Shown: piece after piece, positions 1 to 64,000 of the stretch
Position numbering within the stretch: position 1 is the first letter of the stretch
Layout of the letters: every line of letters starts with the position of its first letter
Assembly (NCBI RefSeq): GCF_014652795.1
Contig: NZ_BMZM01000001.1
Coordinates: 806,001 to 870,000 of the forward strand
Reading direction: 5' to 3'
From: Kushneria pakistanensis
GTDB lineage: Bacteria; Pseudomonadota; Gammaproteobacteria; Pseudomonadales; Halomonadaceae
Length of the DNA: 64,000 nt
Notes under the pieces: model-generated
The model's input: only the letters and a program-made list of their open reading frames with translations
Databases searched by the model: none
What the model was told of the DNA's origin: nothing
Program-made: the position numbers and the translations under genes

Positions 1-1
1 T

Positions 2-472
2 GAAGCCAACACGCCACAAGAGGTCTCGAGCCGTTTCAGCGAAGCGCTGTCCAGCATGATTCGGGACAGTCAGCAGACACTCTTGCGCGTGCTTTACTAT
101 CCGCCCCTTGAAGGCGGGGAGGCCAGCGGCGCCGTACGCGCAGGCGCTCATGAAGACATCAACCTGATTACCGTGTTGCCTGCCTCCAATGAAGCGGGGC
201 TTGAGGTCAAGGGTCGCGATGGACAGTGGTTGCCCGTGCCCTGTGATCCGGGTCAGCTGGTGATCAACGTCGGTGACATGCTGCAGGAAGCCTCCGGCGG
301 GTATTTCCCCTCGACCACGCATCGGGTGGTCAATCCCGAAGGCGGCTCGCGCCAGCGTGCGCGCCTGTCCCTGCCGCTGTTTCTGCACCCCCGGCCGGAT
401 GTTGTCCTCTCCAGCCGTTATAGTGCCGATGCCTATCTCAAGGAAAGGCTCAAGGAACTGGGCGTATCATGA
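2..472 (+). CDS. 2OG-Fe(II) oxygenase, isopenicillin N synthase-like (5' end missing)
   Basis: This is the C-terminal part (156 residues) of a non-haem iron oxygenase that uses 2-oxoglutarate and O2; the reading frame is open to the left edge, so the start lies outside. The jelly-roll iron site is visible: HxD in AGAHEDINLITVL, the distal His in STTHRVVNP, and the 2-oxoglutarate-binding RxS in RARLSLPLF. The family includes isopenicillin N synthase, ethylene-forming and gibberellin-type oxygenases, and bacterial members are mostly of unknown substrate. The stop codon overlaps the ATG of the following acetyltransferase gene (ATGA), so the two are probably cotranscribed. The substrate cannot be read from this sequence. 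Confidence 0.85.
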   Translation, partial: EANTPQEVSSRFSEALSSMIRDSQQTLLRVLYYPPLEGGEASGAVRAGAHEDINLITVLPASNEAGLEVKGRDGQWLPVPCDPGQLVINVGDMLQEASGGYFPSTTHRVVNPEGGSRQRARLSLPLFLHPRPDVVLSSRYSADAYLKERLKELGVS

Positions 473-936
473 ATGCCGTTACTTCACAGTCGCAGTGGCC
501 ACTGGACTGGCGGCCCGGTAACCATACCGATGATCTGCGCTTTGCTCAGCAGCTGGTAGAGGAGACCATGTCGCCCTACTGGCAAAAACGTCGCATGGTC
601 TTTAGCCGACAGCTTTTCAAGGATCAGTGGGTGCGTCTGGAAACCGCCATCATCATGCGTGATGGGCAAAGGGCAGGGCTGATTGCCTGGGATGTGGTGG
701 AAGGCATTCATCACCTTCGTGAGCTGCATCTGGTGGCGCAGTGGCGCGGGCAGGGGATCGGTGCTGAGGTGCTGACACACTGGATCGCGCGACAGGAAGC
801 ACAGGGGGCCAGAAAAATGCGCCTCAAGGTCTTTGCCGAAAATCCCGCGCGCCGCCTTTATGAACGCATGGGTTTTCAGCCCATGCCGAACTCGGGCGAT
901 ATATCGGGGCTTTTGAACATGGAAAGGCGCACATGA
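469..936 (+). CDS. GNAT family N-acetyltransferase
   Basis: A 155-residue single-domain GNAT enzyme, expected to transfer an acetyl group from acetyl-CoA to an amine. The acetyl-CoA pyrophosphate loop (motif A) is WRGQGIGAEVL, and motif B with the usual aromatic is NPARRLYERMGF near the C-terminus. The start codon overlaps the stop of the upstream oxygenase, suggesting translational coupling and a possible joint role in modifying one small molecule. The substrate is unknown; GNAT sequences do not reveal it. Confidence 0.85.
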   Translation: MNAVTSQSQWPLDWRPGNHTDDLRFAQQLVEETMSPYWQKRRMVFSRQLFKDQWVRLETAIIMRDGQRAGLIAWDVVEGIHHLRELHLVAQWRGQGIGAEVLTHWIARQEAQGARKMRLKVFAENPARRLYERMGFQPMPNSGDISGLLNMERRT

Positions 937-1023
937 GCTTCTGCGATCGCACTTCCCGGCATTGACTGTATCCTCGCCTGCCACCATATCGGGTGCAGTA
1001 CCACTTCCCTGAAAGGCAATGCC

Positions 1024-1458
1024 ATGTCTGCACCCGAACACGCTTCAGTACGCGCCACCGCTGCCACGCAGGGTACCCACAACATGTTCATGGGGTATCT
1101 GCTGTGGCTTTTTGGTTTTACCGGCGCACACCGCTTCTACTACGGCAAACCCGTTACCGGCACGATCTGGTTTTTTACCTTTGGCCTTTTTTTAATCGGA
1201 TGGATCGTCGATCTCTTTCTCATTCCGCTCATGGATCGTCAGGCGGATCTTCGTTTTAGGCGTGGCAGCAGAAGCTATACGATCACATGGATACTGCTGA
1301 CCTTTCTGGGAGTGCTGGGTATCCATCGCATGTACATGGACAAATGGATTACGGGCGTGATCTATTTGCTGACCGGGGGGCTTTTTCTGCTGGGCATCCT
1401 CTATGATTTCTGGACACTCAACGATCAGCTGTCGATAAAACACGAGCGCGAGCGCTAG
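1024..1458 (+). CDS. TM2 domain protein with two tandem TM2 units
   Basis: A 144-residue inner-membrane protein. It carries the TM2 signature twice: GFTGAHRFYYGK followed by TG and a second helix in the first half, and GVLGIHRMYMDK followed by TG and a second helix in the second half. Each unit is a pair of transmembrane helices with a short G-x-H-R-x-Y turn, so four helices are predicted. A typical bacterial TM2 protein has one unit; this one looks like an internal duplication. The start is preceded by AAAGG about 8 bases upstream. Function of bacterial TM2 proteins is unknown. Confidence 0.8.
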   Translation: MSAPEHASVRATAATQGTHNMFMGYLLWLFGFTGAHRFYYGKPVTGTIWFFTFGLFLIGWIVDLFLIPLMDRQADLRFRRGSRSYTITWILLTFLGVLGIHRMYMDKWITGVIYLLTGGLFLLGILYDFWTLNDQLSIKHERER

Positions 1459-1480
1459 TGTTCGAAGCAGGAATCCTGTA

Positions 1481-2419
1481 ATGGCCTCTGAATCAAAAGC
1501 CGTTATCTATGCAGCGATGGCTGGCAACCTGGCCGTTGCCGTGACCAAGTTCGTTGCTGCCGCGCTAACGGGCAGTTCGGCCATGCTGTCTGAAGGCATT
1601 CATTCGGTGGTCGATACCGGCAATCAGGTCCTGCTGCTGCTGGGCATGCATCGTGCCCAAAAGCCACCGGATCGGGATTTTCCGTTTGGCTATGGCAAGG
1701 AGGTCTACTTCTGGAGCTTCGTGGTCGCCATTTTGATTTTTGCGATCGGCGCAGGCGTCTCGTTTTACGAAGGGGTAATCCATGTTCAATCCCCCGAGCC
1801 CATGTCATCGCCCCTGATCAACTACATTGTGCTGGGCCTGGCGATTCTCTTTGAGGGGGCATCATGGCTATTTGCCCTGCACGGTTTTCGCAAGACCAAG
1901 GGCAAGTGGGGGTATGTTGAAGCCGTGCAGCGGGGCAAGGACCCTTCACTGTTCATGGTGCTTTTTGAGGATTCGGCGGCGATGCTGGGGCTTTTTGTTG
2001 CGCTGGCGGGTGTCTGGCTGAGTCAGGTTACCGGCAACCCGATATTCGATGGCATGGCCTCCATCGTGATCGGATTGATACTGGCAGGTACTGCCATATG
2101 GCTTGCCATCGAGACGAAGGGGCTTTTGATTGGAGAAAGTGCAAACCGCCGCGTGGTGGACGATATTCGCGATACGGTGGGGCGTCATGCTCAGGTCGAG
2201 GCCGTCAATGAAGTCCTGACCATGCATATGGGACCGGATTTTATCCTGGTCAATCTGAGCGTACGCTTTGATCGGAGCATGCCGGCTGAAAGGCTGGAAC
2301 GGGTCATTGCAGAGCTTGATCAAGGCCTCAAGCAGCAGCACAGCGAGATCAAGCGGGTGTTTATCGAGGCCGAGTCAAGTCTTGAGGACAATGGATTATC
2401 ACGTCGAACGGTAACCTGA
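1481..2419 (+). CDS. Cation diffusion facilitator (CDF) family transporter, SLC30A9-like
   Basis: A 312-residue inner-membrane metal/proton antiporter candidate. The N-terminal two thirds hold about six transmembrane helices, and the last ~90 residues form the cytoplasmic ferredoxin-like CDF tail (VNEVLTMHMGPDFILVNLSV). Helix 2 keeps the metal ligand pair HxxxD in EGIHSVVDTGNQ. Helix 5 has LFEDSAAMLGLF where YiiP-type carriers have HxxxD, so the helix-5 His appears to be absent, as in the SLC30A9-like branch. The metal is not predictable; zinc, manganese and iron are the usual choices. It lies 22 bases after the TM2 gene and may share its transcript. Confidence 0.85.
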   Translation: MASESKAVIYAAMAGNLAVAVTKFVAAALTGSSAMLSEGIHSVVDTGNQVLLLLGMHRAQKPPDRDFPFGYGKEVYFWSFVVAILIFAIGAGVSFYEGVIHVQSPEPMSSPLINYIVLGLAILFEGASWLFALHGFRKTKGKWGYVEAVQRGKDPSLFMVLFEDSAAMLGLFVALAGVWLSQVTGNPIFDGMASIVIGLILAGTAIWLAIETKGLLIGESANRRVVDDIRDTVGRHAQVEAVNEVLTMHMGPDFILVNLSVRFDRSMPAERLERVIAELDQGLKQQHSEIKRVFIEAESSLEDNGLSRRTVT

Positions 2420-2457
2420 AGCCGCTCGTTTCATGCACGCAGAATATTTGGATATTC

Positions 2458-3027
2458 ATGGCGCAAACCCAAAAGCTTAGTGATCTGCTGACATCACTGG
2501 ACGATGAGCACGAAGGCAGCGATGTCAGCATCAACGATATTCTGGAAACCTTTCACTCGCGCAGTTTCGGCCCGCTGCTGGTCATGCCACCACTGATTGC
2601 GCTGGTGCTGCCGGTGTTTGGGCTGCCATCGGTGTGCGGTGTCATCACGGCGCTGGTGGCCATTCAGCTGGTCATGGGGCGCAACAATCCATGGCTGCCC
2701 AAACGCATACGTCATCTCTCCATCGATGGTCAGCGCTATCATCGCGTGGTGGAAAAGGCACAACCCTGGGTAAAGCGTCTGGAACGACTCTTCAAGCCGC
2801 GGCTGTCCTTCATGAACAACGCCGCTGCCCATCGCATTACGGCTCTGCTGATCGTTTTGATCAGCCTTTGCATCCCCTTTGTCGAGCCACTGCCGCTGGC
2901 GCCAGCATTGCCCTGTTCCATGCTGCTATTGATTGCACTGGGCATGATGGCGCGTGATGGACTGGTCATGCTGATTGGCCTGACAGTGGCACTGGCGGGG
3001 ATGATTTCGCTGTTTCTGATGCTATAA
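2458..3027 (+). CDS. ExoD-like exopolysaccharide synthesis membrane protein
   Basis: A 189-residue protein resembling the ExoD family, named after a rhizobial protein affecting exopolysaccharide and alkaline tolerance. It begins with a soluble segment containing LSDLLTSLDDE, then has hydrophobic helices (GPLLVMPPLIALVLPVFGLP, and a C-terminal pair ending in MISLFLML). The charged loop NPWLPKRIRHLSID between helices is typical of the family. The biochemical role of ExoD proteins is unknown. It ends just before a strong bidirectional terminator. Confidence 0.75.
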   Translation: MAQTQKLSDLLTSLDDEHEGSDVSINDILETFHSRSFGPLLVMPPLIALVLPVFGLPSVCGVITALVAIQLVMGRNNPWLPKRIRHLSIDGQRYHRVVEKAQPWVKRLERLFKPRLSFMNNAAAHRITALLIVLISLCIPFVEPLPLAPALPCSMLLLIALGMMARDGLVMLIGLTVALAGMISLFLML

Positions 3028-3044
3028 AAGCTGTTCTTTCATAT

Positions 3045-3074
3045 AAAAAAGGGCCCTGCAACAGGGCCCTTTTA
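3045..3074. terminator. Bidirectional intrinsic terminator between exoD-like gene and slt
   Basis: An 8-bp GC-rich stem (GGGCCCTG / CAGGGCCC) with a 3-base loop, flanked by A6 on the left and TTTTATT on the right, sits between convergent genes and can stop both transcripts. Confidence 0.9.
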
Positions 3075-3088
3075 TTGAATACAGCATT

Positions 3089-5023
3089 TCAGCGCTGCAG
3101 TGCGCCGCTATAGCGTGTCGTGCGTTCGTGCTCTGTCATCATGTGAACCCCCTCGGTGGAGCCTTTTGCCAGCCCTTCAAAAATGGCGCGATAGGTCAGC
3201 ACTGCCTGAACGTATTCGCGCGTTTCACGAAAGGGAATCTCCTCGATAAAGAGATCAAAGGGTTCGTCACTCTGCGCCAGCCAGCGATCCACACGGCCGG
3301 GGCCTGCATTGTAGGCAGCGGATGCCGCAATGCGATTGCCGCTGTAGCGTGCTGCCATGTCCCGGATGTAGGCGCTGCCCAGCATGACGTTGGTCTCCGG
3401 ATCCTCAAGACTGGAGACGCCCTGCCATGGCACGCCAAGCTGCTGGCTGACATGCTGCCCTGTGCCGGGCATCAGCTGCATCAAACCGCGTGCGCCGACC
3501 GGTGACTGTGCCTGCGGGTTAAAGGAGCTTTCACGCCGTGCCAGTGCCATGAGAAGCCACGGGTCAATATTGCGTGACCGGCCCCACTTCTGGAAAAGCT
3601 CGGCATAGCCCTGCGGGAATCGCCAGTTGAGCGCATTCCAGTGGTCGCCGCGAATGGCGGCATAAATGGTCAGGTCATACCACTGCTGGGTAAGAGCATA
3701 TTGCGTCAGGGTCGGGCGTTGCGCGCTGGGTAAATGACGCATCAGATAGTACCACTCGGCGCGTGCCAGCCCCGGCTCGTTGATGCGATACAACGCAGCA
3801 ATCCGACGCATCGAGGGCAGGGCAGCGGCGTCCTTCAGATCATGTTCAGCGATCGTGACCCTTTCATTTTCAAGTGCGTAGGGCTGATTAATACGATCGG
3901 CCGCGGCGAAACCGAAGAAGCTGCGTTGTCCGGCCGCGATCTGCCATGCCTGGCGGGCCTCTGCCTCGTTGCCCAGCTGCTGGCGGGCGCGGCCCAGCCA
4001 GTATTGCCAGTGGGCATCATGACGATCGTCTTCCTCCATGCGCTCGATCCAGGTCGCAACCTCGTTCCACTGGCGATGCTCAAGCGCCTTGCGCGTGCGC
4101 AGCTCCAGCAGGTCCTGATCGCCCAGCTCGGCGGCAGCAGCATCGGCCCACTGGGCGTTGGCACTGATATCACGCACCAGCGAATAGAACGCCAGGTCGT
4201 GTTCGATGTCGTGTTGCTGTTCATCGGTCAGCGGTGCACGAGATTTGATCTCGCGCCAGGCTATCAGTGCCTGAGCCGTGTTCTGTCGGGTGAGGCGTGC
4301 CATGGCGGTGCTGTAGAGTGAGGAGACGCCCTGGGCATTGTTGTTGACGAGTCCCGGCAGTTCAGTGATGCGTCCGGGATCCCCCTGCAGGCGTTCAAGT
4401 GCGGTGCGCTGGGGCTGCCAGTCAGTTGGCAGTTCGCCGGGCAGATAGCGCATCATGGCGTCGTCTCCTGCGCGCCAGGCGAGCATGGTTCGCGCCCAGA
4501 CATCGGCGCCGGTAATGGCGCCATTGGCGCGCAGGCGCTCAAACAGCGGATCGCAGGCGGCAGGTTGTGAATGACCGACCAGCCATAGCTCGCGCCCGCC
4601 AATGGCGGCACGCTGTGGCGCCTGGTTCAAAAGGGCGCGATAGTACCAGCACTGGCGAGTGGTACCTTGCGGCACGCCATCGCTGATCGCCAGGAAATCG
4701 TCAAACTGCTGACGAGACCCCCAGGCATCCTGTGCCACACCCCGCATCCACTCGGAAAGTACCGAGTCCTGATGGCGCTTGAGGTAGTCATTGATGACCG
4801 ACGGTGATACACCCGGCAGGCGCGACTTGAGTTCGTGATATTCGACATAGCCTTCCAGCACGTGGCCGCGAATACCGTCATGGTCGATTTGTTGCCACTG
4901 CTGGGCGCGAGCGGCCTCAAAGGACCGGTTAAAGCTTTCGTCACTGGCCAGCGCCGGCGCGGCAAGACCGGCTGCAAGGATGACGCCCAGCCAGCGTCTG
5001 GATAATGTCTGCGTGAACCCCAC
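3089..5023 (-). CDS. slt: Soluble lytic murein transglycosylase
   Basis: About 644 residues, matching the Slt70 family length. It cleaves the MurNAc-GlcNAc bond in peptidoglycan, forming 1,6-anhydro ends, and acts in the periplasm. The protein starts with a signal peptide ending around AAGLAAPALASDE, followed by a long alpha-superhelical region and a C-terminal lysozyme-like SLT domain with the catalytic Glu in MALARRESSFNPQAQSP and the GLMQLMPGTG and AYNAGPGRVDRW motifs. I chose the GTG at 5023 because AGGAG lies 8 bases upstream; a GTG two codons earlier is also possible. It is transcribed alone. Confidence 0.93.
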   Translation of the reverse strand: MGFTQTLSRRWLGVILAAGLAAPALASDESFNRSFEAARAQQWQQIDHDGIRGHVLEGYVEYHELKSRLPGVSPSVINDYLKRHQDSVLSEWMRGVAQDAWGSRQQFDDFLAISDGVPQGTTRQCWYYRALLNQAPQRAAIGGRELWLVGHSQPAACDPLFERLRANGAITGADVWARTMLAWRAGDDAMMRYLPGELPTDWQPQRTALERLQGDPGRITELPGLVNNNAQGVSSLYSTAMARLTRQNTAQALIAWREIKSRAPLTDEQQHDIEHDLAFYSLVRDISANAQWADAAAAELGDQDLLELRTRKALEHRQWNEVATWIERMEEDDRHDAHWQYWLGRARQQLGNEAEARQAWQIAAGQRSFFGFAAADRINQPYALENERVTIAEHDLKDAAALPSMRRIAALYRINEPGLARAEWYYLMRHLPSAQRPTLTQYALTQQWYDLTIYAAIRGDHWNALNWRFPQGYAELFQKWGRSRNIDPWLLMALARRESSFNPQAQSPVGARGLMQLMPGTGQHVSQQLGVPWQGVSSLEDPETNVMLGSAYIRDMAARYSGNRIAASAAYNAGPGRVDRWLAQSDEPFDLFIEEIPFRETREYVQAVLTYRAIFEGLAKGSTEGVHMMTEHERTTRYSGALQR

Positions 5024-5220
5024 CCGCACAACTCCTGTCAGCCATCAATATGAACATGCCTTTGACAGGCATACTGCGTCTCTGGGGCCTAGACTAATCC
5101 AGGTGGCTGGATTTAACGATCCCGTCATGACGATCTTTGGTTCCTGCAGCGTTAAGCGGATATGGCTTCATGCAGTGAACGGTCTTTCCGACACCACATT
5201 TTTATCTGGAGCATCCATCC

Positions 5221-5547
5221 ATGGCAAAAGGTCGACTCAACCCCATTGGTCTGATTCGCGGCCGTGGTCGCATCTACCTGCGCATATTCAAGGCGCTGCG
5301 CACGTTTTTTCCGATGATGAACGACTGGCGCAAGGGCCGTTATCGACCGCTGCCCAAAAAGGCAGTAGGACTGATGGCGCTGGCCGTCGTCTATGTGGCC
5401 AACCCGATTGATCTGATTCCGAACTTCATTCCCTTCTGGGGACTGCTGGATGATCTCATCATCGGTGGCTGGCTGCTGGCCAAGCTTGATGAGGAGCTTG
5501 ACGACTATCGGCAATGGCGCGAGACCCAGGCTACCCCCACCACATGA
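5221..5547 (+). CDS. YkvA family (DUF1232) small membrane protein
   Basis: A 108-residue protein with the YkvA/DUF1232 core: a hydrophobic helix LMALAVVYVANPIDLIPNF followed by a short turn FWGLLDDLIIGGW. NPIDLIPNFIP is the family hallmark. The N-terminus is basic and probably cytoplasmic. GGAG lies 9 bases before the ATG. Function of the family is unknown. Confidence 0.8.
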   Translation: MAKGRLNPIGLIRGRGRIYLRIFKALRTFFPMMNDWRKGRYRPLPKKAVGLMALAVVYVANPIDLIPNFIPFWGLLDDLIIGGWLLAKLDEELDDYRQWRETQATPTT

Positions 5548-5601
5548 TGTCGGATCACATCCGAATACTCGCAGCGCGTTGATGGATGTCGAGCGGTTTC
5601 T

Positions 5602-5629
5602 CTTGAAAAACCGGTAACTTCCCCCATAA
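5602..5629 (+). promoter_or_regulatory. Heat-shock (sigma-32 type) promoter of htpG
   Basis: CTTGAAA at 5602-5608 and CCCCATAA at 5622-5629 are separated by 13 bases, which matches the gammaproteobacterial RpoH consensus (CTTGAAA, 11-16 bases, CCCCATNT) almost exactly. It lies about 93 bases before the htpG start, a normal leader length. Confidence 0.85.
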
Positions 5630-5721
5630 CGGGTAACACACCGCACGGCGGGGCCTGCCCGGGTGGCAGGCTGCACCCTGTGTTTCACCCTGTTGGTTAT
5701 TGTCAGAAGAGAAATGTTGCC

Positions 5722-7605
5722 ATGACGAGTGCGCAAGAGCAGACGCTCGGTTTTCAGACCGAAGTCAAACAGCTTCTTCACCTGATGATTCATTCCCTGT
5801 ACTCCAATCGGGAAATCTTTCTGCGTGAGCTGATCTCCAACAGTGCCGATGCCTGCGACAAGCTGCGCTACCGCGCACTGGAAAACGATGGCCTGTATGA
5901 AAATGATCCGGAACTGCGTGTCGAGATCGAATTTGATCACGATGGCAAAACGGTCACGATCCGGGACAACGGTATCGGCATGAATCGCGAGGATGTGATT
6001 GCCAATCTGGGCACCATCGCGCGCTCGGGCACGGCCGAGTTTCTCAAGCAGATGTCCGGCGAGCAGCAAAAGGACGCCCGCCTGATCGGTCAGTTCGGGG
6101 TCGGTTTCTATTCGGGCTTTATCGTGGCCGATGAAGTCGTGGTGCGCACGCGTCTGGCCGGCACGCCGCATGAGCAGGGCGTGGAATGGCGCTCGAAGGG
6201 CGAGGGTGAATTTACCATCGTCGATATCGAGCGCGAAAAGCACGGCACCGAAATCGTGCTGCATCTCAAGGAAGATGCGCTCGAGTTTGCCGACGAGCAT
6301 CGCTTGAAGTCACTGGTGCGCAAGTACTCCGACCATATCGAAGTGCCGGTGCGCATGCCGACCGTTCAGGAAGGTGAGGGTGACGCCGAGGCGACCGTTA
6401 CCTGGGAAACCGTCAACGAAGCGCAGGCACTGTGGGTTCGTCCCAAAAGCGACGTCAGCGACGACGAGTACAAGGCGTTTTACAAGCATGTGGCGCATGA
6501 TTTCAGCGATCCGCTGACCTGGAGCCATAACCGGGTCGAAGGCAAGCTTGAGTACACCAGTCTTCTCTATGTGCCTGCACGTGCACCGTTTGATCTTTAT
6601 CAGCGTGAGGGGGCTCGCGGCCTCAAGCTCTATGTACAGCGGGTATTCATCATTGATGATGCCGAGCAGTTCCTGCCGCTCTATCTGCGCTTTATCAAGG
6701 GCGTGGTCGACTCCAACGATCTGTCGCTGAACGTTTCGCGCGAAATCCTCCAGCAGGACCCGCAGGTCGAGAAGATGAAGGGAGCGCTGACCAAGCGCGC
6801 GCTCGATATGCTCAGCAAGCTGTCAAAGGACAGCGAGACCTATCAGAACTTCTGGAACCAGTTTGGCGGTGTGCTCAAGGAAGGCCCGGCGGAAGACCAC
6901 AGCAACCGTGAAAAGATCGGTGGTCTGCTGCGCTTTGCCAGTACGCATACGGACAGCAGCGTGCAGGATCAGTCGCTGTCTGACTATATCGCCCGCATGA
7001 AGGACAATCAGAAGGCGATCTATTACATCATCGCCGACAGCTTCAATGCTGCGCGTCACAGCCCGCACCTCGAGATTTTCCGCAAAAAGGGCATCGAGGT
7101 ACTGCTGCTGTCCGACCGCATTGATGAATGGCTGATGACCCATCTCACCGAGTTCGACGGCAAGTCAATGGTCGATATTACGCGCGGTGATCTGGATCTG
7201 GGCGAGATTGATAGCGAAGAAGAGAAGCAGGCGCAGCAGGAAAGTGCGAAGGCCAAGGAAGGACTGGCCGAGCGTTTCCGTGAGGCGCTGGGCGATCAGG
7301 TACAGGAAGTGCGGGTCACGCATCGTCTGACCGAGTCACCGGCCTGTGTCGTACTGCCGGAAAACGAAATGGGCTATCAGATGCGCCGTCTGATGGAGGC
7401 CGCCGGTCAGCCGGTGCCCGAGGTCAAGCCGATCCTTGAGTTCAACCCGGATCATGCACTGATCTCAAGGCTTGAAGGTAGTAACGGTGAAGCCTTTACG
7501 GATCTGGCGCATGTGCTCTTTGATCAGGCCGTGATCGCTGAAGGTGGTCAGCTCGATGATCCTGCCGCCTATGTGCGTCGTCTCAATGCCATGTTGACCC
7601 ACTGA
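5722..7605 (+). CDS. htpG: Molecular chaperone HtpG (Hsp90)
   Basis: A 627-residue bacterial Hsp90, an ATP-driven cytoplasmic chaperone dimer. The GHKL ATPase domain holds [13 protein letters not shown] (Asn that coordinates magnesium), IRDNGIGMN and the lid glycines in [11 protein letters not shown]. The middle domain contains the catalytic Arg region [14 protein letters not shown], and the C-terminal dimerisation domain follows. I chose the ATG at 5722 (MTSAQEQ) because it matches the family N-terminus; the frame extends upstream without similarity. Regulation by heat shock is strongly suggested by the RpoH promoter. Confidence 0.97.
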
Positions 7606-7616
7606 CAGACATTGAT

Positions 7617-7653
7617 AACAGCGATGGTGGCCTTTTGGCTGCCATCGCCTGTT
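7617..7653 (+). terminator. Hairpin downstream of htpG
   Basis: A long interrupted stem (AACA-GCGATGG paired with CCATCGC-TGTT, one bulged C) begins 11 bases after the htpG stop. It lacks a clear T run, so it may act as a weak terminator or an RNA-stabilising 3' structure. Confidence 0.5.
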
Positions 7654-7706
7654 AGCCTCAACTTTCCTGCAATTGCCCGGTAATACTCGTCTTTTAGATA
7701 TTCGAG

Positions 7707-7728
7707 AATTTGCATGATTGTGCAAATT
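7707..7728. promoter_or_regulatory. Perfect inverted repeat upstream of the bax-like gene
   Basis: AATTTGCA, six bases, then TGCAAATT: a perfect 8-bp inverted repeat in an AT-rich stretch about 90 bases before the start of the Bax-like gene. It looks like a binding site for a dimeric regulator, though a hairpin role is possible. Confidence 0.4.
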
Positions 7729-7819
7729 TACGGATTTTCGCCTCAGATTGTTGCTTATGGCGACGCAGCAGCCAAATTATGTTAGCCTGCAGTCTTGTCC
7801 TGATACCGAGCCCTGTCAC

Positions 7820-8587
7820 ATGACACGAACGCATCGCCCGTTAAAGACGTTGACGCTCGTGCTTGCACTCTCCGTTTTCAGCGTGTTCAACGTCTCTCAC
7901 GCTGATGCCAGCAAGCCCAGTTTCCAGATGCCGGACCTGCGTGAACATCCCGCAGGCACCGACCGCAAGATCGCCTTTTTCAACCTCATGATCCCGCTCA
8001 TCGAGAAAGCCAACGATGAGATTCAAAATGATCGTGAATGGCTATCGCACATGCGTGAGCAAAAACGCTGGACTGCCGATTCGCGAAAGCGCCTGACTGA
8101 AATCTGCAAGGATTATGGTCTGAGCTGTAAAAACGAAAAGGACGTCAACTGGTCCAGGTTGTTTGCCCGCGTTGATACTGTACCGATCCAGCTGGTTCTG
8201 ATTCAGGCCGTGGAAGAGTCCGGCTGGGGAACCTCCCGCTTTGCCCGTGAAGGCAATAATCTCTTCGGCATGCGCTGCTTTGGCAGCAACTGCGGTCTTG
8301 AGCAGACCGGCACCGGCAGCGGTTATCAAAGCTTTGCCACCGTTTATGACGGGATCGAAGCCTACATGCGCAACCTCAATACCCATCGTGCCTATGGGCA
8401 TCTGCGCGAGCGCCGCGCCGCGTTGCGTGACAAGGGTAAAAACGTCAATGCCCTGGCATTGATTCCCTCGCTGCAGAACTACTCCATCCGTGGCGATGCC
8501 TATCTGGCCGCGCTTCAGTCACTGTTAAATACCAATGCGCCGTTGATTGAAGAGATGCGCGTGCAGGACAGTGACGATCCCGCCTGA
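7820..8587 (+). CDS. Bax-like glucosaminidase domain protein
   Basis: A 255-residue exported protein with a signal peptide (LTLVLALSVFSVFNVSHADA) and a glucosaminidase-fold domain like that of E. coli Bax and FlgJ, which cut peptidoglycan glycan strands. The catalytic Glu region is LIQAVEESGWGTSRFAREGN, followed by NLFGMRCFG and YQSFATVYDGIEAY. I chose the ATG at 7820 because it opens the signal peptide; the frame continues upstream with no signal-like sequence. It is monocistronic, ending in a strong terminator. Its exact bond specificity is not known. Confidence 0.85.
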   Translation: MTRTHRPLKTLTLVLALSVFSVFNVSHADASKPSFQMPDLREHPAGTDRKIAFFNLMIPLIEKANDEIQNDREWLSHMREQKRWTADSRKRLTEICKDYGLSCKNEKDVNWSRLFARVDTVPIQLVLIQAVEESGWGTSRFAREGNNLFGMRCFGSNCGLEQTGTGSGYQSFATVYDGIEAYMRNLNTHRAYGHLRERRAALRDKGKNVNALALIPSLQNYSIRGDAYLAALQSLLNTNAPLIEEMRVQDSDDPA

Positions 8588-8603
8588 TCGTATCTACCGC
8601 CCA

Positions 8604-8633
8604 TGAAAAAGTCGCCTCACGGCGACTTTTTCA
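8604..8633. terminator. Intrinsic terminator after the bax-like gene
   Basis: GAAAAAGTCGCC paired with GGCGACTTTTTC around a TCAC loop. The A-run and T-run make it usable in both directions, between the convergent Bax-like gene and the sensor kinase gene. Confidence 0.9.
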
Positions 8634-8673
8634 TTTTCAGGGATGGTGCGTGTTCATTGCCAGAGGTCATGGC

Positions 8674-10101
8674 TCAGTGTGGCTGTAGCGGTGGCCAGGT
8701 CACGGTCACGATCAGCCCATGCGGCTCACGGTTATGGATAACGAGCGTGGCCTGTTGCCGCTGGGTCAGCTGTTTGACGATGGAAAGTCCAAGACCGCTG
8801 CCGGTCATGCGCTGATTGGCGCGATGAAAGCGCTCGGTGATCTTCTCGAGTGACTCAGCAGGAACGCCTGGGCCATCATCGATGACCTGAATCATCGGTT
8901 GGCCTTGTATCCTGTCCAGATGCAGCATGACCGTGCCGCCATCGGGGGTGTAGCGCAGAGCGTTATCCAGCAGATTGCGCAGCAGCACCCCCAGCTCTGT
9001 TGGGTCGGCACGCACTTCAAGAGCGGACAGTCCGCTCATCTCCAGCTGCTGCTGACGATGACTGGCCAGCGGCCACATCTCACCGGCCAGCTGCGACGCA
9101 ATGGGATAGAGATCCACGACATCCTGCTGGCGCTGTGGTGATCGTTCCACGCGCGCCAGGGTCAGAAGCTGATCCACCACCCGCTGCAAACGCTCGATGC
9201 CCTGGCGTGCCTTGTCCAGTGAGCTCTGATAGTCCTGCTCGCTGGCGCGAGCGTTATCCAGATGAATCTTGAGACCCGCCAGTGGTGTGCGCAGCTCATG
9301 CGCGGCATCGGCCGTGAAGCGCCTTTCCCGGTCAAGCGCCATGCGAAGCCTTTCGATAAAGGCATTGAGGGAATCGCGAAGCCCCCACAGTTCCTGAGGC
9401 GGGGCCTGCTCGATGGGGGTAAGGTCCTGGTGATAACGCCGGGCGACTTCGGCAGACAGATTGTCGATGGGACGCAGGCCGCGACGAATGACCCACCAGA
9501 GCGCGAAGCCCAGAAGGGGCAGTATCAACAGGAAGGGAATGCTGTTGCCCAGCAGAATCTTGCTGACCAGTTCCTGCTGAAAATCCTCGCGCAGCCCCGT
9601 GGAAACCCAGACACCATGCTGCTCGTCGTAGATGCTGAACACGCGCCAGTTTTCACTGTCATAGGTGACCCAGCGATAGCCGGTCTCCTTGGGAGGCGGG
9701 AAGGGGCCGTTATCATTCCACTCGGCACTGAGCATGCGCGGCGAGCGGTCACTGTTCCAGAAACCCAGCGACAGGAGGCGTTCTTCCTCCCGAAATCGCT
9801 GTGGCGTGTTCACGGAGTGGGTATCCATGACGATACCCGAGGTGTCATCTTCTTCCATGCTATAAAAGCGCGCCGCATGGCCGGGCTGGGTCAGGCGATC
9901 CGCCAAGGCCTGGTAGTCCTGCGAATCCATGTTGATATCGATCATGCCGGTCACGATGCGCCCGAACTGGGAGAGCTGCGCGTCAAACATCTCTTCAAGC
10001 TCATGCCTGGTGATCAGCCACGCCGCCAGACCCGAGAGGATAGCGCCCAGCAGTACCAGTCCCATGACGGCCCGTGTCAGGTAGCGACGAATCGAGGTCA
10101 T
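8674..10101 (-). CDS. Sensor histidine kinase, QseC/PmrB-like
   Basis: A 475-residue inner-membrane kinase. Helix 1 spans about residues 12-31 and helix 2 about 183-205, enclosing a periplasmic sensing domain of ~150 residues; HAMP follows to ~256. The phosphorylated His is His268 in RFTADAAHELRTPLAGLK. The ATPase part shows the N box (NLLDNALRYTPDGG), G1 (VIDDGPGVP) and G2 (GSGLGLSIVKQL). Its ATG overlaps the stop of the response regulator gene by ATGA, the standard arrangement of a coupled pair. The signal cannot be read; relatives sense metals, catecholamine-like molecules or peptides. Confidence 0.92.
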   Translation of the reverse strand: MTSIRRYLTRAVMGLVLLGAILSGLAAWLITRHELEEMFDAQLSQFGRIVTGMIDINMDSQDYQALADRLTQPGHAARFYSMEEDDTSGIVMDTHSVNTPQRFREEERLLSLGFWNSDRSPRMLSAEWNDNGPFPPPKETGYRWVTYDSENWRVFSIYDEQHGVWVSTGLREDFQQELVSKILLGNSIPFLLILPLLGFALWWVIRRGLRPIDNLSAEVARRYHQDLTPIEQAPPQELWGLRDSLNAFIERLRMALDRERRFTADAAHELRTPLAGLKIHLDNARASEQDYQSSLDKARQGIERLQRVVDQLLTLARVERSPQRQQDVVDLYPIASQLAGEMWPLASHRQQQLEMSGLSALEVRADPTELGVLLRNLLDNALRYTPDGGTVMLHLDRIQGQPMIQVIDDGPGVPAESLEKITERFHRANQRMTGSGLGLSIVKQLTQRQQATLVIHNREPHGLIVTVTWPPLQPH

Positions 10102-10760
10102 TCGATCTTGTCGTCCAGGCGGTAGCCGATCCCCCGCAGGGTCACGATCAGGTTGCTGTCCAGCTTCTTGCGCAGGTGGTGAATGTGCACCTCCAGCGCA
10201 TTGGATTCGATCTCGTCACAGCAGCCGTACAGCAGCTTTTCCAGATGGGGGCGTGTGAACACCTGGCCGGGATGCTGGGCCAGCTCATGCAGGAGGGTAT
10301 ATTCACGCCGACTGAGCTTGACCAGTCGCTCCTTCCAGCTGACCTCGTGGCGGGCGTGATCGATATGCAGCGGACCGATCCTGATACTCTGCTGTGTGCG
10401 ACCACCCTGACGGCGGCTGATGGCGCGCAGTCTGGCCTGCAGCTCATCCACATCAAAGGGCTTGAGGACGTAGTCGTCGGCGCCGGCATCAAGCCCCTGA
10501 ATACGGTCTTCCAGACTGTCGCGAGCCGTCAGGATCAATACCGGAACATCGTGGGCAGCGCGAATCCGACGCAGCACTTCCATGCCATCAATGCCGGGAA
10601 GCCCCAGGTCAAGAATGACGGCATCGATCTGGCCGCGTTCAACATGCTCAAGCACACCTTCACCTTCGGTCAGCCATGTGACCTGATGACCCTCACGACG
10701 CAGCGCCGTCTCGATACCATCGCCCAGCAATACATCATCTTCGACAAATAATACCTGCAT
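10098..10760 (-). CDS. OmpR-family response regulator, QseB/PmrA-like
   Basis: A 220-residue transcription factor: receiver domain with acidic pair Asp8-Asp9, phosphorylated Asp51 (VILDLGLPGIDG) and Lys100 (DYVLKPFD), then a winged-helix DNA-binding domain (LSRREYTLLHELAQHPGQV, ending in RGIGYRLDD). I chose the ATG at 10760 (MQVLFVEDD) because receiver domains start there; the frame extends 59 codons upstream without homology. It is the first gene of the pair, transcribed with the kinase. Targets are unknown; divergent gpsA is 251 bases away. Confidence 0.92.
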   Translation of the reverse strand: MQVLFVEDDVLLGDGIETALRREGHQVTWLTEGEGVLEHVERGQIDAVILDLGLPGIDGMEVLRRIRAAHDVPVLILTARDSLEDRIQGLDAGADDYVLKPFDVDELQARLRAISRRQGGRTQQSIRIGPLHIDHARHEVSWKERLVKLSRREYTLLHELAQHPGQVFTRPHLEKLLYGCCDEIESNALEVHIHHLRKKLDSNLIVTLRGIGYRLDDKIE

Positions 10761-11011
10761 GTTGAGAGAGTCCTGATCAGAACGTTGCATGGCTGGCATA
10801 GCGCCACCCGGATGCAATGATGAATGATGGTGTAATGTTCTCATGATCCTTGTCCCTTGTGTTGATGCAAGCCATTGATTCTGCTTTCTGACCTCGAAAG
10901 CGGCCATTGGTGCCCGCAGGCGTTGTCGAACGGGCATGACGCTGCGTTACGTCTGTGGCCGGTCAGGGGTTACACTAAAGCCTGCCTATCGTCGATCAAC
11001 AAGGATTATCC

Positions 11012-12118
11012 ATGGCAGCCGAGCATCAGTCGCAGGCCAGTACAGATGATATTCGTGTGCCTCCGGTGGCCGTGCTGGGGGGCGGCAGTTTTGGCACCGC
11101 ACTGGCCAGTATTGCCGCCACTGGTGGCGCCAGAGTACGCCAGTGGATGCGCGACGCAGATCTTGTCGAGCATGTGAATACCCATCATGTCAATCATCGC
11201 TATCTGCCTGACTTCAGCATTCATCCTGATGTTGTGGCTTCTACCGATCTCGCCTGGGTGCTTGAAGAGGCGCTGCTGGTGCTGGTGGCCATCCCTTCCG
11301 GCGGCTTTCGCCAGGTCGTGCGTCAGGCGTCGCCCTATCTGGCCCCTGATGCCATCGTGGTCAGTACCACCAAGGGCATCGAAACCGACAGCTTCCTCCT
11401 GATGAGTCAGATTCTGGAGCAGGAAACCCACAGTGCGCACATCGGCGTGCTTTCGGGGCCGAACCTGGCGGCTGAAATTGCGCAGGGACATCTGAGTGCC
11501 AGTGTCGTGGCCAGCAACGATGAGCAGACCCGTTCGCGGGTGCAGGCAGCGCTTTCGTGTGATCATTTTCGTGTCTATGCCAGCAATGACCGCTATGGTG
11601 TTGAAATGGGTGGTGCGCTCAAAAACATCTATGCCATTGCCGTGGGCATGGCGGCAGCGCTTGGCATGGGCGAAAACACCCGCAGCATGCTGATCACTCG
11701 GGCGCTGGCCGAGATGAGCCGCTTTGCGGTGGCGCAGGGCGCCAATCCGATGACCTTTCTGGGGCTGGCCGGGGTCGGCGATCTGATCGTGACCTGCTCC
11801 TCGAACCTGTCACGTAATTACCGGGTAGGTTATGCAATGGGCGAAGGGCGAACGCTGGATGAGGCCGTCGCGGCGCTGGGTCAGGTCGCCGAAGGCGTCA
11901 ATACGGTATCGCTGATTGTCAGGCGGGCCAGCGAGGAGAATATCTACATGCCGCTGGCCACCGGGCTTTATCGGGTCATGTTTGAAGGCGTCGCACCGCG
12001 GGAAATGGCCACGGCGCTCATGCGCAGTGAACAGAGTAGTGACGTTGAATTTACGCTGCCGCGAGAGGATACGCGGCGTGCTCAGCAGCAAACTGCAGCC
12101 AGGGATATTTCATCATGA
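11012..12118 (+). CDS. gpsA: Glycerol-3-phosphate dehydrogenase [NAD(P)+]
   Basis: A 368-residue cytoplasmic enzyme reducing dihydroxyacetone phosphate to sn-glycerol 3-phosphate for phospholipid synthesis. The Rossmann motif is [25 protein letters not shown] and [20 protein letters not shown] carry the substrate-binding and catalytic lysines. It is about 30 residues longer than the E. coli protein, with a polar extension at each end. AAGGA precedes the ATG. Its stop codon overlaps the start of sixA (ATGA). Confidence 0.95.
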
Positions 12119-12621
12119 AGATCTATGTAATGCGCCATGGGGAAGCCGCTTCCGGAACGCCCGACGCGCACCGGCCATTGGACACTACCGGGCAGAAGGA
12201 AGTTGCCAGTATTGCTGACTGGTTTGTCTCGCAGCTGGGCGACAGGGGGCGTCAGCTCAGGATTGTGGCCAGTCCCTATGACCGTGCCCAGCAGAGTGCC
12301 AGCATTATCGCCCGGGCGCTGCAGGTGGATGACATCATGACGCTGCCCATCATGACACCGGATGTGCCGCCCCAGACGCTGATCGAGTGGCTGACACACA
12401 ATGTCGATCCACAACATGATGATACGCCCTGGCTGTTTGTCAGCCACATGCCGCTGGTGGCAGAGCTGGTGGGCCAGCTGGTGGATGGTGGGCCCAACGC
12501 GCGCCTGCCCATGGGCACGGCGGATGTGATCGAGCTGGACGCGCAGGTATGGGCGGCCGGATGCGCGACGCTGGTACGCCATGTCACGCCGGCGACCGCC
12601 GCACTCGATAACGGCGCCTGA
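12115..12621 (+). CDS. sixA: Phosphohistidine phosphatase SixA
   Basis: A 168-residue member of the histidine phosphatase superfamily. The catalytic motif is at the very start ([11 protein letters not shown], nucleophile His8), and the second catalytic His is His111 in [11 protein letters not shown]. SixA dephosphorylates histidine-phosphorylated proteins, including the phosphotransfer protein of the nitrogen PTS in E. coli. It is translationally coupled to gpsA, an arrangement that suggests cotranscription and perhaps a metabolic link. Confidence 0.9.
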
Positions 12622-12630
12622 ACCAGGATG

Positions 12631-12654
12631 ATGGCGGGCGTGTCAGCCCGCCAT
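12631..12654. terminator. GC-rich palindrome at the sixA / AEC carrier junction
   Basis: ATGGCGGGC, a 6-base loop, then GCCCGCCAT. The loop and right arm overlap the stop codon of the convergent AEC gene. There is no T run, so it is probably a bidirectional hairpin that blocks or protects both 3' ends. Confidence 0.55.
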
Positions 12655-13596
12655 ACCACTGATCTGTAGAATAAAAATGCCCAGTGTGATGGTGACACTG
12701 CTGGCAAGTGTCGTAATGGCCACTGTGTTGGCGGCAAGCCTTGCATTGCCGCCCATGGCTCTGGCCATCACAAAGCTGGCGGCCGCTGAGGGGCTGCCCA
12801 GAAACAAAAAGAGCAGCACCAGTTCCCGCCCCTCAAACCCTGCCAGCCAGGCGATGAGTACCGTCGCTGTCGGCATCCATACCATCTTCATCAGACTGGC
12901 GCCAAGCGCTACGCCGCTGGCCTCGCGAATGGCCGTCATCGACATGGTACCGCCAATGCTGATCAGCGCCAGCGGCAACGTCATGTTGGCAAAGTACTCG
13001 CCCGAGGTGTGCAGCCAGCTCGGTAGGGCAAGGCCACTGGCCGCAAAGGAAAGCCCCGCCACCACGGAAAGGATCAGCGGATTTTTAAGGATCTTGAGTC
13101 CGATGCTGCGCCAGCTGGTCTTGGCCTGTGGCTGATACCAGGCCAGCACAATGACGGCCAGTACGTTATAGAGCGGGATGAGGGTGGCCACCAGCACGCT
13201 GCCGGCAGATAGACCAAACTGCCCATACATGCTGCCTGCCAGCGCCAGCCCTATGATGCCGCCATTGCCCCGAAAGGCCGCCTGTACATAGACACCGCGG
13301 TCTTCAGGAACGACGACTCGTCGGGTGGCCCACCACCAGATCAGCAGAAAACTTGCCACTGTTGCCAGTGCCAGATAGGCCATCAGGCTCGGTATCAGTG
13401 CCTGCGACATGTCGGCATCGATCAGGGATAAAAAGAGCAGGGTGGGCATGGCGCCACGGAAAACCAGCGCCGAACTGGTATTGATAAAGGCAGTGTCGAT
13501 CCATTTGAGACGCTTGAGGGCCACGCCCAGAAGCACCATGGCAAAGACAGGAAACGTCACGTTCAGGGTTTCAGCAAAAATGGCTGACGGGTTCAT
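12643..13596 (-). CDS. AEC family (auxin efflux carrier-like) transporter
   Basis: A ~317-residue inner-membrane carrier with about ten helices in two halves, typical of the AEC family. The first helix contains LNVTFPVFAMVLLGVALKRL and the family Asn-rich entry INTSSALVF. Bacterial members include malate and malonate carriers, but substrate cannot be assigned. I prefer the ATG at 13596 (MNPSAIFAET); a start 12 codons upstream remains possible. It is transcribed towards sixA. Confidence 0.85.
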   Translation of the reverse strand: MNPSAIFAETLNVTFPVFAMVLLGVALKRLKWIDTAFINTSSALVFRGAMPTLLFLSLIDADMSQALIPSLMAYLALATVASFLLIWWWATRRVVVPEDRGVYVQAAFRGNGGIIGLALAGSMYGQFGLSAGSVLVATLIPLYNVLAVIVLAWYQPQAKTSWRSIGLKILKNPLILSVVAGLSFAASGLALPSWLHTSGEYFANMTLPLALISIGGTMSMTAIREASGVALGASLMKMVWMPTATVLIAWLAGFEGRELVLLFLFLGSPSAAASFVMARAMGGNARLAANTVAITTLASSVTITLGIFILQISGMAG

Positions 13597-13707
13597 GCAG
13601 ACATACCATATGGCGACAGGGCGCCATGACATTGTGGCGCTTCCACGAATCCGGCCCGAGAGAGGCCGATCATGAAAAGGACCGGTGGGGAAGTCGTATC
13701 AAAAGCG

Positions 13708-13794
13708 CTAGAGCGTTAGAAAGCCCGTGATCAGGCCGGCCAGCACGACTGCAAAAAAGAGACGGTTGCGCAGACGGCGGGAGGCATCAGACAT
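13708..13794 (-). CDS. Possible 28-residue single-helix membrane protein
   Basis: A very short frame encoding a basic N-terminus (SDASRRLRNRL) followed by one hydrophobic helix (FFAVVLAGLITGFLTL) that runs to the C-terminus. GGAG lies 9 bases upstream of the ATG, a good ribosome binding site. Gammaproteobacteria carry many such small inner-membrane proteins. It stands in a 417-base gap with no other gene. No family is recognised; it may be a real small protein or chance. Confidence 0.45.
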   Translation of the reverse strand: MSDASRRLRNRLFFAVVLAGLITGFLTL

Positions 13795-14013
13795 GCACGA
13801 CTCCAAAGCAGATGAGCCAAAGGGAGCGCCATCATACGCGTCAGGGGTAGGTGGAGCGACCCGAAATTCCTGTGACACTCGGTCGCGATATGGCGTGTCC
13901 TTGTCGGATACGCCTTCGGGCACGTTGCTCGATTCGCCGGGCACGACACAAAAAGTGCATCGCATCCCTGGTCGTCGTATTGTTTCGGGTTTGATGACGA
14001 TGGAGCGAGCAGG

Positions 14014-14892
14014 ATGAGTGCAAGACCGCGAGAGTGCCGTTTGGCCGATAACCGCCTGGCCGGTCTGGTATGGGAGCGGGAAGGTCTGTCAGTGGAGGCA
14101 CCGACCTGGGTGGCCCTGCATGGCTGGCTGGACAATGCCGCAAGCTTCACACGACTGGCACCACTGCTGGTGGAAAGACTCGATATTCGTATCGTCGCCA
14201 TCGACTTTGCAGGTCACGGCAAGTCCCAATGGCTGGGCAAGGGGACCGATTACGCGCTGTGGGACTATATCCACGATGTGCTGGATACGCTCGATGATCT
14301 GGGGATCGAGCGGGCCACGCTGCTGGCCCATTCGCTGGGCGCCTGTGTGTCATGTCTGCTGGCTGCAGCGCTGCCCGAGCGCATTGAGCGTCTATGGCTG
14401 ATTGATGGCATCGGCGCATTGACCACGCCGGTCGAGCAATCGACACGTCAGCTGCGCAACGGTGTGCTGGGCGTGCGTCGTCCACTCTCACCGCCGCCGT
14501 CCTACTCGAGTCTTGAAGCAGCGCTTGAGGCGCGCGTAGCCGGGGCCATCACGCCACTGGATCACGATACCGCCGAGCCCTTGATCGCCCGCAGTCTGGT
14601 GCAGGATGACACGCGAATGCGCTATCGCACCGATCCGCGGCTGCTGCGCCCCTCGCAGGTCAAGCTGACGCCCGAGCAGTCACGCGACATGCTGCTGGCC
14701 ATCCAGGCGCCGGTTGATCTGATCGAGGCGGAAAACGGCATTATCGGCAATCATCTGGATCGTGAAGGGGTGCGTCACGAGATGGGCACCCTGACCACCC
14801 ACCACGTGCCCGGCGGGCATCATCTTCATCTTGAGCCGCAAAGCGTGGTGGGGGTGGCTGACGTGATCCTCAGGGTCTACGGCGTGGCGTAA
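14014..14892 (+). CDS. Alpha/beta hydrolase
   Basis: A 292-residue alpha/beta-hydrolase fold enzyme. The oxyanion-hole region is ALHGWLDNAASF, the nucleophile elbow is LLAHSLGACVSC (Ser), an acidic residue follows in the cap half (LIEAENGIIG), and the catalytic His is in HHVPGGHHLHLEP. The sequence resembles the esterase group that includes mammalian serine hydrolase-like proteins (SERHL). The substrate is unknown. Its 3' end overlaps the convergent smr gene by 16 bases. Confidence 0.85.
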   Translation: MSARPRECRLADNRLAGLVWEREGLSVEAPTWVALHGWLDNAASFTRLAPLLVERLDIRIVAIDFAGHGKSQWLGKGTDYALWDYIHDVLDTLDDLGIERATLLAHSLGACVSCLLAAALPERIERLWLIDGIGALTTPVEQSTRQLRNGVLGVRRPLSPPPSYSSLEAALEARVAGAITPLDHDTAEPLIARSLVQDDTRMRYRTDPRLLRPSQVKLTPEQSRDMLLAIQAPVDLIEAENGIIGNHLDREGVRHEMGTLTTHHVPGGHHLHLEPQSVVGVADVILRVYGVA

Positions 14893-15461
14893 TCCTCACG
14901 CGTGCGGCGCAGCAATACATAGACGGCACCGGTGCCGCCGTCCCGGTCCTGCGCCGAGCAGAAGGCCAGCACTTCGGGGAGTTCACGCAGCCAGGCATTG
15001 ACGTGACTCTTGATAACAGGGTAGCGCGCCGCGCCTGACCATGCCTTGCCGTGCACGATCAGCACGCAGCGCGCCCGGTTGGCCCGCGATTCGTGCAGAA
15101 AGGCCTCAAGTTCAGTGCGAGCCTGCTCAAGGTCGTAACCATGAAGATCCAGGCCCGCCTGCCAGGCAATCGTCCCGCGTTTGAGCTGGGCAAGCGTTCG
15201 ATGGGGCAGGTCGCTCAGGGCAAACATGAGCGCCTCCGAGGGACGGACCGGATCGACACGCCCGTCGGAGGTGCGAGAAGAGGTTGCCGTTACCGTATTA
15301 CCGTTGCTGGCCGCTGCCTCGCGGCGATGGCGCAGCTCGCCGTGTCGTGGCGTGCGGCCGATATCGGCGCGATCGTGACGAACAGGGCGAATATCGCTGC
15401 CCTGCATGGCCTCGCGAAAGGCTGCCCGGTCGTCATCGTCAGGTTGGCGGTTACCGGCCAT
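14877..15461 (-). CDS. smrB: Smr domain endonuclease, SmrB-like by position
   Basis: A ~194-residue protein with a polar N-terminal region and a C-terminal Smr domain. The DLHG motif is GLDLHGYDLEQARTEL; the second motif is LIVHGKAWSG, where most family members have HGKG; the final strand is GTGAVYVLLRR. SmrB in E. coli cuts mRNA at collided ribosomes. The assignment rests on synteny (divergent from prmB-aroC, as in E. coli) as well as the domain. I chose ATG 15461 (MAGNRQ) because GGAGAGAAGG precedes it; ATG 15494 has no such site. Confidence 0.8.
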   Translation of the reverse strand: MAGNRQPDDDDRAAFREAMQGSDIRPVRHDRADIGRTPRHGELRHRREAAASNGNTVTATSSRTSDGRVDPVRPSEALMFALSDLPHRTLAQLKRGTIAWQAGLDLHGYDLEQARTELEAFLHESRANRARCVLIVHGKAWSGAARYPVIKSHVNAWLRELPEVLAFCSAQDRDGGTGAVYVLLRRTREDYATP

Positions 15462-15647
15462 GCCTTCTCTCCGCTGGAAGTTTTTGTCCGTCATGTTGAT
15501 CGGGGCGTCGACATCATGGATTCAGGTCGGTGAGTATAGGGAATCGGCTGCCAATGTGCAGGCATCCGGCGATGCGCCGATACGGGATAACGGGTACACT
15601 TTCGACCTTTGTCCCTTTCACTACCACTCGACAAGGCCGCCGCATTC

Positions 15648-16616
15648 ATGAGCGACGTTTCTGCCCGCATGCCTGTACCCGCCGCCGCGCCACTCTCTCT
15701 GGATGATGACACCCTGATCGATGAGCTGGTCACCGTGCGTGATTATCTGCGTCTGGCGGTCAGTGTCTTCAACGCGCACGATCTGTATTACGGACATGGC
15801 ACTGACAGCGCCTGGGATGAAGCCGTGGCGCTGGTGCTGGGCGCGCTGCGTCTGCCCCATGATGTTGACCCTGCCATTATCGATGCCCGCGTCCTTCGTA
15901 TCGAGCGCGCCCGCATTATTACGCTGTTGCGTGCCCGTGCGCTGGAGCGTCGCCCGCTGCCGTATCTGCTGGGGGAGGCCTTCTATGCCGGTTTCCCCTT
16001 CAATGTCGATGAGCGCGTGCTGATCCCGCGCTCGCCGATCGCCGAGCTGATCGAGTCGGGCTTTGATCTGTGGTTTGAGACGCGCGATCCGGCGCATATG
16101 CTTGATCTTTGCACCGGTTCGGGCTGTATCGGCATTGCTGCAGCCCTGATGATGCCCACGACCCATGTCATGCTCGCCGACATCAGCGAAGACGCCATTG
16201 ATGTGGCGCGGGCCAATATTACCCGCCACGACGTCGGTGCCCGCGTGAAGGCGGTGGCCGGTGATCTCTTTGCCCCGGTGGCCGGCCAGCGCTTTGATCT
16301 GATTGTCAGCAACCCGCCCTATGTGGACGCCGGGGATCTGGGCGGCATGCCGGCCGAGTTCGGTCATGAGCCGGCGCTGGCGCTGGGCGCCGGCGACGAT
16401 GGGCTGGATATCGTTCGACGCATGCTGCGCGAGGCGCGCGATTACCTGACCGACGATGGCGTGCTGCTTGTCGAGGTCGGCAATTCCGAGCGCCACGTGA
16501 TCGAGACCTGGCCCGAAGTGCCTTTCCTGTGGCTCGAATTCGCCCGTGGCGGGCACGGCGTATTTGCACTGACGGCCGCACAGCTGGATGAATGGGCGCC
16601 GACGCTGTCGCGCTGA
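15648..16616 (+). CDS. prmB: Ribosomal protein uL3 N5-glutamine methyltransferase PrmB
   Basis: A 322-residue S-adenosylmethionine-dependent methyltransferase. SAM motif I is [17 protein letters not shown], and the glutamine-binding motif is [12 protein letters not shown]. PrmB modifies a glutamine in ribosomal protein L3, aiding 50S assembly; its sister PrmC modifies release factors. PrmB is preferred because of the N-terminal region (RTL-type [19 protein letters not shown]) and position just before aroC. The ATG at 15648 gives a family-like start; an in-frame TTG lies 13 codons upstream. Confidence 0.92.
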
Positions 16617-16705
16617 ACTGTCGGATGTGACAGGCCCCGGTTTGAATTTTGATCTGTCGTGCGGCCAGGTGATCGGCCCACACGACGCAATGTCAGGAAT
16701 ACAAC

Positions 16706-17797
16706 ATGTCCGGTAATACCTTCGGCAAACTCTTTACGCTGACCACTTTCGGGGAAAGCCATGGCCCGGCACTGGGCGCCATTGTCGATGGCTGCCCGCC
16801 GGGCCTGCCGCTTTGTGAGGCGGATCTGCAGGGTGATCTGGATCGTCGCCGTCCTGGCAGCTCCCGTCATACGACCCAGCGGCGCGAAGCCGATGAGGTG
16901 CGCATTCTTTCAGGGGTGTTCGAGGGGGTAACCACCGGTACACCGATCGGCCTCATGATCGAAAATACCGATCAGCGCTCGAAGGATTACTCGAAGATCA
17001 AGGATCAGTTCCGCCCGGCGCACGCCGACTATACCTATCACCACAAGTACGGCGTTCGCGACTATCGCGGCGGCGGACGCTCCAGCGCGCGCGAGACTGC
17101 CATGCGCGTGGCCGCGGGGGCGATTGCCAAGAAGTATCTGGCAGGGCGGGGCATCACTGTGCGCGGCTACATGAGCCAGCTCGGTCCGATCAGGATTGAT
17201 TTCAAAGGCTGGGAAGGGGTCGATGACAATCCCTTTTTCTGTCCCGACCCTGAGCGCGTGCCGGAGCTTGAAGCCTACATGGATCAGCTCAGGCGTGACC
17301 AGGACAGCGTCGGCGCCCGCATTACCGTGGTTGCCGAAGGCGTGCCGGTCGGGCTGGGCGAGCCGGTGTTTGATCGCCTTGATGCCGAACTGGCGCACGG
17401 CCTGATGAGCATTAACGCGGTCAAGGGCGTTGAAATCGGCACAGGATTTGACAGCATTGCCCAGCGTGGCAGTGAGCACCGCGATGAGATGACGCCCGAG
17501 GGCTTTCTCTCCAACCACGCCGGCGGCGTGCTGGGCGGCATCTCCACCGGTCAGCCGATCGTGGCGCATCTGGCACTCAAGCCGACCTCCAGCATTACCA
17601 CACCCGGTCGGTCGATCAACGTGCATGGCGAGCCGGTCGAGGTCATTACGAAGGGGCGTCATGACCCCTGTGTCGGTATTCGTGCCACGCCAATTGCCGA
17701 GGCCATGATGGCGCTGACGCTAATGGATCATCTACTGCGCCAGCGCGGGCAAAACGGTGAGGTCAGCGTCGAGACGCCTCGACTCACACAGCGCTAG
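16706..17797 (+). CDS. aroC: Chorismate synthase
   Basis: A 363-residue FMN-dependent cytoplasmic enzyme that converts EPSP to chorismate, the last shared step of aromatic amino acid, folate and quinone synthesis. Signatures: [20 protein letters not shown] at the N-terminus, [20 protein letters not shown], and GGISTGQPI near the C-terminus. Length matches the family. It follows prmB by 89 bases, and its stop codon lies in the centre of a perfect palindrome. Confidence 0.97.
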
Positions 17798-17806
17798 CGC
17801 TGTGTG
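17785..17806. terminator. 22-bp perfect palindrome centred on the aroC stop codon
   Basis: CACACAGCGCT / AGCGCTGTGTG is a perfect self-complementary sequence containing the aroC TAG near its centre. It sits between two convergent genes and probably forms a hairpin at both 3' ends. A hairpin without a loop-forming spacer and no T run means termination is unproven. Confidence 0.5.
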
Positions 17807-17813
17807 GCAGCTA

Positions 17814-19070
17814 CTACTTCTCCTGTTGCTCCCTTGCCTTTTCGGCAAGCTCTCGGGCCCGCTTCTGGCGGGCCTTTTGCCGGTAGCCATAAGTGGCGCT
17901 GCGCACCGTCTCATCACTTTCAAGGCCGGCACCGAGTGCGCCGGCAACCGTGGCCACCGAGGTCGTAAGCCAGGCCAGTGACAGATAATCCATCAGACCG
18001 ATGTCGTGCTCCAGGGTGGATGCCAGAAGGCTTGAGGGAACAAACAGAGCGACCGCGCCCAGAAACAGTACCAGCAACGAGACGTAATAAAACACTACGC
18101 CCATGCTCAGGGTAATCAGTGTCGTGAGGTTATAAAGGCGCGCCATGGGGAAGGCCTGCGGATGACGCTGTGGTTCCCAGAGGCCGTGATCAAGAATGAT
18201 CCAGCCAACCATGGCGATCATGGCGGCCATCATAAGGGCGGCGAACCGCAGCGGTTCATAGGCATCGCTCAGCCGCCACAGGGTGGGGAAGATCAACCCG
18301 TAGGCACCAGTGGCAAAGGCCACGGCAATAATCTTTCGAAAGGTGGGAAAGATGGTCCATGGCCGATTGGCCCTGACCATGCCGCCCAGCAGCTTGCAGG
18401 CACCGGGCAGTCGTCTGGCGGATACGAACCGTACATCGATGTCCTGCTGGTCATCGTGGACGTTGACCCGTTTGATGGGTGCCACGCGTTCGGACAGGCG
18501 CAGCCTCATCAGGTCACGGGCATTGTGCCTGCGCCACCAGTTCAGGAGCCCGCGCCCTTTGTTGTCCTGGCGCTTTTGCTCCCGGTCGCGCGCGTCCTCG
18601 GAGCTGCCGTGATGGAGTTCACTGACCAGTTGCACAATGGACTCTGCCATCCGACGGCGCAGCGGCGAGGCGCCCAGTGCCGGCTGTGAAATGATGCCCA
18701 TGCCGCGGGCTTCACAGACTTCCGCCACGACGATCTGGCGGTTGCGAAAAATGGGCAGGTCGGTAATGCAGATGATGTAGTCCCAGTGTCGCGACTCGCT
18801 GAGTTCGCGCGCCTTGGAAAGAATGTCACGGGTATTGTCTTCGGCACCGATCAGTGGATCGGTGACGCTGTCCAGCTGCCACTGGCAGGTATCGTCAACA
18901 TCGTTTGAAAGCTGATCGCTCAGCTCTTCAATGATCAGCGATACCAGTAATTCGGGCAGTTCGGGCGCCGGTATCAGACCCACCGTCAGTGAGGAATCAG
19001 TGCGAGGGTCATGAGATTCTGATGAATCGCGCGAGTGCTGAGAAGCCTGGCGGTTATTGTCTGATGACAT
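17814..19070 (-). CDS. Uncharacterised 418-residue membrane protein with soluble N-terminal domain
   Basis: I do not assign a function. Residues 1-27 are polar and probably disordered. Residues 28-150 look like a soluble alpha/beta domain with a distinctive run WDYIICITDLPIF (96-108), IVVAEVCEARG (113-123) and ISQPALGA (127-134). Residues 245-382 hold four to five hydrophobic helices, and the last 20 residues form a highly charged helix rich in Lys, Arg, Glu. I recall similar ITDLP...PALGA proteins annotated only as hypothetical in other bacteria. The start at 19070 is the best fit but has no clear ribosome binding site. It is divergent from cysE and convergent with aroC. Confidence 0.7.
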   Translation of the reverse strand: MSSDNNRQASQHSRDSSESHDPRTDSSLTVGLIPAPELPELLVSLIIEELSDQLSNDVDDTCQWQLDSVTDPLIGAEDNTRDILSKARELSESRHWDYIICITDLPIFRNRQIVVAEVCEARGMGIISQPALGASPLRRRMAESIVQLVSELHHGSSEDARDREQKRQDNKGRGLLNWWRRHNARDLMRLRLSERVAPIKRVNVHDDQQDIDVRFVSARRLPGACKLLGGMVRANRPWTIFPTFRKIIAVAFATGAYGLIFPTLWRLSDAYEPLRFAALMMAAMIAMVGWIILDHGLWEPQRHPQAFPMARLYNLTTLITLSMGVVFYYVSLLVLFLGAVALFVPSSLLASTLEHDIGLMDYLSLAWLTTSVATVAGALGAGLESDETVRSATYGYRQKARQKRARELAEKAREQQEK

Positions 19071-19250
19071 GTGTCGAGAATGTCCCGGAAAAAATTGAAG
19101 CCGTTGCGAAGGCAGGAGTCTGGCGCAAAAGAAGGCTTTCATCACAGAATTGTGTTGAAACGCGCGTCGCCATAAACGCTGCAAGCACAAAAAATTACGC
19201 TGCGTTACTCTGTGCGCCATCGACAGGGCCCAGAATGGGAGAGTGACGGT

Positions 19251-20120
19251 ATGTCCTCGGTGGATACAATATCTTCGATGGGAAGCAATATGTTGCATGA
19301 CATTGGCGCACGGTCTCGCGTGTTCGGTCTGTTGCATCAGGAAGCGCTTGTGGCCGCGCAGGCCGAGCCCCTGCTGGCGGATATGCTGAACACCTACGTG
19401 TTGTCGCAGCACCATCTTGAAGGATGTTTGACCACCGTCATGGCCTCAACACTGGCCAACAGGACGCTCTCGATCGAGGCGTTGACGCACTGTTTTCAGG
19501 GGCTTTATCAGGAAAATCCGGTGCTGGTGGATATCGCCGCACAGGATATGACTGCAGTGTTTGAGCGTGATGCGGCAAGCAGTGACTATCTGCCCATTTT
19601 ACTGTATCTCAAGGGCTTTCAGGCGCTACAGGCGCATCGTCTTGCCCATGCCCTGTGGTGTGACGACCGGCGCATGCTGGCTCGCGCGTTGCATGATCGC
19701 ACGACGCGCGTCTTTGGTATCGACATTCATCCGGCCTGTCGAGTAGGCCACGGTGTGATGCTTGATCATGGCACCGGGATTGTCATCGGCGAGACCGCCG
19801 AGATCGGCGATAACGTCTCCATCATGCAGGGTGTCACGCTTGGCGGTACCGGCAAGGAAAGTGGCGACCGGCATCCCAAGGTGCGCAGCGGCGTATTGAT
19901 TGGTGCCGGGGCCACTGTACTGGGCAATATCGAAATTGGTTACGGCGCGCAGATCGGCGCCGGCAGCGTGGTGCTGGCAAGCGTTGCCGAGCACACGACG
20001 GCAGTGGGCATACCCGCGCGCCAGGTCGGCCGGCCACGCTGCCCGAGCCCGTCGGTGACCATGGAGCACGGCAGCTTTCAGCATGTCACAAGCCCCCAGT
20101 GGTACCAGCAGGGTCCCTGA
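19251..20120 (+). CDS. cysE: Serine O-acetyltransferase
   Basis: A 289-residue cytoplasmic enzyme that acetylates L-serine in the first committed step of cysteine synthesis. It has the helical N-terminal domain and a left-handed beta helix of hexapeptide repeats: VMLDHGTGIVIGETAEIGDN with catalytic His, then VTLGGTGKESGDRHPKVRSG and VLIGAGATVLGNIEIG. GGGAG lies upstream of ATG 19251. The C-terminal tail is longer than in E. coli and lacks an obvious terminal Ile, the residue that binds cysteine synthase. It is followed by a strong terminator. Confidence 0.93.
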   Translation: MSSVDTISSMGSNMLHDIGARSRVFGLLHQEALVAAQAEPLLADMLNTYVLSQHHLEGCLTTVMASTLANRTLSIEALTHCFQGLYQENPVLVDIAAQDMTAVFERDAASSDYLPILLYLKGFQALQAHRLAHALWCDDRRMLARALHDRTTRVFGIDIHPACRVGHGVMLDHGTGIVIGETAEIGDNVSIMQGVTLGGTGKESGDRHPKVRSGVLIGAGATVLGNIEIGYGAQIGAGSVVLASVAEHTTAVGIPARQVGRPRCPSPSVTMEHGSFQHVTSPQWYQQGP

Positions 20121-20149
20121 GGCAGTAAACAGGCGGAAGCAGGATAGGC

Positions 20150-20182
20150 AAAAGGGCCGGTCACATGACCGGCCCTTTTTCA
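20150..20182. terminator. Bidirectional terminator between cysE and tsx-like gene
   Basis: AAAGGGCCGGTCA, a two-base loop, TGACCGGCCCTTTTT. The stem is perfect with A and T runs on opposite sides and serves both convergent genes. Confidence 0.92.
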
Positions 20183-20200
20183 TTATGATCGCCCGAAAAA

Positions 20201-21178
20201 CTAGAACTGCCAGCCGACGCCCAGGTAGTACCCCCAGCCGGTACTGCGCACGCTGAAATCGCCATCGCCGAAATTCAGCTCACTGCCGTCATTCCACTGG
20301 CCGCCGTTATGGAAATAGCGGGCCACGGCCAGAAAGCGCAGATGGGTGAAGGAATAGACAAAGGCGTTGGTGGCCACGACCGATTCGTTGGTACGCGTTG
20401 TGTCACCGTCCCCCAGATCAGAGCCGAAATCGTAGTTGGTGAAACCGGCGTAAAACAGACTGGCGCCGTTATCAAAGCTTGCCAGCGGGTAGCTGTACTC
20501 GAGCTGCGCGCGGTAGCCATCCCAGCTGTTTTCATTGTCAGCGCCGTAATTCTCCCACTGGTATTTGCCATAAAAATTGAACGAGACATCCAGCGGTGTG
20601 CCGGTATCAATATCCGTGCCCAGGCCGGTATAGAGCGTGTTCTGGCGATTATCGCTGTTGCGCCCCCAGTCATAAATCCAGTTGGCCGCCAGATACCATT
20701 CGCTGATGGGCCCCAGGCGCAGATCACGACCGCTGAGTTCGTTGATTGATAGCCGTGGCTTGATCTCGGCAAAGATCGGCGAGCCGTTATCGAAAATGCC
20801 ACTGTCGGCAGCGTTGCCGATGCCAAAGAATTTGGGCATGTCGATATAGCCGTAGAGATCCAGCGGCCCCTTGCGACCGAAGAACTCATACTCCAGGTAG
20901 ATGTCATCGATCTGCTGCGGGCCGAAGCGGATGTTCTTGCTGCCGATGACGGTCACATTCTGGTTGTACCAGTCCGAGAGATAGGCACTGCGGGGGGCAT
21001 CCTCGGTTGTTTCGTAGCTGGCGGTCTCACCCGAGGCGGCAGGGGTATCAAGGGGCTCCTGATCGGCGTGGGCCAACAGCGGCAGCAGCAGGGCGGTCGC
21101 CAACAGGGCATGAGGGACGCCGCGACAGGCGCACAGAGCCATTTGGCATGGTCGGGGCATGCACGAAGGGTTGAGCAT
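20201..21178 (-). CDS. Tsx-family nucleoside-specific outer membrane channel
   Basis: A 325-residue outer membrane beta-barrel with a signal peptide (LLATALLLPLLAHA). Family features include SDWYNQNVTVIGS, FGPQQIDDIYLEYEFF near the N-terminus, IYDWGRNSDNRQ and a C-terminal aromatic (YYLGVGWQF) recognised by the BAM machinery. Tsx-like channels let nucleosides cross the outer membrane, which fits with the CNT carrier at 48.8-50.0 kb. ATG 21178 has AAGGA at a good distance; ATG 21184 overlaps the site. Confidence 0.88.
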   Translation of the reverse strand: MLNPSCMPRPCQMALCACRGVPHALLATALLLPLLAHADQEPLDTPAASGETASYETTEDAPRSAYLSDWYNQNVTVIGSKNIRFGPQQIDDIYLEYEFFGRKGPLDLYGYIDMPKFFGIGNAADSGIFDNGSPIFAEIKPRLSINELSGRDLRLGPISEWYLAANWIYDWGRNSDNRQNTLYTGLGTDIDTGTPLDVSFNFYGKYQWENYGADNENSWDGYRAQLEYSYPLASFDNGASLFYAGFTNYDFGSDLGDGDTTRTNESVVATNAFVYSFTHLRFLAVARYFHNGGQWNDGSELNFGDGDFSVRSTGWGYYLGVGWQF

Positions 21179-21321
21179 GATCATTCCTTGCAGGACGTTA
21201 TGTTGTTATTGGTCGGATTATCGTTGTGTTCGACAGGGTAATCTGCCGGCTGCGATGGCACCACGCCGGGCTTCATGATGCAACTTCCGTGTTGTTGCCG
21301 GATGCTTTTTCAGCCGTCCTT

Positions 21322-22209
21322 TTAGTCAGTCCGGGCCGGATAACGGGACGCTTCAAGCAGTTTGATCATGGCGCGCGCAGCATTGGAAAGCGTTCGATTC
21401 TCATGAAAGAGATAGCCCAGCGGGCGCTGGATCGGCGGATGGTCGACCTCAAGCCGATGCACGCTGCCATCCAGCAGGGTTTCGGGTAGAACGCTCCACC
21501 CAAGCCCGATACTGACCATCATCTTGAGCGTTTCCATATAGTTGGTGGACATGGATACGCTGACGTCGAGTCCTTTACGGGCAAAGGCGCTCATGACCAT
21601 GGCACGGGTAAAGGTCTGCTCACCGGGCAATACGGCGTCCACATGGCTGAGCTCGGCCAGCGTCAGCGCGTGCTGGTGCGCCAGCGGATGGTCTGGAGCG
21701 CAGACAAAATGCAGCTGATCCATCCATAAGGGCGTGGCGATAATGGGCTTTGCCGTCTGCGGCGCAAGCGTTGCCAGTGCCAGCTCAAGCGAGCCATCCA
21801 GTACGCCCTGATAGGCTTGCTCGGAATCCAGAAATTGCATGTCCAGTCGTACGTCCGGCCAGCACCGGGTGTAATCCCGCAGCACCGGCGGCAGGCGGTG
21901 CAGGCCGATATGATGGCTGGTGGCCAGGCTCAGCCGACCGCGCACCGCGCCACTCAGATTGGTTAACGCCCGCTGGGTGTCCTCGAAAAGCCCCAGAATC
22001 TCCCGGGCGCGGGGCAGTAGCGTATGTCCGGCCTCGGTCAGGGCGATGCGGCGACCGATGCGATCAAAAAGGCGCGCATCAATCTGGGATTCCAGCGTAG
22101 CAATGCGCTTGCTGACAGCGGATTGCGTCAAGTGAATCTCGTCGGCGGCCAGTGAAAAGGAGCCACATTCGGCCACCGCCACAAAGGCACGCAGGCTTTC
22201 GGTTTCCAT
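21322..22209 (-). CDS. LysR-type transcriptional regulator divergent from leuC
   Basis: A 295-residue LysR regulator. The helix-turn-helix spans about residues 4-63 ([35 protein letters not shown]), followed by the effector-binding domain starting around [15 protein letters not shown]. It reads away from leuC over a 171-base gap, the arrangement found in pseudomonads. It probably regulates leuCDB and/or itself, but the ligand is unknown. The ATG at 22209 is preceded by AGGGGAA. Confidence 0.9.
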
Positions 22210-22380
22210 GGATTCCCCTGTGGAATGCATGTCATGAATAGGATGAATTGCTTTCATGGTATATCGCGGCGTAGTGTAGACGCCATACAGGTGCTGATGA
22301 GCCGTCATGACAATGGCCCACCACAAGAGCTCCAGAGCACCCTGGACCGTGAACGCGCCTCTGGCGCAAGGAGAGACGAC

Positions 22381-23838
22381 ATGGCAGGACAGACGCTTTA
22401 TGACAAGCTCTGGGCATCGCATCTGGTGTCCAGTCGCGATGACGGTACCTCACTGATCTATATCGACCGTCATTTGCTGCATGAGGTGACTTCACCGCAG
22501 GCCTTTGAAGGACTGCGTCTGGCCGACCGTCGCCCCTGGCGCATCGATGCCAATATCGCCACGGCCGATCACAATGTGCCGACGTCGCTCAAGGAACGCA
22601 GTGCCGGGATTGCCGGAATTGAGGACAACGTCTCGCGCATTCAGGTGCAGACGCTGGATGACAACACCACCAGCTTTGGCATCGAGACCTTTGGCATCAA
22701 CGACGTGCGCCAGGGCATCGTGCACATCATCGGCCCCGAGCAGGGCGCGACGCTGCCGGGCATGACCGTGGTCTGTGGCGACTCGCATACCGCCACCCAT
22801 GGCGCCTTCGGCGCGCTGGCTCATGGTATCGGCACATCCGAAGTCGAGCATGTGCTGGCCACCCAGTGTCTGATTCAGCGCAAGATGAAGAACATGCAGG
22901 TACGTGTGGAAGGCCAGCTTGGCCCCCATGTCACCGCCAAGGACATCGTGCTGGCCATTATCGGCAGGATTGGTACAGCAGGCGGTACCGGCTATGCCAT
23001 CGAATTTGCCGGCAGTGCCATTCGCGACCTGTCCATGGAAGGTCGCATGACGATCTGTAACATGGCGATCGAGGCGGGTGCTCGCGTGGGCCTGGTGGCG
23101 GTCGATCAGACCACCATCGATTACGTCAAGGGGCGTCCCTTTGCGCCGACGCCCGAACAGTGGGACGCCGCCGTGGAAAACTGGCGCTCGCTGGTGTCCG
23201 ATGATGACGCTGTCTTTGACAAGGTCGTGACGCTGGACGCTGCGGCCATCGAGCCGCAGGTCAGCTGGGGCACCAGTCCCGAAATGGTCGTCGGTATTCA
23301 TGACAGCGTGCCTGACCCGGCACAGGCCACCGATGACACCACGCGTCGCGGCATTACCCGGGCGCTGGAATACATGGGGCTGCACGCCGGGCAGAAGATG
23401 ACCGACATTCAGCTGGATCGCGTGTTCATCGGCTCCTGCACCAATGCACGTATCGAGGATCTGCGGGCCGCAGCCGCCGTGGTGGAAGGCCGTCAGGTGG
23501 CCGGCAGCATCAAGCAGGCGATGGTGGTGCCGGGGTCGGGGCTGGTGAAGCGCCAGGCCGAGCAGGAAGGACTTGATCAGGTCTTTCGTGACGCCGGTTT
23601 TGAATGGCGCGAGGCGGGCTGTTCAATGTGTCTGGCCATGAACGCCGACAAGCTCGGCGCCGGCGAGCACTGCGCCTCGACCTCGAATCGTAACTTCGAG
23701 GGACGTCAGGGATATGGTGGGCGCACCCATCTGGTCAGCCCGGCCATGGCGGCGGCCGCGGCCATTGCCGGCCACTTTGTCGATGTCCGTGAGTTTGTGG
23801 GCACGCCGGCGCCGACCAGACGCGCTGTCGGTCTTTAA
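22381..23838 (+). CDS. leuC: 3-isopropylmalate dehydratase, large subunit
   Basis: A 485-residue aconitase-family subunit that interconverts 2- and 3-isopropylmalate in leucine synthesis, with a [4Fe-4S] cluster. Cluster and substrate motifs: [34 protein letters not shown] and [21 protein letters not shown] lies upstream of ATG 22381; the frame is open further up without homology. It is the first gene of leuC-leuD-leuB. Confidence 0.96.
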
Positions 23839-23867
23839 GCCTTCGCGCCATTTTCAGGGAGAACATC

Positions 23868-24530
23868 ATGAAATCCTTTGTACGCCAGAAGGGTCTGGTC
23901 GCGCCGCTGGATCGCGCCAATGTCGACACTGACCTGATTATTCCAAAGCAGTTTCTCAAGTCGATCAAGCGCACCGGCTTTGGCCCCAATCTCTTTGATG
24001 AGCTGCGCTATCTGGATGAGGGGTATCCGGGACAGGATTGCGCAAACCGCCCGATCAATCCGGAGTTCGTGCTTAATCAGCCTCGTTACGAGGGTGCCAG
24101 CGTGCTGCTGGCCCGCAAGAACTTTGGCTGCGGCAGTTCGCGCGAGCACGCGCCCTGGGCGCTGGAAGACTTCGGCTTTCGCGTCATCATCGCGCCGAGC
24201 TTTGCCGATATCTTTTTCAACAACGCCTTCAAAAACGGACTTTTGTTGATCCAGCTTGATGAAGCCACGGTGGATCAACTCTTTGACGCCGTCGACAAAA
24301 CGCCCGGTTATCGCCTGGATGTGGATCTGGTCAACCAGCAGATTCTTACGCCCGAAGGCGAGTCCATCGCTTTCGAGGTCGATGCGTTTCGCAAGTACTG
24401 TCTGGAAAACGGGCTGGATGATATCGGCCTGACCCTGACCGATAACAGCGAGGCCATTCGCGAGTTTGAGACGCGTCATCGCGCCGCGCAGCCGTGGCTT
24501 TTCCGTGATGGGGCGGTCCGACAGGCCTGA
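23868..24530 (+). CDS. leuD: 3-isopropylmalate dehydratase, small subunit
   Basis: A 220-residue swivel-domain subunit that pairs with LeuC. It contains the family runs [39 protein letters not shown] and [24 protein letters not shown] precedes the ATG; 29 bases separate it from leuC, consistent with one mRNA. Confidence 0.96.
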
Positions 24531-24639
24531 GGCCTTGCCCCTTGTCGTTTTTCGGGTGCTGCGGCGCTGACGCCCGTTATATCTTTCATGCAGGAAAACG
24601 CCATGCCCGGGCAGGGGTGGCGTCAATGGAATATGGGTC

Positions 24640-25722
24640 ATGACACAACGCATTCTTGTACTGCCGGGCGATGGTATCGGGCCGGAAATTACCCGTCAGG
24701 CACGCCGTGTGCTCGAAGCCTGTCGCGAAGCAGGTCTTGATATCGAGATTGAAGAGGCGCCGGTCGGTGGTGCCGAGATCGACCGCTCGGGCGTGCCGCT
24801 GGCGCCGGAGACACTGGAGAAGGCAAGGGCTTCTGATGCCATTTTGCTGGGCGCCGTGGGCGGGCCGAAGTGGGACACCATGCCTGACATCGCCAATCGT
24901 CCGGAAAAAGGGCTGCTGGCATTGCGCAAGGAGCTCAATCTCTTTGGCAATTTGCGTCCGGCGCTCTTGTACCCGCAGCTGGTCGAAGCCTCGAGTCTCA
25001 AGCCGGAAGTGGTGTCGGGGCTCGATATCATGATCGTGCGTGAACTGACCGGCGGTATCTATTTCGGTCAGCCACGCGGGCGTGAGACCCGCGAAGACGG
25101 CACGCGCTACGGCTACAATACCTACATCTATGACGAGCACGAGATTCGCCGCATCGGGCGAGTCGCGTTCGAGATGGCGCAAAAGCGCAACAAGAAGCTG
25201 TGCAGCGTTGACAAGGCCAACGTACTGGAAGTCACCATCCTGTGGCGCGACATCATGAACGAGCTGGCGCCGGAATACCCGGATGTCGAGCTTTCCCACA
25301 TGTACGTGGATAACGCTGCCATGCAGCTGGTGCGCGCGCCGAAGCAGTTTGATGTGATCGTCACCGGCAACATGTTCGGTGACATTCTCTCCGATGCTGC
25401 CGCCATGCTGACCGGCTCGATCGGCATGCTGCCGTCGGCCTCACTCAATGAGAGTGGTCAGGGCATGTTCGAACCCTGTCATGGCAGCGCGCCGGACATC
25501 GCCGGTCAGGGGCTGGCCAACCCGCTGGCGACCATCCTGTCGGTAGCGATGATGCTGCGTTATTCCCTGGATGCGCCCGCACTGGCTGATCGCATCGAGC
25601 GTGCCGTGGGGTCAGTGCTGGATCAGAACCTGCGCACGGCGGATATTGCCTATGAAGGGACGCGCCAGGTCACGACCGAGGAAATGGGCGACGCCGTCGT
25701 ATCCGCGTTTCTGCAGCAGTAG
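24640..25722 (+). CDS. leuB: 3-isopropylmalate dehydrogenase
   Basis: A 360-residue NAD-dependent oxidative decarboxylase making 2-oxoisocaproate. Motifs: [14 protein letters not shown] at the N-terminus, [21 protein letters not shown] with the catalytic Lys, and [19 protein letters not shown]. Length is typical. It ends in a terminator, so downstream genes have their own promoters. Confidence 0.96.
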
Positions 25723-25742
25723 GCCATTGTCAGTCACAAGAG

Positions 25743-25774
25743 AAGACAGCGCCCACTGCGGCGCTGTCTTTCTT
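25743..25774 (+). terminator. Intrinsic terminator after leuB
   Basis: AAGACAGCGC and GCGCTGTCTT form a 10-bp stem around an 8-base loop, followed by TCTT. It closes the leuCDB operon. Confidence 0.8.
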
Positions 25775-25886
25775 ATGACGGATCAATTTCTCGGTATGTC
25801 CCCTCTGACATCTCCTGATAGCGCACTAGATTGAAGGTACTGCCTCCAGGGCATGCCTTTTCCTATCATTGTCAGGGTCATGGATT

Positions 25887-26894
25887 ATGAGAGTTTCACT
25901 GAAGCCGCTTGATCGGCAGGTCATGGTCATTACCGGTGCTTCCAGCGGCATCGGCCTGGTCACGGCCAGGATGGCTGCAAAAAAGGGAGCCAGACTGGTA
26001 CTCGCGGCACGCAATGAAGAAGCACTTCAAAAGCTCTGCGAAGAGATCCAGGGGCAGGGTGGCAAGGCCATCTACGTGGTGGCCGATGTCGGCAGCGAAA
26101 GCGATGTGGCCCGCATCGGCGAGTCGGCCATCGAGGCCTTCGGACGTTTTGATACCTGGGTCAATGTGGCCGGCGTCTCGATTTTCGGACGCTGCATGGA
26201 GGTGTCCATTGAGGACATGCAGCGCATGTTCGATACCAACTTCTGGGGCGTGGTGTACGGCTCACGTGCGGCCGTAGCGCACTTTCAGGAGCGAAACGTG
26301 GGCGCGGCACTGATCAATGTAGGCAGTTTCTTTGGCAATCGTGCCACGCCCCTGCAATCGACCTATGCCGCGTCAAAGCACGCCGTGCATGGCTGGACTG
26401 ATGCACTGCGCATGGAACTTGAGCATGACCATGTGCCCGTCTCGGTGACGCTGATTCATCCGGGGCGTATCGATACGCCCTACAACGACCATGCGCAGAA
26501 CTACGAGCAGTATCAGCCGGCCCATCACGACATGATCTACGCACCCGAAACGGTAGCCGAGGCCATTGTGCATGCTGCCCAGCACCCCAGGCGCGACATG
26601 TTCGTGGGGTTTCAGTCCAAACTCCTTACCGTGCTGGGCGGGCTGTCACCAAGGCTGGCGGACAGGTTCATGGAAGGCTACATGTTCCGCTCGCAGCTGT
26701 CGCATCGACCGGCCCGCGCCAACAAGGGACTTCATGAGCACGGCTATGGTTTGCATGAGCGCGGAACCCATGAAGGGCGCTGGTATCGGGATACCAGCCT
26801 TTATGTCAAGGCGTCCAAACATCCGGCACTGGCAGCAGCGACAGTGGCAACCCTCGGAATCGGGGCCATCAGGCTGCTGTCCAAAAGACGCTAG
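25887..26894 (+). CDS. SDR family oxidoreductase with C-terminal membrane helix
   Basis: A ~335-residue short-chain dehydrogenase. The NAD(P)-binding motif is ITGASSGIGLVTARMA, the catalytic residues are Ser in NVGSFFGN and Tyr/Lys in TYAASKHAVHGW. The C-terminal ~80 residues go beyond the usual SDR length and finish with a hydrophobic stretch (LAAATVATLGIGAIRLLSKRR), a likely membrane anchor. Substrate unknown. It lies between leuB and asd, where Pseudomonas has no such gene. ATG 25887 was chosen. Confidence 0.85.
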   Translation: MRVSLKPLDRQVMVITGASSGIGLVTARMAAKKGARLVLAARNEEALQKLCEEIQGQGGKAIYVVADVGSESDVARIGESAIEAFGRFDTWVNVAGVSIFGRCMEVSIEDMQRMFDTNFWGVVYGSRAAVAHFQERNVGAALINVGSFFGNRATPLQSTYAASKHAVHGWTDALRMELEHDHVPVSVTLIHPGRIDTPYNDHAQNYEQYQPAHHDMIYAPETVAEAIVHAAQHPRRDMFVGFQSKLLTVLGGLSPRLADRFMEGYMFRSQLSHRPARANKGLHEHGYGLHERGTHEGRWYRDTSLYVKASKHPALAAATVATLGIGAIRLLSKRR

Positions 26895-26966
26895 GCGGGC
26901 CGGATACCCATTGCTGCAGTAACGATCCTGTTGAAAGATCGTTATATGTGTGGTGATGAAGCTTTC

Positions 26967-27000
26967 GCGGTAACGGATGTGCTGCCCGTTACCGCTTTTT
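26967..27000 (+). terminator. Intrinsic terminator after the SDR gene
   Basis: GCGGTAACGG and CCGTTACCGC form a perfect 10-bp stem with a 9-base loop, followed directly by T5. Confidence 0.92.
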
Positions 27001-27103
27001 CATGTCTGATGGCCGGATATGGGAGGCTGGCGGGGCATCCCCGTAGCTGGTCCCTGCAATGCCTGGTAGACTGGCAGAAGAGCATTTCGGGCATGGGGGG
27101 AGC

Positions 27104-27682
27104 GTGTCAGCAGAAGATGAAAAACCACAATGGTTGATCCGCCAGGCGAATGTGAATGACGCCGAGGCAGTCTGGCGTATGTTCAGTCATGAGGCGGTCT
27201 ATCCCAATACGATGCAGCTGCCCTTTACATCACTGTCACGCTGGCAACGGCGTCTGGATACTGCCAACGGTCATCATATGCTGGCGGCATGTGATCCTGG
27301 CAGGCCCGACGTGCTGCTGGGACTGATCGGCCTGCATCCGGTGGCGGATTCACCGCGTGTGGCCCACGTGCGTACGCTGGGATTGTCCGTGCATCCTGAC
27401 TATGCAGGTCAGGGTATGGGCAGTCAGCTTTTAAGAGCGGCCATCAATCTTGCAGACAACTGGCTCAACGTGACCCGCTTGAGCCTTGGCGTATACAGCC
27501 ACAACCAGCGTGCCATCGCGCTTTATGAACGCCACGGTTTTGTGCGCGAAGGCCTCAGCCGCGGTATGGCCTTTGGGCAGGGCCGTTATCTGGACAGTCT
27601 TGAAATGGCGCGTCTGCATCCACGGCTTATGCGTGAGCTCGAGGCACAGGGCGAGTTTGAGGCGACGCTCTCCAATCATTGA
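27104..27682 (+). CDS. GNAT acetyltransferase, YhhY/AaaT-like
   Basis: A ~192-residue GNAT enzyme resembling E. coli YhhY, an L-amino acid N-acetyltransferase. Shared runs: [10 protein letters not shown] near the N-terminus, [20 protein letters not shown] (acetyl-CoA loop), [19 protein letters not shown] and [12 protein letters not shown]. The GTG at 27104 gives a family-like N-terminus beneath a G-rich site; ATG 27059 is an alternative with no ribosome binding site. asd follows 20 bases downstream. Confidence 0.82.
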
Positions 27683-27702
27683 TTACTACAGGGGAACAGA
27701 AG

Positions 27703-28818
27703 ATGTTGAGAACCGGATTTGTCGGCTGGCGCGGTATGGTGGGGTCCGTGCTGCTGCAGCGCATGCTGGAAGAAGACGGATTCAAACAGATCGAGCCGGT
27801 CTTTTTTACAACCTCTCAGGCGGGCAAGCCCGGACCTGACGTGGGCGTTGATGTGCCGCCGCTCAAGGATGCCTTTGACATTCAGGCGTTGGCCGAGCTG
27901 GACGTGATCGTCACCTGCCAGGGCGGGGATTACACCTCGCAGGTGTATTCGAAGCTGCGCGAATCCGGCTGGAAGGGCTACTGGATCGATGCTGCCAGCA
28001 CCCTGCGCATGAATGATGACACGGTCATCGTACTGGATCCGGTCAATCGGCATGTCATCGATCAGCGCCTGGATGATGGCTTTAAAACGTTTGCCGGTGG
28101 CAACTGTACGGTCAGCCTGATGCTGATGGGACTTGGCGGTCTTTATGAGGCCGGGCTCATCGAGTGGATGACCTCCATGAGCTATCAGGCAGCCTCCGGG
28201 GCCGGCGCGCAGAACATGCGCGAGCTGCTCAACCAGATGACACTGGTGGGTAATGCCGCCCGCGCCGAGCTGGATGATCCGGCCTCCGCGATTCTGGATA
28301 TCGATCGCAAGGTCATTGAAGCCATGCGCGATGGGGATTTCCCGATCGAGCATTTTGGCGCGCCGCTGGGCGGCAGCCTGCTGCCCTGGATCGACAAGAA
28401 GATGGATAACGGCCAGAGCAAGGAAGAATGGAAGGGTGGCGTCGAAAGCAACAAGATCCTGGGGCTGGCGCCCAATACGATCCCGGTCGATGGTCTTTGC
28501 GTTCGAATCGGCTCGATGCGCTCTCACGCGCAGGCCTTCACGATCAAGTTGACACGCGATGTGCCGATAGACGAGATCGAGGATCGAATTGCACGTCATA
28601 ACGATTGGGTCAGTGTTGTCCCCAATGACAAGGACGCCACGCTTGCGCGCCTGACGCCTTCGGCCGTGACCGGAACACTCGATGTACCGGTGGGTCGTCT
28701 GCGCAAGATGGCCATGGGCGGTGAATATCTCTCTGCCTTCACGGTGGGTGATCAGCTGCTGTGGGGTGCCGCGGAGCCGCTGCGACGCATGCTGGCCCTG
28801 CTGGTCGAGCGCCACTGA
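27703..28818 (+). CDS. asd: Aspartate-semialdehyde dehydrogenase
   Basis: A 371-residue NADP-dependent enzyme that makes aspartate semialdehyde, the branch point to lysine/diaminopimelate, threonine and methionine. Motifs: [17 protein letters not shown] (nucleotide binding), [16 protein letters not shown] with the catalytic Cys, and [20 protein letters not shown] precedes ATG 27703. It is closed by a terminator. Metabolically it links to metZ at the end of this cluster. Confidence 0.96.
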
Positions 28819-28843
28819 CGCATCTGCCATCGTTATGCAATAC

Positions 28844-28871
28844 AAGGCGCCTCATTGAGGCGCCTTTTTTG
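28844..28871 (+). terminator. Intrinsic terminator after asd
   Basis: AAGGCGCCTC, ATT loop, GAGGCGCC followed by T6. It separates asd from fimV. Confidence 0.92.
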
Positions 28872-28892
28872 TTGACTGCTCTGGAGAATGTA

Positions 28893-30479
28893 ATGGCCGA
28901 TTGGCCCTGTGGTTTGCGTTTGCGGGACTGCCTGCTGACGGCGCTGCTGCTGTCTGTCTCGGCAACGGCACATGCCGTGGGCATTGCCACGCCGCAGGTC
29001 ATGTCCGGCTTCAATGAACCGTTGAAGGCGCGCGTGGCGCTGCTCGATACCGGCGCTCTGCGTGCCGGTGACATTCGGGTCAGTCTGGCAGACAGTGAAC
29101 GCTGGCAGGCCATGGACATCATGCGAAGCGCCGATACTGACACCCTGCAGCTGGCAGTCAACGGCACGCCCGGCCATCTTTATCTGGATCTTCAGGGCAG
29201 CCGGGCGCTCGTGACACCTTGGCTTGATGTGGTGCTCACGATCCGCTGGCCACAGGGAGAGCTGACGCCACAGCTGACCCTGCTGCCTGCTACCAGGGCT
29301 TCTCCTTCCGGAGACATGGCCACTGCTGGCACATCTGCCAGGCGCAGCACCATGAACAGTATTCCTGCAGCCTCCGCCCCTGTACCGAGTAATACAGACC
29401 GTGCGGGCGCTCCGGAGCGCTCGGTGCGTGAGGCGCCGGTCCAGGATAACCGACGTGTTGCCGCGCTTGAGGCAAGACTCGAGCGCCTGGAGCAACAGCT
29501 GCGTACCAGCCAGGAGGCGCAGACCGCGCTGATGGCGGGCCTCGAGTCGGTCAGGGCGCAGTCACTTGAGCGTCAGAGCACGCCGGACACCGCCGGGATG
29601 GAAGCACTGGCATTGAGCCAGCAGGCGCTGGAAACCCGGCTGGATCAGCTGGAGCAGACCAACGTATCTGCCTCTGCCGCCGTGTCTGTCTCTGATACCT
29701 CTGACGCTATCTCACAGCCTGCTGTGCCGTTACAGGAGGCCTCGCTTCAGGAAGCAGCAGCCGTTCCCGAGCAGTCCGATGTTGATCGGGATAACAGCTT
29801 TATCTGGGTCTATGGGCTGGCGGCGCTGCTATTGATGTCGGCAGGTCTCTGGGCGCTGGTACGCCGCTTGCAGCAGCGGCGTTATCGCCTGGTCAGCGCC
29901 GCGGAGCTTTCCCCGCTGGGAGAAGCATCTCTTCATTCAGAGGAAGCACTGGTGGCTGACAAGGGCAGCGAAAACCAGCAGGTGGCGGTCGGTACCGAGC
30001 AGAGTGCGGCCTGGACGGCGCATCGAGATCACATTGATGCCATCTGCAATGAAGCAGAGGTGTTTTACCGTCATGGTCGGCGCGATCATGCCATTACCAT
30101 GCTCCGGGAAGGACTTGAGCACTATCCGAACGATTTTCACCTGATACGCGCGCTGGCGGCGCTGGAGGTGGGTGGGGCGTACGATGAGATAAGCCACGAC
30201 GCTAACGATGGCCAGCAACAGAGCGCAGCAGCAGCGCTGATCGACGAGACACCGGCTCTTGCGCCGCGCTGGTCGCTACAGCCTGATGCCATCCATCACG
30301 AGGGCCTCGATGCAATGCAGGACATCCCGCTGAATATTGCCAACGACAGGGGCGCAGATTTTTCCCCGACGCCGGCGATAGATTTTCCTCGGGACTGGAC
30401 GCTGGAAGAGGTGGCATTCGAGAGCGTCGATACGGATAATGAGCGCCCCAATGCAGATCGTCTCTCTGGCCATGCCTGA
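28893..30479 (+). CDS. fimV: FimV-like protein, compact form
   Basis: A 528-residue inner-membrane protein in the position (asd - fimV - truA) that fimV holds in Pseudomonas. Domains: signal peptide (1-28), FimV N-terminal beta domain (29-134, GIATPQVMSGFNEPLKARV), a disordered linker, coiled coil from ~185 (RRVAALEARLERLEQQL), one transmembrane helix (~302-322) and a cytoplasmic TPR-like segment (~384-430, AEVFYRHGRRDHAITMLREG). No LysM domain and no clear FimV C-terminal helix bundle are seen, and the protein is far shorter than the ~900-residue Pseudomonas FimV, which supports type IV pili and polar signalling. Confidence 0.75.
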   Translation: MADWPCGLRLRDCLLTALLLSVSATAHAVGIATPQVMSGFNEPLKARVALLDTGALRAGDIRVSLADSERWQAMDIMRSADTDTLQLAVNGTPGHLYLDLQGSRALVTPWLDVVLTIRWPQGELTPQLTLLPATRASPSGDMATAGTSARRSTMNSIPAASAPVPSNTDRAGAPERSVREAPVQDNRRVAALEARLERLEQQLRTSQEAQTALMAGLESVRAQSLERQSTPDTAGMEALALSQQALETRLDQLEQTNVSASAAVSVSDTSDAISQPAVPLQEASLQEAAAVPEQSDVDRDNSFIWVYGLAALLLMSAGLWALVRRLQQRRYRLVSAAELSPLGEASLHSEEALVADKGSENQQVAVGTEQSAAWTAHRDHIDAICNEAEVFYRHGRRDHAITMLREGLEHYPNDFHLIRALAALEVGGAYDEISHDANDGQQQSAAAALIDETPALAPRWSLQPDAIHHEGLDAMQDIPLNIANDRGADFSPTPAIDFPRDWTLEEVAFESVDTDNERPNADRLSGHA

Positions 30480-30581
30480 AAGGGTGGGTGGCGGTGTCGA
30501 TGTGCCAATCCCTTACATAAGGGGTGCCGGCCGGGGAAAGCATGCCTGCCACGGCCGGGCACCCTCGCATTACCGAGTCAC

Positions 30582-31493
30582 ATGTCCCTTTTTACACGAC
30601 TGGATGAAAAAGAACGCGTCAGTGGACGTATCGCGCTGGGCCTTGAATACCGTGGCACGGCCTATCAGGGCTGGCAGCGCCTGAGTCATGGACCTTCCCT
30701 TCAGGCGTGTCTCGAGACGGCCCTGTCGCGCATCGCACAATCGCCCATTGAGGTCATGTGTAGCGGACGCACTGACAGCGGCGTGCATGCCACTCGCCAG
30801 ATCGTGCATTTTGATACGACCAGTGCCCGCACGCTGAAGGCCTGGGTCATGGGTACCAATGTCAATCTGCCGCGCGACATGTCCGTGCGCTGGGCATGTG
30901 CCATGCCACACGATTTTCATGCCCGCTTCTCAAGTCTTGCCCGCCGCTATCGCTATGTCATTCTCAATCAGCCCATGCCGCCGGCGCTTGAAGCCGAGCA
31001 CATGACCTGGCATCGAACCCTGCTGGATGAAAGGCGCATGCATCAGGCCGCGCAGGTGCTGGTCGGCGAGCATGACTTTTCGGGCTATCGCGCCGCCGGC
31101 TGTCAGTCGAGTACGCCCTGGCGTCACGTACACTTCGTTGAAGTCACGCGGGTGGGGCCCATGGTGGTCATCGATATTCAGGCCAATGCCTTTTTGCATC
31201 ATATGGTGCGCAATATCGCGGGTGTTTTGATCGCCATCGGGGACGGGCGCCGCGATATCTCCCTGGCGCGTGACATTCTAAAGGGGAGGGATCGCACGGT
31301 TTCCGAGGCGACCGCACCGGCGCAGGGGTTGCACTTTGTGGATGTGTACTATGATCCACGGTTCAATCTGCCGACCGAGCCGCTGGGCCCGGCTGAGCTT
31401 TACTTCAGCGGTGAATGGACCGGTGCGCGTGCGCTGCCCGTTTCCAACTACCAGCGTCCGGTCTATCGCGGTGAACCGGCAGGACACCTGTAA
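30582..31493 (+). CDS. truA: tRNA pseudouridine(38-40) synthase
   Basis: A 303-residue cytoplasmic enzyme that makes pseudouridine at positions 38-40 of tRNA anticodon stems. The catalytic Asp is Asp65 in CSGRTDSGVHATRQIVHFDT. The start region GLEYRGTAYQGWQR and NAFLHHMVRNIAGVLIAIG are typical. It sits between fimV and trpF as in Pseudomonas. Confidence 0.96.
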   Translation: MSLFTRLDEKERVSGRIALGLEYRGTAYQGWQRLSHGPSLQACLETALSRIAQSPIEVMCSGRTDSGVHATRQIVHFDTTSARTLKAWVMGTNVNLPRDMSVRWACAMPHDFHARFSSLARRYRYVILNQPMPPALEAEHMTWHRTLLDERRMHQAAQVLVGEHDFSGYRAAGCQSSTPWRHVHFVEVTRVGPMVVIDIQANAFLHHMVRNIAGVLIAIGDGRRDISLARDILKGRDRTVSEATAPAQGLHFVDVYYDPRFNLPTEPLGPAELYFSGEWTGARALPVSNYQRPVYRGEPAGHL

Positions 31494-31511
31494 TCGTCAG
31501 GGCACTTGTAC

Positions 31512-32144
31512 ATGCGAACCAGAATCAAGATTTGTGGACTGACCCGTGAGGCGGATGTCGATGCGGCAGTCAACGCCGGTGCCGATGCGCTGGGCTTTGT
31601 CATGTGGCCCGGCAGCAAGCGGGCCCTGACGATTGAACAGCTCGAGCGCCTGTCCGCCCGGGTGCCGCCCTTTGTGACCCGGGTCGGGCTTTTTGTCGAT
31701 CAGGACCCCGATCTCATTACCGACTGCGCGCCCTGGCTTGACATGCTTCAGTTTCATGGCAACGAGCCGCCCGAGGCCTGCGATCTTTACGGCATGAGCT
31801 GGCTCAAGGCGCTGCGCATGCGCGATGATATTGACCTTTATCAGGAAGCCGAGCGCTATCATCAGGCGCGTGGCCTGCTGCTGGATGCCTACCGGCCCGG
31901 CGTGCCAGGCGGTACCGGTGAAACCTTTGACTGGTCTCGCGTGCCACGTGATCTGGCGTTACCGATCATACTGGCCGGTGGCCTGACGCCGGATAACGTT
32001 GCCGATGCCATTCATCAGGTGGCGCCCCACGGACTGGACGTCTCCGGTGGCGTGGAAGCCGGCTTTGGTGCCAAGGATCATGACCTGATCAGGCGCTTCA
32101 TTGATCGGGCGCAGGGCGCTGACGGTTCCCCGGCCGCGCCCTGA
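31512..32144 (+). CDS. trpF: Phosphoribosylanthranilate isomerase
   Basis: A 210-residue TIM-barrel enzyme of tryptophan synthesis. The catalytic Cys/Asp pair is visible as IKICGLTREADVDAAV at the N-terminus and LFVDQDPD further on; phosphate binding uses ILAGGLTPDNVADAI and GLDVSGGVE. Starts at ATG 31512, 18 bases after truA. The usual partners trpB and trpA are not in this window. Confidence 0.95.
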   Translation: MRTRIKICGLTREADVDAAVNAGADALGFVMWPGSKRALTIEQLERLSARVPPFVTRVGLFVDQDPDLITDCAPWLDMLQFHGNEPPEACDLYGMSWLKALRMRDDIDLYQEAERYHQARGLLLDAYRPGVPGGTGETFDWSRVPRDLALPIILAGGLTPDNVADAIHQVAPHGLDVSGGVEAGFGAKDHDLIRRFIDRAQGADGSPAAP

Positions 32145-32227
32145 GCCTGATGCTGACAGGCGGTAGCAGAAGGTTATGCAGGTGTCCCTGTACGCCGGGC
32201 TGGCCCTCGCTACCGTCGATGATTGAT

Positions 32228-32270
32228 AATGGGAACATGCGCCACACGATTTTTTCGGCGCGCCCATTTT
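32228..32270 (+). other. Bulged hairpin in the accD leader
   Basis: AATGGG pairs with CCCATT and the inner GCGCC with GGCGC, separated by a 13-base loop containing T6, and the outer stem runs into TTTTAAAA. It lies 39 bases before accD and could be a weak terminator or regulatory leader structure. Confidence 0.45.
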
Positions 32271-32308
32271 AAAAGACTGACCATCAACGATATGGAAGCC
32301 CTTTCTCG

Positions 32309-33241
32309 ATGAGCTGGCTCGACAAGATTGTTCCTTCAATGGGGCGTACTGCCCGTACCGATCGTCGCAACAACATCCCCGACGGCCTGTGGCGTAAATG
32401 TCCCAATTGTGAGGCTGTCCTTTATCGGCCCGAGCTTGAGCGGCATCACAATGTCTGCCCCAAGTGTGACCACCATCTGCGTCTGAACGCCCGTCGTCGC
32501 CTTTCCTGGTTTCTGGATAGCGAAGGACGCGAAGAGGTCGCGGCTCAGCTTGAGCCAGTAGATCGCCTCAAGTTTCGTGATTCCAAGAAGTACAAGGATC
32601 GTCTGGCCGGTGCGCAGAAAGCCACCGAAGAAAAGGATGCCCTGGTCGTCATGAAGGGCACGCTGGATGGCCTGCCGGTGGTGGCCGTGGCGTTCGAGTT
32701 CGAGTTCATGGGCGGTTCCATGGGCAGCGTGGTCGGTGAGAAGTTCGTACGTGCCGCCACCATCGCGCGTGAAGAGAAGCGTCCGCTGGTCTGCTTCGCT
32801 GCCTCCGGCGGCGCGCGCATGCAGGAAGCCCTTTTCTCGCTAATGCAGATGGCCAAGACCTCGGCGGCGCTGGAGCGCCTGCGTGAAGCCGGTACTCCCT
32901 ACATCTCGGTGCTGACGGATCCGGTCTTTGGCGGCGTGTCGGCCTCACTGGCGATGCTGGGTGATCTCAACGTGGCCGAACCCAATGCACTGATCGGTTT
33001 TGCCGGTCCGCGCGTCATCGAGCAGACCGTACGTGAAAAGCTGCCCGAGGGCTTCCAGCGCAGTGAGTTTCTGCTGGAGCACGGCACGGTCGACATGATC
33101 ATTCACCGCAGCGAGATGCGCACCCGTCTGGGACGCATTCTGCGTACGCTGACCGATCGCCCCTCTGAACCTGCCGTCACCATGTTTGAAGACGTGGAAG
33201 GTGACGACGGGGCGCCGTACAGCGCCGAGACCGCGCGCTGA
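32309..33241 (+). CDS. accD: Acetyl-CoA carboxylase, carboxyltransferase beta subunit
   Basis: A 310-residue subunit of the carboxyltransferase that makes malonyl-CoA. It opens with the zinc ribbon (CPNCEAVL and CPKCDHHL, four Cys) and continues with the crotonase-like core: [33 protein letters not shown] and [21 protein letters not shown] precedes the ATG. folC follows 5 bases later, so they are cotranscribed. Confidence 0.97.
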
Positions 33242-33246
33242 TTGCC

Positions 33247-34512
33247 ATGTCGCGCACATTGACACAGTGGCTTGCCCACCTCGAAAAATTGCACCCGGTT
33301 GCCATTGATCTGGGGCTTGAGCGCATTCGTATCGTGGCCGAGCGACTGGGACTGCTGGACGGCCCCATTGCACGGCAGGTAGTGACCGTAGCCGGTACCA
33401 ACGGCAAGGGGTCAACCGTGGCCATGCTGGACGCCGTGACACGAGCCCATGGCTTGAGTACTGCCAGCTATACCTCGCCGCATTTGCTGCGCTATAACGA
33501 ACGTCTGCGGCTGAATGGCGAAGAGGTCAGCGATGAGTCGTTGATTGATGCCTTTGAGCGCATCGAGGCCGTACGCGCTGATACCGGGCTGACCTATTTC
33601 GAGATGGGCACGCTGGCCGCACTTGTCATCATTCGGGATCGCGCACCGGATATCGCCATTCTGGAAGTCGGACTCGGCGGGCAGCTGGATGCCACCAATA
33701 TCATCGATGCCAATGTCGGCATCGTGACCAGCGTAGCACTCGATCATGCCGATTTTCTCGGCACCGATATCGAAAGGATCGGGGTCGAGAAGGCCGGCAT
33801 TCTGCGTGCCGGCCGACCGGCCATTCTGGGCAGTCGCCAGATGGTCGCCAGTGTCGCGGCTCATGCCGCTGCGCTGCCCGTTTCCCGCGCGCTGGTGCTG
33901 GGGCAGGACTTTGACTGGCAGCGCGAGGCAGACGGCTGCTGGCAGTGGCATCGCGCCGGCGATGAGACAGCGCCGGTGTGGCAGCATCTGCCAGACCCGG
34001 GGCTGCCGCTGGATAATGCCGCCAGTGTGCTGGCAGCGCTCGAGGCACTGGGCATGACGCTTGAAGCCCCGAGTCTGGCGCAGGCATTTTCCGGCATTTG
34101 CCTGGCAGGGCGGATGCAGCGCATCGACCGTTACTGTCTGGATGTCGCCCACAACCCACACGCGGCCACGTACGTAGCCGCTCAGCTGTCACGAAGGCCT
34201 GTGACGCGGCGCGTAGCGCTGCTGGGGATGCTGGGCGACAAGGATGCCGAAGGCGTGATCGAAGCGCTCTGGCCGGTCGTGGATGACTGGCTGCCGGTGA
34301 CGCTGTCGGGCACACGTGCGCGGGGTGGTGAGACGCTGGCGGACATCATTCGTGCCCGTGGCGGGCAGGTCATTGCCGTGGCCGAGAGCCCGACAGCGGG
34401 TATCGACTGGCTTGAACAACATTCACAACATGATGACGTACTGGTTTGCGGCTCCTTTTTTACCGTGGCAGAAGTACTGGCTCGGCTCGAAAGGGGTGAG
34501 GGAACCGCGTAA
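33247..34512 (+). CDS. folC: Dihydrofolate / folylpolyglutamate synthase
   Basis: A 421-residue ATP-dependent ligase that makes dihydrofolate and adds glutamates to folates. The Mur-ligase P-loop is TVAGTNGKGSTVAML; SYTSPHLLRYNERL, LEVGLGGQLDATNI and the C-terminal LDVAHNPHAA are family motifs. It is sandwiched between accD (5 bases) and the SPOR gene (15 bases). Confidence 0.96.
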   Translation: MSRTLTQWLAHLEKLHPVAIDLGLERIRIVAERLGLLDGPIARQVVTVAGTNGKGSTVAMLDAVTRAHGLSTASYTSPHLLRYNERLRLNGEEVSDESLIDAFERIEAVRADTGLTYFEMGTLAALVIIRDRAPDIAILEVGLGGQLDATNIIDANVGIVTSVALDHADFLGTDIERIGVEKAGILRAGRPAILGSRQMVASVAAHAAALPVSRALVLGQDFDWQREADGCWQWHRAGDETAPVWQHLPDPGLPLDNAASVLAALEALGMTLEAPSLAQAFSGICLAGRMQRIDRYCLDVAHNPHAATYVAAQLSRRPVTRRVALLGMLGDKDAEGVIEALWPVVDDWLPVTLSGTRARGGETLADIIRARGGQVIAVAESPTAGIDWLEQHSQHDDVLVCGSFFTVAEVLARLERGEGTA

Positions 34513-34527
34513 CAAGGAGAGAGTCGC

Positions 34528-35271
34528 ATGAAATACGGCATGCGTGAGCGCATCAGCGGTATCGTCATTATCGTGGCCCTGGCCCTTATCCTGCTGCCGA
34601 TCCTGTTTGGTGGCTCAAGCGATGAGGAAAAGCGCGCCGATGATTCATCAATGATCATCGAACAGCCCATCGAAATGCCGCAGCGCAACGTGGAGGCCCC
34701 GCGGTCACCGCTGCCTGCCAGTGAAGACAGCAACGCTGAGGTCAGCGATCGCCCGGAACAGGCCAATCAAAGCAATCAGCTGTTCCCGGATCGTCAACGT
34801 GAATCGGCACCGGCACGCAGTGAGCCGTCATCGCCGCAGACTGCCACACGTGACACCAGCGCCCCCCGCAACAATGACAGCACTGCCGCATCGTCCAGCA
34901 GTAGCCGTGCGACATCGTCTCAGGGTACTTCCAGCAGTACTCAGCGACAGACGCCGGCGCGCAGCGATGATTCTTCGGGCGACCCGATCATGGCGGCGGC
35001 CAACCGTAACAGCACCAGTGCATCACAGCCTTCCGGCAGCGGTGGCTGGGCCGTACAGGCCGGCAGCTTCGGTCAGCCCGAAAATGCCGATCGTCTGATC
35101 GAACAGCTCAAGGCGCAGGGCTTTGCGGCCTATAAGCAGCCGCGTGGCGAGCTCAACACGGTCTATGTTGGCCCGTACGGCTCAACCGAAGAAAGTGAGC
35201 GGGCCCGTGCCCAGCTTCAGGAAAAGGCCAACATCAAGGGACTGATCGTACGCCGTGAGGGTGGTCAGTGA
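34528..35271 (+). CDS. SPOR domain cell-division protein, DedD-like
   Basis: A 247-residue inner-membrane protein with one N-terminal helix (ISGIVIIVALALILLPILF), a long Ser/Thr/Gln/Arg-rich periplasmic linker (~40-165) and a C-terminal SPOR domain (WAVQAGSFGQPENADRLI ... YVGPYGS). SPOR domains bind denuded glycan strands at the division septum. Position folC - SPOR - cvpA - purF matches dedD in E. coli and PA3110 in Pseudomonas. Strong AAGGAGAG site. The last bases overlap the GTG of cvpA. Confidence 0.9.
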   Translation: MKYGMRERISGIVIIVALALILLPILFGGSSDEEKRADDSSMIIEQPIEMPQRNVEAPRSPLPASEDSNAEVSDRPEQANQSNQLFPDRQRESAPARSEPSSPQTATRDTSAPRNNDSTAASSSSSRATSSQGTSSSTQRQTPARSDDSSGDPIMAAANRNSTSASQPSGSGGWAVQAGSFGQPENADRLIEQLKAQGFAAYKQPRGELNTVYVGPYGSTEESERARAQLQEKANIKGLIVRREGGQ

Positions 35272-35822
35272 GCTGGACCTGGATTGACTGGGCCTTTGTC
35301 ATCATTCTGGGCTTTTCCGTCCTGTCAGGATTTGCACGCGGATTCATTCGTGAGGGGCTTGGACTGGCAGCATGGATTGCTGCCCTGCTGGCAGCCCGCG
35401 CTCTGGCAGCGCCTGCCGCCGGTCTTTTTGCCGACTATATCGATAGTCAACAGGTTCGATTGGTCGTTGGGTTCGTGCTGGTGATATTTGTGGTGCTGTT
35501 GCTCGCCAATATAGTGATCAGGCTGCTTCATGCGATGATCGAATGGGTGGGCATGGGATTTTTCAATCGACTCCTGGGGGCCGGGTTTGGCCTGCTGCGA
35601 GGCGGTTTCGTTCTCATTTTGATTGTGGCCGTGGTCGGTCTGACGCCGTTGAGTCAGACCGCCGACTGGCAACAGTCGACATTTTTACCCTGGGTTGAGC
35701 AGGGGCGTGATATGGCCATTCGCCAGTATCAGCAGCTCGACAGGGATCAGACCCTCATGGATGAAGCATCGCAGCGCGCTCGAGAACTGCAGGGACATCT
35801 GCCAAGGCAGATGTCGCAATGA
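35268..35822 (+). CDS. cvpA: CvpA family membrane protein
   Basis: A 184-residue inner-membrane protein with four predicted helices (FVIILGFSVLSGFARGFIRE, then three more), the CvpA hallmark. It is needed for colicin V export in E. coli; the native role is unknown. It starts with GTG inside GTGA, overlapping the SPOR stop, and precedes purF as in most gammaproteobacteria. Confidence 0.9.
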   Translation: MSWTWIDWAFVIILGFSVLSGFARGFIREGLGLAAWIAALLAARALAAPAAGLFADYIDSQQVRLVVGFVLVIFVVLLLANIVIRLLHAMIEWVGMGFFNRLLGAGFGLLRGGFVLILIVAVVGLTPLSQTADWQQSTFLPWVEQGRDMAIRQYQQLDRDQTLMDEASQRARELQGHLPRQMSQ

Positions 35823-35881
35823 TCAAGCGATCAGTATCGCCGGCAACATGCCGGCAGTCACCGACAGCGAGGATGTAACGC

Positions 35882-37399
35882 ATGTGCGGTATCGTGGGCC
35901 TGATGGCCAACTCGATGGTAAACCAGGCAGTCTATGATGCGCTGACGGTGCAGCAGCACCGGGGGCAGGATGCTGCCGGCATGATGACCTGGGATAACGG
36001 ACGCTTTTTGCTGCGTAAAAGCAATGGTCTGGTGCGCGATGTCTTTCATACGCGTCACATGCAAAGACTCAAGGGCAACATCGGCATCGGCCATGTGCGT
36101 TATCCTACCGCCGGTTCTGCCAGTGAATCGGAATCCCAGCCGTTTTATGTCAACTCTCCCTTTGGCATCGCGCTGGTACACAACGGCAATCTGACCAACT
36201 CCGAGCAGCTTGTCGCGGAGCTTTTCAATACTGACCTGCGCCATATCAACACCAGCTCGGATTCCGAGGTGTTGCTCAATGTCTTTGCCCACGAGCTGGG
36301 CAAGCAGGGGCATCATCTGGAGCCAGAAGACATCTTCGATGCCATCCGCCGGGTGCACCGTCGCTGCAAGGGCGGTTATGCGGCAGTTTCGATCATCAAT
36401 GGCAAGGGGCTGGTCGCCTTTCGCGATCCCCACGGTATTCGCCCGATCGTGTTCGGTCGTCGCGACACGCCTGAAGGCCCGGAGTACATGATCGCCTCCG
36501 AGTCGGTAGCCCTTGATGTGGCAGGCTTTGAACTGATTCGTGACCTGGCGCCGGGTGAGGCGCTCTATATCGATATGGCGCGCAATCTGCATACGCAAAA
36601 GTGCATCGAAAATGCCCGGCTCACGCCCTGCATTTTTGAATACGTTTATCTTTCCCGCCCGGATTCGATCATCGATGGCGCCAATGTCTATGCCACACGC
36701 ATGCGCATGGGCCAAAAGCTGGCCGAAAAGATCAAGCGTGACTGGCCCGATCACGATATTGATGTCGTCATTCCCATTCCCGATACCAGTCGCACGGCGG
36801 CACTGGAGCTGGCGCTGCATCTGAACGTGGCGTACCGCGAAGGCTTCATGAAAAACCGCTATATCGGGCGTACCTTCATCATGCCGGGGCAAACCCAGCG
36901 TCAGAAGTCGGTGCGGCAAAAGCTCAATGCCATCGATATCGAATTTGCCGGCAAGAACGTGCTGCTGGTGGATGATTCCATCGTGCGGGGCACGACCTGC
37001 AACGAAATCATTCAGATGGCGCGCGAGGCCGGGGCCAAAAATGTCTACTTTGCCTCCGCAGCGCCAGCAGTACGCTACCCCAATGTCTATGGCATTGATA
37101 TGCCGGTGGCCATGGAGCTGATTGCCTTTGATCGCACGACCGAGGATGTCGCCGAACTGATCGGGGCCGACCGGCTGGTCTATCAGGATCTTGACGATCT
37201 CAAGGAAGCCGTCAGGGAGATCAATCCCGGGCTTTCCGAGTTCGATTGCTCGGTCTTTGACGGTCGCTATGTCACAGGAGATATCGATCCGGACTATCTG
37301 GCCCGGCTTGAAATCGCTCGTAACGATGCTGCCAAGCAGCAGTCCAGCGGGGGGCATGCGCAGGTGGATCTGCATAACGATGTCGAGGAAGTTGACTGA
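35882..37399 (+). CDS. purF: Amidophosphoribosyltransferase
   Basis: A 505-residue enzyme that catalyses the first step of purine synthesis (PRPP + glutamine to phosphoribosylamine). The nucleophile Cys follows the initiator Met ([15 protein letters not shown]), the Ntn glutaminase motif [19 protein letters not shown] follows, and the PRPP loop is [22 protein letters not shown] precedes the ATG. A terminator follows. Confidence 0.97.
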
Positions 37400-37446
37400 T
37401 CCCCGTACCCGCGGCAGGGTAAGACAACGCTGAAGGGTATTCATTG

Positions 37447-37477
37447 AATGACCGGGCCACGCGCCCGGTCATTTTGT
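37447..37477 (+). terminator. Intrinsic terminator after purF
   Basis: AATGACCGGGC and GCCCGGTCATT around a 5-base loop, followed by TTGTT. It lies between purF and metZ. Confidence 0.88.
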
Positions 37478-37554
37478 TCATGACGATGACGGGCATGCCT
37501 GTCCCGGGCATTTGTCGTTGATGTCACGGTCTTCGACCATTCAAGGAAGCCACC

Positions 37555-38748
37555 ATGTTCGAAAAAGACGCCCAGGGCGATCATCTGCATCCGGATACGC
37601 TGGCCATTCGCGCCGGTCATCAGCGTACTCACGAGCAGGAGCACAGCGAGCCGATCTTTCCCACCTCAAGCTTTGTCTATGACAGTGCAGCCGAGGCGGC
37701 GCGCAAGTTTTCCGGCGAAGAGCCGGGCAATGTCTACTCGCGCTTTACCAACCCCAGCGTACAGACGTTTGAAGCGCGTCTGGCGGCGATGGAAGGAGCC
37801 GAGGCCTGTGTGGCCACGTCTTCGGGAATGGCTGCCATCATGTCAACCGTGCTCGGGCTTCTGGAAGCCGGCGACGAGATTGTCGCCTCAAGGGCGCTGT
37901 TTGGCTCCACGGTCAGCCTGTTTGCCAAATACTTTGGCAAGTTCGGCGTGGTGACACACTTTGTAGAGCTCTCCGATCTGGAGGCCTGGAAAGCGGCCAT
38001 GACGCCGCGCACCAAACTGCTCTTTGCCGAGACGCCTTCCAACCCGCTCTCGGAGATCGCCGATATTCGCGCGCTGGCCGATATCGCGCATGAACATGGG
38101 GCCTGGCTTGCCATCGACAACTGCTTTTGTACGCCGGCGCTGCTGCGCCCGATGGAGCATGGTGCGGATCTGATCATCCACTCGGCCACCAAGTATCTGG
38201 ACGGGCAGGGGCGCGCCATCGGCGGCGCCGTGGCCGGTCGCGCCGACCTCGTGAAGGAAGTGCACGGGGTAGTACGCACCTGTGGCCCGAGCATGAGCCC
38301 GTTCAATGCCTGGATTTTCACCAAGGGACTGGAAACCCTGGGGCTTCGCATGCGCGCGCACTGTGACAACGCCCTGGCGCTGGCGCAGTGGCTCGAGGCA
38401 CACCCCGGTGTTGAAAAGGTGCATTACAGCGGCCTGACCTCTCATCCACAGCATGAGCTGGCTGCACGCCAGCAGAGTGGCTTTGGCGCCGTGCTGGGTG
38501 TAGAAGTGAAAGGCGGTCGTAAGGGGGCCTGGTCGGTCATTGATGCCACACGGCTTTTGTCGATTACCGGCAACCTGGGCGATTTGAAGACCACCATCAC
38601 CCATCCGGCGACCACAACTCATGGCAGGCTGAGCGATGAGCAGCGCGCCACGGCCGGTATTACGGAAGGGTTGATCCGTATTGCGGTCGGGCTTGAGCAT
38701 CTTGAAGACATCAAACAGGATCTGGCGCGCGGGCTGGATGCGCTGTAA
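37555..38748 (+). CDS. metZ: O-succinylhomoserine sulfhydrylase
   Basis: A 397-residue PLP enzyme of the Cys/Met metabolism family that makes homocysteine from O-succinylhomoserine and sulfide. The PLP Lys is in HSATKYLDGQGRAIGGAV; YSRFTNPSVQTFEARLAAME and ATSSGMAAIMSTVLGLLEAG are family runs. The call metZ over metB/metC rests on synteny (purF-metZ in Pseudomonas) and this signature. AAGGAAG precedes the ATG. Confidence 0.9.
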   Translation: MFEKDAQGDHLHPDTLAIRAGHQRTHEQEHSEPIFPTSSFVYDSAAEAARKFSGEEPGNVYSRFTNPSVQTFEARLAAMEGAEACVATSSGMAAIMSTVLGLLEAGDEIVASRALFGSTVSLFAKYFGKFGVVTHFVELSDLEAWKAAMTPRTKLLFAETPSNPLSEIADIRALADIAHEHGAWLAIDNCFCTPALLRPMEHGADLIIHSATKYLDGQGRAIGGAVAGRADLVKEVHGVVRTCGPSMSPFNAWIFTKGLETLGLRMRAHCDNALALAQWLEAHPGVEKVHYSGLTSHPQHELAARQQSGFGAVLGVEVKGGRKGAWSVIDATRLLSITGNLGDLKTTITHPATTTHGRLSDEQRATAGITEGLIRIAVGLEHLEDIKQDLARGLDAL

Positions 38749-38759
38749 ATGATGCGACG

Positions 38760-38796
38760 CTGTCAGGGCTTCGGGGCCTTTCCAAAGCCCTGACAG
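38760..38796. terminator. 12-bp hairpin between metZ and LysR gene
   Basis: CTGTCAGGGCTT and AAGCCCTGACAG enclose a 13-base loop between convergent genes. No T run follows on the plus strand, so termination may rely on other factors. Confidence 0.55.
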
Positions 38797-38802
38797 ACAG
38801 GC

Positions 38803-39759
38803 TCAGGCCATGGGATTGTATCCCTGCAACATGCTGATGCTGGGCATGTTGCGCTCCCAGACCGGCGGCGCGCCGACGACTTCCTGCAGACACTCAATGA
38901 AGCGTCGGGTCTTGAGCGTCAGGAATTCGCGATGGGGGTAGACCATATAAATGTCGGGGCTGGGGGCCAGACGCAGCTCCGGCAGAATCGGAAATAGTCT
39001 GCCGTCCTTGAAGGCCTCTTCGAGCATGAAGGCCGACATGACGCCATAGCAGAGTCCCACCAGCATGGCCCTGACCATGACTTCGGGGTCATTGGCACGA
39101 AAGCGTGCGTTCAGCGCGCCGCGTACGATATGGTCGTGCTCGTTATAGTAGTGAAGGTAATCCAGCGATAGATCGTCGCGTGAATAGGTCACGGCCGGCA
39201 GCAGAAGCAGGTCATCGACACTTTCAGGCAGGCCATGTCTTTGAATAAATTCAGGGCTGGCGCAGATGACCTGATGATTGCGCGCCAGCGAACGTGCAAT
39301 CAGCGAGGAATCCTGCGGCTCACTGATGCGTATGACCAGATCGTAGCCGCCGGCAATAACGTCTACATAGGCATTATCAAGCTGTAGCTCGACACGCATA
39401 TCCTTGAAGCGTCGCATGAAAAGCCCAACGGCCGGCGCCACGTAACGTCTACCGAAATCCGTTGGCGCATTGATACGCAGCACACCTCGCGGCGCACTCT
39501 GGTAGGCCTCTGCCACGTGTCGGGCATCTTCGAGTGCCTCGCGCAGCCGCAGGGCGCGCTGATAGATCTCCCGACCGGCATCTGTCAGGTGCACCACGCG
39601 GGTTGAACGGTTGAAAAGCCTTACTTCCAGCTCGTTTTCCAGCTGTCGAATCTGTCTTGAGATGACCGAACGGTCAACATGGCGAAGGTCGGCGGCGCGA
39701 GTAAAGCTTCCGGCATCAACAACCTCGGCCAAAAGCAAAAGACGGCTGGATAGATCCAT
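38803..39759 (-). CDS. LysR-type transcriptional regulator
   Basis: A 318-residue LysR regulator with helix-turn-helix near the N-terminus (VVDAGSFTRAADLRHVDRSV, SRQIRQLENELEVRLF) and a PBP2-like effector domain starting about RGVLRINAPTDFGRRYVAPA, which is close to the CrgA/PA2206-type group. It is divergent from a gene for a small exported protein, its possible target. The effector is unknown. Confidence 0.9.
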   Translation of the reverse strand: MDLSSRLLLLAEVVDAGSFTRAADLRHVDRSVISRQIRQLENELEVRLFNRSTRVVHLTDAGREIYQRALRLREALEDARHVAEAYQSAPRGVLRINAPTDFGRRYVAPAVGLFMRRFKDMRVELQLDNAYVDVIAGGYDLVIRISEPQDSSLIARSLARNHQVICASPEFIQRHGLPESVDDLLLLPAVTYSRDDLSLDYLHYYNEHDHIVRGALNARFRANDPEVMVRAMLVGLCYGVMSAFMLEEAFKDGRLFPILPELRLAPSPDIYMVYPHREFLTLKTRRFIECLQEVVGAPPVWERNMPSISMLQGYNPMA

Positions 39760-39918
39760 GAACGCTTACGGCCTCCCGACGGGAATGTTGCGTCTGGCAC
39801 AACACAAAGTTGTTATAGGGTGCATCGATCAGAAGTGTTTTCAGGTGGAGAATAACGCTATCGATACGGGCGATGCCGAACACAGCCCGAGATATACCAC
39901 ACTGAAAAGGGACATGAC

Positions 39919-40389
39919 ATGACACGCACACTTCTGATCGCTGCACTCTCACTGACTACCCTGATGGCCCAGCAGAGCATGGCCTCTACCACTGAAGGCC
40001 AATTCATGACAGCCAACAATGGCGCTGCTCTCAATACTGATGGTAGTGCACTGTCAGCACAGGCAGTCGCTACTGCTCAGGGGCTGACCGGCACCCACTA
40101 CGCTGCACAGGGGGCACCGCATCGTTTTACCTTCAACCTGGAAAACGACGGCAATGTGCAATTGGCCAGCCGGCATTTTGCAGGGTCGGTCAATCCTTCC
40201 TATCGTCTCAATGCGATGGTGCTGGATGAGCAGGGCCAGGTCGTGGCCAGCAGCGCCAGTGACGTAAAGGGCGACTTCAATATTGATAGCACCCTTGCCG
40301 CCGGACAATACACGCTGGTGGTGGACGGCAATACCACTCAAAGCCCCTCAAGCTCGGACACCAGCTACGAGATTTTGACCTCCATGTAA
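39919..40389 (+). CDS. Small exported protein of unknown function
   Basis: A 156-residue protein with a signal peptide (LLIAALSLTTLMAQQSMAS) and a beta-rich mature part, whose tail resembles bacterial pre-peptidase C-terminal-like folds (HRFTFNLENDGNVQLASRHF, LAAGQYTLVVDGNTTQS, the latter a typical PPC ending). Location is periplasmic or outside. The family match is tentative. It is divergent from a LysR gene and ends at a strong terminator. Confidence 0.6.
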   Translation: MTRTLLIAALSLTTLMAQQSMASTTEGQFMTANNGAALNTDGSALSAQAVATAQGLTGTHYAAQGAPHRFTFNLENDGNVQLASRHFAGSVNPSYRLNAMVLDEQGQVVASSASDVKGDFNIDSTLAAGQYTLVVDGNTTQSPSSSDTSYEILTSM

Positions 40390-40436
40390 CACACATGCTT
40401 CTGACGTCCTGTTGACCGATCAGGAGCGATGATCCG

Positions 40437-40463
40437 AAAAGCAGGCTCAGCCTGCTTTTTTTT
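40437..40463 (+). terminator. Intrinsic terminator after the exported protein gene
   Basis: GCAGGC, TCA, GCCTGC followed by T8, with A4 in front. Lies 48 bases after the stop. Confidence 0.92.
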
Positions 40464-40521
40464 GTGCATAAGGTTAGACTGCGCGGCGCATTCACTTTCA
40501 CCCATCACCTCTGGAGGTGCC

Positions 40522-41871
40522 GTGGCATCGCCTCAAACCCGAGAAATGGGTAAAACCCTCTGGCGTCAGACGCTTCCCATGGCCGTAGGCGTCATGGCGC
40601 TTCTGGGCTTCAATCTGATCGACAGTATTTTCATTGCCCGACTGGGTACCCAGCCGCTGGCGGCGCAGTCCTTCACCTTTCCGGTAGTCACGGTCATTAT
40701 CGGTGTACAGGTCGGTTTCGGCATTGCCATTGCGGCCCTGATATCGCGTGCGCTGGGGGCCGGTGAGCAGGCCCGTGCCCGGCGGCTGGGCAGTCTGGTA
40801 CTGCTGGGCGGCAGCGCTGCCATGCTGTTGCTGCTGTTGGTGCTCTGGCTACTGGAGCCCATCATCTTCCGCCTGCTGGGCGCCAATGACGCGACGCTGG
40901 TATTGATCCACCAGTACTGGGGCCCCTGGCTTCTGGCCAGCTGGATAGGCGCACTGCTGTATCTGGGTTACAGCCTTTTTCGCGCTCATGGAGAGACACG
41001 TCTGCCTGGGCGCATGATGGTGCTGACAAGCCTTCTCAATCTGGTGCTGGACCCGATGTTGATCTTCGGTGTGGGTCCCTTTGACGGCTGGGGGCTGGCG
41101 GGCGCTGCCTGGGCGACATTGATTGCCTTTGCCATCGGGCTTGTGGTTCTGGCGCGAAGCCTTGCCCAGCGCGACTGGCTGGCTGGTACCGGCCTTCGTC
41201 AGGAAGGGCGTGACTCCCTTGGGCGCTTTATGGGCATTGCGCTGCCGGCCATGGCCTCCCAGCTATTGCCGGCGGTATCGGCACTGGCGGCCACCGGGAT
41301 CGTTGCCCGACTCGGTGAAGCCGCCGTGGCGGCCTGGGGGCTTGCCGCGCGCCTGGAAACCTTTGTCATTCTGGTGGTGCTGGGATTGACCATGTCCTTG
41401 CCCCCCTGGCTTGGGCGCAGCTTTGGCGCGGGGCGCTGGCAGGAAATTCGTGCCCTGATGAATCTGGCAGCGCGCGTGGTGCTGGTCTGGCAGCTGGTAC
41501 TTGGCATTGTGCTCAGCGCTGCTGCGATGCCGCTGGCAGGGCTTCTGGCCGGTAACGAAGAGGTGCGCGGCATGCTCGCGACACTGTTGTATTTCATGCT
41601 GCCCAGCTACGCCTTTTTGGGCATCTGCATGCTGGTCGTATCAGCCTGCAATGCCCTGGGCTGGCCGCGTCGGGCCGTAACGGTCTCTTTCATGCGCCTT
41701 TTTGTCTGCTATTTGCCCTGTCTGAGCCTGGGGGCCTGGCTGGGCGGCTTCATGGGCCTGGGCATTGGCGCTGCGGTAGGCAATGTCATGGCCGGGGTAC
41801 TGGCCTGGTGGAGCTATCGCCGCATACTGGGAGACAAGGGGCGCGGACAGGACAGTGTGGTATCTGGCTGA
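40522..41871 (+). CDS. MATE family efflux transporter
   Basis: A 449-residue inner-membrane exporter of the MATE (MOP superfamily) type with about 12 helices. The N-terminal bundle begins LWRQTLPMAVGVMALLGFNL and contains FTFPVVTVIIGVQVGFGIAI; the RGHGETRLPGRMM-type loop is RAHGETRLPGRMM. Drug or metabolite export driven by Na+ or H+ is the family role; the substrate is unknown. I chose GTG 40522 because GGAGG lies 4 bases upstream and the frame before it includes a terminator. Confidence 0.88.
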   Translation: MASPQTREMGKTLWRQTLPMAVGVMALLGFNLIDSIFIARLGTQPLAAQSFTFPVVTVIIGVQVGFGIAIAALISRALGAGEQARARRLGSLVLLGGSAAMLLLLLVLWLLEPIIFRLLGANDATLVLIHQYWGPWLLASWIGALLYLGYSLFRAHGETRLPGRMMVLTSLLNLVLDPMLIFGVGPFDGWGLAGAAWATLIAFAIGLVVLARSLAQRDWLAGTGLRQEGRDSLGRFMGIALPAMASQLLPAVSALAATGIVARLGEAAVAAWGLAARLETFVILVVLGLTMSLPPWLGRSFGAGRWQEIRALMNLAARVVLVWQLVLGIVLSAAAMPLAGLLAGNEEVRGMLATLLYFMLPSYAFLGICMLVVSACNALGWPRRAVTVSFMRLFVCYLPCLSLGAWLGGFMGLGIGAAVGNVMAGVLAWWSYRRILGDKGRGQDSVVSG

Positions 41872-41955
41872 AGTCATGACCGTCTTGCGTGAAGATTGCC
41901 AACGTTGTGTTTATAGTATTAGCACTATTTCATGATCGATGGTGCGGAGGCGGGC

Positions 41956-42501
41956 ATGCGCAGGAATTCAGTGTGGCATCGCAACAGGTTGTCAGGGATT
42001 GTCATCATGGTAGTGCTGGCAGGGTGCGCTCAGCACACGAGCCAGAGTACTGACGTTACTGACAAGGATGCCGACAGGGTCTTCGATCAGGCCAATAGTG
42101 ATCCGCGCAGTGGTCTCGGTGCGCTGGATATTGAGCGCATCGGTCTGGGTAGTTACTGGAATACGCTGGATAAAAACGGCGACGGCCAGGTGTCGCGAAA
42201 GGAGTTTCGACAGCGGTTCAGAGAGCCTGCCTTTCAGCGTCAGGTGTTAGAGAAAGCGCAGGCTTCAAATATCGCCACGTCGGAGGAAGCCGTCTCTTCT
42301 TCATGGCGCCTGCCGCCACAGCCGCCTTCTCAAATATGGCGATCAGGAGCCACCACGCCCCCTGCGACATTGAGCACGCCCTCGGCTGCGGCATGGGGAG
42401 TGGCCCCATCAGTTGATTCTTCCGAACAAGAGGCGTCTGATAGGCAAGATACGCAGGAAAATCCAGCCGACGACAGTGTTCAGGATGTGATGTCACCCTG
42501 A
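41956..42501 (+). CDS. EF-hand lipoprotein
   Basis: A 181-residue predicted lipoprotein: lipobox VLAGC near residue 24, then a single EF-hand calcium loop DKNGDGQVSRKEF (Asp, Asn, Asp, Gln and Glu ligands) and a disordered Ser/Pro/Thr-rich tail. GGAGG lies 5 bases before ATG 41956; the frame also has an upstream ATG without such a site. Paired EF hands are usual, so this one could bind calcium singly or dimerise. Function unknown. Confidence 0.65.
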   Translation: MRRNSVWHRNRLSGIVIMVVLAGCAQHTSQSTDVTDKDADRVFDQANSDPRSGLGALDIERIGLGSYWNTLDKNGDGQVSRKEFRQRFREPAFQRQVLEKAQASNIATSEEAVSSSWRLPPQPPSQIWRSGATTPPATLSTPSAAAWGVAPSVDSSEQEASDRQDTQENPADDSVQDVMSP

Positions 42502-42515
42502 CATGTTCAGGCATG

Positions 42516-42546
42516 AAAAAAGCGAGCCATCAGGCTCGCTTTTTTT
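42516..42546. terminator. Bidirectional terminator between EF-hand lipoprotein and aminotransferase genes
   Basis: AAAAAAGCGAGCC, ATCA loop, GGCTCGCTTTTTTT. Serves both convergent genes. Confidence 0.93.
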
Positions 42547-42561
42547 ATGGACGCCTGAGCG

Positions 42562-43752
42562 TTATTTCACGACCGTGGCAATGGCGCGCGCCACGTATTC
42601 CAGCGAATCACCGGAAAGCCCGGCAATATTGGCACGCCCCGAGCCGACCATGTAGATACTGAACTCGTCACGCAGCCGCTTGACCTGTGCCTGCGTCAGT
42701 CCGGTGTAGGAGAACATGCCACGCTGCTCGGCAATAAAGGCAAAGCGCTCTTCAAGACCATGCGGGCGGAAGGCGGCCACGAAATCACTGCGCAGGTCAT
42801 TGATACGACCGCGCATCTCCGCAAGCTCCTGCTTCCACTGTTCGGTCAGCGTCTGCGAGTTCAGGATCTCGGCGACAACCGCGGCGCCGTGAGAGGGCGG
42901 TGTGGAATAGTTCTCGCGGGCTGCAATGGCGACCTGGGTGCGTACGTTTTGCATCTGCTCTTCATTGGCGGCCAGCACCATCAGGGAGCCGGTGCGCTCA
43001 CGATAGAGACCGAAATTTTTCGAGCAGGATGTCGTGATCAGCATTTCATCGAGTGCTTCGACGAAAAGGCGTACGCCAAAGGCATCCTGATCCAGCCCGT
43101 CACCAAAGCCCTGATAGGCGAAGTCGATCAGCGGCAGCAGTCCGCGCGTTTTGACCACCTCCAGAATCTCGCGCCACTGATCTTCGGACAGGTCAAAGCC
43201 GGTCGGGTTATGACAGCAGGCATGCAGCAGGACGATATCGCCTTCGGGGACTTCCCTGAGAGCGGCCAGCATGGCGTCAAAATCCAGGCGATTGTCGGCA
43301 TTGACGTAAGGATAGCGTTTGACCTCGATGCCGGCTGCTTCAAAGATGGCCGGATGATTGGGCCAGGTGGGATCGCTCAGCCAGATGGCACGGCCTGACA
43401 GGTGGGACTTTAAAAAATCCGCCGCCAGACGCAGGGCGCCGGTACCACCAGGCGTCTGAGTCGTGCTGATACGCTGGTCGTTCAGCGCCGCAGAGTCTTC
43501 ACCAACCACCATTCGGGTGACCGCCTGGGTGTAGCGCGTATCGCCGTGGGAGCCAATGTAGCTTTTGGTGGCTTCCTGCTGATAAAGCTGCTCTTCTGCT
43601 TTCTTGACCGTCGCCAGTACAGGCGTGCGGCCCTTGTCATCACGATAGACACCGACCCCGAGATCGACCTTGTTGGGGTTGGAATCCTGTTGATAGGCTT
43701 CGATCAGACCGAGGATGGCGTCCCCGGGAACTCGCTCGATACGCTCGAACAT
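42562..43752 (-). CDS. tyrB: Aromatic / aspartate aminotransferase
   Basis: A 396-residue class I PLP aminotransferase. The PLP Lys is in TTSCSKNFGLYRERTGSL; WLSDPTWPNHPAIFEAAG and CCHNPTGFDLSEDQWREIL are family motifs. TyrB/PhhC/AspC enzymes transaminate aromatic amino acids and aspartate; sequence alone does not separate them with certainty. The gene is transcribed alone, with the terminator at its end. Confidence 0.9.
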   Translation of the reverse strand: MFERIERVPGDAILGLIEAYQQDSNPNKVDLGVGVYRDDKGRTPVLATVKKAEEQLYQQEATKSYIGSHGDTRYTQAVTRMVVGEDSAALNDQRISTTQTPGGTGALRLAADFLKSHLSGRAIWLSDPTWPNHPAIFEAAGIEVKRYPYVNADNRLDFDAMLAALREVPEGDIVLLHACCHNPTGFDLSEDQWREILEVVKTRGLLPLIDFAYQGFGDGLDQDAFGVRLFVEALDEMLITTSCSKNFGLYRERTGSLMVLAANEEQMQNVRTQVAIAARENYSTPPSHGAAVVAEILNSQTLTEQWKQELAEMRGRINDLRSDFVAAFRPHGLEERFAFIAEQRGMFSYTGLTQAQVKRLRDEFSIYMVGSGRANIAGLSGDSLEYVARAIATVVK

Positions 43753-44049
43753 CTTGAATGACTACCTCGTCGGGTTGGCGGTCATGAATGAATAGGCATG
43801 TAGGTGGTACAGGAGAAATAATGCCACTGCAGGGCCGCCACTGCTACCGCCGATAATATATCCCTGTGCGCGCTTGAGCTGGAACATCTCAGGACCAGAA
43901 TGACCTTACTGCAGTGCCCCCTCGTTTGCCCGGGCAGCAGTTCTCAAAACTGTTCGGCTAAAATCCTCAAGCGATAAGCTACCTTGCAGGTTTGCGTTCA
44001 CCTGGCCAAGGGTGTGTCTTATCCCATGACCATTCAAGGAGAAACTTAC

Positions 44050-44388
44050 ATGCATGTCATGATTGATCTATGCGTGGTACCACTGGGTGTGGGTGTATCG
44101 GTAGGCGCCTATGTATCAGCCTGTCAGGAAGTGATCGAGCAGGCAGGGCTTGAGCATCAGATGCACGCCTACGGTACCAATATCGAAGGTGAGTGGGACG
44201 CCGTGTTCGAGGTGGTCAAACGCTGTCACGAAGTTGTGCATGACATGGGGGCGCCCCGGATCACGACCTCCATGCGCATTGGGACGCGCACGGATCGTGA
44301 GCAGAGCATGACGGACAAGATCGAAAGCGTGCAGCGTCTGCGCCAGGGCAGGGAGAAAGGAATCAGCGGCAGCGAAGGGTCAGCGTAG
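44050..44388 (+). CDS. MTH1187 family thiamine-binding-like protein
   Basis: A 112-residue small protein of the MTH1187/YkoF-like fold group, several members of which bind thiamine or related ligands. Runs DLCVVPLGVGVSVGAYVSAC, HQMHAYGTNIEGEWDAVFEV and ITTSMRIGTRTDRE are typical. AAGGAG lies 7 bases before ATG 44050; longer upstream frame lacks homology. Its last 26 bases overlap the convergent lipoprotein gene. No TPP riboswitch is seen upstream. Confidence 0.82.
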   Translation: MHVMIDLCVVPLGVGVSVGAYVSACQEVIEQAGLEHQMHAYGTNIEGEWDAVFEVVKRCHEVVHDMGAPRITTSMRIGTRTDREQSMTDKIESVQRLRQGREKGISGSEGSA

Positions 44389-44707
44389 CGTGCCAGGCAT
44401 CGCCTTCCGATGTGGCAGCTTCCAGGGCGCCCGTGGTGGAGCTGGCATTGGCGTCGTCGTCCATGGTGGCCATGGCAGGCGGCGTGACCTGCATGTCGAT
44501 GAGACTGGCATGGCCACCGTTGGCCGCCTGACACTGTTGCTGCCCGGCCGCCATGGCACTGGCCCGAGCCGTGGCTTCATCAATGGCACTGGCCTGGGCC
44601 ACCAGGGTGTCCTGTGCCGGCCTGTCCTGTCGCGTATTGCTGCAGCCAGAGAGCAGCAACGCGCCAAGACAGGCAGCGGTCAACGTCAGGGCAGGCCAGG
44701 CTCGCAT
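44363..44707 (-). CDS. Small lipoprotein of unknown function
   Basis: A 114-residue predicted lipoprotein with lipobox LLLSGCSNT near residue 22, a helical Ala-rich segment and a C-terminal half with two Cys (QQQCQAANGG, LTLRCR) that may form a disulfide. The start is 2 bases after the argP stop, so both are probably on one mRNA. The family is not recognised. Confidence 0.6.
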   Translation of the reverse strand: MRAWPALTLTAACLGALLLSGCSNTRQDRPAQDTLVAQASAIDEATARASAMAAGQQQCQAANGGHASLIDMQVTPPAMATMDDDANASSTTGALEAATSEGDAWHATLTLRCR

Positions 44708-44709
44708 GG

Positions 44710-45624
44710 TTACAGCGCTCCCGTAGGGTTGTCAAAGCCGTCAAGGTCAGTCAGCCAGCGCCGTGCATGCTGGGTCAGGTGTTGTGTCAGCGCTTCCAGT
44801 ATATTGCCCCCCTGGCGCCAATAGTGCCAGTACAGCGGTACGATGACATCAGCGGTGCTTTCAAGATCAACCAGTTCGCCGCGCTCGATGGCCTCTCGAG
44901 CCTGAATTTCGGGTACCAGGCCATAGCCGATGCCGGAACGAATCATCTGATAAAACCCTTCGGAAGAAGGGCACAGATGATGCGGAAAAGGCACGGTCAC
45001 GCCATGGTTGGCAATGTAGCGCTGCTGCAGTCGATCATCGGGTCCAAAGACCACCGCAGGCGCTTCGGCCAGAGAAATGCGATCCAGACCGTTGGGAAAG
45101 TAGCGATTCACAAATCCGGGCGTGGCCAGCGGCCGGTAACGCATCCCGCCAAGCGGACGCGCGCGGGCGCCCTGAATCGAGCGTGGCGTCATGCACAGGC
45201 AGGCAGCGACCTCGCCATCACGCATACGCTTGAGTGCCGTTTCCTGATCCTCGACGACCAGATCAAACAGCACGCTATGCTCACGAAAAAAGTCCTCGAC
45301 CGCCTCGGCCCACCAGGTGGCCAGGCTGTCGGCATTGAGCGCGATGCGAAGACGCTGTTCGCGATCGCCCAGTGAGGGCACGTAATCAAGCAGATCATGC
45401 TCCAGCAGTCTTACCTGCTGAATATGGTTGAGAAGCCTTTTGCCCAGATCGGTGGGAGCAATGCGTGGCGCACGAATCAGGACCGGCTGGCCCAGACGCG
45501 CCTCCAGAAGCTTGATCCTTTGTGATACCGCGGACTGGGTAAGTCCCAATACCTGAGCGCCGCGCTCAAAGCCTGCCTGGTCCACAACGGCGCCAAGCGC
45601 CTCAAGAAGTTTATAGTCGAGCAT
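44710..45624 (-). CDS. argP: LysR-type regulator ArgP (IciA)
   Basis: A 304-residue LysR regulator close to E. coli ArgP, which responds to lysine and arginine and controls the exporter ArgO. Matching runs: LLEALGAVVDQAGFERGAQV, LTQSAVSQRIKLLEARLGQP, IALNADSLATWW, and VNRYFPNGLDR-type NRYFPNGLDRIS. No lysE/argO gene is next to it; instead it is followed within 2 bases by a lipoprotein gene. Confidence 0.88.
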   Translation of the reverse strand: MLDYKLLEALGAVVDQAGFERGAQVLGLTQSAVSQRIKLLEARLGQPVLIRAPRIAPTDLGKRLLNHIQQVRLLEHDLLDYVPSLGDREQRLRIALNADSLATWWAEAVEDFFREHSVLFDLVVEDQETALKRMRDGEVAACLCMTPRSIQGARARPLGGMRYRPLATPGFVNRYFPNGLDRISLAEAPAVVFGPDDRLQQRYIANHGVTVPFPHHLCPSSEGFYQMIRSGIGYGLVPEIQAREAIERGELVDLESTADVIVPLYWHYWRQGGNILEALTQHLTQHARRWLTDLDGFDNPTGAL

Positions 45625-45876
45625 AACGCCTGCTAGCCGCTTTATATGATGGTTCCATCCAACAGCCCTATAGAATAGGGCATGTAATATGCCGACGTGC
45701 CGTCATGACCATGATTCAAAAGTGCCAGTCTCGAGGCCGCCATGGCAGCATCCTCGAGAAGGCACCTGAAGGGCCTGGCATGAGTATCCGACATATTTCC
45801 CTGGGTGTATCAGTGTCTGATGACAGATCCTGTAGCCGGTTGGTCCAGTGCTGTCAGGGCAAGGGACCCCCGGGGG

Positions 45877-46644
45877 TCAGTGTGTATTCGTCGAGGATGC
45901 CTCAAGTGACCAGTTGACCATGACACCTGCATCCACGCTAATGGTGCCCGGAGCATAAGTGGCACTGTCAGCCTGCTCGCTGCGCGCCGCGGCCATCATC
46001 ATCGGACGAAATACCGGTGACTGGGTTTCCTGAATACGTGTAACGTCGCCCAGAGGTACGGACAGGGTCTCAGCCATCAGTTCTGCCTTTTGTCGAGCAC
46101 GGGCCAGTGCCTGTCGCAGCGCCTGGTTTTCTACGCTTTCGCGGTCCTTGACGTCATAGCGAATGCCGGCAAGACGATCGATGCCGTTGGCAAACAGGGC
46201 ATCAATGACATCGGGTAGCGTTGTCAGATCGCTGATGTCGATATCAAGATTGCGCTCGATGACCATGCGCTCAAGCAGGGGAGCATTCTGATCGTGTTGC
46301 TGCAGCTGCTGTTCGTTGCGCACGCTCAGGTTGCCGGCATGAAGGTGATCATTATCAATACCCAGCTTTCGCAGCGCCTTGATCAGGGCGGTGCTGCGTT
46401 TTTCCAACTGTTCACGCGCCTTGATCGTGGTATCACCATCGCGCTCGGTGCCCATCTCGACAAGCGGCGTTGCTTCGGTCAGAACGGCATTCAGCGTGGC
46501 ACGGTCAGGCGCCACATCAATGCTGGCGCTGGCCTGCACCTCGATCTGACGGGGTGTTGGCGTCTCTGCTGCCAGAGCGGGCAGCATTGGCAGGCTCATG
46601 AGCACCAGAGCCAGAAGCGTGTGGGAACGCAGCAGGACAGGCAT
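45877..46644 (-). CDS. SIMPL domain (DUF541) periplasmic protein
   Basis: A 255-residue exported protein with signal peptide (LLALVLMSLPMLPALAAE) and the SIMPL/DUF541 domain: IEVQASASIDVAPDRATLNA, IDNDHLHAGNLSVRNEQQLQ and a region of paired strands. Family members (e.g. YggE) are linked to oxidative-stress resistance but have no known reaction. ATG 46644 opens the signal peptide; the frame is open upstream. Confidence 0.85.
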   Translation of the reverse strand: MPVLLRSHTLLALVLMSLPMLPALAAETPTPRQIEVQASASIDVAPDRATLNAVLTEATPLVEMGTERDGDTTIKAREQLEKRSTALIKALRKLGIDNDHLHAGNLSVRNEQQLQQHDQNAPLLERMVIERNLDIDISDLTTLPDVIDALFANGIDRLAGIRYDVKDRESVENQALRQALARARQKAELMAETLSVPLGDVTRIQETQSPVFRPMMMAAARSEQADSATYAPGTISVDAGVMVNWSLEASSTNTH

Positions 46645-46955
46645 TTGATTGAGGCTCCACAAAAGGCGCAGTCTGCGCGGTAAAAGGGCGATGACGGGGT
46701 CAGGACAGACCTGAAATGACCTCAGGGGACAATACTGTCCGAGATAGTAAAGAGGCTGTGGCATGAAGTACAACGCTCTTTGCGCAACATTGCTCACTGT
46801 ATACAGGGCGTGCAATGTACAAAAGAGGCACACGGAGAAAACAGACCGGCGATTGGCGGCGATATTTGCCTCACCGAACACGCAGGATCATGATGAGCGC
46901 TGCGGGCGCTGCCCCGGAGAAACCGTTTTTTGATCAGTCAGGACAATACATCAGG
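46645..46955. other. 311-base divergent intergenic region, no gene seen
   Basis: Separates the SIMPL gene from the substrate-binding protein gene. I see no riboswitch motif (no B12 box) and no Fur-like site by eye. A 10-bp palindrome CTGTATACAG at 46796-46805 is the only symmetric element noted; promoters for both genes presumably lie here. Confidence 0.4.
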
Positions 46956-48062
46956 ATGCATGTGAGTAAACGATGGCTTGCAGGTCTTGCGCTGGGCGTA
47001 TGTTCATTGTCAGCGCAGGCAGATATTACGGTACATGACATTGAAGGCCGGGACATCACGCTTGAAAAACCGGCGGAACATATTGTGCTGGCGGAAGGAC
47101 GTCAGCTGATCGCATTGTCGCTGCTCGACAAGGATCCGGCGAACTGGCTGCTCGGCTGGGGCAGCGACATGAAGCGCTCCCCCGAGCTCTATGAGATCTA
47201 CCACCAGCGAGCCCCGCAGCTTGATGCGCTGCCGATTGTCGGGGATGGTCCCGGGCCCGGTGGTATCTCGGTGGAGAAGATCATTTCGATGAATCCCGAC
47301 GCTGTCGTATTGAGCCGCTCGCAGGTGCCGGCGTCTCAGGGGCAGGAGCTCATGCATCAACTGGATGCAGCCGGCATTCCCGTCGTGTTCATCGACTTCG
47401 CAACGGATCCGCTGGATGACACCGTGCCCAGCCTGCGCGCGCTGGGAACCCTGCTCGGTCGGGAGGATCAGGCCGAGCGCTTTATCAGCTTTTATGAGCA
47501 AAAGCGCCAGGCCGTGCTGGATCGGATTGAAGAGGGTTCAAACACCACCAGGCCCACGGTCATGATCGAAGCCCATGCCGGCATGAACGAGTGCTGCAAC
47601 TCGCCCGGGCAGGGCAGCTTTGATCATTTCGCCAGACGGCTGAACGTGGATAACATCGGTGCCGATGTGCTCAAGGGCAAGAGCGGTCGCATCGACCCCG
47701 AGTACGTACTGACCCGTGATCCCGATGTCTATATTGCTACCGGTGGCGGCTATCTGCGCCGCGTTAACGGCCTGGTCCTGGGGCCGGATGTGGATGGCGC
47801 AGAGGCTCTCGGTTCCCTGAAGCGCATTCTGGAGCGGCCTTTGATCGGCCATTTGAGCGCCGTGGAAAACGGCCGGGTGCACGGGCTGTATCATCACCTG
47901 ATCAATACGCCGCTCAATATTCTGGTGCTGGAGCAGATGGCCAAATGGGCCTACCCCGATGAGTTTCAGGATATCGATGCCCATCAGACGCTTGACGAGA
48001 TCAACGAGCACTACATCAGCGATCCTTTCAAGGGCACGCTCTGGGTTGACCTGAAGAAGTAA
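46956..48062 (+). CDS. ABC-type periplasmic binding protein (metal chelate/corrinoid type)
   Basis: A 368-residue periplasmic binding protein of the TroA/BtuF class with a signal peptide (WLAGLALGVCSLSAQADI). The first lobe has VHDIEGRDITLEKPAEHIVL and GGISVEKIISMNPDAVVLSR; the long linker helix and second lobe follow (MIEAHAGMNECCNSPGQ, VLTRDPDVYIATGGG). These bind iron-siderophores, haem or cobalamin; the specific ligand is unknown. No permease or ATPase gene is next to it, but cobO lies downstream on the other strand. Confidence 0.85.
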   Translation: MHVSKRWLAGLALGVCSLSAQADITVHDIEGRDITLEKPAEHIVLAEGRQLIALSLLDKDPANWLLGWGSDMKRSPELYEIYHQRAPQLDALPIVGDGPGPGGISVEKIISMNPDAVVLSRSQVPASQGQELMHQLDAAGIPVVFIDFATDPLDDTVPSLRALGTLLGREDQAERFISFYEQKRQAVLDRIEEGSNTTRPTVMIEAHAGMNECCNSPGQGSFDHFARRLNVDNIGADVLKGKSGRIDPEYVLTRDPDVYIATGGGYLRRVNGLVLGPDVDGAEALGSLKRILERPLIGHLSAVENGRVHGLYHHLINTPLNILVLEQMAKWAYPDEFQDIDAHQTLDEINEHYISDPFKGTLWVDLKK

Positions 48063-48088
48063 CACGGTGCCCGTGAGCGGACACCGTG
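48063..48088. terminator. Hairpin between binding protein and cobO genes
   Basis: CACGGTG and CACCGTG pair around a 12-base loop immediately after the stop of the binding protein gene; convergent cobO lies beyond. There is no T run. Confidence 0.45.
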
Positions 48089-48101
48089 GCGGGGGAGAAG
48101 A

Positions 48102-48710
48102 TCAGTAATCGATGCCGCGTCGTGCCTTCAGTCCATTGTTGAAGGCATGGCGGGTTTCCTGCATCTCGGTGATGGTATCGGCCATGGCCATCAGCTCGCG
48201 ATGGGCGTTGCGCCCGGTCACGATCACGGTCTGTTCGACCGGGCGCGCATCAATGGCCTGCTTGACCGTATCGATATCGAGATAGCCGAATTTCAGCATA
48301 TAAGTGATCTCATCGAGCACGACCAGATAGATTGCCGGGTCACTGAGCATCCTTTCAGCGTCCTGCCATACCGCTTCGCAGGCCTGACGGTCGGTCTCGC
48401 GGTTTTGTGTCTCCCAGGTAAACCCGGTACCCATGGTGACCACCTGTAAATGCGGATCATCCTGCAGGCGCTCACGCTCACCGCATTCCCATTCGCCCTT
48501 GATGAACTGAATGACCCCCACGCCATAGCCATAGCCCAGCGCCCGGGTCACTGTCCCCCAGGCCGCGGTAGTCTTGCCCTTGCCATTGCCGGTCAATATC
48601 AGCAGCTGCCCACGCTCCTCGTTGGCATTGGCTACCCGTTCATCCACGTGGCTTTTCAGTTTTTCCATGGCGCGCTGGTGGCGCGCCTGACGCTGGTCGT
48701 CGTTGCTCAT
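48102..48710 (-). CDS. cobO: Cob(I)yrinic acid a,c-diamide adenosyltransferase
   Basis: A 202-residue cytoplasmic enzyme (CobO/BtuR/CobA type) that transfers adenosyl from ATP to cob(I)alamin or precursors. The P-loop is LILTGNGKGKTTAAWGTV; GVIQFIKGEWECGERERL and VLDEITYMLKFGYLD are family runs. In many bacteria it starts a cobalamin cluster, but none is adjacent here, suggesting salvage of corrinoids. Confidence 0.93.
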   Translation of the reverse strand: MSNDDQRQARHQRAMEKLKSHVDERVANANEERGQLLILTGNGKGKTTAAWGTVTRALGYGYGVGVIQFIKGEWECGERERLQDDPHLQVVTMGTGFTWETQNRETDRQACEAVWQDAERMLSDPAIYLVVLDEITYMLKFGYLDIDTVKQAIDARPVEQTVIVTGRNAHRELMAMADTITEMQETRHAFNNGLKARRGIDY

Positions 48711-48754
48711 GTCAGGCTATCCCGTTTGAAAACGTTGTGGCGTTGGTCATGCGC

Positions 48755-49975
48755 TTACAGCGACAGAAAAAGCCCGGCAAGCGAGGCGCTCATCAGGTTG
48801 GACAGTGTGCCGGCAAGAATCGCTTTTGGCCCCAGCCGGGCCACATCACCACGCCGTGACGGTGCCATGACAGCCAGGCCCCCCATCAGGATGGCAATGG
48901 AGGAGATATTGGCAAAGCCACACAGCGCAAAGGTAATGATGGCGCGCGTGTGCTCGCTCAGACTGCCCTCAAAGCCGGTAAACGAGGCAAAGGCCACGAA
49001 TTCGTTGAGAATCGTTTTCTGACCGATGAAGTTGCCGGCTGCCACCGCTTCCGACCACGGTACGCCAATCAGCCATGCCACCGGAGAGAAGGCGTAGCCC
49101 AGCAGCAGCTGCATGGAGAGGTCGTCAAAACCAAAAAGCCCACCGACGCCTGACAGTATGGCGTTAAGCAGGGCAATCAGGCTGACAAACGCCAGCAGCA
49201 TGCCGCCGACATTAAGCGCCAGCTGCACCCCGGTACTGGCGCCCGTGGCTGCAGCGTCGATGACGTTGGCCAGTTTTTCCTCGTTTTCGGCGGTCGATAT
49301 GTTGGTGTCATGCTGCGGCGTTTCGGTTTCTGGCAGCATCATCTTGGCCATCAGAAGACCACCGGGGGCCGACATGAAGGACGCCGCAATCAGGTATTGA
49401 AGGTCCACACCCATCGCGGCGTAACCGGCCAGTACGCCACCGGCCACGCTGGCAAGCCCGCCGACCATGACGGCAAAAAGCTCCGAGCGGGTCATGTTGG
49501 CAATAAAGGGGCGAATCACCAGCGGCGCCTCGGTCTGACCGACAAAGATGTTGGCAGCAGCTGACAGGGATTCAGGCCGACTGGTACCCATCAGCTTTTG
49601 AATGCCGCCGCCGAGGATGTTGATGATCCAGCGCATGATGCCCAGGTAATACAGTACCGAGACCAATGATGAGAAAAAGACGATGACCGAGAGCACCTGT
49701 ATGGCAAAGATGAAGCCATTGTTGCCACCGGCCAGCGAGCCGAAGAGAAACTCGATGCCATCGCCGGCGCTGTCGATGACGGCCTGAACGCCGCCGGACA
49801 TGCCCAGCAGGATGCTCTGGCCCACCGGCACATAAAGCACAAACAGGGCAAACCCCGCCTGCAGGACAAACGCCCAGAAGACGGTGCGTAAACGAATGGC
49901 GCGGCGGTTTTCGGAAAAGACAAAGGCGACTGCCAGCACGAACACGATGCCGACCAGTCCCATCAGAATTTGCAT
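48755..49975 (-). CDS. Concentrative nucleoside transporter (NupC/CNT family)
   Basis: A 406-residue inner-membrane nucleoside symporter. Helix-rich, with family runs GNNGFIFAIQVLSVIVFFSS, NIFVGQTEAPLVIRPFIANM and ALCGFANISSIAILMGGLAV. GGGAG precedes ATG 49975. A perfect palindrome at 50005-50020 lies 30 bases upstream, a possible operator. The Tsx-like channel at 20.2 kb would supply nucleosides across the outer membrane. Confidence 0.92.
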   Translation of the reverse strand: MQILMGLVGIVFVLAVAFVFSENRRAIRLRTVFWAFVLQAGFALFVLYVPVGQSILLGMSGGVQAVIDSAGDGIEFLFGSLAGGNNGFIFAIQVLSVIVFFSSLVSVLYYLGIMRWIINILGGGIQKLMGTSRPESLSAAANIFVGQTEAPLVIRPFIANMTRSELFAVMVGGLASVAGGVLAGYAAMGVDLQYLIAASFMSAPGGLLMAKMMLPETETPQHDTNISTAENEEKLANVIDAAATGASTGVQLALNVGGMLLAFVSLIALLNAILSGVGGLFGFDDLSMQLLLGYAFSPVAWLIGVPWSEAVAAGNFIGQKTILNEFVAFASFTGFEGSLSEHTRAIITFALCGFANISSIAILMGGLAVMAPSRRGDVARLGPKAILAGTLSNLMSASLAGLFLSL

Positions 49976-50004
49976 GCTCAGCAACTCCCGGTATGTATTG
50001 TTGA

Positions 50005-50020
50005 TTGTTCCAGGGAACAA
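50005..50020. promoter_or_regulatory. 16-bp palindrome upstream of the nucleoside carrier gene
   Basis: TTGTTCC-AG-GGAACAA, perfect 7-bp arms with a 2-base spacer, 30 bases before the nucleoside carrier start. It has the form of a binding site for a dimeric repressor (LacI-like regulators often use such sites), but the regulator is unknown. Confidence 0.5.
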
Positions 50021-50028
50021 CGCTCTCT

Positions 50029-50066
50029 CGTATCGCCCGGACGCTTTCGTATTGCCCGAACGCTTT
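50029..50066. repeat. Tandem 19-bp repeat between nucleoside and BCCT carrier genes
   Basis: Two adjacent 19-base units (CGTATCGCCCGGACGCTTT and CGTATTGCCCGAACGCTTT) differ at two positions. They lie just outside the palindrome in the divergent promoter region and may be a second regulatory site or a slippage product. Confidence 0.55.
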
Positions 50067-50232
50067 GGCGCACACCTTACCAGATTGAAGCCTGAGCGCA
50101 CGGGCAGTCACCGGCAGGGCAGCGGACCCGCACAAGGGCGCCAATTTTATGGCCGGATTTAAAATTTGAATATACCTGAAGATCGCGGATTGGTAGGGTG
50201 AGCGCCTTTGCTTACAACGGTGAACCTCCTTC

Positions 50233-51792
50233 ATGTCATCCTCCGACTCCGCTCGAGTGCGCGGTCAACGTATCGTATTTGCACTCAGTGGCGGCCTGCT
50301 TGTGCTGTTCGTGGTCGCTGCCCTGATCGATATCAATACGGTCAGTGGCTGGATCAACACAGCCTTTGGCTGGTCAACCTACTGGTTTGGTGCCTACTGG
50401 CAGCTGTGGATGCTGCTCAATCTCGTGATCGCCCTGGCCCTGGCCCTGACGCGCTATGGCGATGTGCGTCTGGGTGGTAACGAAAGCGAAATCACCATGT
50501 CGACCTTCAACTGGCATGCCGTGATTCTCTGTGCCCTGCTGGGCGGCGGCGGCGTGTTCTGGTCAACCGCCGAGCCCATCTATCATTTCATGTCGACGCC
50601 GCCCGCCTTTGACGGTGTGGAAAGCGGAACGCCTGCTGCCGTTGGCCCTGCGCTGGCGCAGGGCTTTTTTCACTGGGGCTTCAGCGCCTGGGCCTGTCTG
50701 GGCACGCTGTCGGCGCTGGTCATGATCCATGCCCACTACCACGGTGGCATTCGACTGCGCCCGCGGGCACTGCTGTATCCCTTTCTGGGACAGAAGGTGG
50801 AAACGCACTGGCTGGGCGTGGTGGCCGATGTCGTCTGCATTCTGGGTGTCGCGGCCGGCACCATCGGGCCCATTGGTTTTCTGGCCACCCAGCTTGCCTA
50901 TTCGTTCAACACGCTGTTTGGCTGGGCCGACAGCTATAGTCTGCAACTGGCCATTCTGGGCGGGCTGGTCGTCATCTACACGCTGTCAGCGGCTACCGGG
51001 CTGTCTCGCGGCATTCAGTGGCTTTCCAACTGCAACGTCTGGATCGTGCTGACACTGTTTGTGCTGATCATGGTGGCGGGACCCGGTACGTTTATCGTTC
51101 ACTCCATGATGGAAGGCTTTGCCAGCTACCTGCACAACTTCATTGGTATGTCGCTGGCGCGGGGTAGTGAGAATGAAGCCTGGCTGGGGCAGTGGACGCT
51201 CTTTTTCTGGGGCTGGTTTATCAGCTTTGTGCCGTCGATGGCCATGTTCGTGGCCCGCATTTCGAAGGGGCGTACCCTGCGGGAACTGGTCATTGCACTG
51301 GCCATTACTGCACCGATCGCCACCAATATCTGGTTTGCCACCCTGGGTGGCTCGGGCATCTTCTATGAGCTGCAAAATCCCGGCAGTGTCTCGGATTCCC
51401 TGAACGCCGGTGGCCTGCCTGCTGCGCTGCTGGCGGTGACCAGTCAACTGCCGCTGTCATTTATCATCGTGCCGGCCTTTCTGGTATTGACCACCATCTT
51501 TGTCGCCACGACCGGTGATTCGATGGCCTACGCCATCTCAATGGCGGTGACCGGCGACGCCAGGCCATCGGCGTTTGTCAGGATTTTCTGGGCCATCTCC
51601 TTTGGCGTGGTCGCAGCGCTGCTGCTGATGATGGGCGAAGGCGGTATCGATGCACTGCAATCAGTGATCGTGATTGCAGCCGTTCCGGTATCCATATTGT
51701 TGTTGCCACTGCTCTGGACCGGTCCAAGAGCGGCCTATGCCATGGCACGTGAGCAGGGCATTGCCACCGAGAAGCGGCCCATCAATATGTAA
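50233..51792 (+). CDS. BCCT family transporter with atypical substrate site
   Basis: A 519-residue secondary transporter of the betaine/carnitine/choline family with about 12 helices. Family features: FWSTAEPIYHF, PRALLYPFLG, WTLFFWGWFISFVP and RISKGRTLREL. The glycine stretch that is GMGIG in BetP reads LLGGGG here. In the aromatic box the equivalents of BetP Tyr197 and Trp374 are Leu156 and Phe329, and Trp377 is Phe332 (by motif alignment). The substrate is therefore unlikely to be plain glycine betaine and is unassigned. It is divergent from the nucleoside carrier and ends in a terminator. Confidence 0.88.
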   Translation: MSSSDSARVRGQRIVFALSGGLLVLFVVAALIDINTVSGWINTAFGWSTYWFGAYWQLWMLLNLVIALALALTRYGDVRLGGNESEITMSTFNWHAVILCALLGGGGVFWSTAEPIYHFMSTPPAFDGVESGTPAAVGPALAQGFFHWGFSAWACLGTLSALVMIHAHYHGGIRLRPRALLYPFLGQKVETHWLGVVADVVCILGVAAGTIGPIGFLATQLAYSFNTLFGWADSYSLQLAILGGLVVIYTLSAATGLSRGIQWLSNCNVWIVLTLFVLIMVAGPGTFIVHSMMEGFASYLHNFIGMSLARGSENEAWLGQWTLFFWGWFISFVPSMAMFVARISKGRTLRELVIALAITAPIATNIWFATLGGSGIFYELQNPGSVSDSLNAGGLPAALLAVTSQLPLSFIIVPAFLVLTTIFVATTGDSMAYAISMAVTGDARPSAFVRIFWAISFGVVAALLLMMGEGGIDALQSVIVIAAVPVSILLLPLLWTGPRAAYAMAREQGIATEKRPINM

Positions 51793-51822
51793 TCCTTCGA
51801 TGGGTCCTTCCCGGGCATCAAT

Positions 51823-51853
51823 AAAAAAAGCCTCGCAATCGCGAGGCTTTTTC
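51823..51853. terminator. Bidirectional terminator between BCCT and antiporter genes
   Basis: AAAAAAAGCCTCGC, AAT, GCGAGGCTTTTT: a strong stem with A and T runs between convergent genes. Confidence 0.92.
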
Positions 51854-51886
51854 ATGTCACATCAGCGTGTCATGGGTCATGCATGA

Positions 51887-53776
51887 TCACGAGGGCAGTC
51901 GACCGGGATTGCTGCTGTCGCTGCGCACCGGTGCGACACGCTGCTCTTCGCGAGCGCGTTCTTCCCGCTCGCCGGGCTGCATTTCCGGAGAGTCCGGATA
52001 GATCATGCTGATCACACGTTCGCCCGGCCGTGGCGCCAGGGGGGCATCGGTATGAGCTACACGCAGGCGGCCGTTGGCGGCGATGCAAAACAGCGGCATC
52101 AGTCGGCCATCATGAATGCGGCGATACTCTTCGAGCCCGAAGTTTTCGGTCATTTTCGCGACCCGAATTTCAGCACCATTGGCCACAAGGCTTGCAAGCT
52201 TGGCAAAGGTGGCATCGTCATTGAAAAGACGCGGCAGATGACCCAGTGCCCGGTCCTGCTGGCGCTTGGCGTGCTTGCCTGACTCTTCCGACAGCCGAAA
52301 GACATTGCCATGGCCCAGGATGTGCTCAAAGTGCAGGGCCGCCAGATTGTTGAGCTCGCGGTAAGGCGACAGCGGCAGCAGGCGGCCAATGCCGGTCAGC
52401 TCCAGGTGCTGGGTGGCATGTTCCGACAGCGGATTGCCGTAATAGACCGGCAGACCGGCCATGCGGGCTTCCTGAACGGCGTCCCAGCTGGTATCGGTCA
52501 GCCGGACGGTCCAGCCCAGCGTCATCAGTTCGCTGGCAATGGCGCGAGCAACCGGGTTGGCGCCCAGAATGAGAAAGCCGGTGGGCTCCGGCTCATTGAC
52601 CTTCAGCGCTCTGACGATCGGCTTGGAAAAGAGGCTCTGGATGACCACGGTGCCGATAATGACCAGGAAGGTGATCGGTACCAGCATCTCGGCGCCTTCA
52701 ACGCCTGCCTGCTCAAGCTTGATGGCAAACAGTGAGGCCACGGCGGCGGCCACGATACCGCGGGGCGAGAGCCATGCCAGCAGGGCCTTTTCGCGCCAGT
52801 GAAGTTCGGTACCAATGGTGCAGATCCAGACGGTAATCGGGCGGGCCACAAACATGAGCACGCCCAGAAACACCCAGGCCGGCCAGTTCAGGGTCATCAG
52901 CTGCTCGGTCGAGATGCGTGCCGCGAGCAGGATGAATAGCCCCGACACCAGCAAAACGGTCAGCGTTTCCTTGAATTCGATGATCGGGCGCACCGGAATG
53001 CCACGCATGTTGGCAAGCCAGATGCCCATGACGGTCACGGTCAGAAGCCCTGACTCTTCAAACAGCGCGTTGGAGCCGGCAAAGAGCGTCAGCATGATCA
53101 TCAGGGTGCCGAAGTTATGCAGCCGCTGCGGCAGCCAGTGATGACGCAGAATAAGACCCCAGAGCCAGCCGCCCAGCGCGCCAAGCCCGAACCCCAGGCC
53201 GACGGTCTGGCCAAACAGCAGTATGGTATGGGACGCCGCACCGTTTTCCTGCCCCAGCGCCACGAATTCATAAATCAAAACGGCCAGCAGGGCGCCTACC
53301 GGGTCCACCAGAATGCCTTCCCAGCGCAGGATCTGGGACAGATTGGCCTTGGCGCGCAATGTCTGCAGCAGCGGGATGACCACGGTAGGGCCGGTCACGA
53401 CCAGCAGGCCGCCCAGAACGGCGGCGATCTCGAGCGGCATGTTCAAAAGCCACCAGGCCGCCAGCGTACCGATCAATCCCGTAATCACCACCCCCCAGGT
53501 GATCAGACGAATCACGGTGCGGCCATGGCCCCGCAGATCCTCGTAATTGAGCGTGAGACTGCCTTCAAAGAGGATCACCGCCACGGACAGCGAGACCAGC
53601 GGGAAGAGCAGGTCGCCCAGAATGGCATCGGGATTCAGCCAGCCGGTCACGGGGCCGGCAATCAGGCCGACAATCAAAAGAGGCAGAATGGCAGGCAGGT
53701 GGACCCGCCACGCGGCCCACTGACACATCAGGGACAGCAGGCCGATCAAGGCCAGATAAAGCGCAGCGTTTTCCAT
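51887..53776 (-). CDS. CPA1-type Na+(K+)/H+ antiporter with cytoplasmic TrkA-N-like domain
   Basis: A 629-residue protein. The N-terminal ~400 residues form a Na/H exchanger domain with about 12 helices (LLFPLVSLSVAVILFEGSLT, LLQTLRAKANLSQILRWEG, ILVDPVGALLAVLIYEF, whose Asp is a likely ion ligand). Then comes a Rossmann-like domain (GFLILGANPVARAIASELMT) related to TrkA-N, and a polar tail ending in Arg/Pro-rich sequence. Such proteins exchange Na+ or K+ for H+ and are gated by nucleotides. The substrate ion is not predictable. ATG 53776 was chosen. Confidence 0.85.
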   Translation of the reverse strand: MENAALYLALIGLLSLMCQWAAWRVHLPAILPLLIVGLIAGPVTGWLNPDAILGDLLFPLVSLSVAVILFEGSLTLNYEDLRGHGRTVIRLITWGVVITGLIGTLAAWWLLNMPLEIAAVLGGLLVVTGPTVVIPLLQTLRAKANLSQILRWEGILVDPVGALLAVLIYEFVALGQENGAASHTILLFGQTVGLGFGLGALGGWLWGLILRHHWLPQRLHNFGTLMIMLTLFAGSNALFEESGLLTVTVMGIWLANMRGIPVRPIIEFKETLTVLLVSGLFILLAARISTEQLMTLNWPAWVFLGVLMFVARPITVWICTIGTELHWREKALLAWLSPRGIVAAAVASLFAIKLEQAGVEGAEMLVPITFLVIIGTVVIQSLFSKPIVRALKVNEPEPTGFLILGANPVARAIASELMTLGWTVRLTDTSWDAVQEARMAGLPVYYGNPLSEHATQHLELTGIGRLLPLSPYRELNNLAALHFEHILGHGNVFRLSEESGKHAKRQQDRALGHLPRLFNDDATFAKLASLVANGAEIRVAKMTENFGLEEYRRIHDGRLMPLFCIAANGRLRVAHTDAPLAPRPGERVISMIYPDSPEMQPGEREERAREEQRVAPVRSDSSNPGRLPS

Positions 53777-53855
53777 GCAGGAAGATTCCGGTAGGGACTG
53801 ATAATGGGTGCGCAGCCTAGACGCAGGCACTGGCCGTTGCAACGGCCAGCGAAAG

Positions 53856-53878
53856 CGGCCGCCTTAAGCTGGCGGCCG
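53856..53878. terminator. Hairpin between antiporter and ydiJ genes
   Basis: CGGCCGCC and GGCGGCCG around a 7-base loop, with an 18-bp perfect palindrome TGGCCGTTGCAACGGCCA just beside it (53831-53848). On the minus strand a short T-rich tail follows, so it may stop the ydiJ transcript. Confidence 0.5.
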
Positions 53879-53886
53879 TTGATCCG

Positions 53887-56800
53887 TTACTGCGTGGCTC
53901 TTTGCTGGCGCAAATGCGTTAGCAGTGCCTGTAACGGATGCTGGAGGGTCACACTTGAGAAGCGCTTGACCTGGCTGCGACAGGAGTAGCCGGTGGCCAG
54001 CAGTTGAGTGTTGTCATCAGCATCTTCCACCAGCGGCTGCCAGGACTGGCTGTAAATCACGCGCGATGTCTCAAGATTGCGCGCCTCGTGGCCATAGGTG
54101 CCGGACATGCCACAGCAGCCCGTGGGTATCAGTTCAAGCTCAAGGCCAAAGGCGCTGAAGACCTGCTGCCAGGCCTTCGCACTGCCCGGCGCATTGGTCT
54201 TCTCCGTGCAGTGGCTCAAAAGTTGATAGCGGACGTTTGAGCCGGCCTGGGGGCTGTTCGAGGCCGAAGTCGGCGCCAGCGTGCCTGCCATGGAGAGCAG
54301 CCACTCCTGGGCCAGCAGTATCTCGGGCACCGCGTCCCTGCCCAGGGCTTCGACATACTCCTGACGGTAGGTCAGGGTCATGGCCGGATCGAGTCCGACC
54401 ATTGGCACTTCAAGACGCGCCAGCGCCCGAAGCTGCGCGGCCTGTTTGCGCGCGGCCTTGTCGAATGCGCCCATGAATCCCTGTACATGCATGGGCTTGC
54501 CGTTGGGCAGATAGGGCGCCACGAACACGCGAATGCCCATAAGGCTCAGGCACTCGACAAATTCACGGGCAACATCGGCATCAAACCAGGAGGTGAAGGC
54601 GTCCTGAATCAGCACGACGCTGCGCGCCTTTTGCTGTTCACTTAAAAGCCCGAGCGCCACTGGCGTTGCCTCGGCGATTCCCCAGGCACCCAGCTGCTTG
54701 TGAAAGTCGCTGTGCGAAAAGCTCGGGGCATCCACCATGCCGATACCGCGCGCCATGACGTATTGGATCGGCTTCTGACGCAGCAGGAAATTATACAGCG
54801 GTGCCACGCGCTTGAGCCGCGGCATCAGGATTTCCATGCGGGCGATGAGATGATCGCGCAGGGGTCTGATGCGCCGGCCATGGTAAAGCTCCAGAAAACG
54901 ACTGCGAAAATCCGGAACGTTGACCCGAACCGGACACTGTCCGGCGCAGGACTTGCATGCCAGACAGCCGGCCATGGCCTCGTGGACTTCATCGGAAAAG
55001 CGATCCTCATTGCCCAGTGTGCGACGAAGCCGTGCCGGCAGCGTCTTGAGTCGCTGGATCATGCCGGCCTGGCGCAGCTCGTGTGCTTCAGCCAGCACAT
55101 CGTGACCGGCGTTTTGTTCGCGGCGCAGCCATTCGCGCATCAGGCTGGCGCGTCCCTTGGGAGAATGGATGCGTTCGCGCGTGGCCTTCCACGACGGACA
55201 CATGGCGTCATTGGGATCGTAGTTGTAGCAGGCGCCATTGCCGTTGCAATACACCGCACTTTGATAACTTTGCCAGACCCGCTCATCAATCGTGCGATCA
55301 AGCTCACCGCGAGTGGTGACGCCATCCACGCCAAGAAGCGGGGCATTGCTTGACGGCGGCGCGGCGATCTTGCCGGGATTGAGCTGGTTGTGCGGATCGA
55401 AGGCACCCTTGAGCTGCTGAAGGGCCGGATAGAGATCACCAAAAAATGCCGGCGTGTACTCCGAGCGAATGCCCTTGCCATGCTCACCCCATAACAGCCC
55501 GCCGTAGCGCTGGGTCAGCGCGACGACCTCATCGGAGAGCGGGCGAATCAGGGCCGCCTGCTTGGGGTCCTTCATGTCGATGGCCGGACGGACGTGCAGC
55601 ACGCCGGCATCCACATGACCGAACATGCCGTACTCGAGACCGTAACCATCGAGCAGGGCGCGAAACTCGGCAATGTAGTCGGCAAGCTGCTCGGGCGGGA
55701 CGGCCGTGTCCTCGATAAAGGGGATCGGTCGTTTCTCGCCGCGGGCGTTGCCCAACAGGCCAACAGCGCGCTTTCGCATCCCGTAGACCGTCGTAATGCG
55801 CTCACGGCCCCAGGCGATTGTATGGCCCAGGCGCTCAACGCTGGTGTCGTGACCCAGTGCCTCTATAAAGTGCTCGACGCGCTTTTTGAGTGATGCCTCG
55901 TTGCTGTCGTTGAACTCGACGAGGTTGATGCCGCGTACCGGGGCAGCGCCTTTCTCACCGTCAGGGAAGTATTCCGCCACGCCCTCCCAGATGATGTCTT
56001 CCATGGCAAGCATCAGCACGCGGTCGTCAATGGTTTCAATCGACGTGGGCGCGTCCGTGCTGTCATCGCTGCCCATCAGGGCGCGCGCGTCGCGCAGGGC
56101 GTCCATGAAGCCCGGATAGCGTACGTTGATCAGCGCCGAATACTCGGGCAACGGCAGCACGTTGAGCGTGGCTTCGATCAGAAAGCCCAGCGAACCCTCA
56201 CTGCCACACAGCACGCTGTTGAGATCAAAAAGACCTTCCTCGGTGCACAGGTGCGCCAGATCGTAGCCGGTCAGGCTGCGGTTGAGCGGTGGAAAGACGC
56301 GTTGGATCTGTTCCTGACGCGTATCGATGATATCGCGGGCACAGCGATGTACTTCACCAATACGATCAGGGCGTTCGCACTGCGCCTCAAGCGCAGTGTC
56401 ATCAAGCGGCCGGCTGATAAAACGCTCGCCGCCCAGCAGGGCTACATCAAGTTCGAGCACGTGATGGCGTGTCTTGCCATAGGCACGCGAGCCCTGACCG
56501 CAGGCGTCGGTACTGATCATGCCGCCGATGGTGGCGCGATTGGAGGTCGAAAGCTCGGGCGCAAAGAAAAGCCCATGGGGCTTGAGAGCGGCATTGAGCT
56601 GGTCCTTGACCACACCGGCCTGAACGCGCACGCGGCGGTTTTCCACATCGATATCGATGATGTGATGCATGTAGCGGGTCACATCCACCACCAGACCGTC
56701 GGTCAGGGACTGCCCGTTGGTACCCGTGCCGCCACCGCGTGGCGCCAGTACCACTTCTGTAAAGGCCGCTTCACCGGCGAGGCTGGCCAGCAGGGTAACG

Positions 56801-56985
56801 TCATTCCCATCGCGGGGGTAAATCACGGCCCGGGGCAGGCGCTGATAGATCGAGTTGTCGGTGGCCAGCACGACGCGGTTGGCATCGTCCGCGGCAATGT
56901 CACCCTTGAAACCGCGGGCCTCAAGGGTGTCAAGAAACTGCTGATAGCACTGCTCGAGCGCTGAAGTCTTAAGCTGTTCGGTCAT
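53887..56985 (-). CDS. ydiJ: FAD- and Fe-S-binding oxidoreductase, YdiJ-like (D-2-hydroxyglutarate dehydrogenase type)
   Basis: A 1032-residue fusion enzyme. Residues ~1-560 are an FAD-linked oxidase domain (LPRAVIYPRDGNDVTLLASL, RGGGTGTNGQSLTDGLVVDV, HGLFFAPELSTSNRATIGGM). The C-terminal third is an iron-sulfur/CCG domain: cluster Cys in CLACKSCAGQCPVRV and, near the end, IPTGCCGMSGTYGHEA. YdiJ oxidises D-2-hydroxyglutarate and related hydroxyacids, passing electrons to a carrier. Start ATG 56985; a TTG two codons upstream is also possible. Confidence 0.9.
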   Translation of the reverse strand: MTEQLKTSALEQCYQQFLDTLEARGFKGDIAADDANRVVLATDNSIYQRLPRAVIYPRDGNDVTLLASLAGEAAFTEVVLAPRGGGTGTNGQSLTDGLVVDVTRYMHHIIDIDVENRRVRVQAGVVKDQLNAALKPHGLFFAPELSTSNRATIGGMISTDACGQGSRAYGKTRHHVLELDVALLGGERFISRPLDDTALEAQCERPDRIGEVHRCARDIIDTRQEQIQRVFPPLNRSLTGYDLAHLCTEEGLFDLNSVLCGSEGSLGFLIEATLNVLPLPEYSALINVRYPGFMDALRDARALMGSDDSTDAPTSIETIDDRVLMLAMEDIIWEGVAEYFPDGEKGAAPVRGINLVEFNDSNEASLKKRVEHFIEALGHDTSVERLGHTIAWGRERITTVYGMRKRAVGLLGNARGEKRPIPFIEDTAVPPEQLADYIAEFRALLDGYGLEYGMFGHVDAGVLHVRPAIDMKDPKQAALIRPLSDEVVALTQRYGGLLWGEHGKGIRSEYTPAFFGDLYPALQQLKGAFDPHNQLNPGKIAAPPSSNAPLLGVDGVTTRGELDRTIDERVWQSYQSAVYCNGNGACYNYDPNDAMCPSWKATRERIHSPKGRASLMREWLRREQNAGHDVLAEAHELRQAGMIQRLKTLPARLRRTLGNEDRFSDEVHEAMAGCLACKSCAGQCPVRVNVPDFRSRFLELYHGRRIRPLRDHLIARMEILMPRLKRVAPLYNFLLRQKPIQYVMARGIGMVDAPSFSHSDFHKQLGAWGIAEATPVALGLLSEQQKARSVVLIQDAFTSWFDADVAREFVECLSLMGIRVFVAPYLPNGKPMHVQGFMGAFDKAARKQAAQLRALARLEVPMVGLDPAMTLTYRQEYVEALGRDAVPEILLAQEWLLSMAGTLAPTSASNSPQAGSNVRYQLLSHCTEKTNAPGSAKAWQQVFSAFGLELELIPTGCCGMSGTYGHEARNLETSRVIYSQSWQPLVEDADDNTQLLATGYSCRSQVKRFSSVTLQHPLQALLTHLRQQRATQ

Positions 56986-57155
56986 GATCAAGTCTTGCGG
57001 CTGTCGTCTGTCAGGAGCGTTCGATTGTTCTGCGCCATCGGCTCGGGCGGCAGTTGGCGTGCGTATTCTGTCTCATCGCAGTAGGCAGGCGGCTGTCGCC
57101 ATTGCGGATCGGTATGCGCATAATGCACTGGCGGTCATGCAGCTGCGGCAGATAA

Positions 57156-58562
<1,407 letters not shown>

Positions 58563-58634
58563 TGATGCGCGCGTCGGCACGCAAGGGTCGGCGCGCTGTA
58601 TGATCAGGCGATAACAACAACGCTTGGAGGGCTT

Positions 58635-59810
58635 ATGGAACTGCTTTCACTCCAGTTTGATCCTCGTCATCTGGAGGCGCATCTGATCGGCGCCGGTCAG
58701 GCGGCGCTGTTAATGGCGCGTCAGTTCGAAGGCCTTGAGCTGGCCCTGACCCTGCATGGTGAAATGATGCCGGCGCTGGCGGCGCTGGCGGATCAAGAGG
58801 GCTGGCACTGTGTCGACGACATGCCGCAGACCGGTCAGCTCTGGATGGTGGCCACCGGCAGCAAGGATGAGGATGCCCACTGGGCAGCCATGGCGCGCGA
58901 GCGCCATATCGGGGTCCATGTGCCTGCCTGTCCTGAGCTATCTACCGTGCGTTTACCGGTTCGCACCCGGGCGCTGGCCCCCGAGACATCAAACTCCCTG
59001 CGACGTGGTCATGTCTCCCTGGTTGGCGCCGGCCCCGGCGATCCCGGGCTTTTGACACTGCGCGCGCTGGAGCGACTCCAGGAGGCGGAAGTGGTCATTC
59101 ATGACCGGTTGGTCAGCCCGGAAATTCTGGCGCTTGCCAATCCGCAGGCGCGCCGCCTGTACGTTGGCAAGGCACGCTCGGCACATAGTGTGCCTCAGGA
59201 AGGCATCAATCAGTCACTGGTGGACTGGGCGCGCGCGGGATATCGCGTCGTACGACTGAAAGGAGGGGATCCCTTCATTTTCGGTCGCGGTGGCGAAGAG
59301 CTACAGGCGCTGGCGGCCGCAGGGCTCTCCTTTGAAGTCGTGCCGGGCATTACGGCAGCCACGGGGATTTCGGCCTACACCGGTATTCCGCTGACGCATC
59401 GCGATCATGCACAGTCCGTGCGTTTTGTCACCGGACATCTGCGTAATGGCACCTGTGATCTTGACTGGCAGACCCTGGCGGCGCCTGGGCAGACGCTGGT
59501 CTTTTACATGGGCCTTGGGACGCTGGACACCCTCTGTGAGCAGCTGATACGTCACGGGTTGTCTGCCTCAACGCCGATCGCGTTGGTAGAGCAGGGCACA
59601 ACCGCCAGACAGCGCCTGCATACCGGTACGCTTGAGAATTTGCCGGGCCAGCTTGAAGATCTGAAGGCAGCGCCACCGACCCTGATTATTGTCGGGGAGG
59701 TTGTGACCCTGCATGACACGCTGGGCTGGTTTGCCACGCAAACGGCCAAAAGCCTTGGCTGGGAAAGCGGCAAGCATCCCTCACCGCTACCGCTGGCCGA
59801 CAGCCGCTGA
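58635..59810 (+). CDS. cobA: Uroporphyrinogen-III C-methyltransferase with vestigial siroheme synthase domain
   Basis: A 391-residue protein. From ~125 on it is a SUMT/CobA domain that methylates uroporphyrinogen III to precorrin-2, with [49 protein letters not shown] and FVTGHLRNG. Residues 1-124 look like a shortened remnant of the CysG N-terminal dehydrogenase: [14 protein letters not shown] replaces the usual GGGxVAxRK motif, and the dimerisation domain seen in CysG is missing. Serves siroheme and/or corrinoid synthesis. GGAGG precedes the ATG. Confidence 0.88.
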
Positions 59811-59834
59811 TTGGAAAGCGCTTGCCTTGCGTTG

Positions 59835-60095
59835 TCAGTGCAAAAAGGGGATATCGGGGATTGCGGGTACCGGGAAGGGCATCGGTATGTTCTGCATATA
59901 GCTGATTACCAGTGCCAGTACAATGGGGCTGAACAGGGCAAACAGGGTCAGCATCAGCCAGTTGAAACGTTCATACCAGAGCACATTGCGATAGCGGCGG
60001 TTGGAAGGCAGCGGGTTGCGCAGCGAACGATACCCCATCGGCATCTTTTCTTCTGGCACTTCGTCAGTGGCGACATCAGCATCCGGCTGGGACAT
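59835..60095 (-). CDS. Small membrane protein, unknown
   Basis: An 86-residue protein: a charged N-terminal half (PDADVATDEVPEEK) and a C-terminal hydrophobic helix (WLMLTLFALFSPIVLALVIS) followed by MQNIPMPFPVPAIP, a Pro-rich end. No family recognised. Its start overlaps the stop of the next upstream gene by one base (TAATG), so the two are coupled. Confidence 0.6.
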   Translation of the reverse strand: MSQPDADVATDEVPEEKMPMGYRSLRNPLPSNRRYRNVLWYERFNWLMLTLFALFSPIVLALVISYMQNIPMPFPVPAIPDIPFLH

Positions 60096-60319
60096 TACGA
60101 CACCATCTGTGCCTGAATCAGTGAATCGATCAATATATCCTCACCCAGCTCGGGGCGTGTCACGCGCAAAATGATAAAGGCGGTACGGTGTGCGGACTCG
60201 AACGTGTTCCACGCCTCGTCGGGGCACGCCAGAAAGGATTCCATCCAGCGTGATGCCCATGCCTGACAGGGCGTGTGATGTTCCGGATAGCAGGCGCTGG
60301 TCATCACGGGCCACTCCAT
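60095..60319 (-). CDS. Small soluble protein, unknown
   Basis: A 74-residue protein with a few Cys and Trp (CYPEHHTPCQAWASRW) and an acidic C-terminal part. I recognise no family. ATG 60304 has GGAG at a good distance and could be the true start, giving 69 residues. It is coupled to the following small membrane protein gene. Confidence 0.55.
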   Translation of the reverse strand: MEWPVMTSACYPEHHTPCQAWASRWMESFLACPDEAWNTFESAHRTAFIILRVTRPELGEDILIDSLIQAQMVS

Positions 60320-60348
60320 CAAGAAATCGATATGTTCATGACAGTGTA

Positions 60349-60708
60349 TCAGCGAACGTCACGATCGCGATCATTGGTTGTTGTGCTTGATGAGCGTGGT
60401 ACAGAGGTGGCATTGCGCTGCTGATAACTGCGCTTTTCCCGTTGAAGATTACGCTGTGATTGCCGCAACTGTTGCTGTTGCAGTGACCGCTCGCCATGCG
60501 AGGTAGTCTGCGGGTTGCGCAGGCTGGATTTCTGACGGTTGATGCTGGATTCATTGGACTGAATACGGGAGTGTTGCTGAGCGCGCTCGAAGCGTTGTTG
60601 TGCTTCACTGCCGGCGCGCTCCTGGGATGCGGCAACACCCTGAGCCATGCCTGCTGCCAGCATCAGACCGACAGACAAGGATAGAAGACCAATGCGATGT
60701 TGACGCAT
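60349..60708 (-). CDS. Small exported Gln/Arg/Ser-rich protein
   Basis: A 119-residue protein with a signal peptide (LLSLSVGLMLAAGMAQGVAA) and a mature part rich in Gln, Arg and Ser (QQRFERAQQHSRIQSNESS, RSLQQQQLRQSQRNLQ), strongly basic and likely disordered or helical. AGGAG lies 8 bases upstream of ATG 60708. Function unknown. Confidence 0.6.
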   Translation of the reverse strand: MRQHRIGLLSLSVGLMLAAGMAQGVAASQERAGSEAQQRFERAQQHSRIQSNESSINRQKSSLRNPQTTSHGERSLQQQQLRQSQRNLQREKRSYQQRNATSVPRSSSTTTNDRDRDVR

Positions 60709-60751
60709 GCTGACGCTCCTCTGATCGGGCACGGCTCATTCAACCAGGGGG

Positions 60752-60967
60752 TTAGCCTGCCTTGCGGGCCAGGCCGGCACGATGGAGTTGAAACTCTTCG
60801 ACCATGGCAAGTTCGTAGGCCGCCTGACGAAACTCCTGCATGGTGCAGATATAGTGTCCATTAGGACAGTGTAGTTCGTGATGGCCTGAAGTATGCCCAG
60901 GCCATGAAAGCGGGACATTGCATTCAGGACAACGCGGGCCACCGCGGGAAGCAGTAGTTGGGTTCAT
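60752..60967 (-). CDS. Small zinc-ribbon protein
   Basis: A 71-residue protein with a likely zinc site: Cys13 and Cys16 (PRCPECNV), then Cys34 and His38 (HCPNGHYIC). The C-terminal half is helical (QEFRQAAYELAMVEEFQLHR). A good ribosome site (AAGGGAA) precedes the ATG. The function is unknown; similar ribbons often bind nucleic acids or proteins. Confidence 0.6.
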   Translation of the reverse strand: MNPTTASRGGPRCPECNVPLSWPGHTSGHHELHCPNGHYICTMQEFRQAAYELAMVEEFQLHRAGLARKAG

Positions 60968-61139
60968 GACATTTCCCTTGTCAGTTTGGATAGCAATTAC
61001 ATGATGACGGTCACCAAAGGCATTCCTTGCCCTTGATGCGCTGCGGACTCTAGCACACTGTAGCGGTCTGTACAGGCTTACTTATATTGATAAATAGGCG
61101 AGAAATGTCTCAATTTAAGGCTGGAGTAATAACCCGGGG

Positions 61140-61300
61140 TTGTTGAAAGGAGAGTCGTCATCAGAGTTGAAATGAAATATCGGTCACGATTTTCAAGATT
61201 AATTCAAAAGTCATGGAACCAATCCTGACCATCACGGTCAGAGATAGTGCAAGACATCCTTCTGGGTTTCTTTGCCCCTCACCTTGAGGGGCTTTTCTTT
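61140..61300 (+). ncRNA. Candidate small RNA upstream of tRNA-Leu
   Basis: On the plus strand no gene precedes the strong terminator at 61274-61300, yet there is a hairpin (CTGACC ATCAC GGTCAG, 61225-61241) before it. A transcript ending there would be a structured RNA with Rho-independent end. The 5' end and promoter are not clear; coordinates are a guess. Confidence 0.3.
61274..61300 (+). terminator. Intrinsic terminator with no assigned upstream gene
   Basis: GCCCCTC, ACCTT, GAGGGGC followed by TTTTCTTT. It is oriented for plus-strand transcription, although the nearest upstream gene reads the other way. Confidence 0.8.
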
Positions 61301-61341
61301 GCCCGGAATTCACAGGATGACGGCGGATATGTCTGTGCCAA

Positions 61342-61369
61342 TTGACTGTGGCGATGCAATGCGTACAAT
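61342..61369 (+). promoter_or_regulatory. Sigma-70 promoter of tRNA-Leu
   Basis: TTGACT at 61342-61347 and TACAAT at 61364-61369, 16 bases apart, followed by a GC-rich discriminator (ACGCCGC), typical of stringently controlled stable RNA promoters. It lies 11 bases before the mature tRNA. Confidence 0.75.
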
Positions 61370-61380
61370 ACGCCGCACTC

Positions 61381-61465
61381 GCGGGAGTGGTGGAATTGGT
61401 AGACACGCTGGATTTAGGTTCCAGTGCCGCAAGGCGTGAGAGTTCGAGTCTCTCCTTCCGCACCA
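61381..61465 (+). tRNA. tRNA-Leu (anticodon UAG)
   Basis: An 85-base gene with encoded CCA. Acceptor arm GCGGGAG pairs with CTTCCGC; the anticodon stem CTGGA/TCCAG encloses the loop TTTAGGT with anticodon TAG; a long class II variable arm (GCC GCAA GGC) and T arm (GAGAG TTCGAGT CTCTC) follow. It reads CUA and CUG-type leucine codons. Confidence 0.96.
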
Positions 61466-61499
61466 TTTGTTATTGCCTCTGTTGTTATTCCCCCTTTAT

Positions 61500-61520
61500 A
61501 TAGTCATCAATAGTCATCAA
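61500..61520. repeat. Tandem 10-bp repeat downstream of tRNA-Leu
   Basis: TAGTCATCAA occurs twice in succession at 61501-61520, 35 bases past the tRNA. Short and probably of no function; no copy of the tRNA 3' end is seen elsewhere in the window. Confidence 0.4.
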
Positions 61521-61634
61521 GACCTGTTGTCCGTGATCGGCACGCTATCAGGCATCGCCCGCTCCTGAGTAATACAGTCAGAAAACGGGCATGGACATGC
61601 GCGCCAGTCTCTCTTTCTTTTAAAAGCCTTCAGC

Positions 61635-61814
61635 TTACTGATCCTGCTCCTGTTGATTAAGTTCCTCACAGGCAGCTTTCGCGGCGTCTTCCGTCGTATA
61701 GGTCGATATTTCCATTTTTGTCCCTTCCAGAAATACGACAAATCCTTCGACGTGATCGTTCTCACCCGTGGAGGTGAATTCTCCTGCTTTGGCATATTGA
61801 TAACGATAAGGCAT
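61635..61814 (-). CDS. Small protein A of a tandem paralogous pair
   Basis: A 59-residue protein, probably cytoplasmic. GGAGG lies 5 bases before ATG 61814. It aligns without gaps to the 71-residue protein encoded 218 bases away: both begin MxYxY, share Phe25, Val27, Glu30, Thr32, Glu42, Ala45, Cys49, Leu52, Asn53 and have an aromatic at 28 and 39. A beta strand (GFVVFLEG) then an amphipathic helix (TEDAAKAACEELNQ) are predicted. No known family is recognised. Confidence 0.6.
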   Translation of the reverse strand: MPYRYQYAKAGEFTSTGENDHVEGFVVFLEGTKMEISTYTTEDAAKAACEELNQQEQDQ

Positions 61815-61986
61815 GGATGCCTCCAGTGAATTGATGCTAGTGGGTGTGCTGTCATAAAAATCAGGGCAACAGCTTCTGTCACGCCATGCCCGTACTGTTG
61901 CATTTGCAGTCGTTTCACTGCATCCGCTCAACGCCACGTTTGGGTCTGTCAGCGGCATGCATCACTTGATAACGCCTGTAATGAAA

Positions 61987-62006
61987 CACCCGGCCATGGG
62001 CCGGGC
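61987..62006 (-). terminator. Likely terminator after small protein B
   Basis: CCCGGCC, ATG, GGCCGGG. On the minus strand it is followed by TGTTTCATT, 26 bases after the stop of small protein B, so it may end that transcript. Confidence 0.6.
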
Positions 62007-62031
62007 GCCCTCCGGTGCTCTACTGTCATCA

Positions 62032-62247
62032 TTACATATCGTTGTCCTGTTCCACGTCCGAGGCGCTGGGATTGCTTGAATCCTCGCGATTGAGCAGGTC
62101 GCACTGCATCCTTGCTTCGTTTTCAGAGGCAAAGATGCCTGACTGATCACCGGTTTCTTCGTCGTAGACGATAAAGCTCTGATCGGTTTCAGCTGCAGCA
62201 GTCGCATCCAGTGCATCCTGTGAAGCCGGTTTATAGGCGTAAGTCAT
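62032..62247 (-). CDS. Small protein B of a tandem paralogous pair
   Basis: A 71-residue acidic protein. It has the same layout as small protein A: MTYAYKPA, then a strand (FIVYDEET), then a helix (SENEARMQCDLLNR), plus an extra acidic Ser/Asp-rich tail (ASDVEQDNDM). GAGGG lies upstream of ATG 62247; the frame is open further upstream without similarity. Function unknown. Confidence 0.6.
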   Translation of the reverse strand: MTYAYKPASQDALDATAAAETDQSFIVYDEETGDQSGIFASENEARMQCDLLNREDSSNPSASDVEQDNDM

Positions 62248-62462
62248 GGCATGACCCTCAGTAGATGACCTTTTCAATGTAGCGCCGCGAAGCCTGTGTC
62301 GATGATGTCCAATGGTCCTGTCTCCTGAGACAGACAATCGAGGAGTCAGTGTTCACTAATCCATGTTTCATCGAATGTGACCGGCAGGTGCGGGTGGCAG
62401 GGCAGTGTTTAGTGCAGGCCATATCTGCCGATAGCCTTTTGATACTGTCAAAAAGGCTTCGC

Positions 62463-63221
62463 ATGACAATCAGCTCAGGATACCCACTGCTGGTAAAAGG
62501 CAGACGTCTTGTTGAAAGGCTTGATCGCACCCTTGCCTGGAGCATGCCGGGATACTGCAGCTTTTGTCTGGCGGGCACTGCAGGCAACAGACCCTGGTGT
62601 GAGCCTTGCTTCAGGGCGTTGTCATGGCATACCAGTGCCTGCCCGCTGTGCAGTGAGCCACGGCCGGCTTCGGTGTCGGGGAGTATGCCCTGTGGTTATT
62701 GTCTGAGGCAGCGACCGAATTTCGATGACAGCTGGGTGCCCTTTCTCTATGAAGGCGAGATTGCGCAGCTGATTCAGCGCTTCAAGTTCCGGGCCGAGCG
62801 CCGCGCTGGCCAGGTTCTTTTGCAGCTCATGCTGCAGGCACTTGAGCTACGTCATGGCCCTCTCCCTGTGCAGGCCATTGTCACGGCGGATCTTCATGTC
62901 AGGCGCGCACGAGAGCGTGGGTTTGATCAGACCCTGTGGCTGGGCAGGCGCATGGCTCGCGCGCTTGATCTGCCGCTGTATCGCGCCACGCGACTTCGCC
63001 TGACGCCAACGCAACGAGGGCTATCGCGCGCTGCCCGACAACGTAACGTCCGGCGCATCTATCATGTGCGCTCACCGCTGCCGGATGCTGTGTTGCTGCT
63101 GGATGATGTCATGACCACTGGTGCCACGCTTGAGGCGCTCTCTCGTGCCTGCCGCGAGCAGGGCGCCCGTCATGTCACTGTCTGTGCGCTTGCCCGTACC
63201 CCGGCGGCACGCGCAATCTGA
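62463..63221 (+). CDS. comF: ComF family phosphoribosyltransferase-like protein
   Basis: A ~252-residue protein. The N-terminal zinc-binding part has four CxxC-type pairs (CSFCLAG, WCEPCF, CPLCSEP, CGYCLRQ), followed by RPNFDDSWVPFLYEGEIAQL, and the C-terminal PRTase fold ends with the PRPP loop AVLLLDDVMTTGATLEALS. ComF proteins take part in DNA uptake in competent bacteria. ATG 62463 gives a family-like length; a GTG at 62349 is an alternative. Confidence 0.85.
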   Translation: MTISSGYPLLVKGRRLVERLDRTLAWSMPGYCSFCLAGTAGNRPWCEPCFRALSWHTSACPLCSEPRPASVSGSMPCGYCLRQRPNFDDSWVPFLYEGEIAQLIQRFKFRAERRAGQVLLQLMLQALELRHGPLPVQAIVTADLHVRRARERGFDQTLWLGRRMARALDLPLYRATRLRLTPTQRGLSRAARQRNVRRIYHVRSPLPDAVLLLDDVMTTGATLEALSRACREQGARHVTVCALARTPAARAI

Positions 63222-63252
63222 TAGCATGGCGCCTTCAGACGCGGAGGTTGTT

Positions 63253-64000
63253 ATGGTGGCTCATCCCTTTGAACAGCTGGACCCGGCGCGCATTGTGGCG
63301 GCCATAGAAGCGCAGGGCTTTTACACCGAAGGCGAGCCCTTTGCGCTGAACAGCTATGAAAATCGGGTCTTTCTCTGGCGCGATGACGAAAACCAGCGCT
63401 TTATCGTCAAGTTTTACCGCCCGGACCGACTCGAAGATGCCGCCATCCTGGAGGAGCATGCCTTCGTCGATGAGCTTGATAGGGCGGGCTGCCCGGTCAA
63501 CCGGCTCTGGCGAAACGACCAGGGCGATACGCTGCTACAGCATGACGGTTTTCGCCTGGCGATCTTTTATTTCGTCCCGGGTCAGGCGCCGGAGCTGGAC
63601 AGTCCCGAGCACCTTTTTGCGCTGGGCGGCACGATTGGACAAATGCATGCCATCGCCCGGCGCAAACCCTTTACACATCGCGCCATACTGCGACCACACG
63701 CCATCGCGCACGAGAGTCTTGAAAGCATTCGTACCAGTCACTGGCTCAACGCACGTCAGCGTCGCGCCCATGAGCAGATCAGTCAGGCCCTGCTGGACAT
63801 GCTGCCCGAAAAGGCCTGGCCCGATGATGCCTTTCAGCGTGTGCATGGCGACTGCCATCTGGGCAATATTCTGGGGCGGGAAAGTCATTTCTCGCTGGTG
63901 GATTTTGATGACTGCGTCATGGCCCCGGCCGTTCAGGACCTCTGGATGCTCCTGACCGGAGAGGATGAGCCCACCTGGCAGGCACAGCTGGCGGAACTGG
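63253..64000 (+). CDS. srkA: Stress-response kinase SrkA (YihE), 3' end beyond window
   Basis: The first 249 residues of a protein kinase-like enzyme that protects cells from stress-induced death in E. coli. The catalytic loop HGDCHLGNIL (His198, Asp200) and the metal-binding VDFDDC (Asp217) are present; the N-terminal lobe begins LNSYENRVFLWRDDE. GGAGG lies 5 bases before the ATG. The reading frame is open at the right edge, so the gene is incomplete here. Confidence 0.9.
   Translation, partial: MVAHPFEQLDPARIVAAIEAQGFYTEGEPFALNSYENRVFLWRDDENQRFIVKFYRPDRLEDAAILEEHAFVDELDRAGCPVNRLWRNDQGDTLLQHDGFRLAIFYFVPGQAPELDSPEHLFALGGTIGQMHAIARRKPFTHRAILRPHAIAHESLESIRTSHWLNARQRRAHEQISQALLDMLPEKAWPDDAFQRVHGDCHLGNILGRESHFSLVDFDDCVMAPAVQDLWMLLTGEDEPTWQAQLAEL

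Follow-up and report, generated by a model that had tools for sequence, protein, structure and literature searches.

Two small adjacent genes of Kushneria pakistanensis, encoding proteins of 59 and 71 residues, belong to a Halomonadaceae family that is undescribed, and unnamed in the libraries searched, and whose proteins are single-domain, mostly acidic and 58-73 residues long. Judged from sequence comparison, the pair appears to represent two old lineages of this family and not a local duplication. The explanation we favour, at a probability of roughly 0.5, is that the proteins are mini-domains that stand alone and bind other proteins, and that they spread with integrating elements and were retained by their hosts. 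Both genes lie near one end of the 64,000-nucleotide stretch of DNA that was analysed, referred to here as the window, together with the following features:

61381..61465, plus strand: tRNA-Leu (anticodon tag), with its 3' end towards the gene pair; one border of a variable slot
61635..61814, minus strand: the 59-residue gene, of a lineage common to genome G050 (where it also lies beside comF) and a prophage gene of another genus
61985..62009, minus strand: strong hairpin, possibly a terminator between the two genes, just 3' of the stop codon of the 71-residue gene
62032..62247, minus strand: the 71-residue gene, of a lineage found in six other Kushneria, where it adjoins a DUF1275 gene and not comF
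62463..63221, plus strand: comF-like gene, divergent from the 71-residue gene; the other border of the variable slot

Both window genes are real, homologous and under purifying selection. Values of dN/dS (Nei-Gojobori, own script) were 0.09-0.35 for 19 of 21 pairs of 71-residue orthologues, the other two pairs being saturated at synonymous sites, and 0.11 for the 59-residue gene and its G050 counterpart. For four distant members carrying Cys49, four of six pairs were saturated at synonymous sites and the other two gave approximately 0.55 and 0.28. Ribosome binding sites were present upstream of both window genes (GAGGG and GGAGG). Throughout the family the starts align and a purine-rich ribosome binding site precedes nearly all of them; the first residue of each protein read out was set to M regardless of the start codon. 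Spurious open reading frames, considered as an explanation, are ruled out by the dN/dS values and the conserved starts. The two genes have a G+C content of 46% and 51%, lower than the 59% of the window.

The two frames (61635-61814 and 62032-62247) are separated by 217 bases and are convergent with tRNA-Leu. BLASTP aligned residues 1-56 of one protein on residues 1-56 of the other, gapless, with 14/56 identities (25%) and 27.7 bits. The local alignment score was 67, compared to 24.5 +/- 4.5 for shuffled sequences (9.6 standard deviations; 0 of 5000 shuffles as high). The identical residues are M1, Y3, Y5, A8, T16, F25, V27, E30, T32, E42, A45, C49, L52 and N53. A preliminary description of this DNA had proposed two coding minus-strand genes of 59 and 71 residues with good ribosome binding sites, paralogous without gaps over 56 residues, and had listed their shared positions. 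The coordinates, lengths, ribosome binding sites and alignment are all confirmed, and the list agrees with the 14 computed identities. The check it set beforehand, that related genomes hold homologues with Cys49 and Asn53 and that codons are conserved, gave a positive answer on both counts: the two residues occur in 15/15 rows of the first family profile, and codon conservation is seen in the dN/dS values. The hairpin at 61985..62009 has a folding energy of -22.1 kcal/mol for a 60-nt piece (z -2.06) and is absent from the list given by the consensus scan. A promoter scan found none, and Rfam gave no match besides the tRNA.

Two profiles were used to delimit the family: A1, made of 15 members, and A2, made of 23 rows, namely the A1 type and eight relatives without the cysteine. 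Searching with A1 at E 0.01 matched 19 of 275 Halomonadaceae genomes, weak matches counted. With A2 at E 0.001, 76 places were found in 56 of the 275 genomes and in 11 of 24 genera, with at most eight per genome; matches to A2's own rows follow from its construction, and the remaining places are new. This extent refers to the Halomonadaceae, and the limits beyond them rest on A1, which matched three of the 369 genomes compared from the class: two Kushneria and one match of 22 residues inside a 681-residue frame, taken as chance. Kushneria indalinina was the sole match in a sequence search of genome contigs. The Cys-containing clade and the eight Cys-less relatives were joined by a profile-profile comparison (hhalign probability 96%, E 4e-9). 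Omitting one place (G014:C1:200311, E 7e-4) left 75 proteins of 58-73 residues, and a further one with an unclear start (G121:C37:1208) was left out of the tree and the column counts, which are based on 74 rows. Matches L015, L020, L024 and L033, judged to be chance or broken, were unused, and L023 was omitted from the first alignments. Of the eight family members in genome G121, three (L180, L182 and L183) are near-identical and lie on different contigs, which suggests recent spread.

The family is marked by a strand with the pattern aromatic-x-V-aromatic, by Thr32 and by Ala45; V27, T32 and A45 are present in both window proteins. Over the 74 rows, Ala45 was found in 74, Thr32 in 72, Gly37 in 69 and Val27 in 68, with an aromatic residue at positions 25 and 28 in 74 rows and at position 39 in 73. 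Position 37 is Ser in the 59-residue protein. Position 53 is more variable (N in 42 rows, K in 23, Q in 6 and others in 3). Most of the family has a hairpin loop YDxDTG, partly kept by the window pair as YDEETG and FLEGTK.

The statement that these proteins belong to no described family held for the libraries searched (Pfam, NCBIfam, PADLOC, PHROGs and PDB). Nothing convincing was returned for the family by Pfam or NCBIfam, nor by the PDB searched by sequence. PADLOC, a library of defence and not anti-defence proteins, gave one weak match in 26 members. The family was named in none of the literature titles found, which does not by itself show that it is absent from print. Two phage families of unknown function matched weakly: PHROG 5619 (10 of 23 members, best E 1.7e-6, profile length 79) and PHROG 23350 (5 of 23 members, best E 4.9e-5, profile length 69). 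These matches span the strand-strand-helix part and the profile lengths are similar to those of the family, but neither window protein matches them at 0.1 and the phage records contain no convincing tblastn match. Undescribed families of small proteins are a known kind, and proteins of fewer than 75 residues are often missed by annotation; here the family is well supported, selected and unnamed, and its unusual location bias is worth a proper test.

The lineages of the two window genes were separated in a tree of the 74 rows, which has few columns, many open forks and a bootstrap that had not settled. The 71-residue gene grouped with six other Kushneria in a clade of 7 (100/100), and the 59-residue gene with those of G050, a G009 prophage and G125 in a clade of 4 (96/85). 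Forcing the window pair together was rejected (p-AU 0.0013, lnL 60 lower), a result to be read with caution given the long end branch of the 71-residue gene. Orthologues of the 71-residue gene were found in six of the nine other Kushneria genomes compared with that of the window (G000), and of the 59-residue gene in one, G050. Each copy resembles its G050 counterpart (88% over 56 residues for the 59-residue protein, 65% for the 71-residue protein) far more than it resembles its neighbour (25%). In G050 the two genes have separate homes: the 59-residue gene adjoins comF, and the 71-residue gene lies at the DUF1275 gene on a different contig. The latter is the usual site, as six Kushneria carry the 71-residue gene approximately 115-140 bp downstream of the DUF1275 gene. 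In G000 the DUF1275 gene is on another contig without the 71-residue gene, which is found at comF instead. The separate homes in G050 and the DUF1275 site elsewhere indicate that the tandem arose by bringing two old lineages together. Between G000 and G050 the 71-residue protein (65%) is more diverged than the DUF1275 neighbour (89%), which fits relocation or import.

The preliminary description had taken the pair for a duplicated unit. A recent tandem duplication in the window genome, with copies that then diverged, would account for two adjacent genes on the same strand that align without gaps. We regard it as extremely improbable, since the joined tree was rejected under the tree model used (p-AU 0.0013), each copy is far closer to the copy of another genome, and G050 carries both genes on two contigs. 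Adjacent paralogues thus need not result from local duplication. The possibility that the two genes form a toxin-antitoxin pair was also considered and rejected, as the proteins are homologous and five of the seven Kushneria with a family member have only one.

The window pair occupies a variable slot on the 3' side of tRNA-Leu. The other border of the slot is a gene that we take to be comF, with weak matches to a double zinc ribbon and a phosphoribosyltransferase, both below the Pfam cut-off; it is present in all ten Kushneria compared (G000 and nine others). Eight of the ten have the interval between tRNA-Leu and comF 3' of the tRNA, and its length differs among them: it is shortest in G000 (about 1.0 kb), followed by G072, G036 and G090 (1.4-1.5 kb), G050 (9.7 kb), G015 and G061 (about 20-21 kb) and G097 (about 60 kb). 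By eye, its contents in G061, G015 and G097 resemble transport and catabolic genes. In the remaining two, G103 and G082, comF is on the 5' side of tRNA-Leu, and G103 has an integrase 3' of this tRNA, confirmed by sequence match to solved integrases. A second copy of the tRNA 3' end (18 nt, at most 2 mismatches) was not found in the window; the G050 locus contains one copy with 2 mismatches. The genes had been described as lying beside tRNA-Leu. This is correct in the window, but not in the nearest relative, G050, where the 59-residue gene is about 9 kb away.

Proximity to tRNA genes extended to the wider family. A tRNA or tmRNA was detected within 3 kb of 40 of the 75 members (ARAGORN, up to 3 kb on each side) and within 1 kb of 23, and 37 of the 40 linked members were on the 3' side of the RNA gene. 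The linked genes were tRNA-Ser (17), tRNA-Gly (9), tRNA-Pro (9), tRNA-Leu (2), tRNA-Met (1), tRNA-Arg (1) and tmRNA (1). Four genomes carry 56-64 tRNA genes each, so the chance of finding a tRNA in a random 6.2-kb stretch is at most about 0.09-0.11 (assuming isolated tRNAs and omitting tmRNA). Grouping members by shared neighbours gave 12 location classes, of which seven had at least one linked member and six were at least half linked; the binomial tails at 0.105 are 7e-5 and 7e-4, respectively. The class rule was set after the pattern had been seen, a few flanking stretches were shortened, and under the single linkage used some distinct sites fall into one class (class 0 comprises several). 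In the Cys clade, the G000 pair alone is within 3 kb of a tRNA.

Eight of the ten members in genus g2 (L167 and L171-L177) are encoded on the same strand as tRNA-Pro(ggg), 143-179 bp downstream of it, so that the family gene may be co-transcribed with the tRNA. Five genomes of genus g19 (L153, L160, L162, L164 and L168) have the gene in a tail-to-tail arrangement with tRNA-Gly(ccc), 28-44 bp apart.

No neighbour was common to all family places, and hence there is no conserved operon partner. A single gene cluster is convergent with 22 members, and another is found near six; the one annotated representative of the first is an Na/H exchanger and that of the second a mechanosensitive channel. The neighbours kept in several genera point to vertical inheritance. 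A distinctly unlikely alternative is that the family is tied to tRNA and tmRNA 3' flanks, those of seven RNA genes, by repeated arrival with integrating elements, and that its members modulate host machinery (CRISPR, restriction or tRNA-linked processes); the window would then show two ancient lineages united at one of these flanks. If the link with tRNA flanks were functional, the family would mark tRNA-integrating elements in halophiles or be a tool that they use.

An association with a mobile element was seen in G009, where the family member is inside a prophage, between the terminase small subunit and the spanin and on the opposite strand; six of ten scanned neighbours match phage families. 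Convincing homologues were not found by tblastn in 50,697 phage records or in 72,556 plasmid records. The best phage match (59-residue protein, Shewanella phage, E 0.2) was inside a 415-residue protein and was taken as chance, and the remaining weak phage and plasmid matches had E values of 3 to 6. Scans of viral contigs found no convincing homologue and gave one match (L209), in which 41 residues match a Cys-less member in an 85-residue frame of otherwise different sequence; it was not counted as a member. In view of these negatives, the mobile-cargo part of the explanation that we favour rests on one prophage and on location. Mobility is suggested by the prophage member, the variable tRNA-Leu-comF interval, the G103 integrase, the low G+C content and the bias towards tRNA 3' sides.

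The usual Kushneria site of the 71-residue gene adjoins a type I-E CRISPR locus. A full array with Cas7 and Cas1 is present in G061 at L063 (G061:C1:1382000-1398000), positions 8653-16001, next to the DUF1275 and 71-residue genes, the latter being at the array end far from the cas genes. Array remnants were found in G050, G072 and G000 (loci L061, L064 and L080), genomes without Cas7; that of G000 consists of three repeats (G000:C2:837443-837592) at the site without the 71-residue gene. Type I-E Cas7 itself was detected in one of the ten Kushneria, and no repeat with at most 7 mismatches was found in the 16-kb loci of G015, G036 and G097, where the 71-residue gene is present. In G125, a family member sits on an 8.5-kb contig (L073, G125:C10:1-8496, positions 4888-5874) that carries a CRISPR array with 28-nt repeats about 4.5 kb away, type I-F by eye.

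These arrangements raise the boldest variant considered, that the proteins would be anti-CRISPR or other anti-defence proteins on mobile elements. They are small and acidic, one member is in a prophage, the usual site of the 71-residue gene borders an array (G061) or remnants (G050 and G072), and another member shares its contig with a different array. Conversely, the gene is kept in six genomes lacking Cas7, the three repeat-free loci retain it, and in other genera the wider family stays at its site, which makes this variant quite improbable.

The fold is predicted to be beta-beta-beta-alpha. AlphaFold2 models were computed from an alignment of three sequences, the two window proteins and the K. 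indalinina protein. The model of the 71-residue protein (pLDDT 76) has a strand at 3-7, a helix at 10-16, strands at 25-29 and 35-39 and a helix at 42-58, and that of the 59-residue protein, from which the first Met was omitted, has three strands and a helix (pLDDT 80). The shape of one strand and one helix proposed earlier does not agree with these models. Fold searches against the PDB and BFVD returned nothing at E 0.001. The best BFVD matches (E 0.02 and 0.4) were mostly uncharacterised phage proteins of similar size, and the best VIA-align match, to a DegV protein, had a Z of 5.0; all matches were weak and none significant.

A functional role of the single conserved cysteine had been hinted at in the preliminary description. 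M1, E42, A45, C49, L52 and N53 are indeed invariant in the 15 rows of A1, and the Cys clade, which contains both window proteins, forms one side of a tree branch (100/100). Over the 74 rows, position 49 is C in 15, R in 21, A in 18, V in 18 and M in 2, so the cysteine is specific to one clade. Its place in the predicted helix, where A45, C49 and L52 are spaced as on a packing face, suggests that in that clade it would serve for packing and not for catalysis or ligand binding. A ligand- or metal-binding unit centred on Cys49 would explain its presence in 15/15 rows of A1, and is very improbable given that 59 of the 74 rows of the wider family have Arg, Ala, Val or Met instead; as a functional centre, Cys49 is unsupported by the column counts. 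The earlier idea of a small ligand- or protein-binding unit survives as protein binding, which from sequence and models is our best guess, and not as a Cys-centred ligand site.

Both window proteins are acidic (pI 4.05 and 4.22, net charge -14 and -8, as absolute values), and one family member has a pI of 6.8. This charge bears on a DNA-binding arm domain, like the N-terminal arm of lambda integrase or an AP2 domain. The order of elements is similar, the model of the 71-residue protein matches the lambda Int arm (2wcc, VIA-align Z 3.9) and AP2 (7et4, Z 4.0), and Pfam Arm-DNA-bind_4 matched one of 23 members at E 0.16, short of the model's cut-off. DNA binding is, however, expected to need a basic surface, so the low pI speaks against it, both 2wcc and 7et4 are absent among the matches listed for the 59-residue model, and a Z of 4 is a value that common arrangements also reach. 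An arm domain is accordingly improbable.

A further possibility, unlikely though less so than the arm domain, is a host accessory protein for stress or osmotic conditions with the shape of YaiA or UPF0339 (DUF1508), its proximity to tRNAs being incidental. E. coli YaiA (2kvt, a 71-residue chain) was matched repeatedly by fold, at Z 4.7 with an rmsd of 4.8 over 58 residues and at Z 4.8 with an rmsd of 4.1 over 52. Small sheet-and-helix proteins that we take to be UPF0339 / DUF1508 entries matched within the common-arrangement range (3bid, Z 3.5; 2k7i, Z 2.7-2.8; 6q2z, Z 3.5), and phage proteins named DUF1508 were among the BFVD matches. The two neighbour clusters represented by an Na/H exchanger and a mechanosensitive channel, one annotated protein each (22 and 6 members), would suit such a role. 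Yet these neighbours are convergent or differ between genera, and sequence similarity to YaiA or the UPF0339 families was not found; the Pfam DUF1508 model was not listed at E 1, at 0.5 (23 members) or at 0.1. All the Z values are weak, those of a Lon chain (9jwa, 4.6 and 4.1) being nearly equal, and for YaiA the Z is too low and the rmsd too high to claim a shared fold.

Similarity to the SPOR domain was also seen: the hairpin and helix of profile A2 aligned with DamX (2lfv; E 0.004), which the broader profile A6 matched at E 0.22. The Pfam cut-off for SPOR (PF05036) was not reached, with matches in two of 23 members and a best E of 0.059. SPOR domains are part of larger cell-division proteins, unlike the free and small proteins of this family.

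In the mechanism that we favour, each protein would have a small transcription unit to itself and would act alone in the cytoplasm, as an adaptor or inhibitor that binds some other macromolecule, most likely a protein. Binding would use the sheet together with the hairpin loop. Elements integrating at tRNA 3' ends probably spread the genes as small cargo, and several genera may have kept them because they help the host.

On the other side of tRNA-Leu, the minus strand of the window at 60752-60967 holds another 71-residue open reading frame, with a zinc-ribbon-like Cys pattern, that matches no Pfam or NCBIfam family over the cut-off. By eye, a close relative of this frame is located near tRNA-Leu in G036 (L113:3254-3466).
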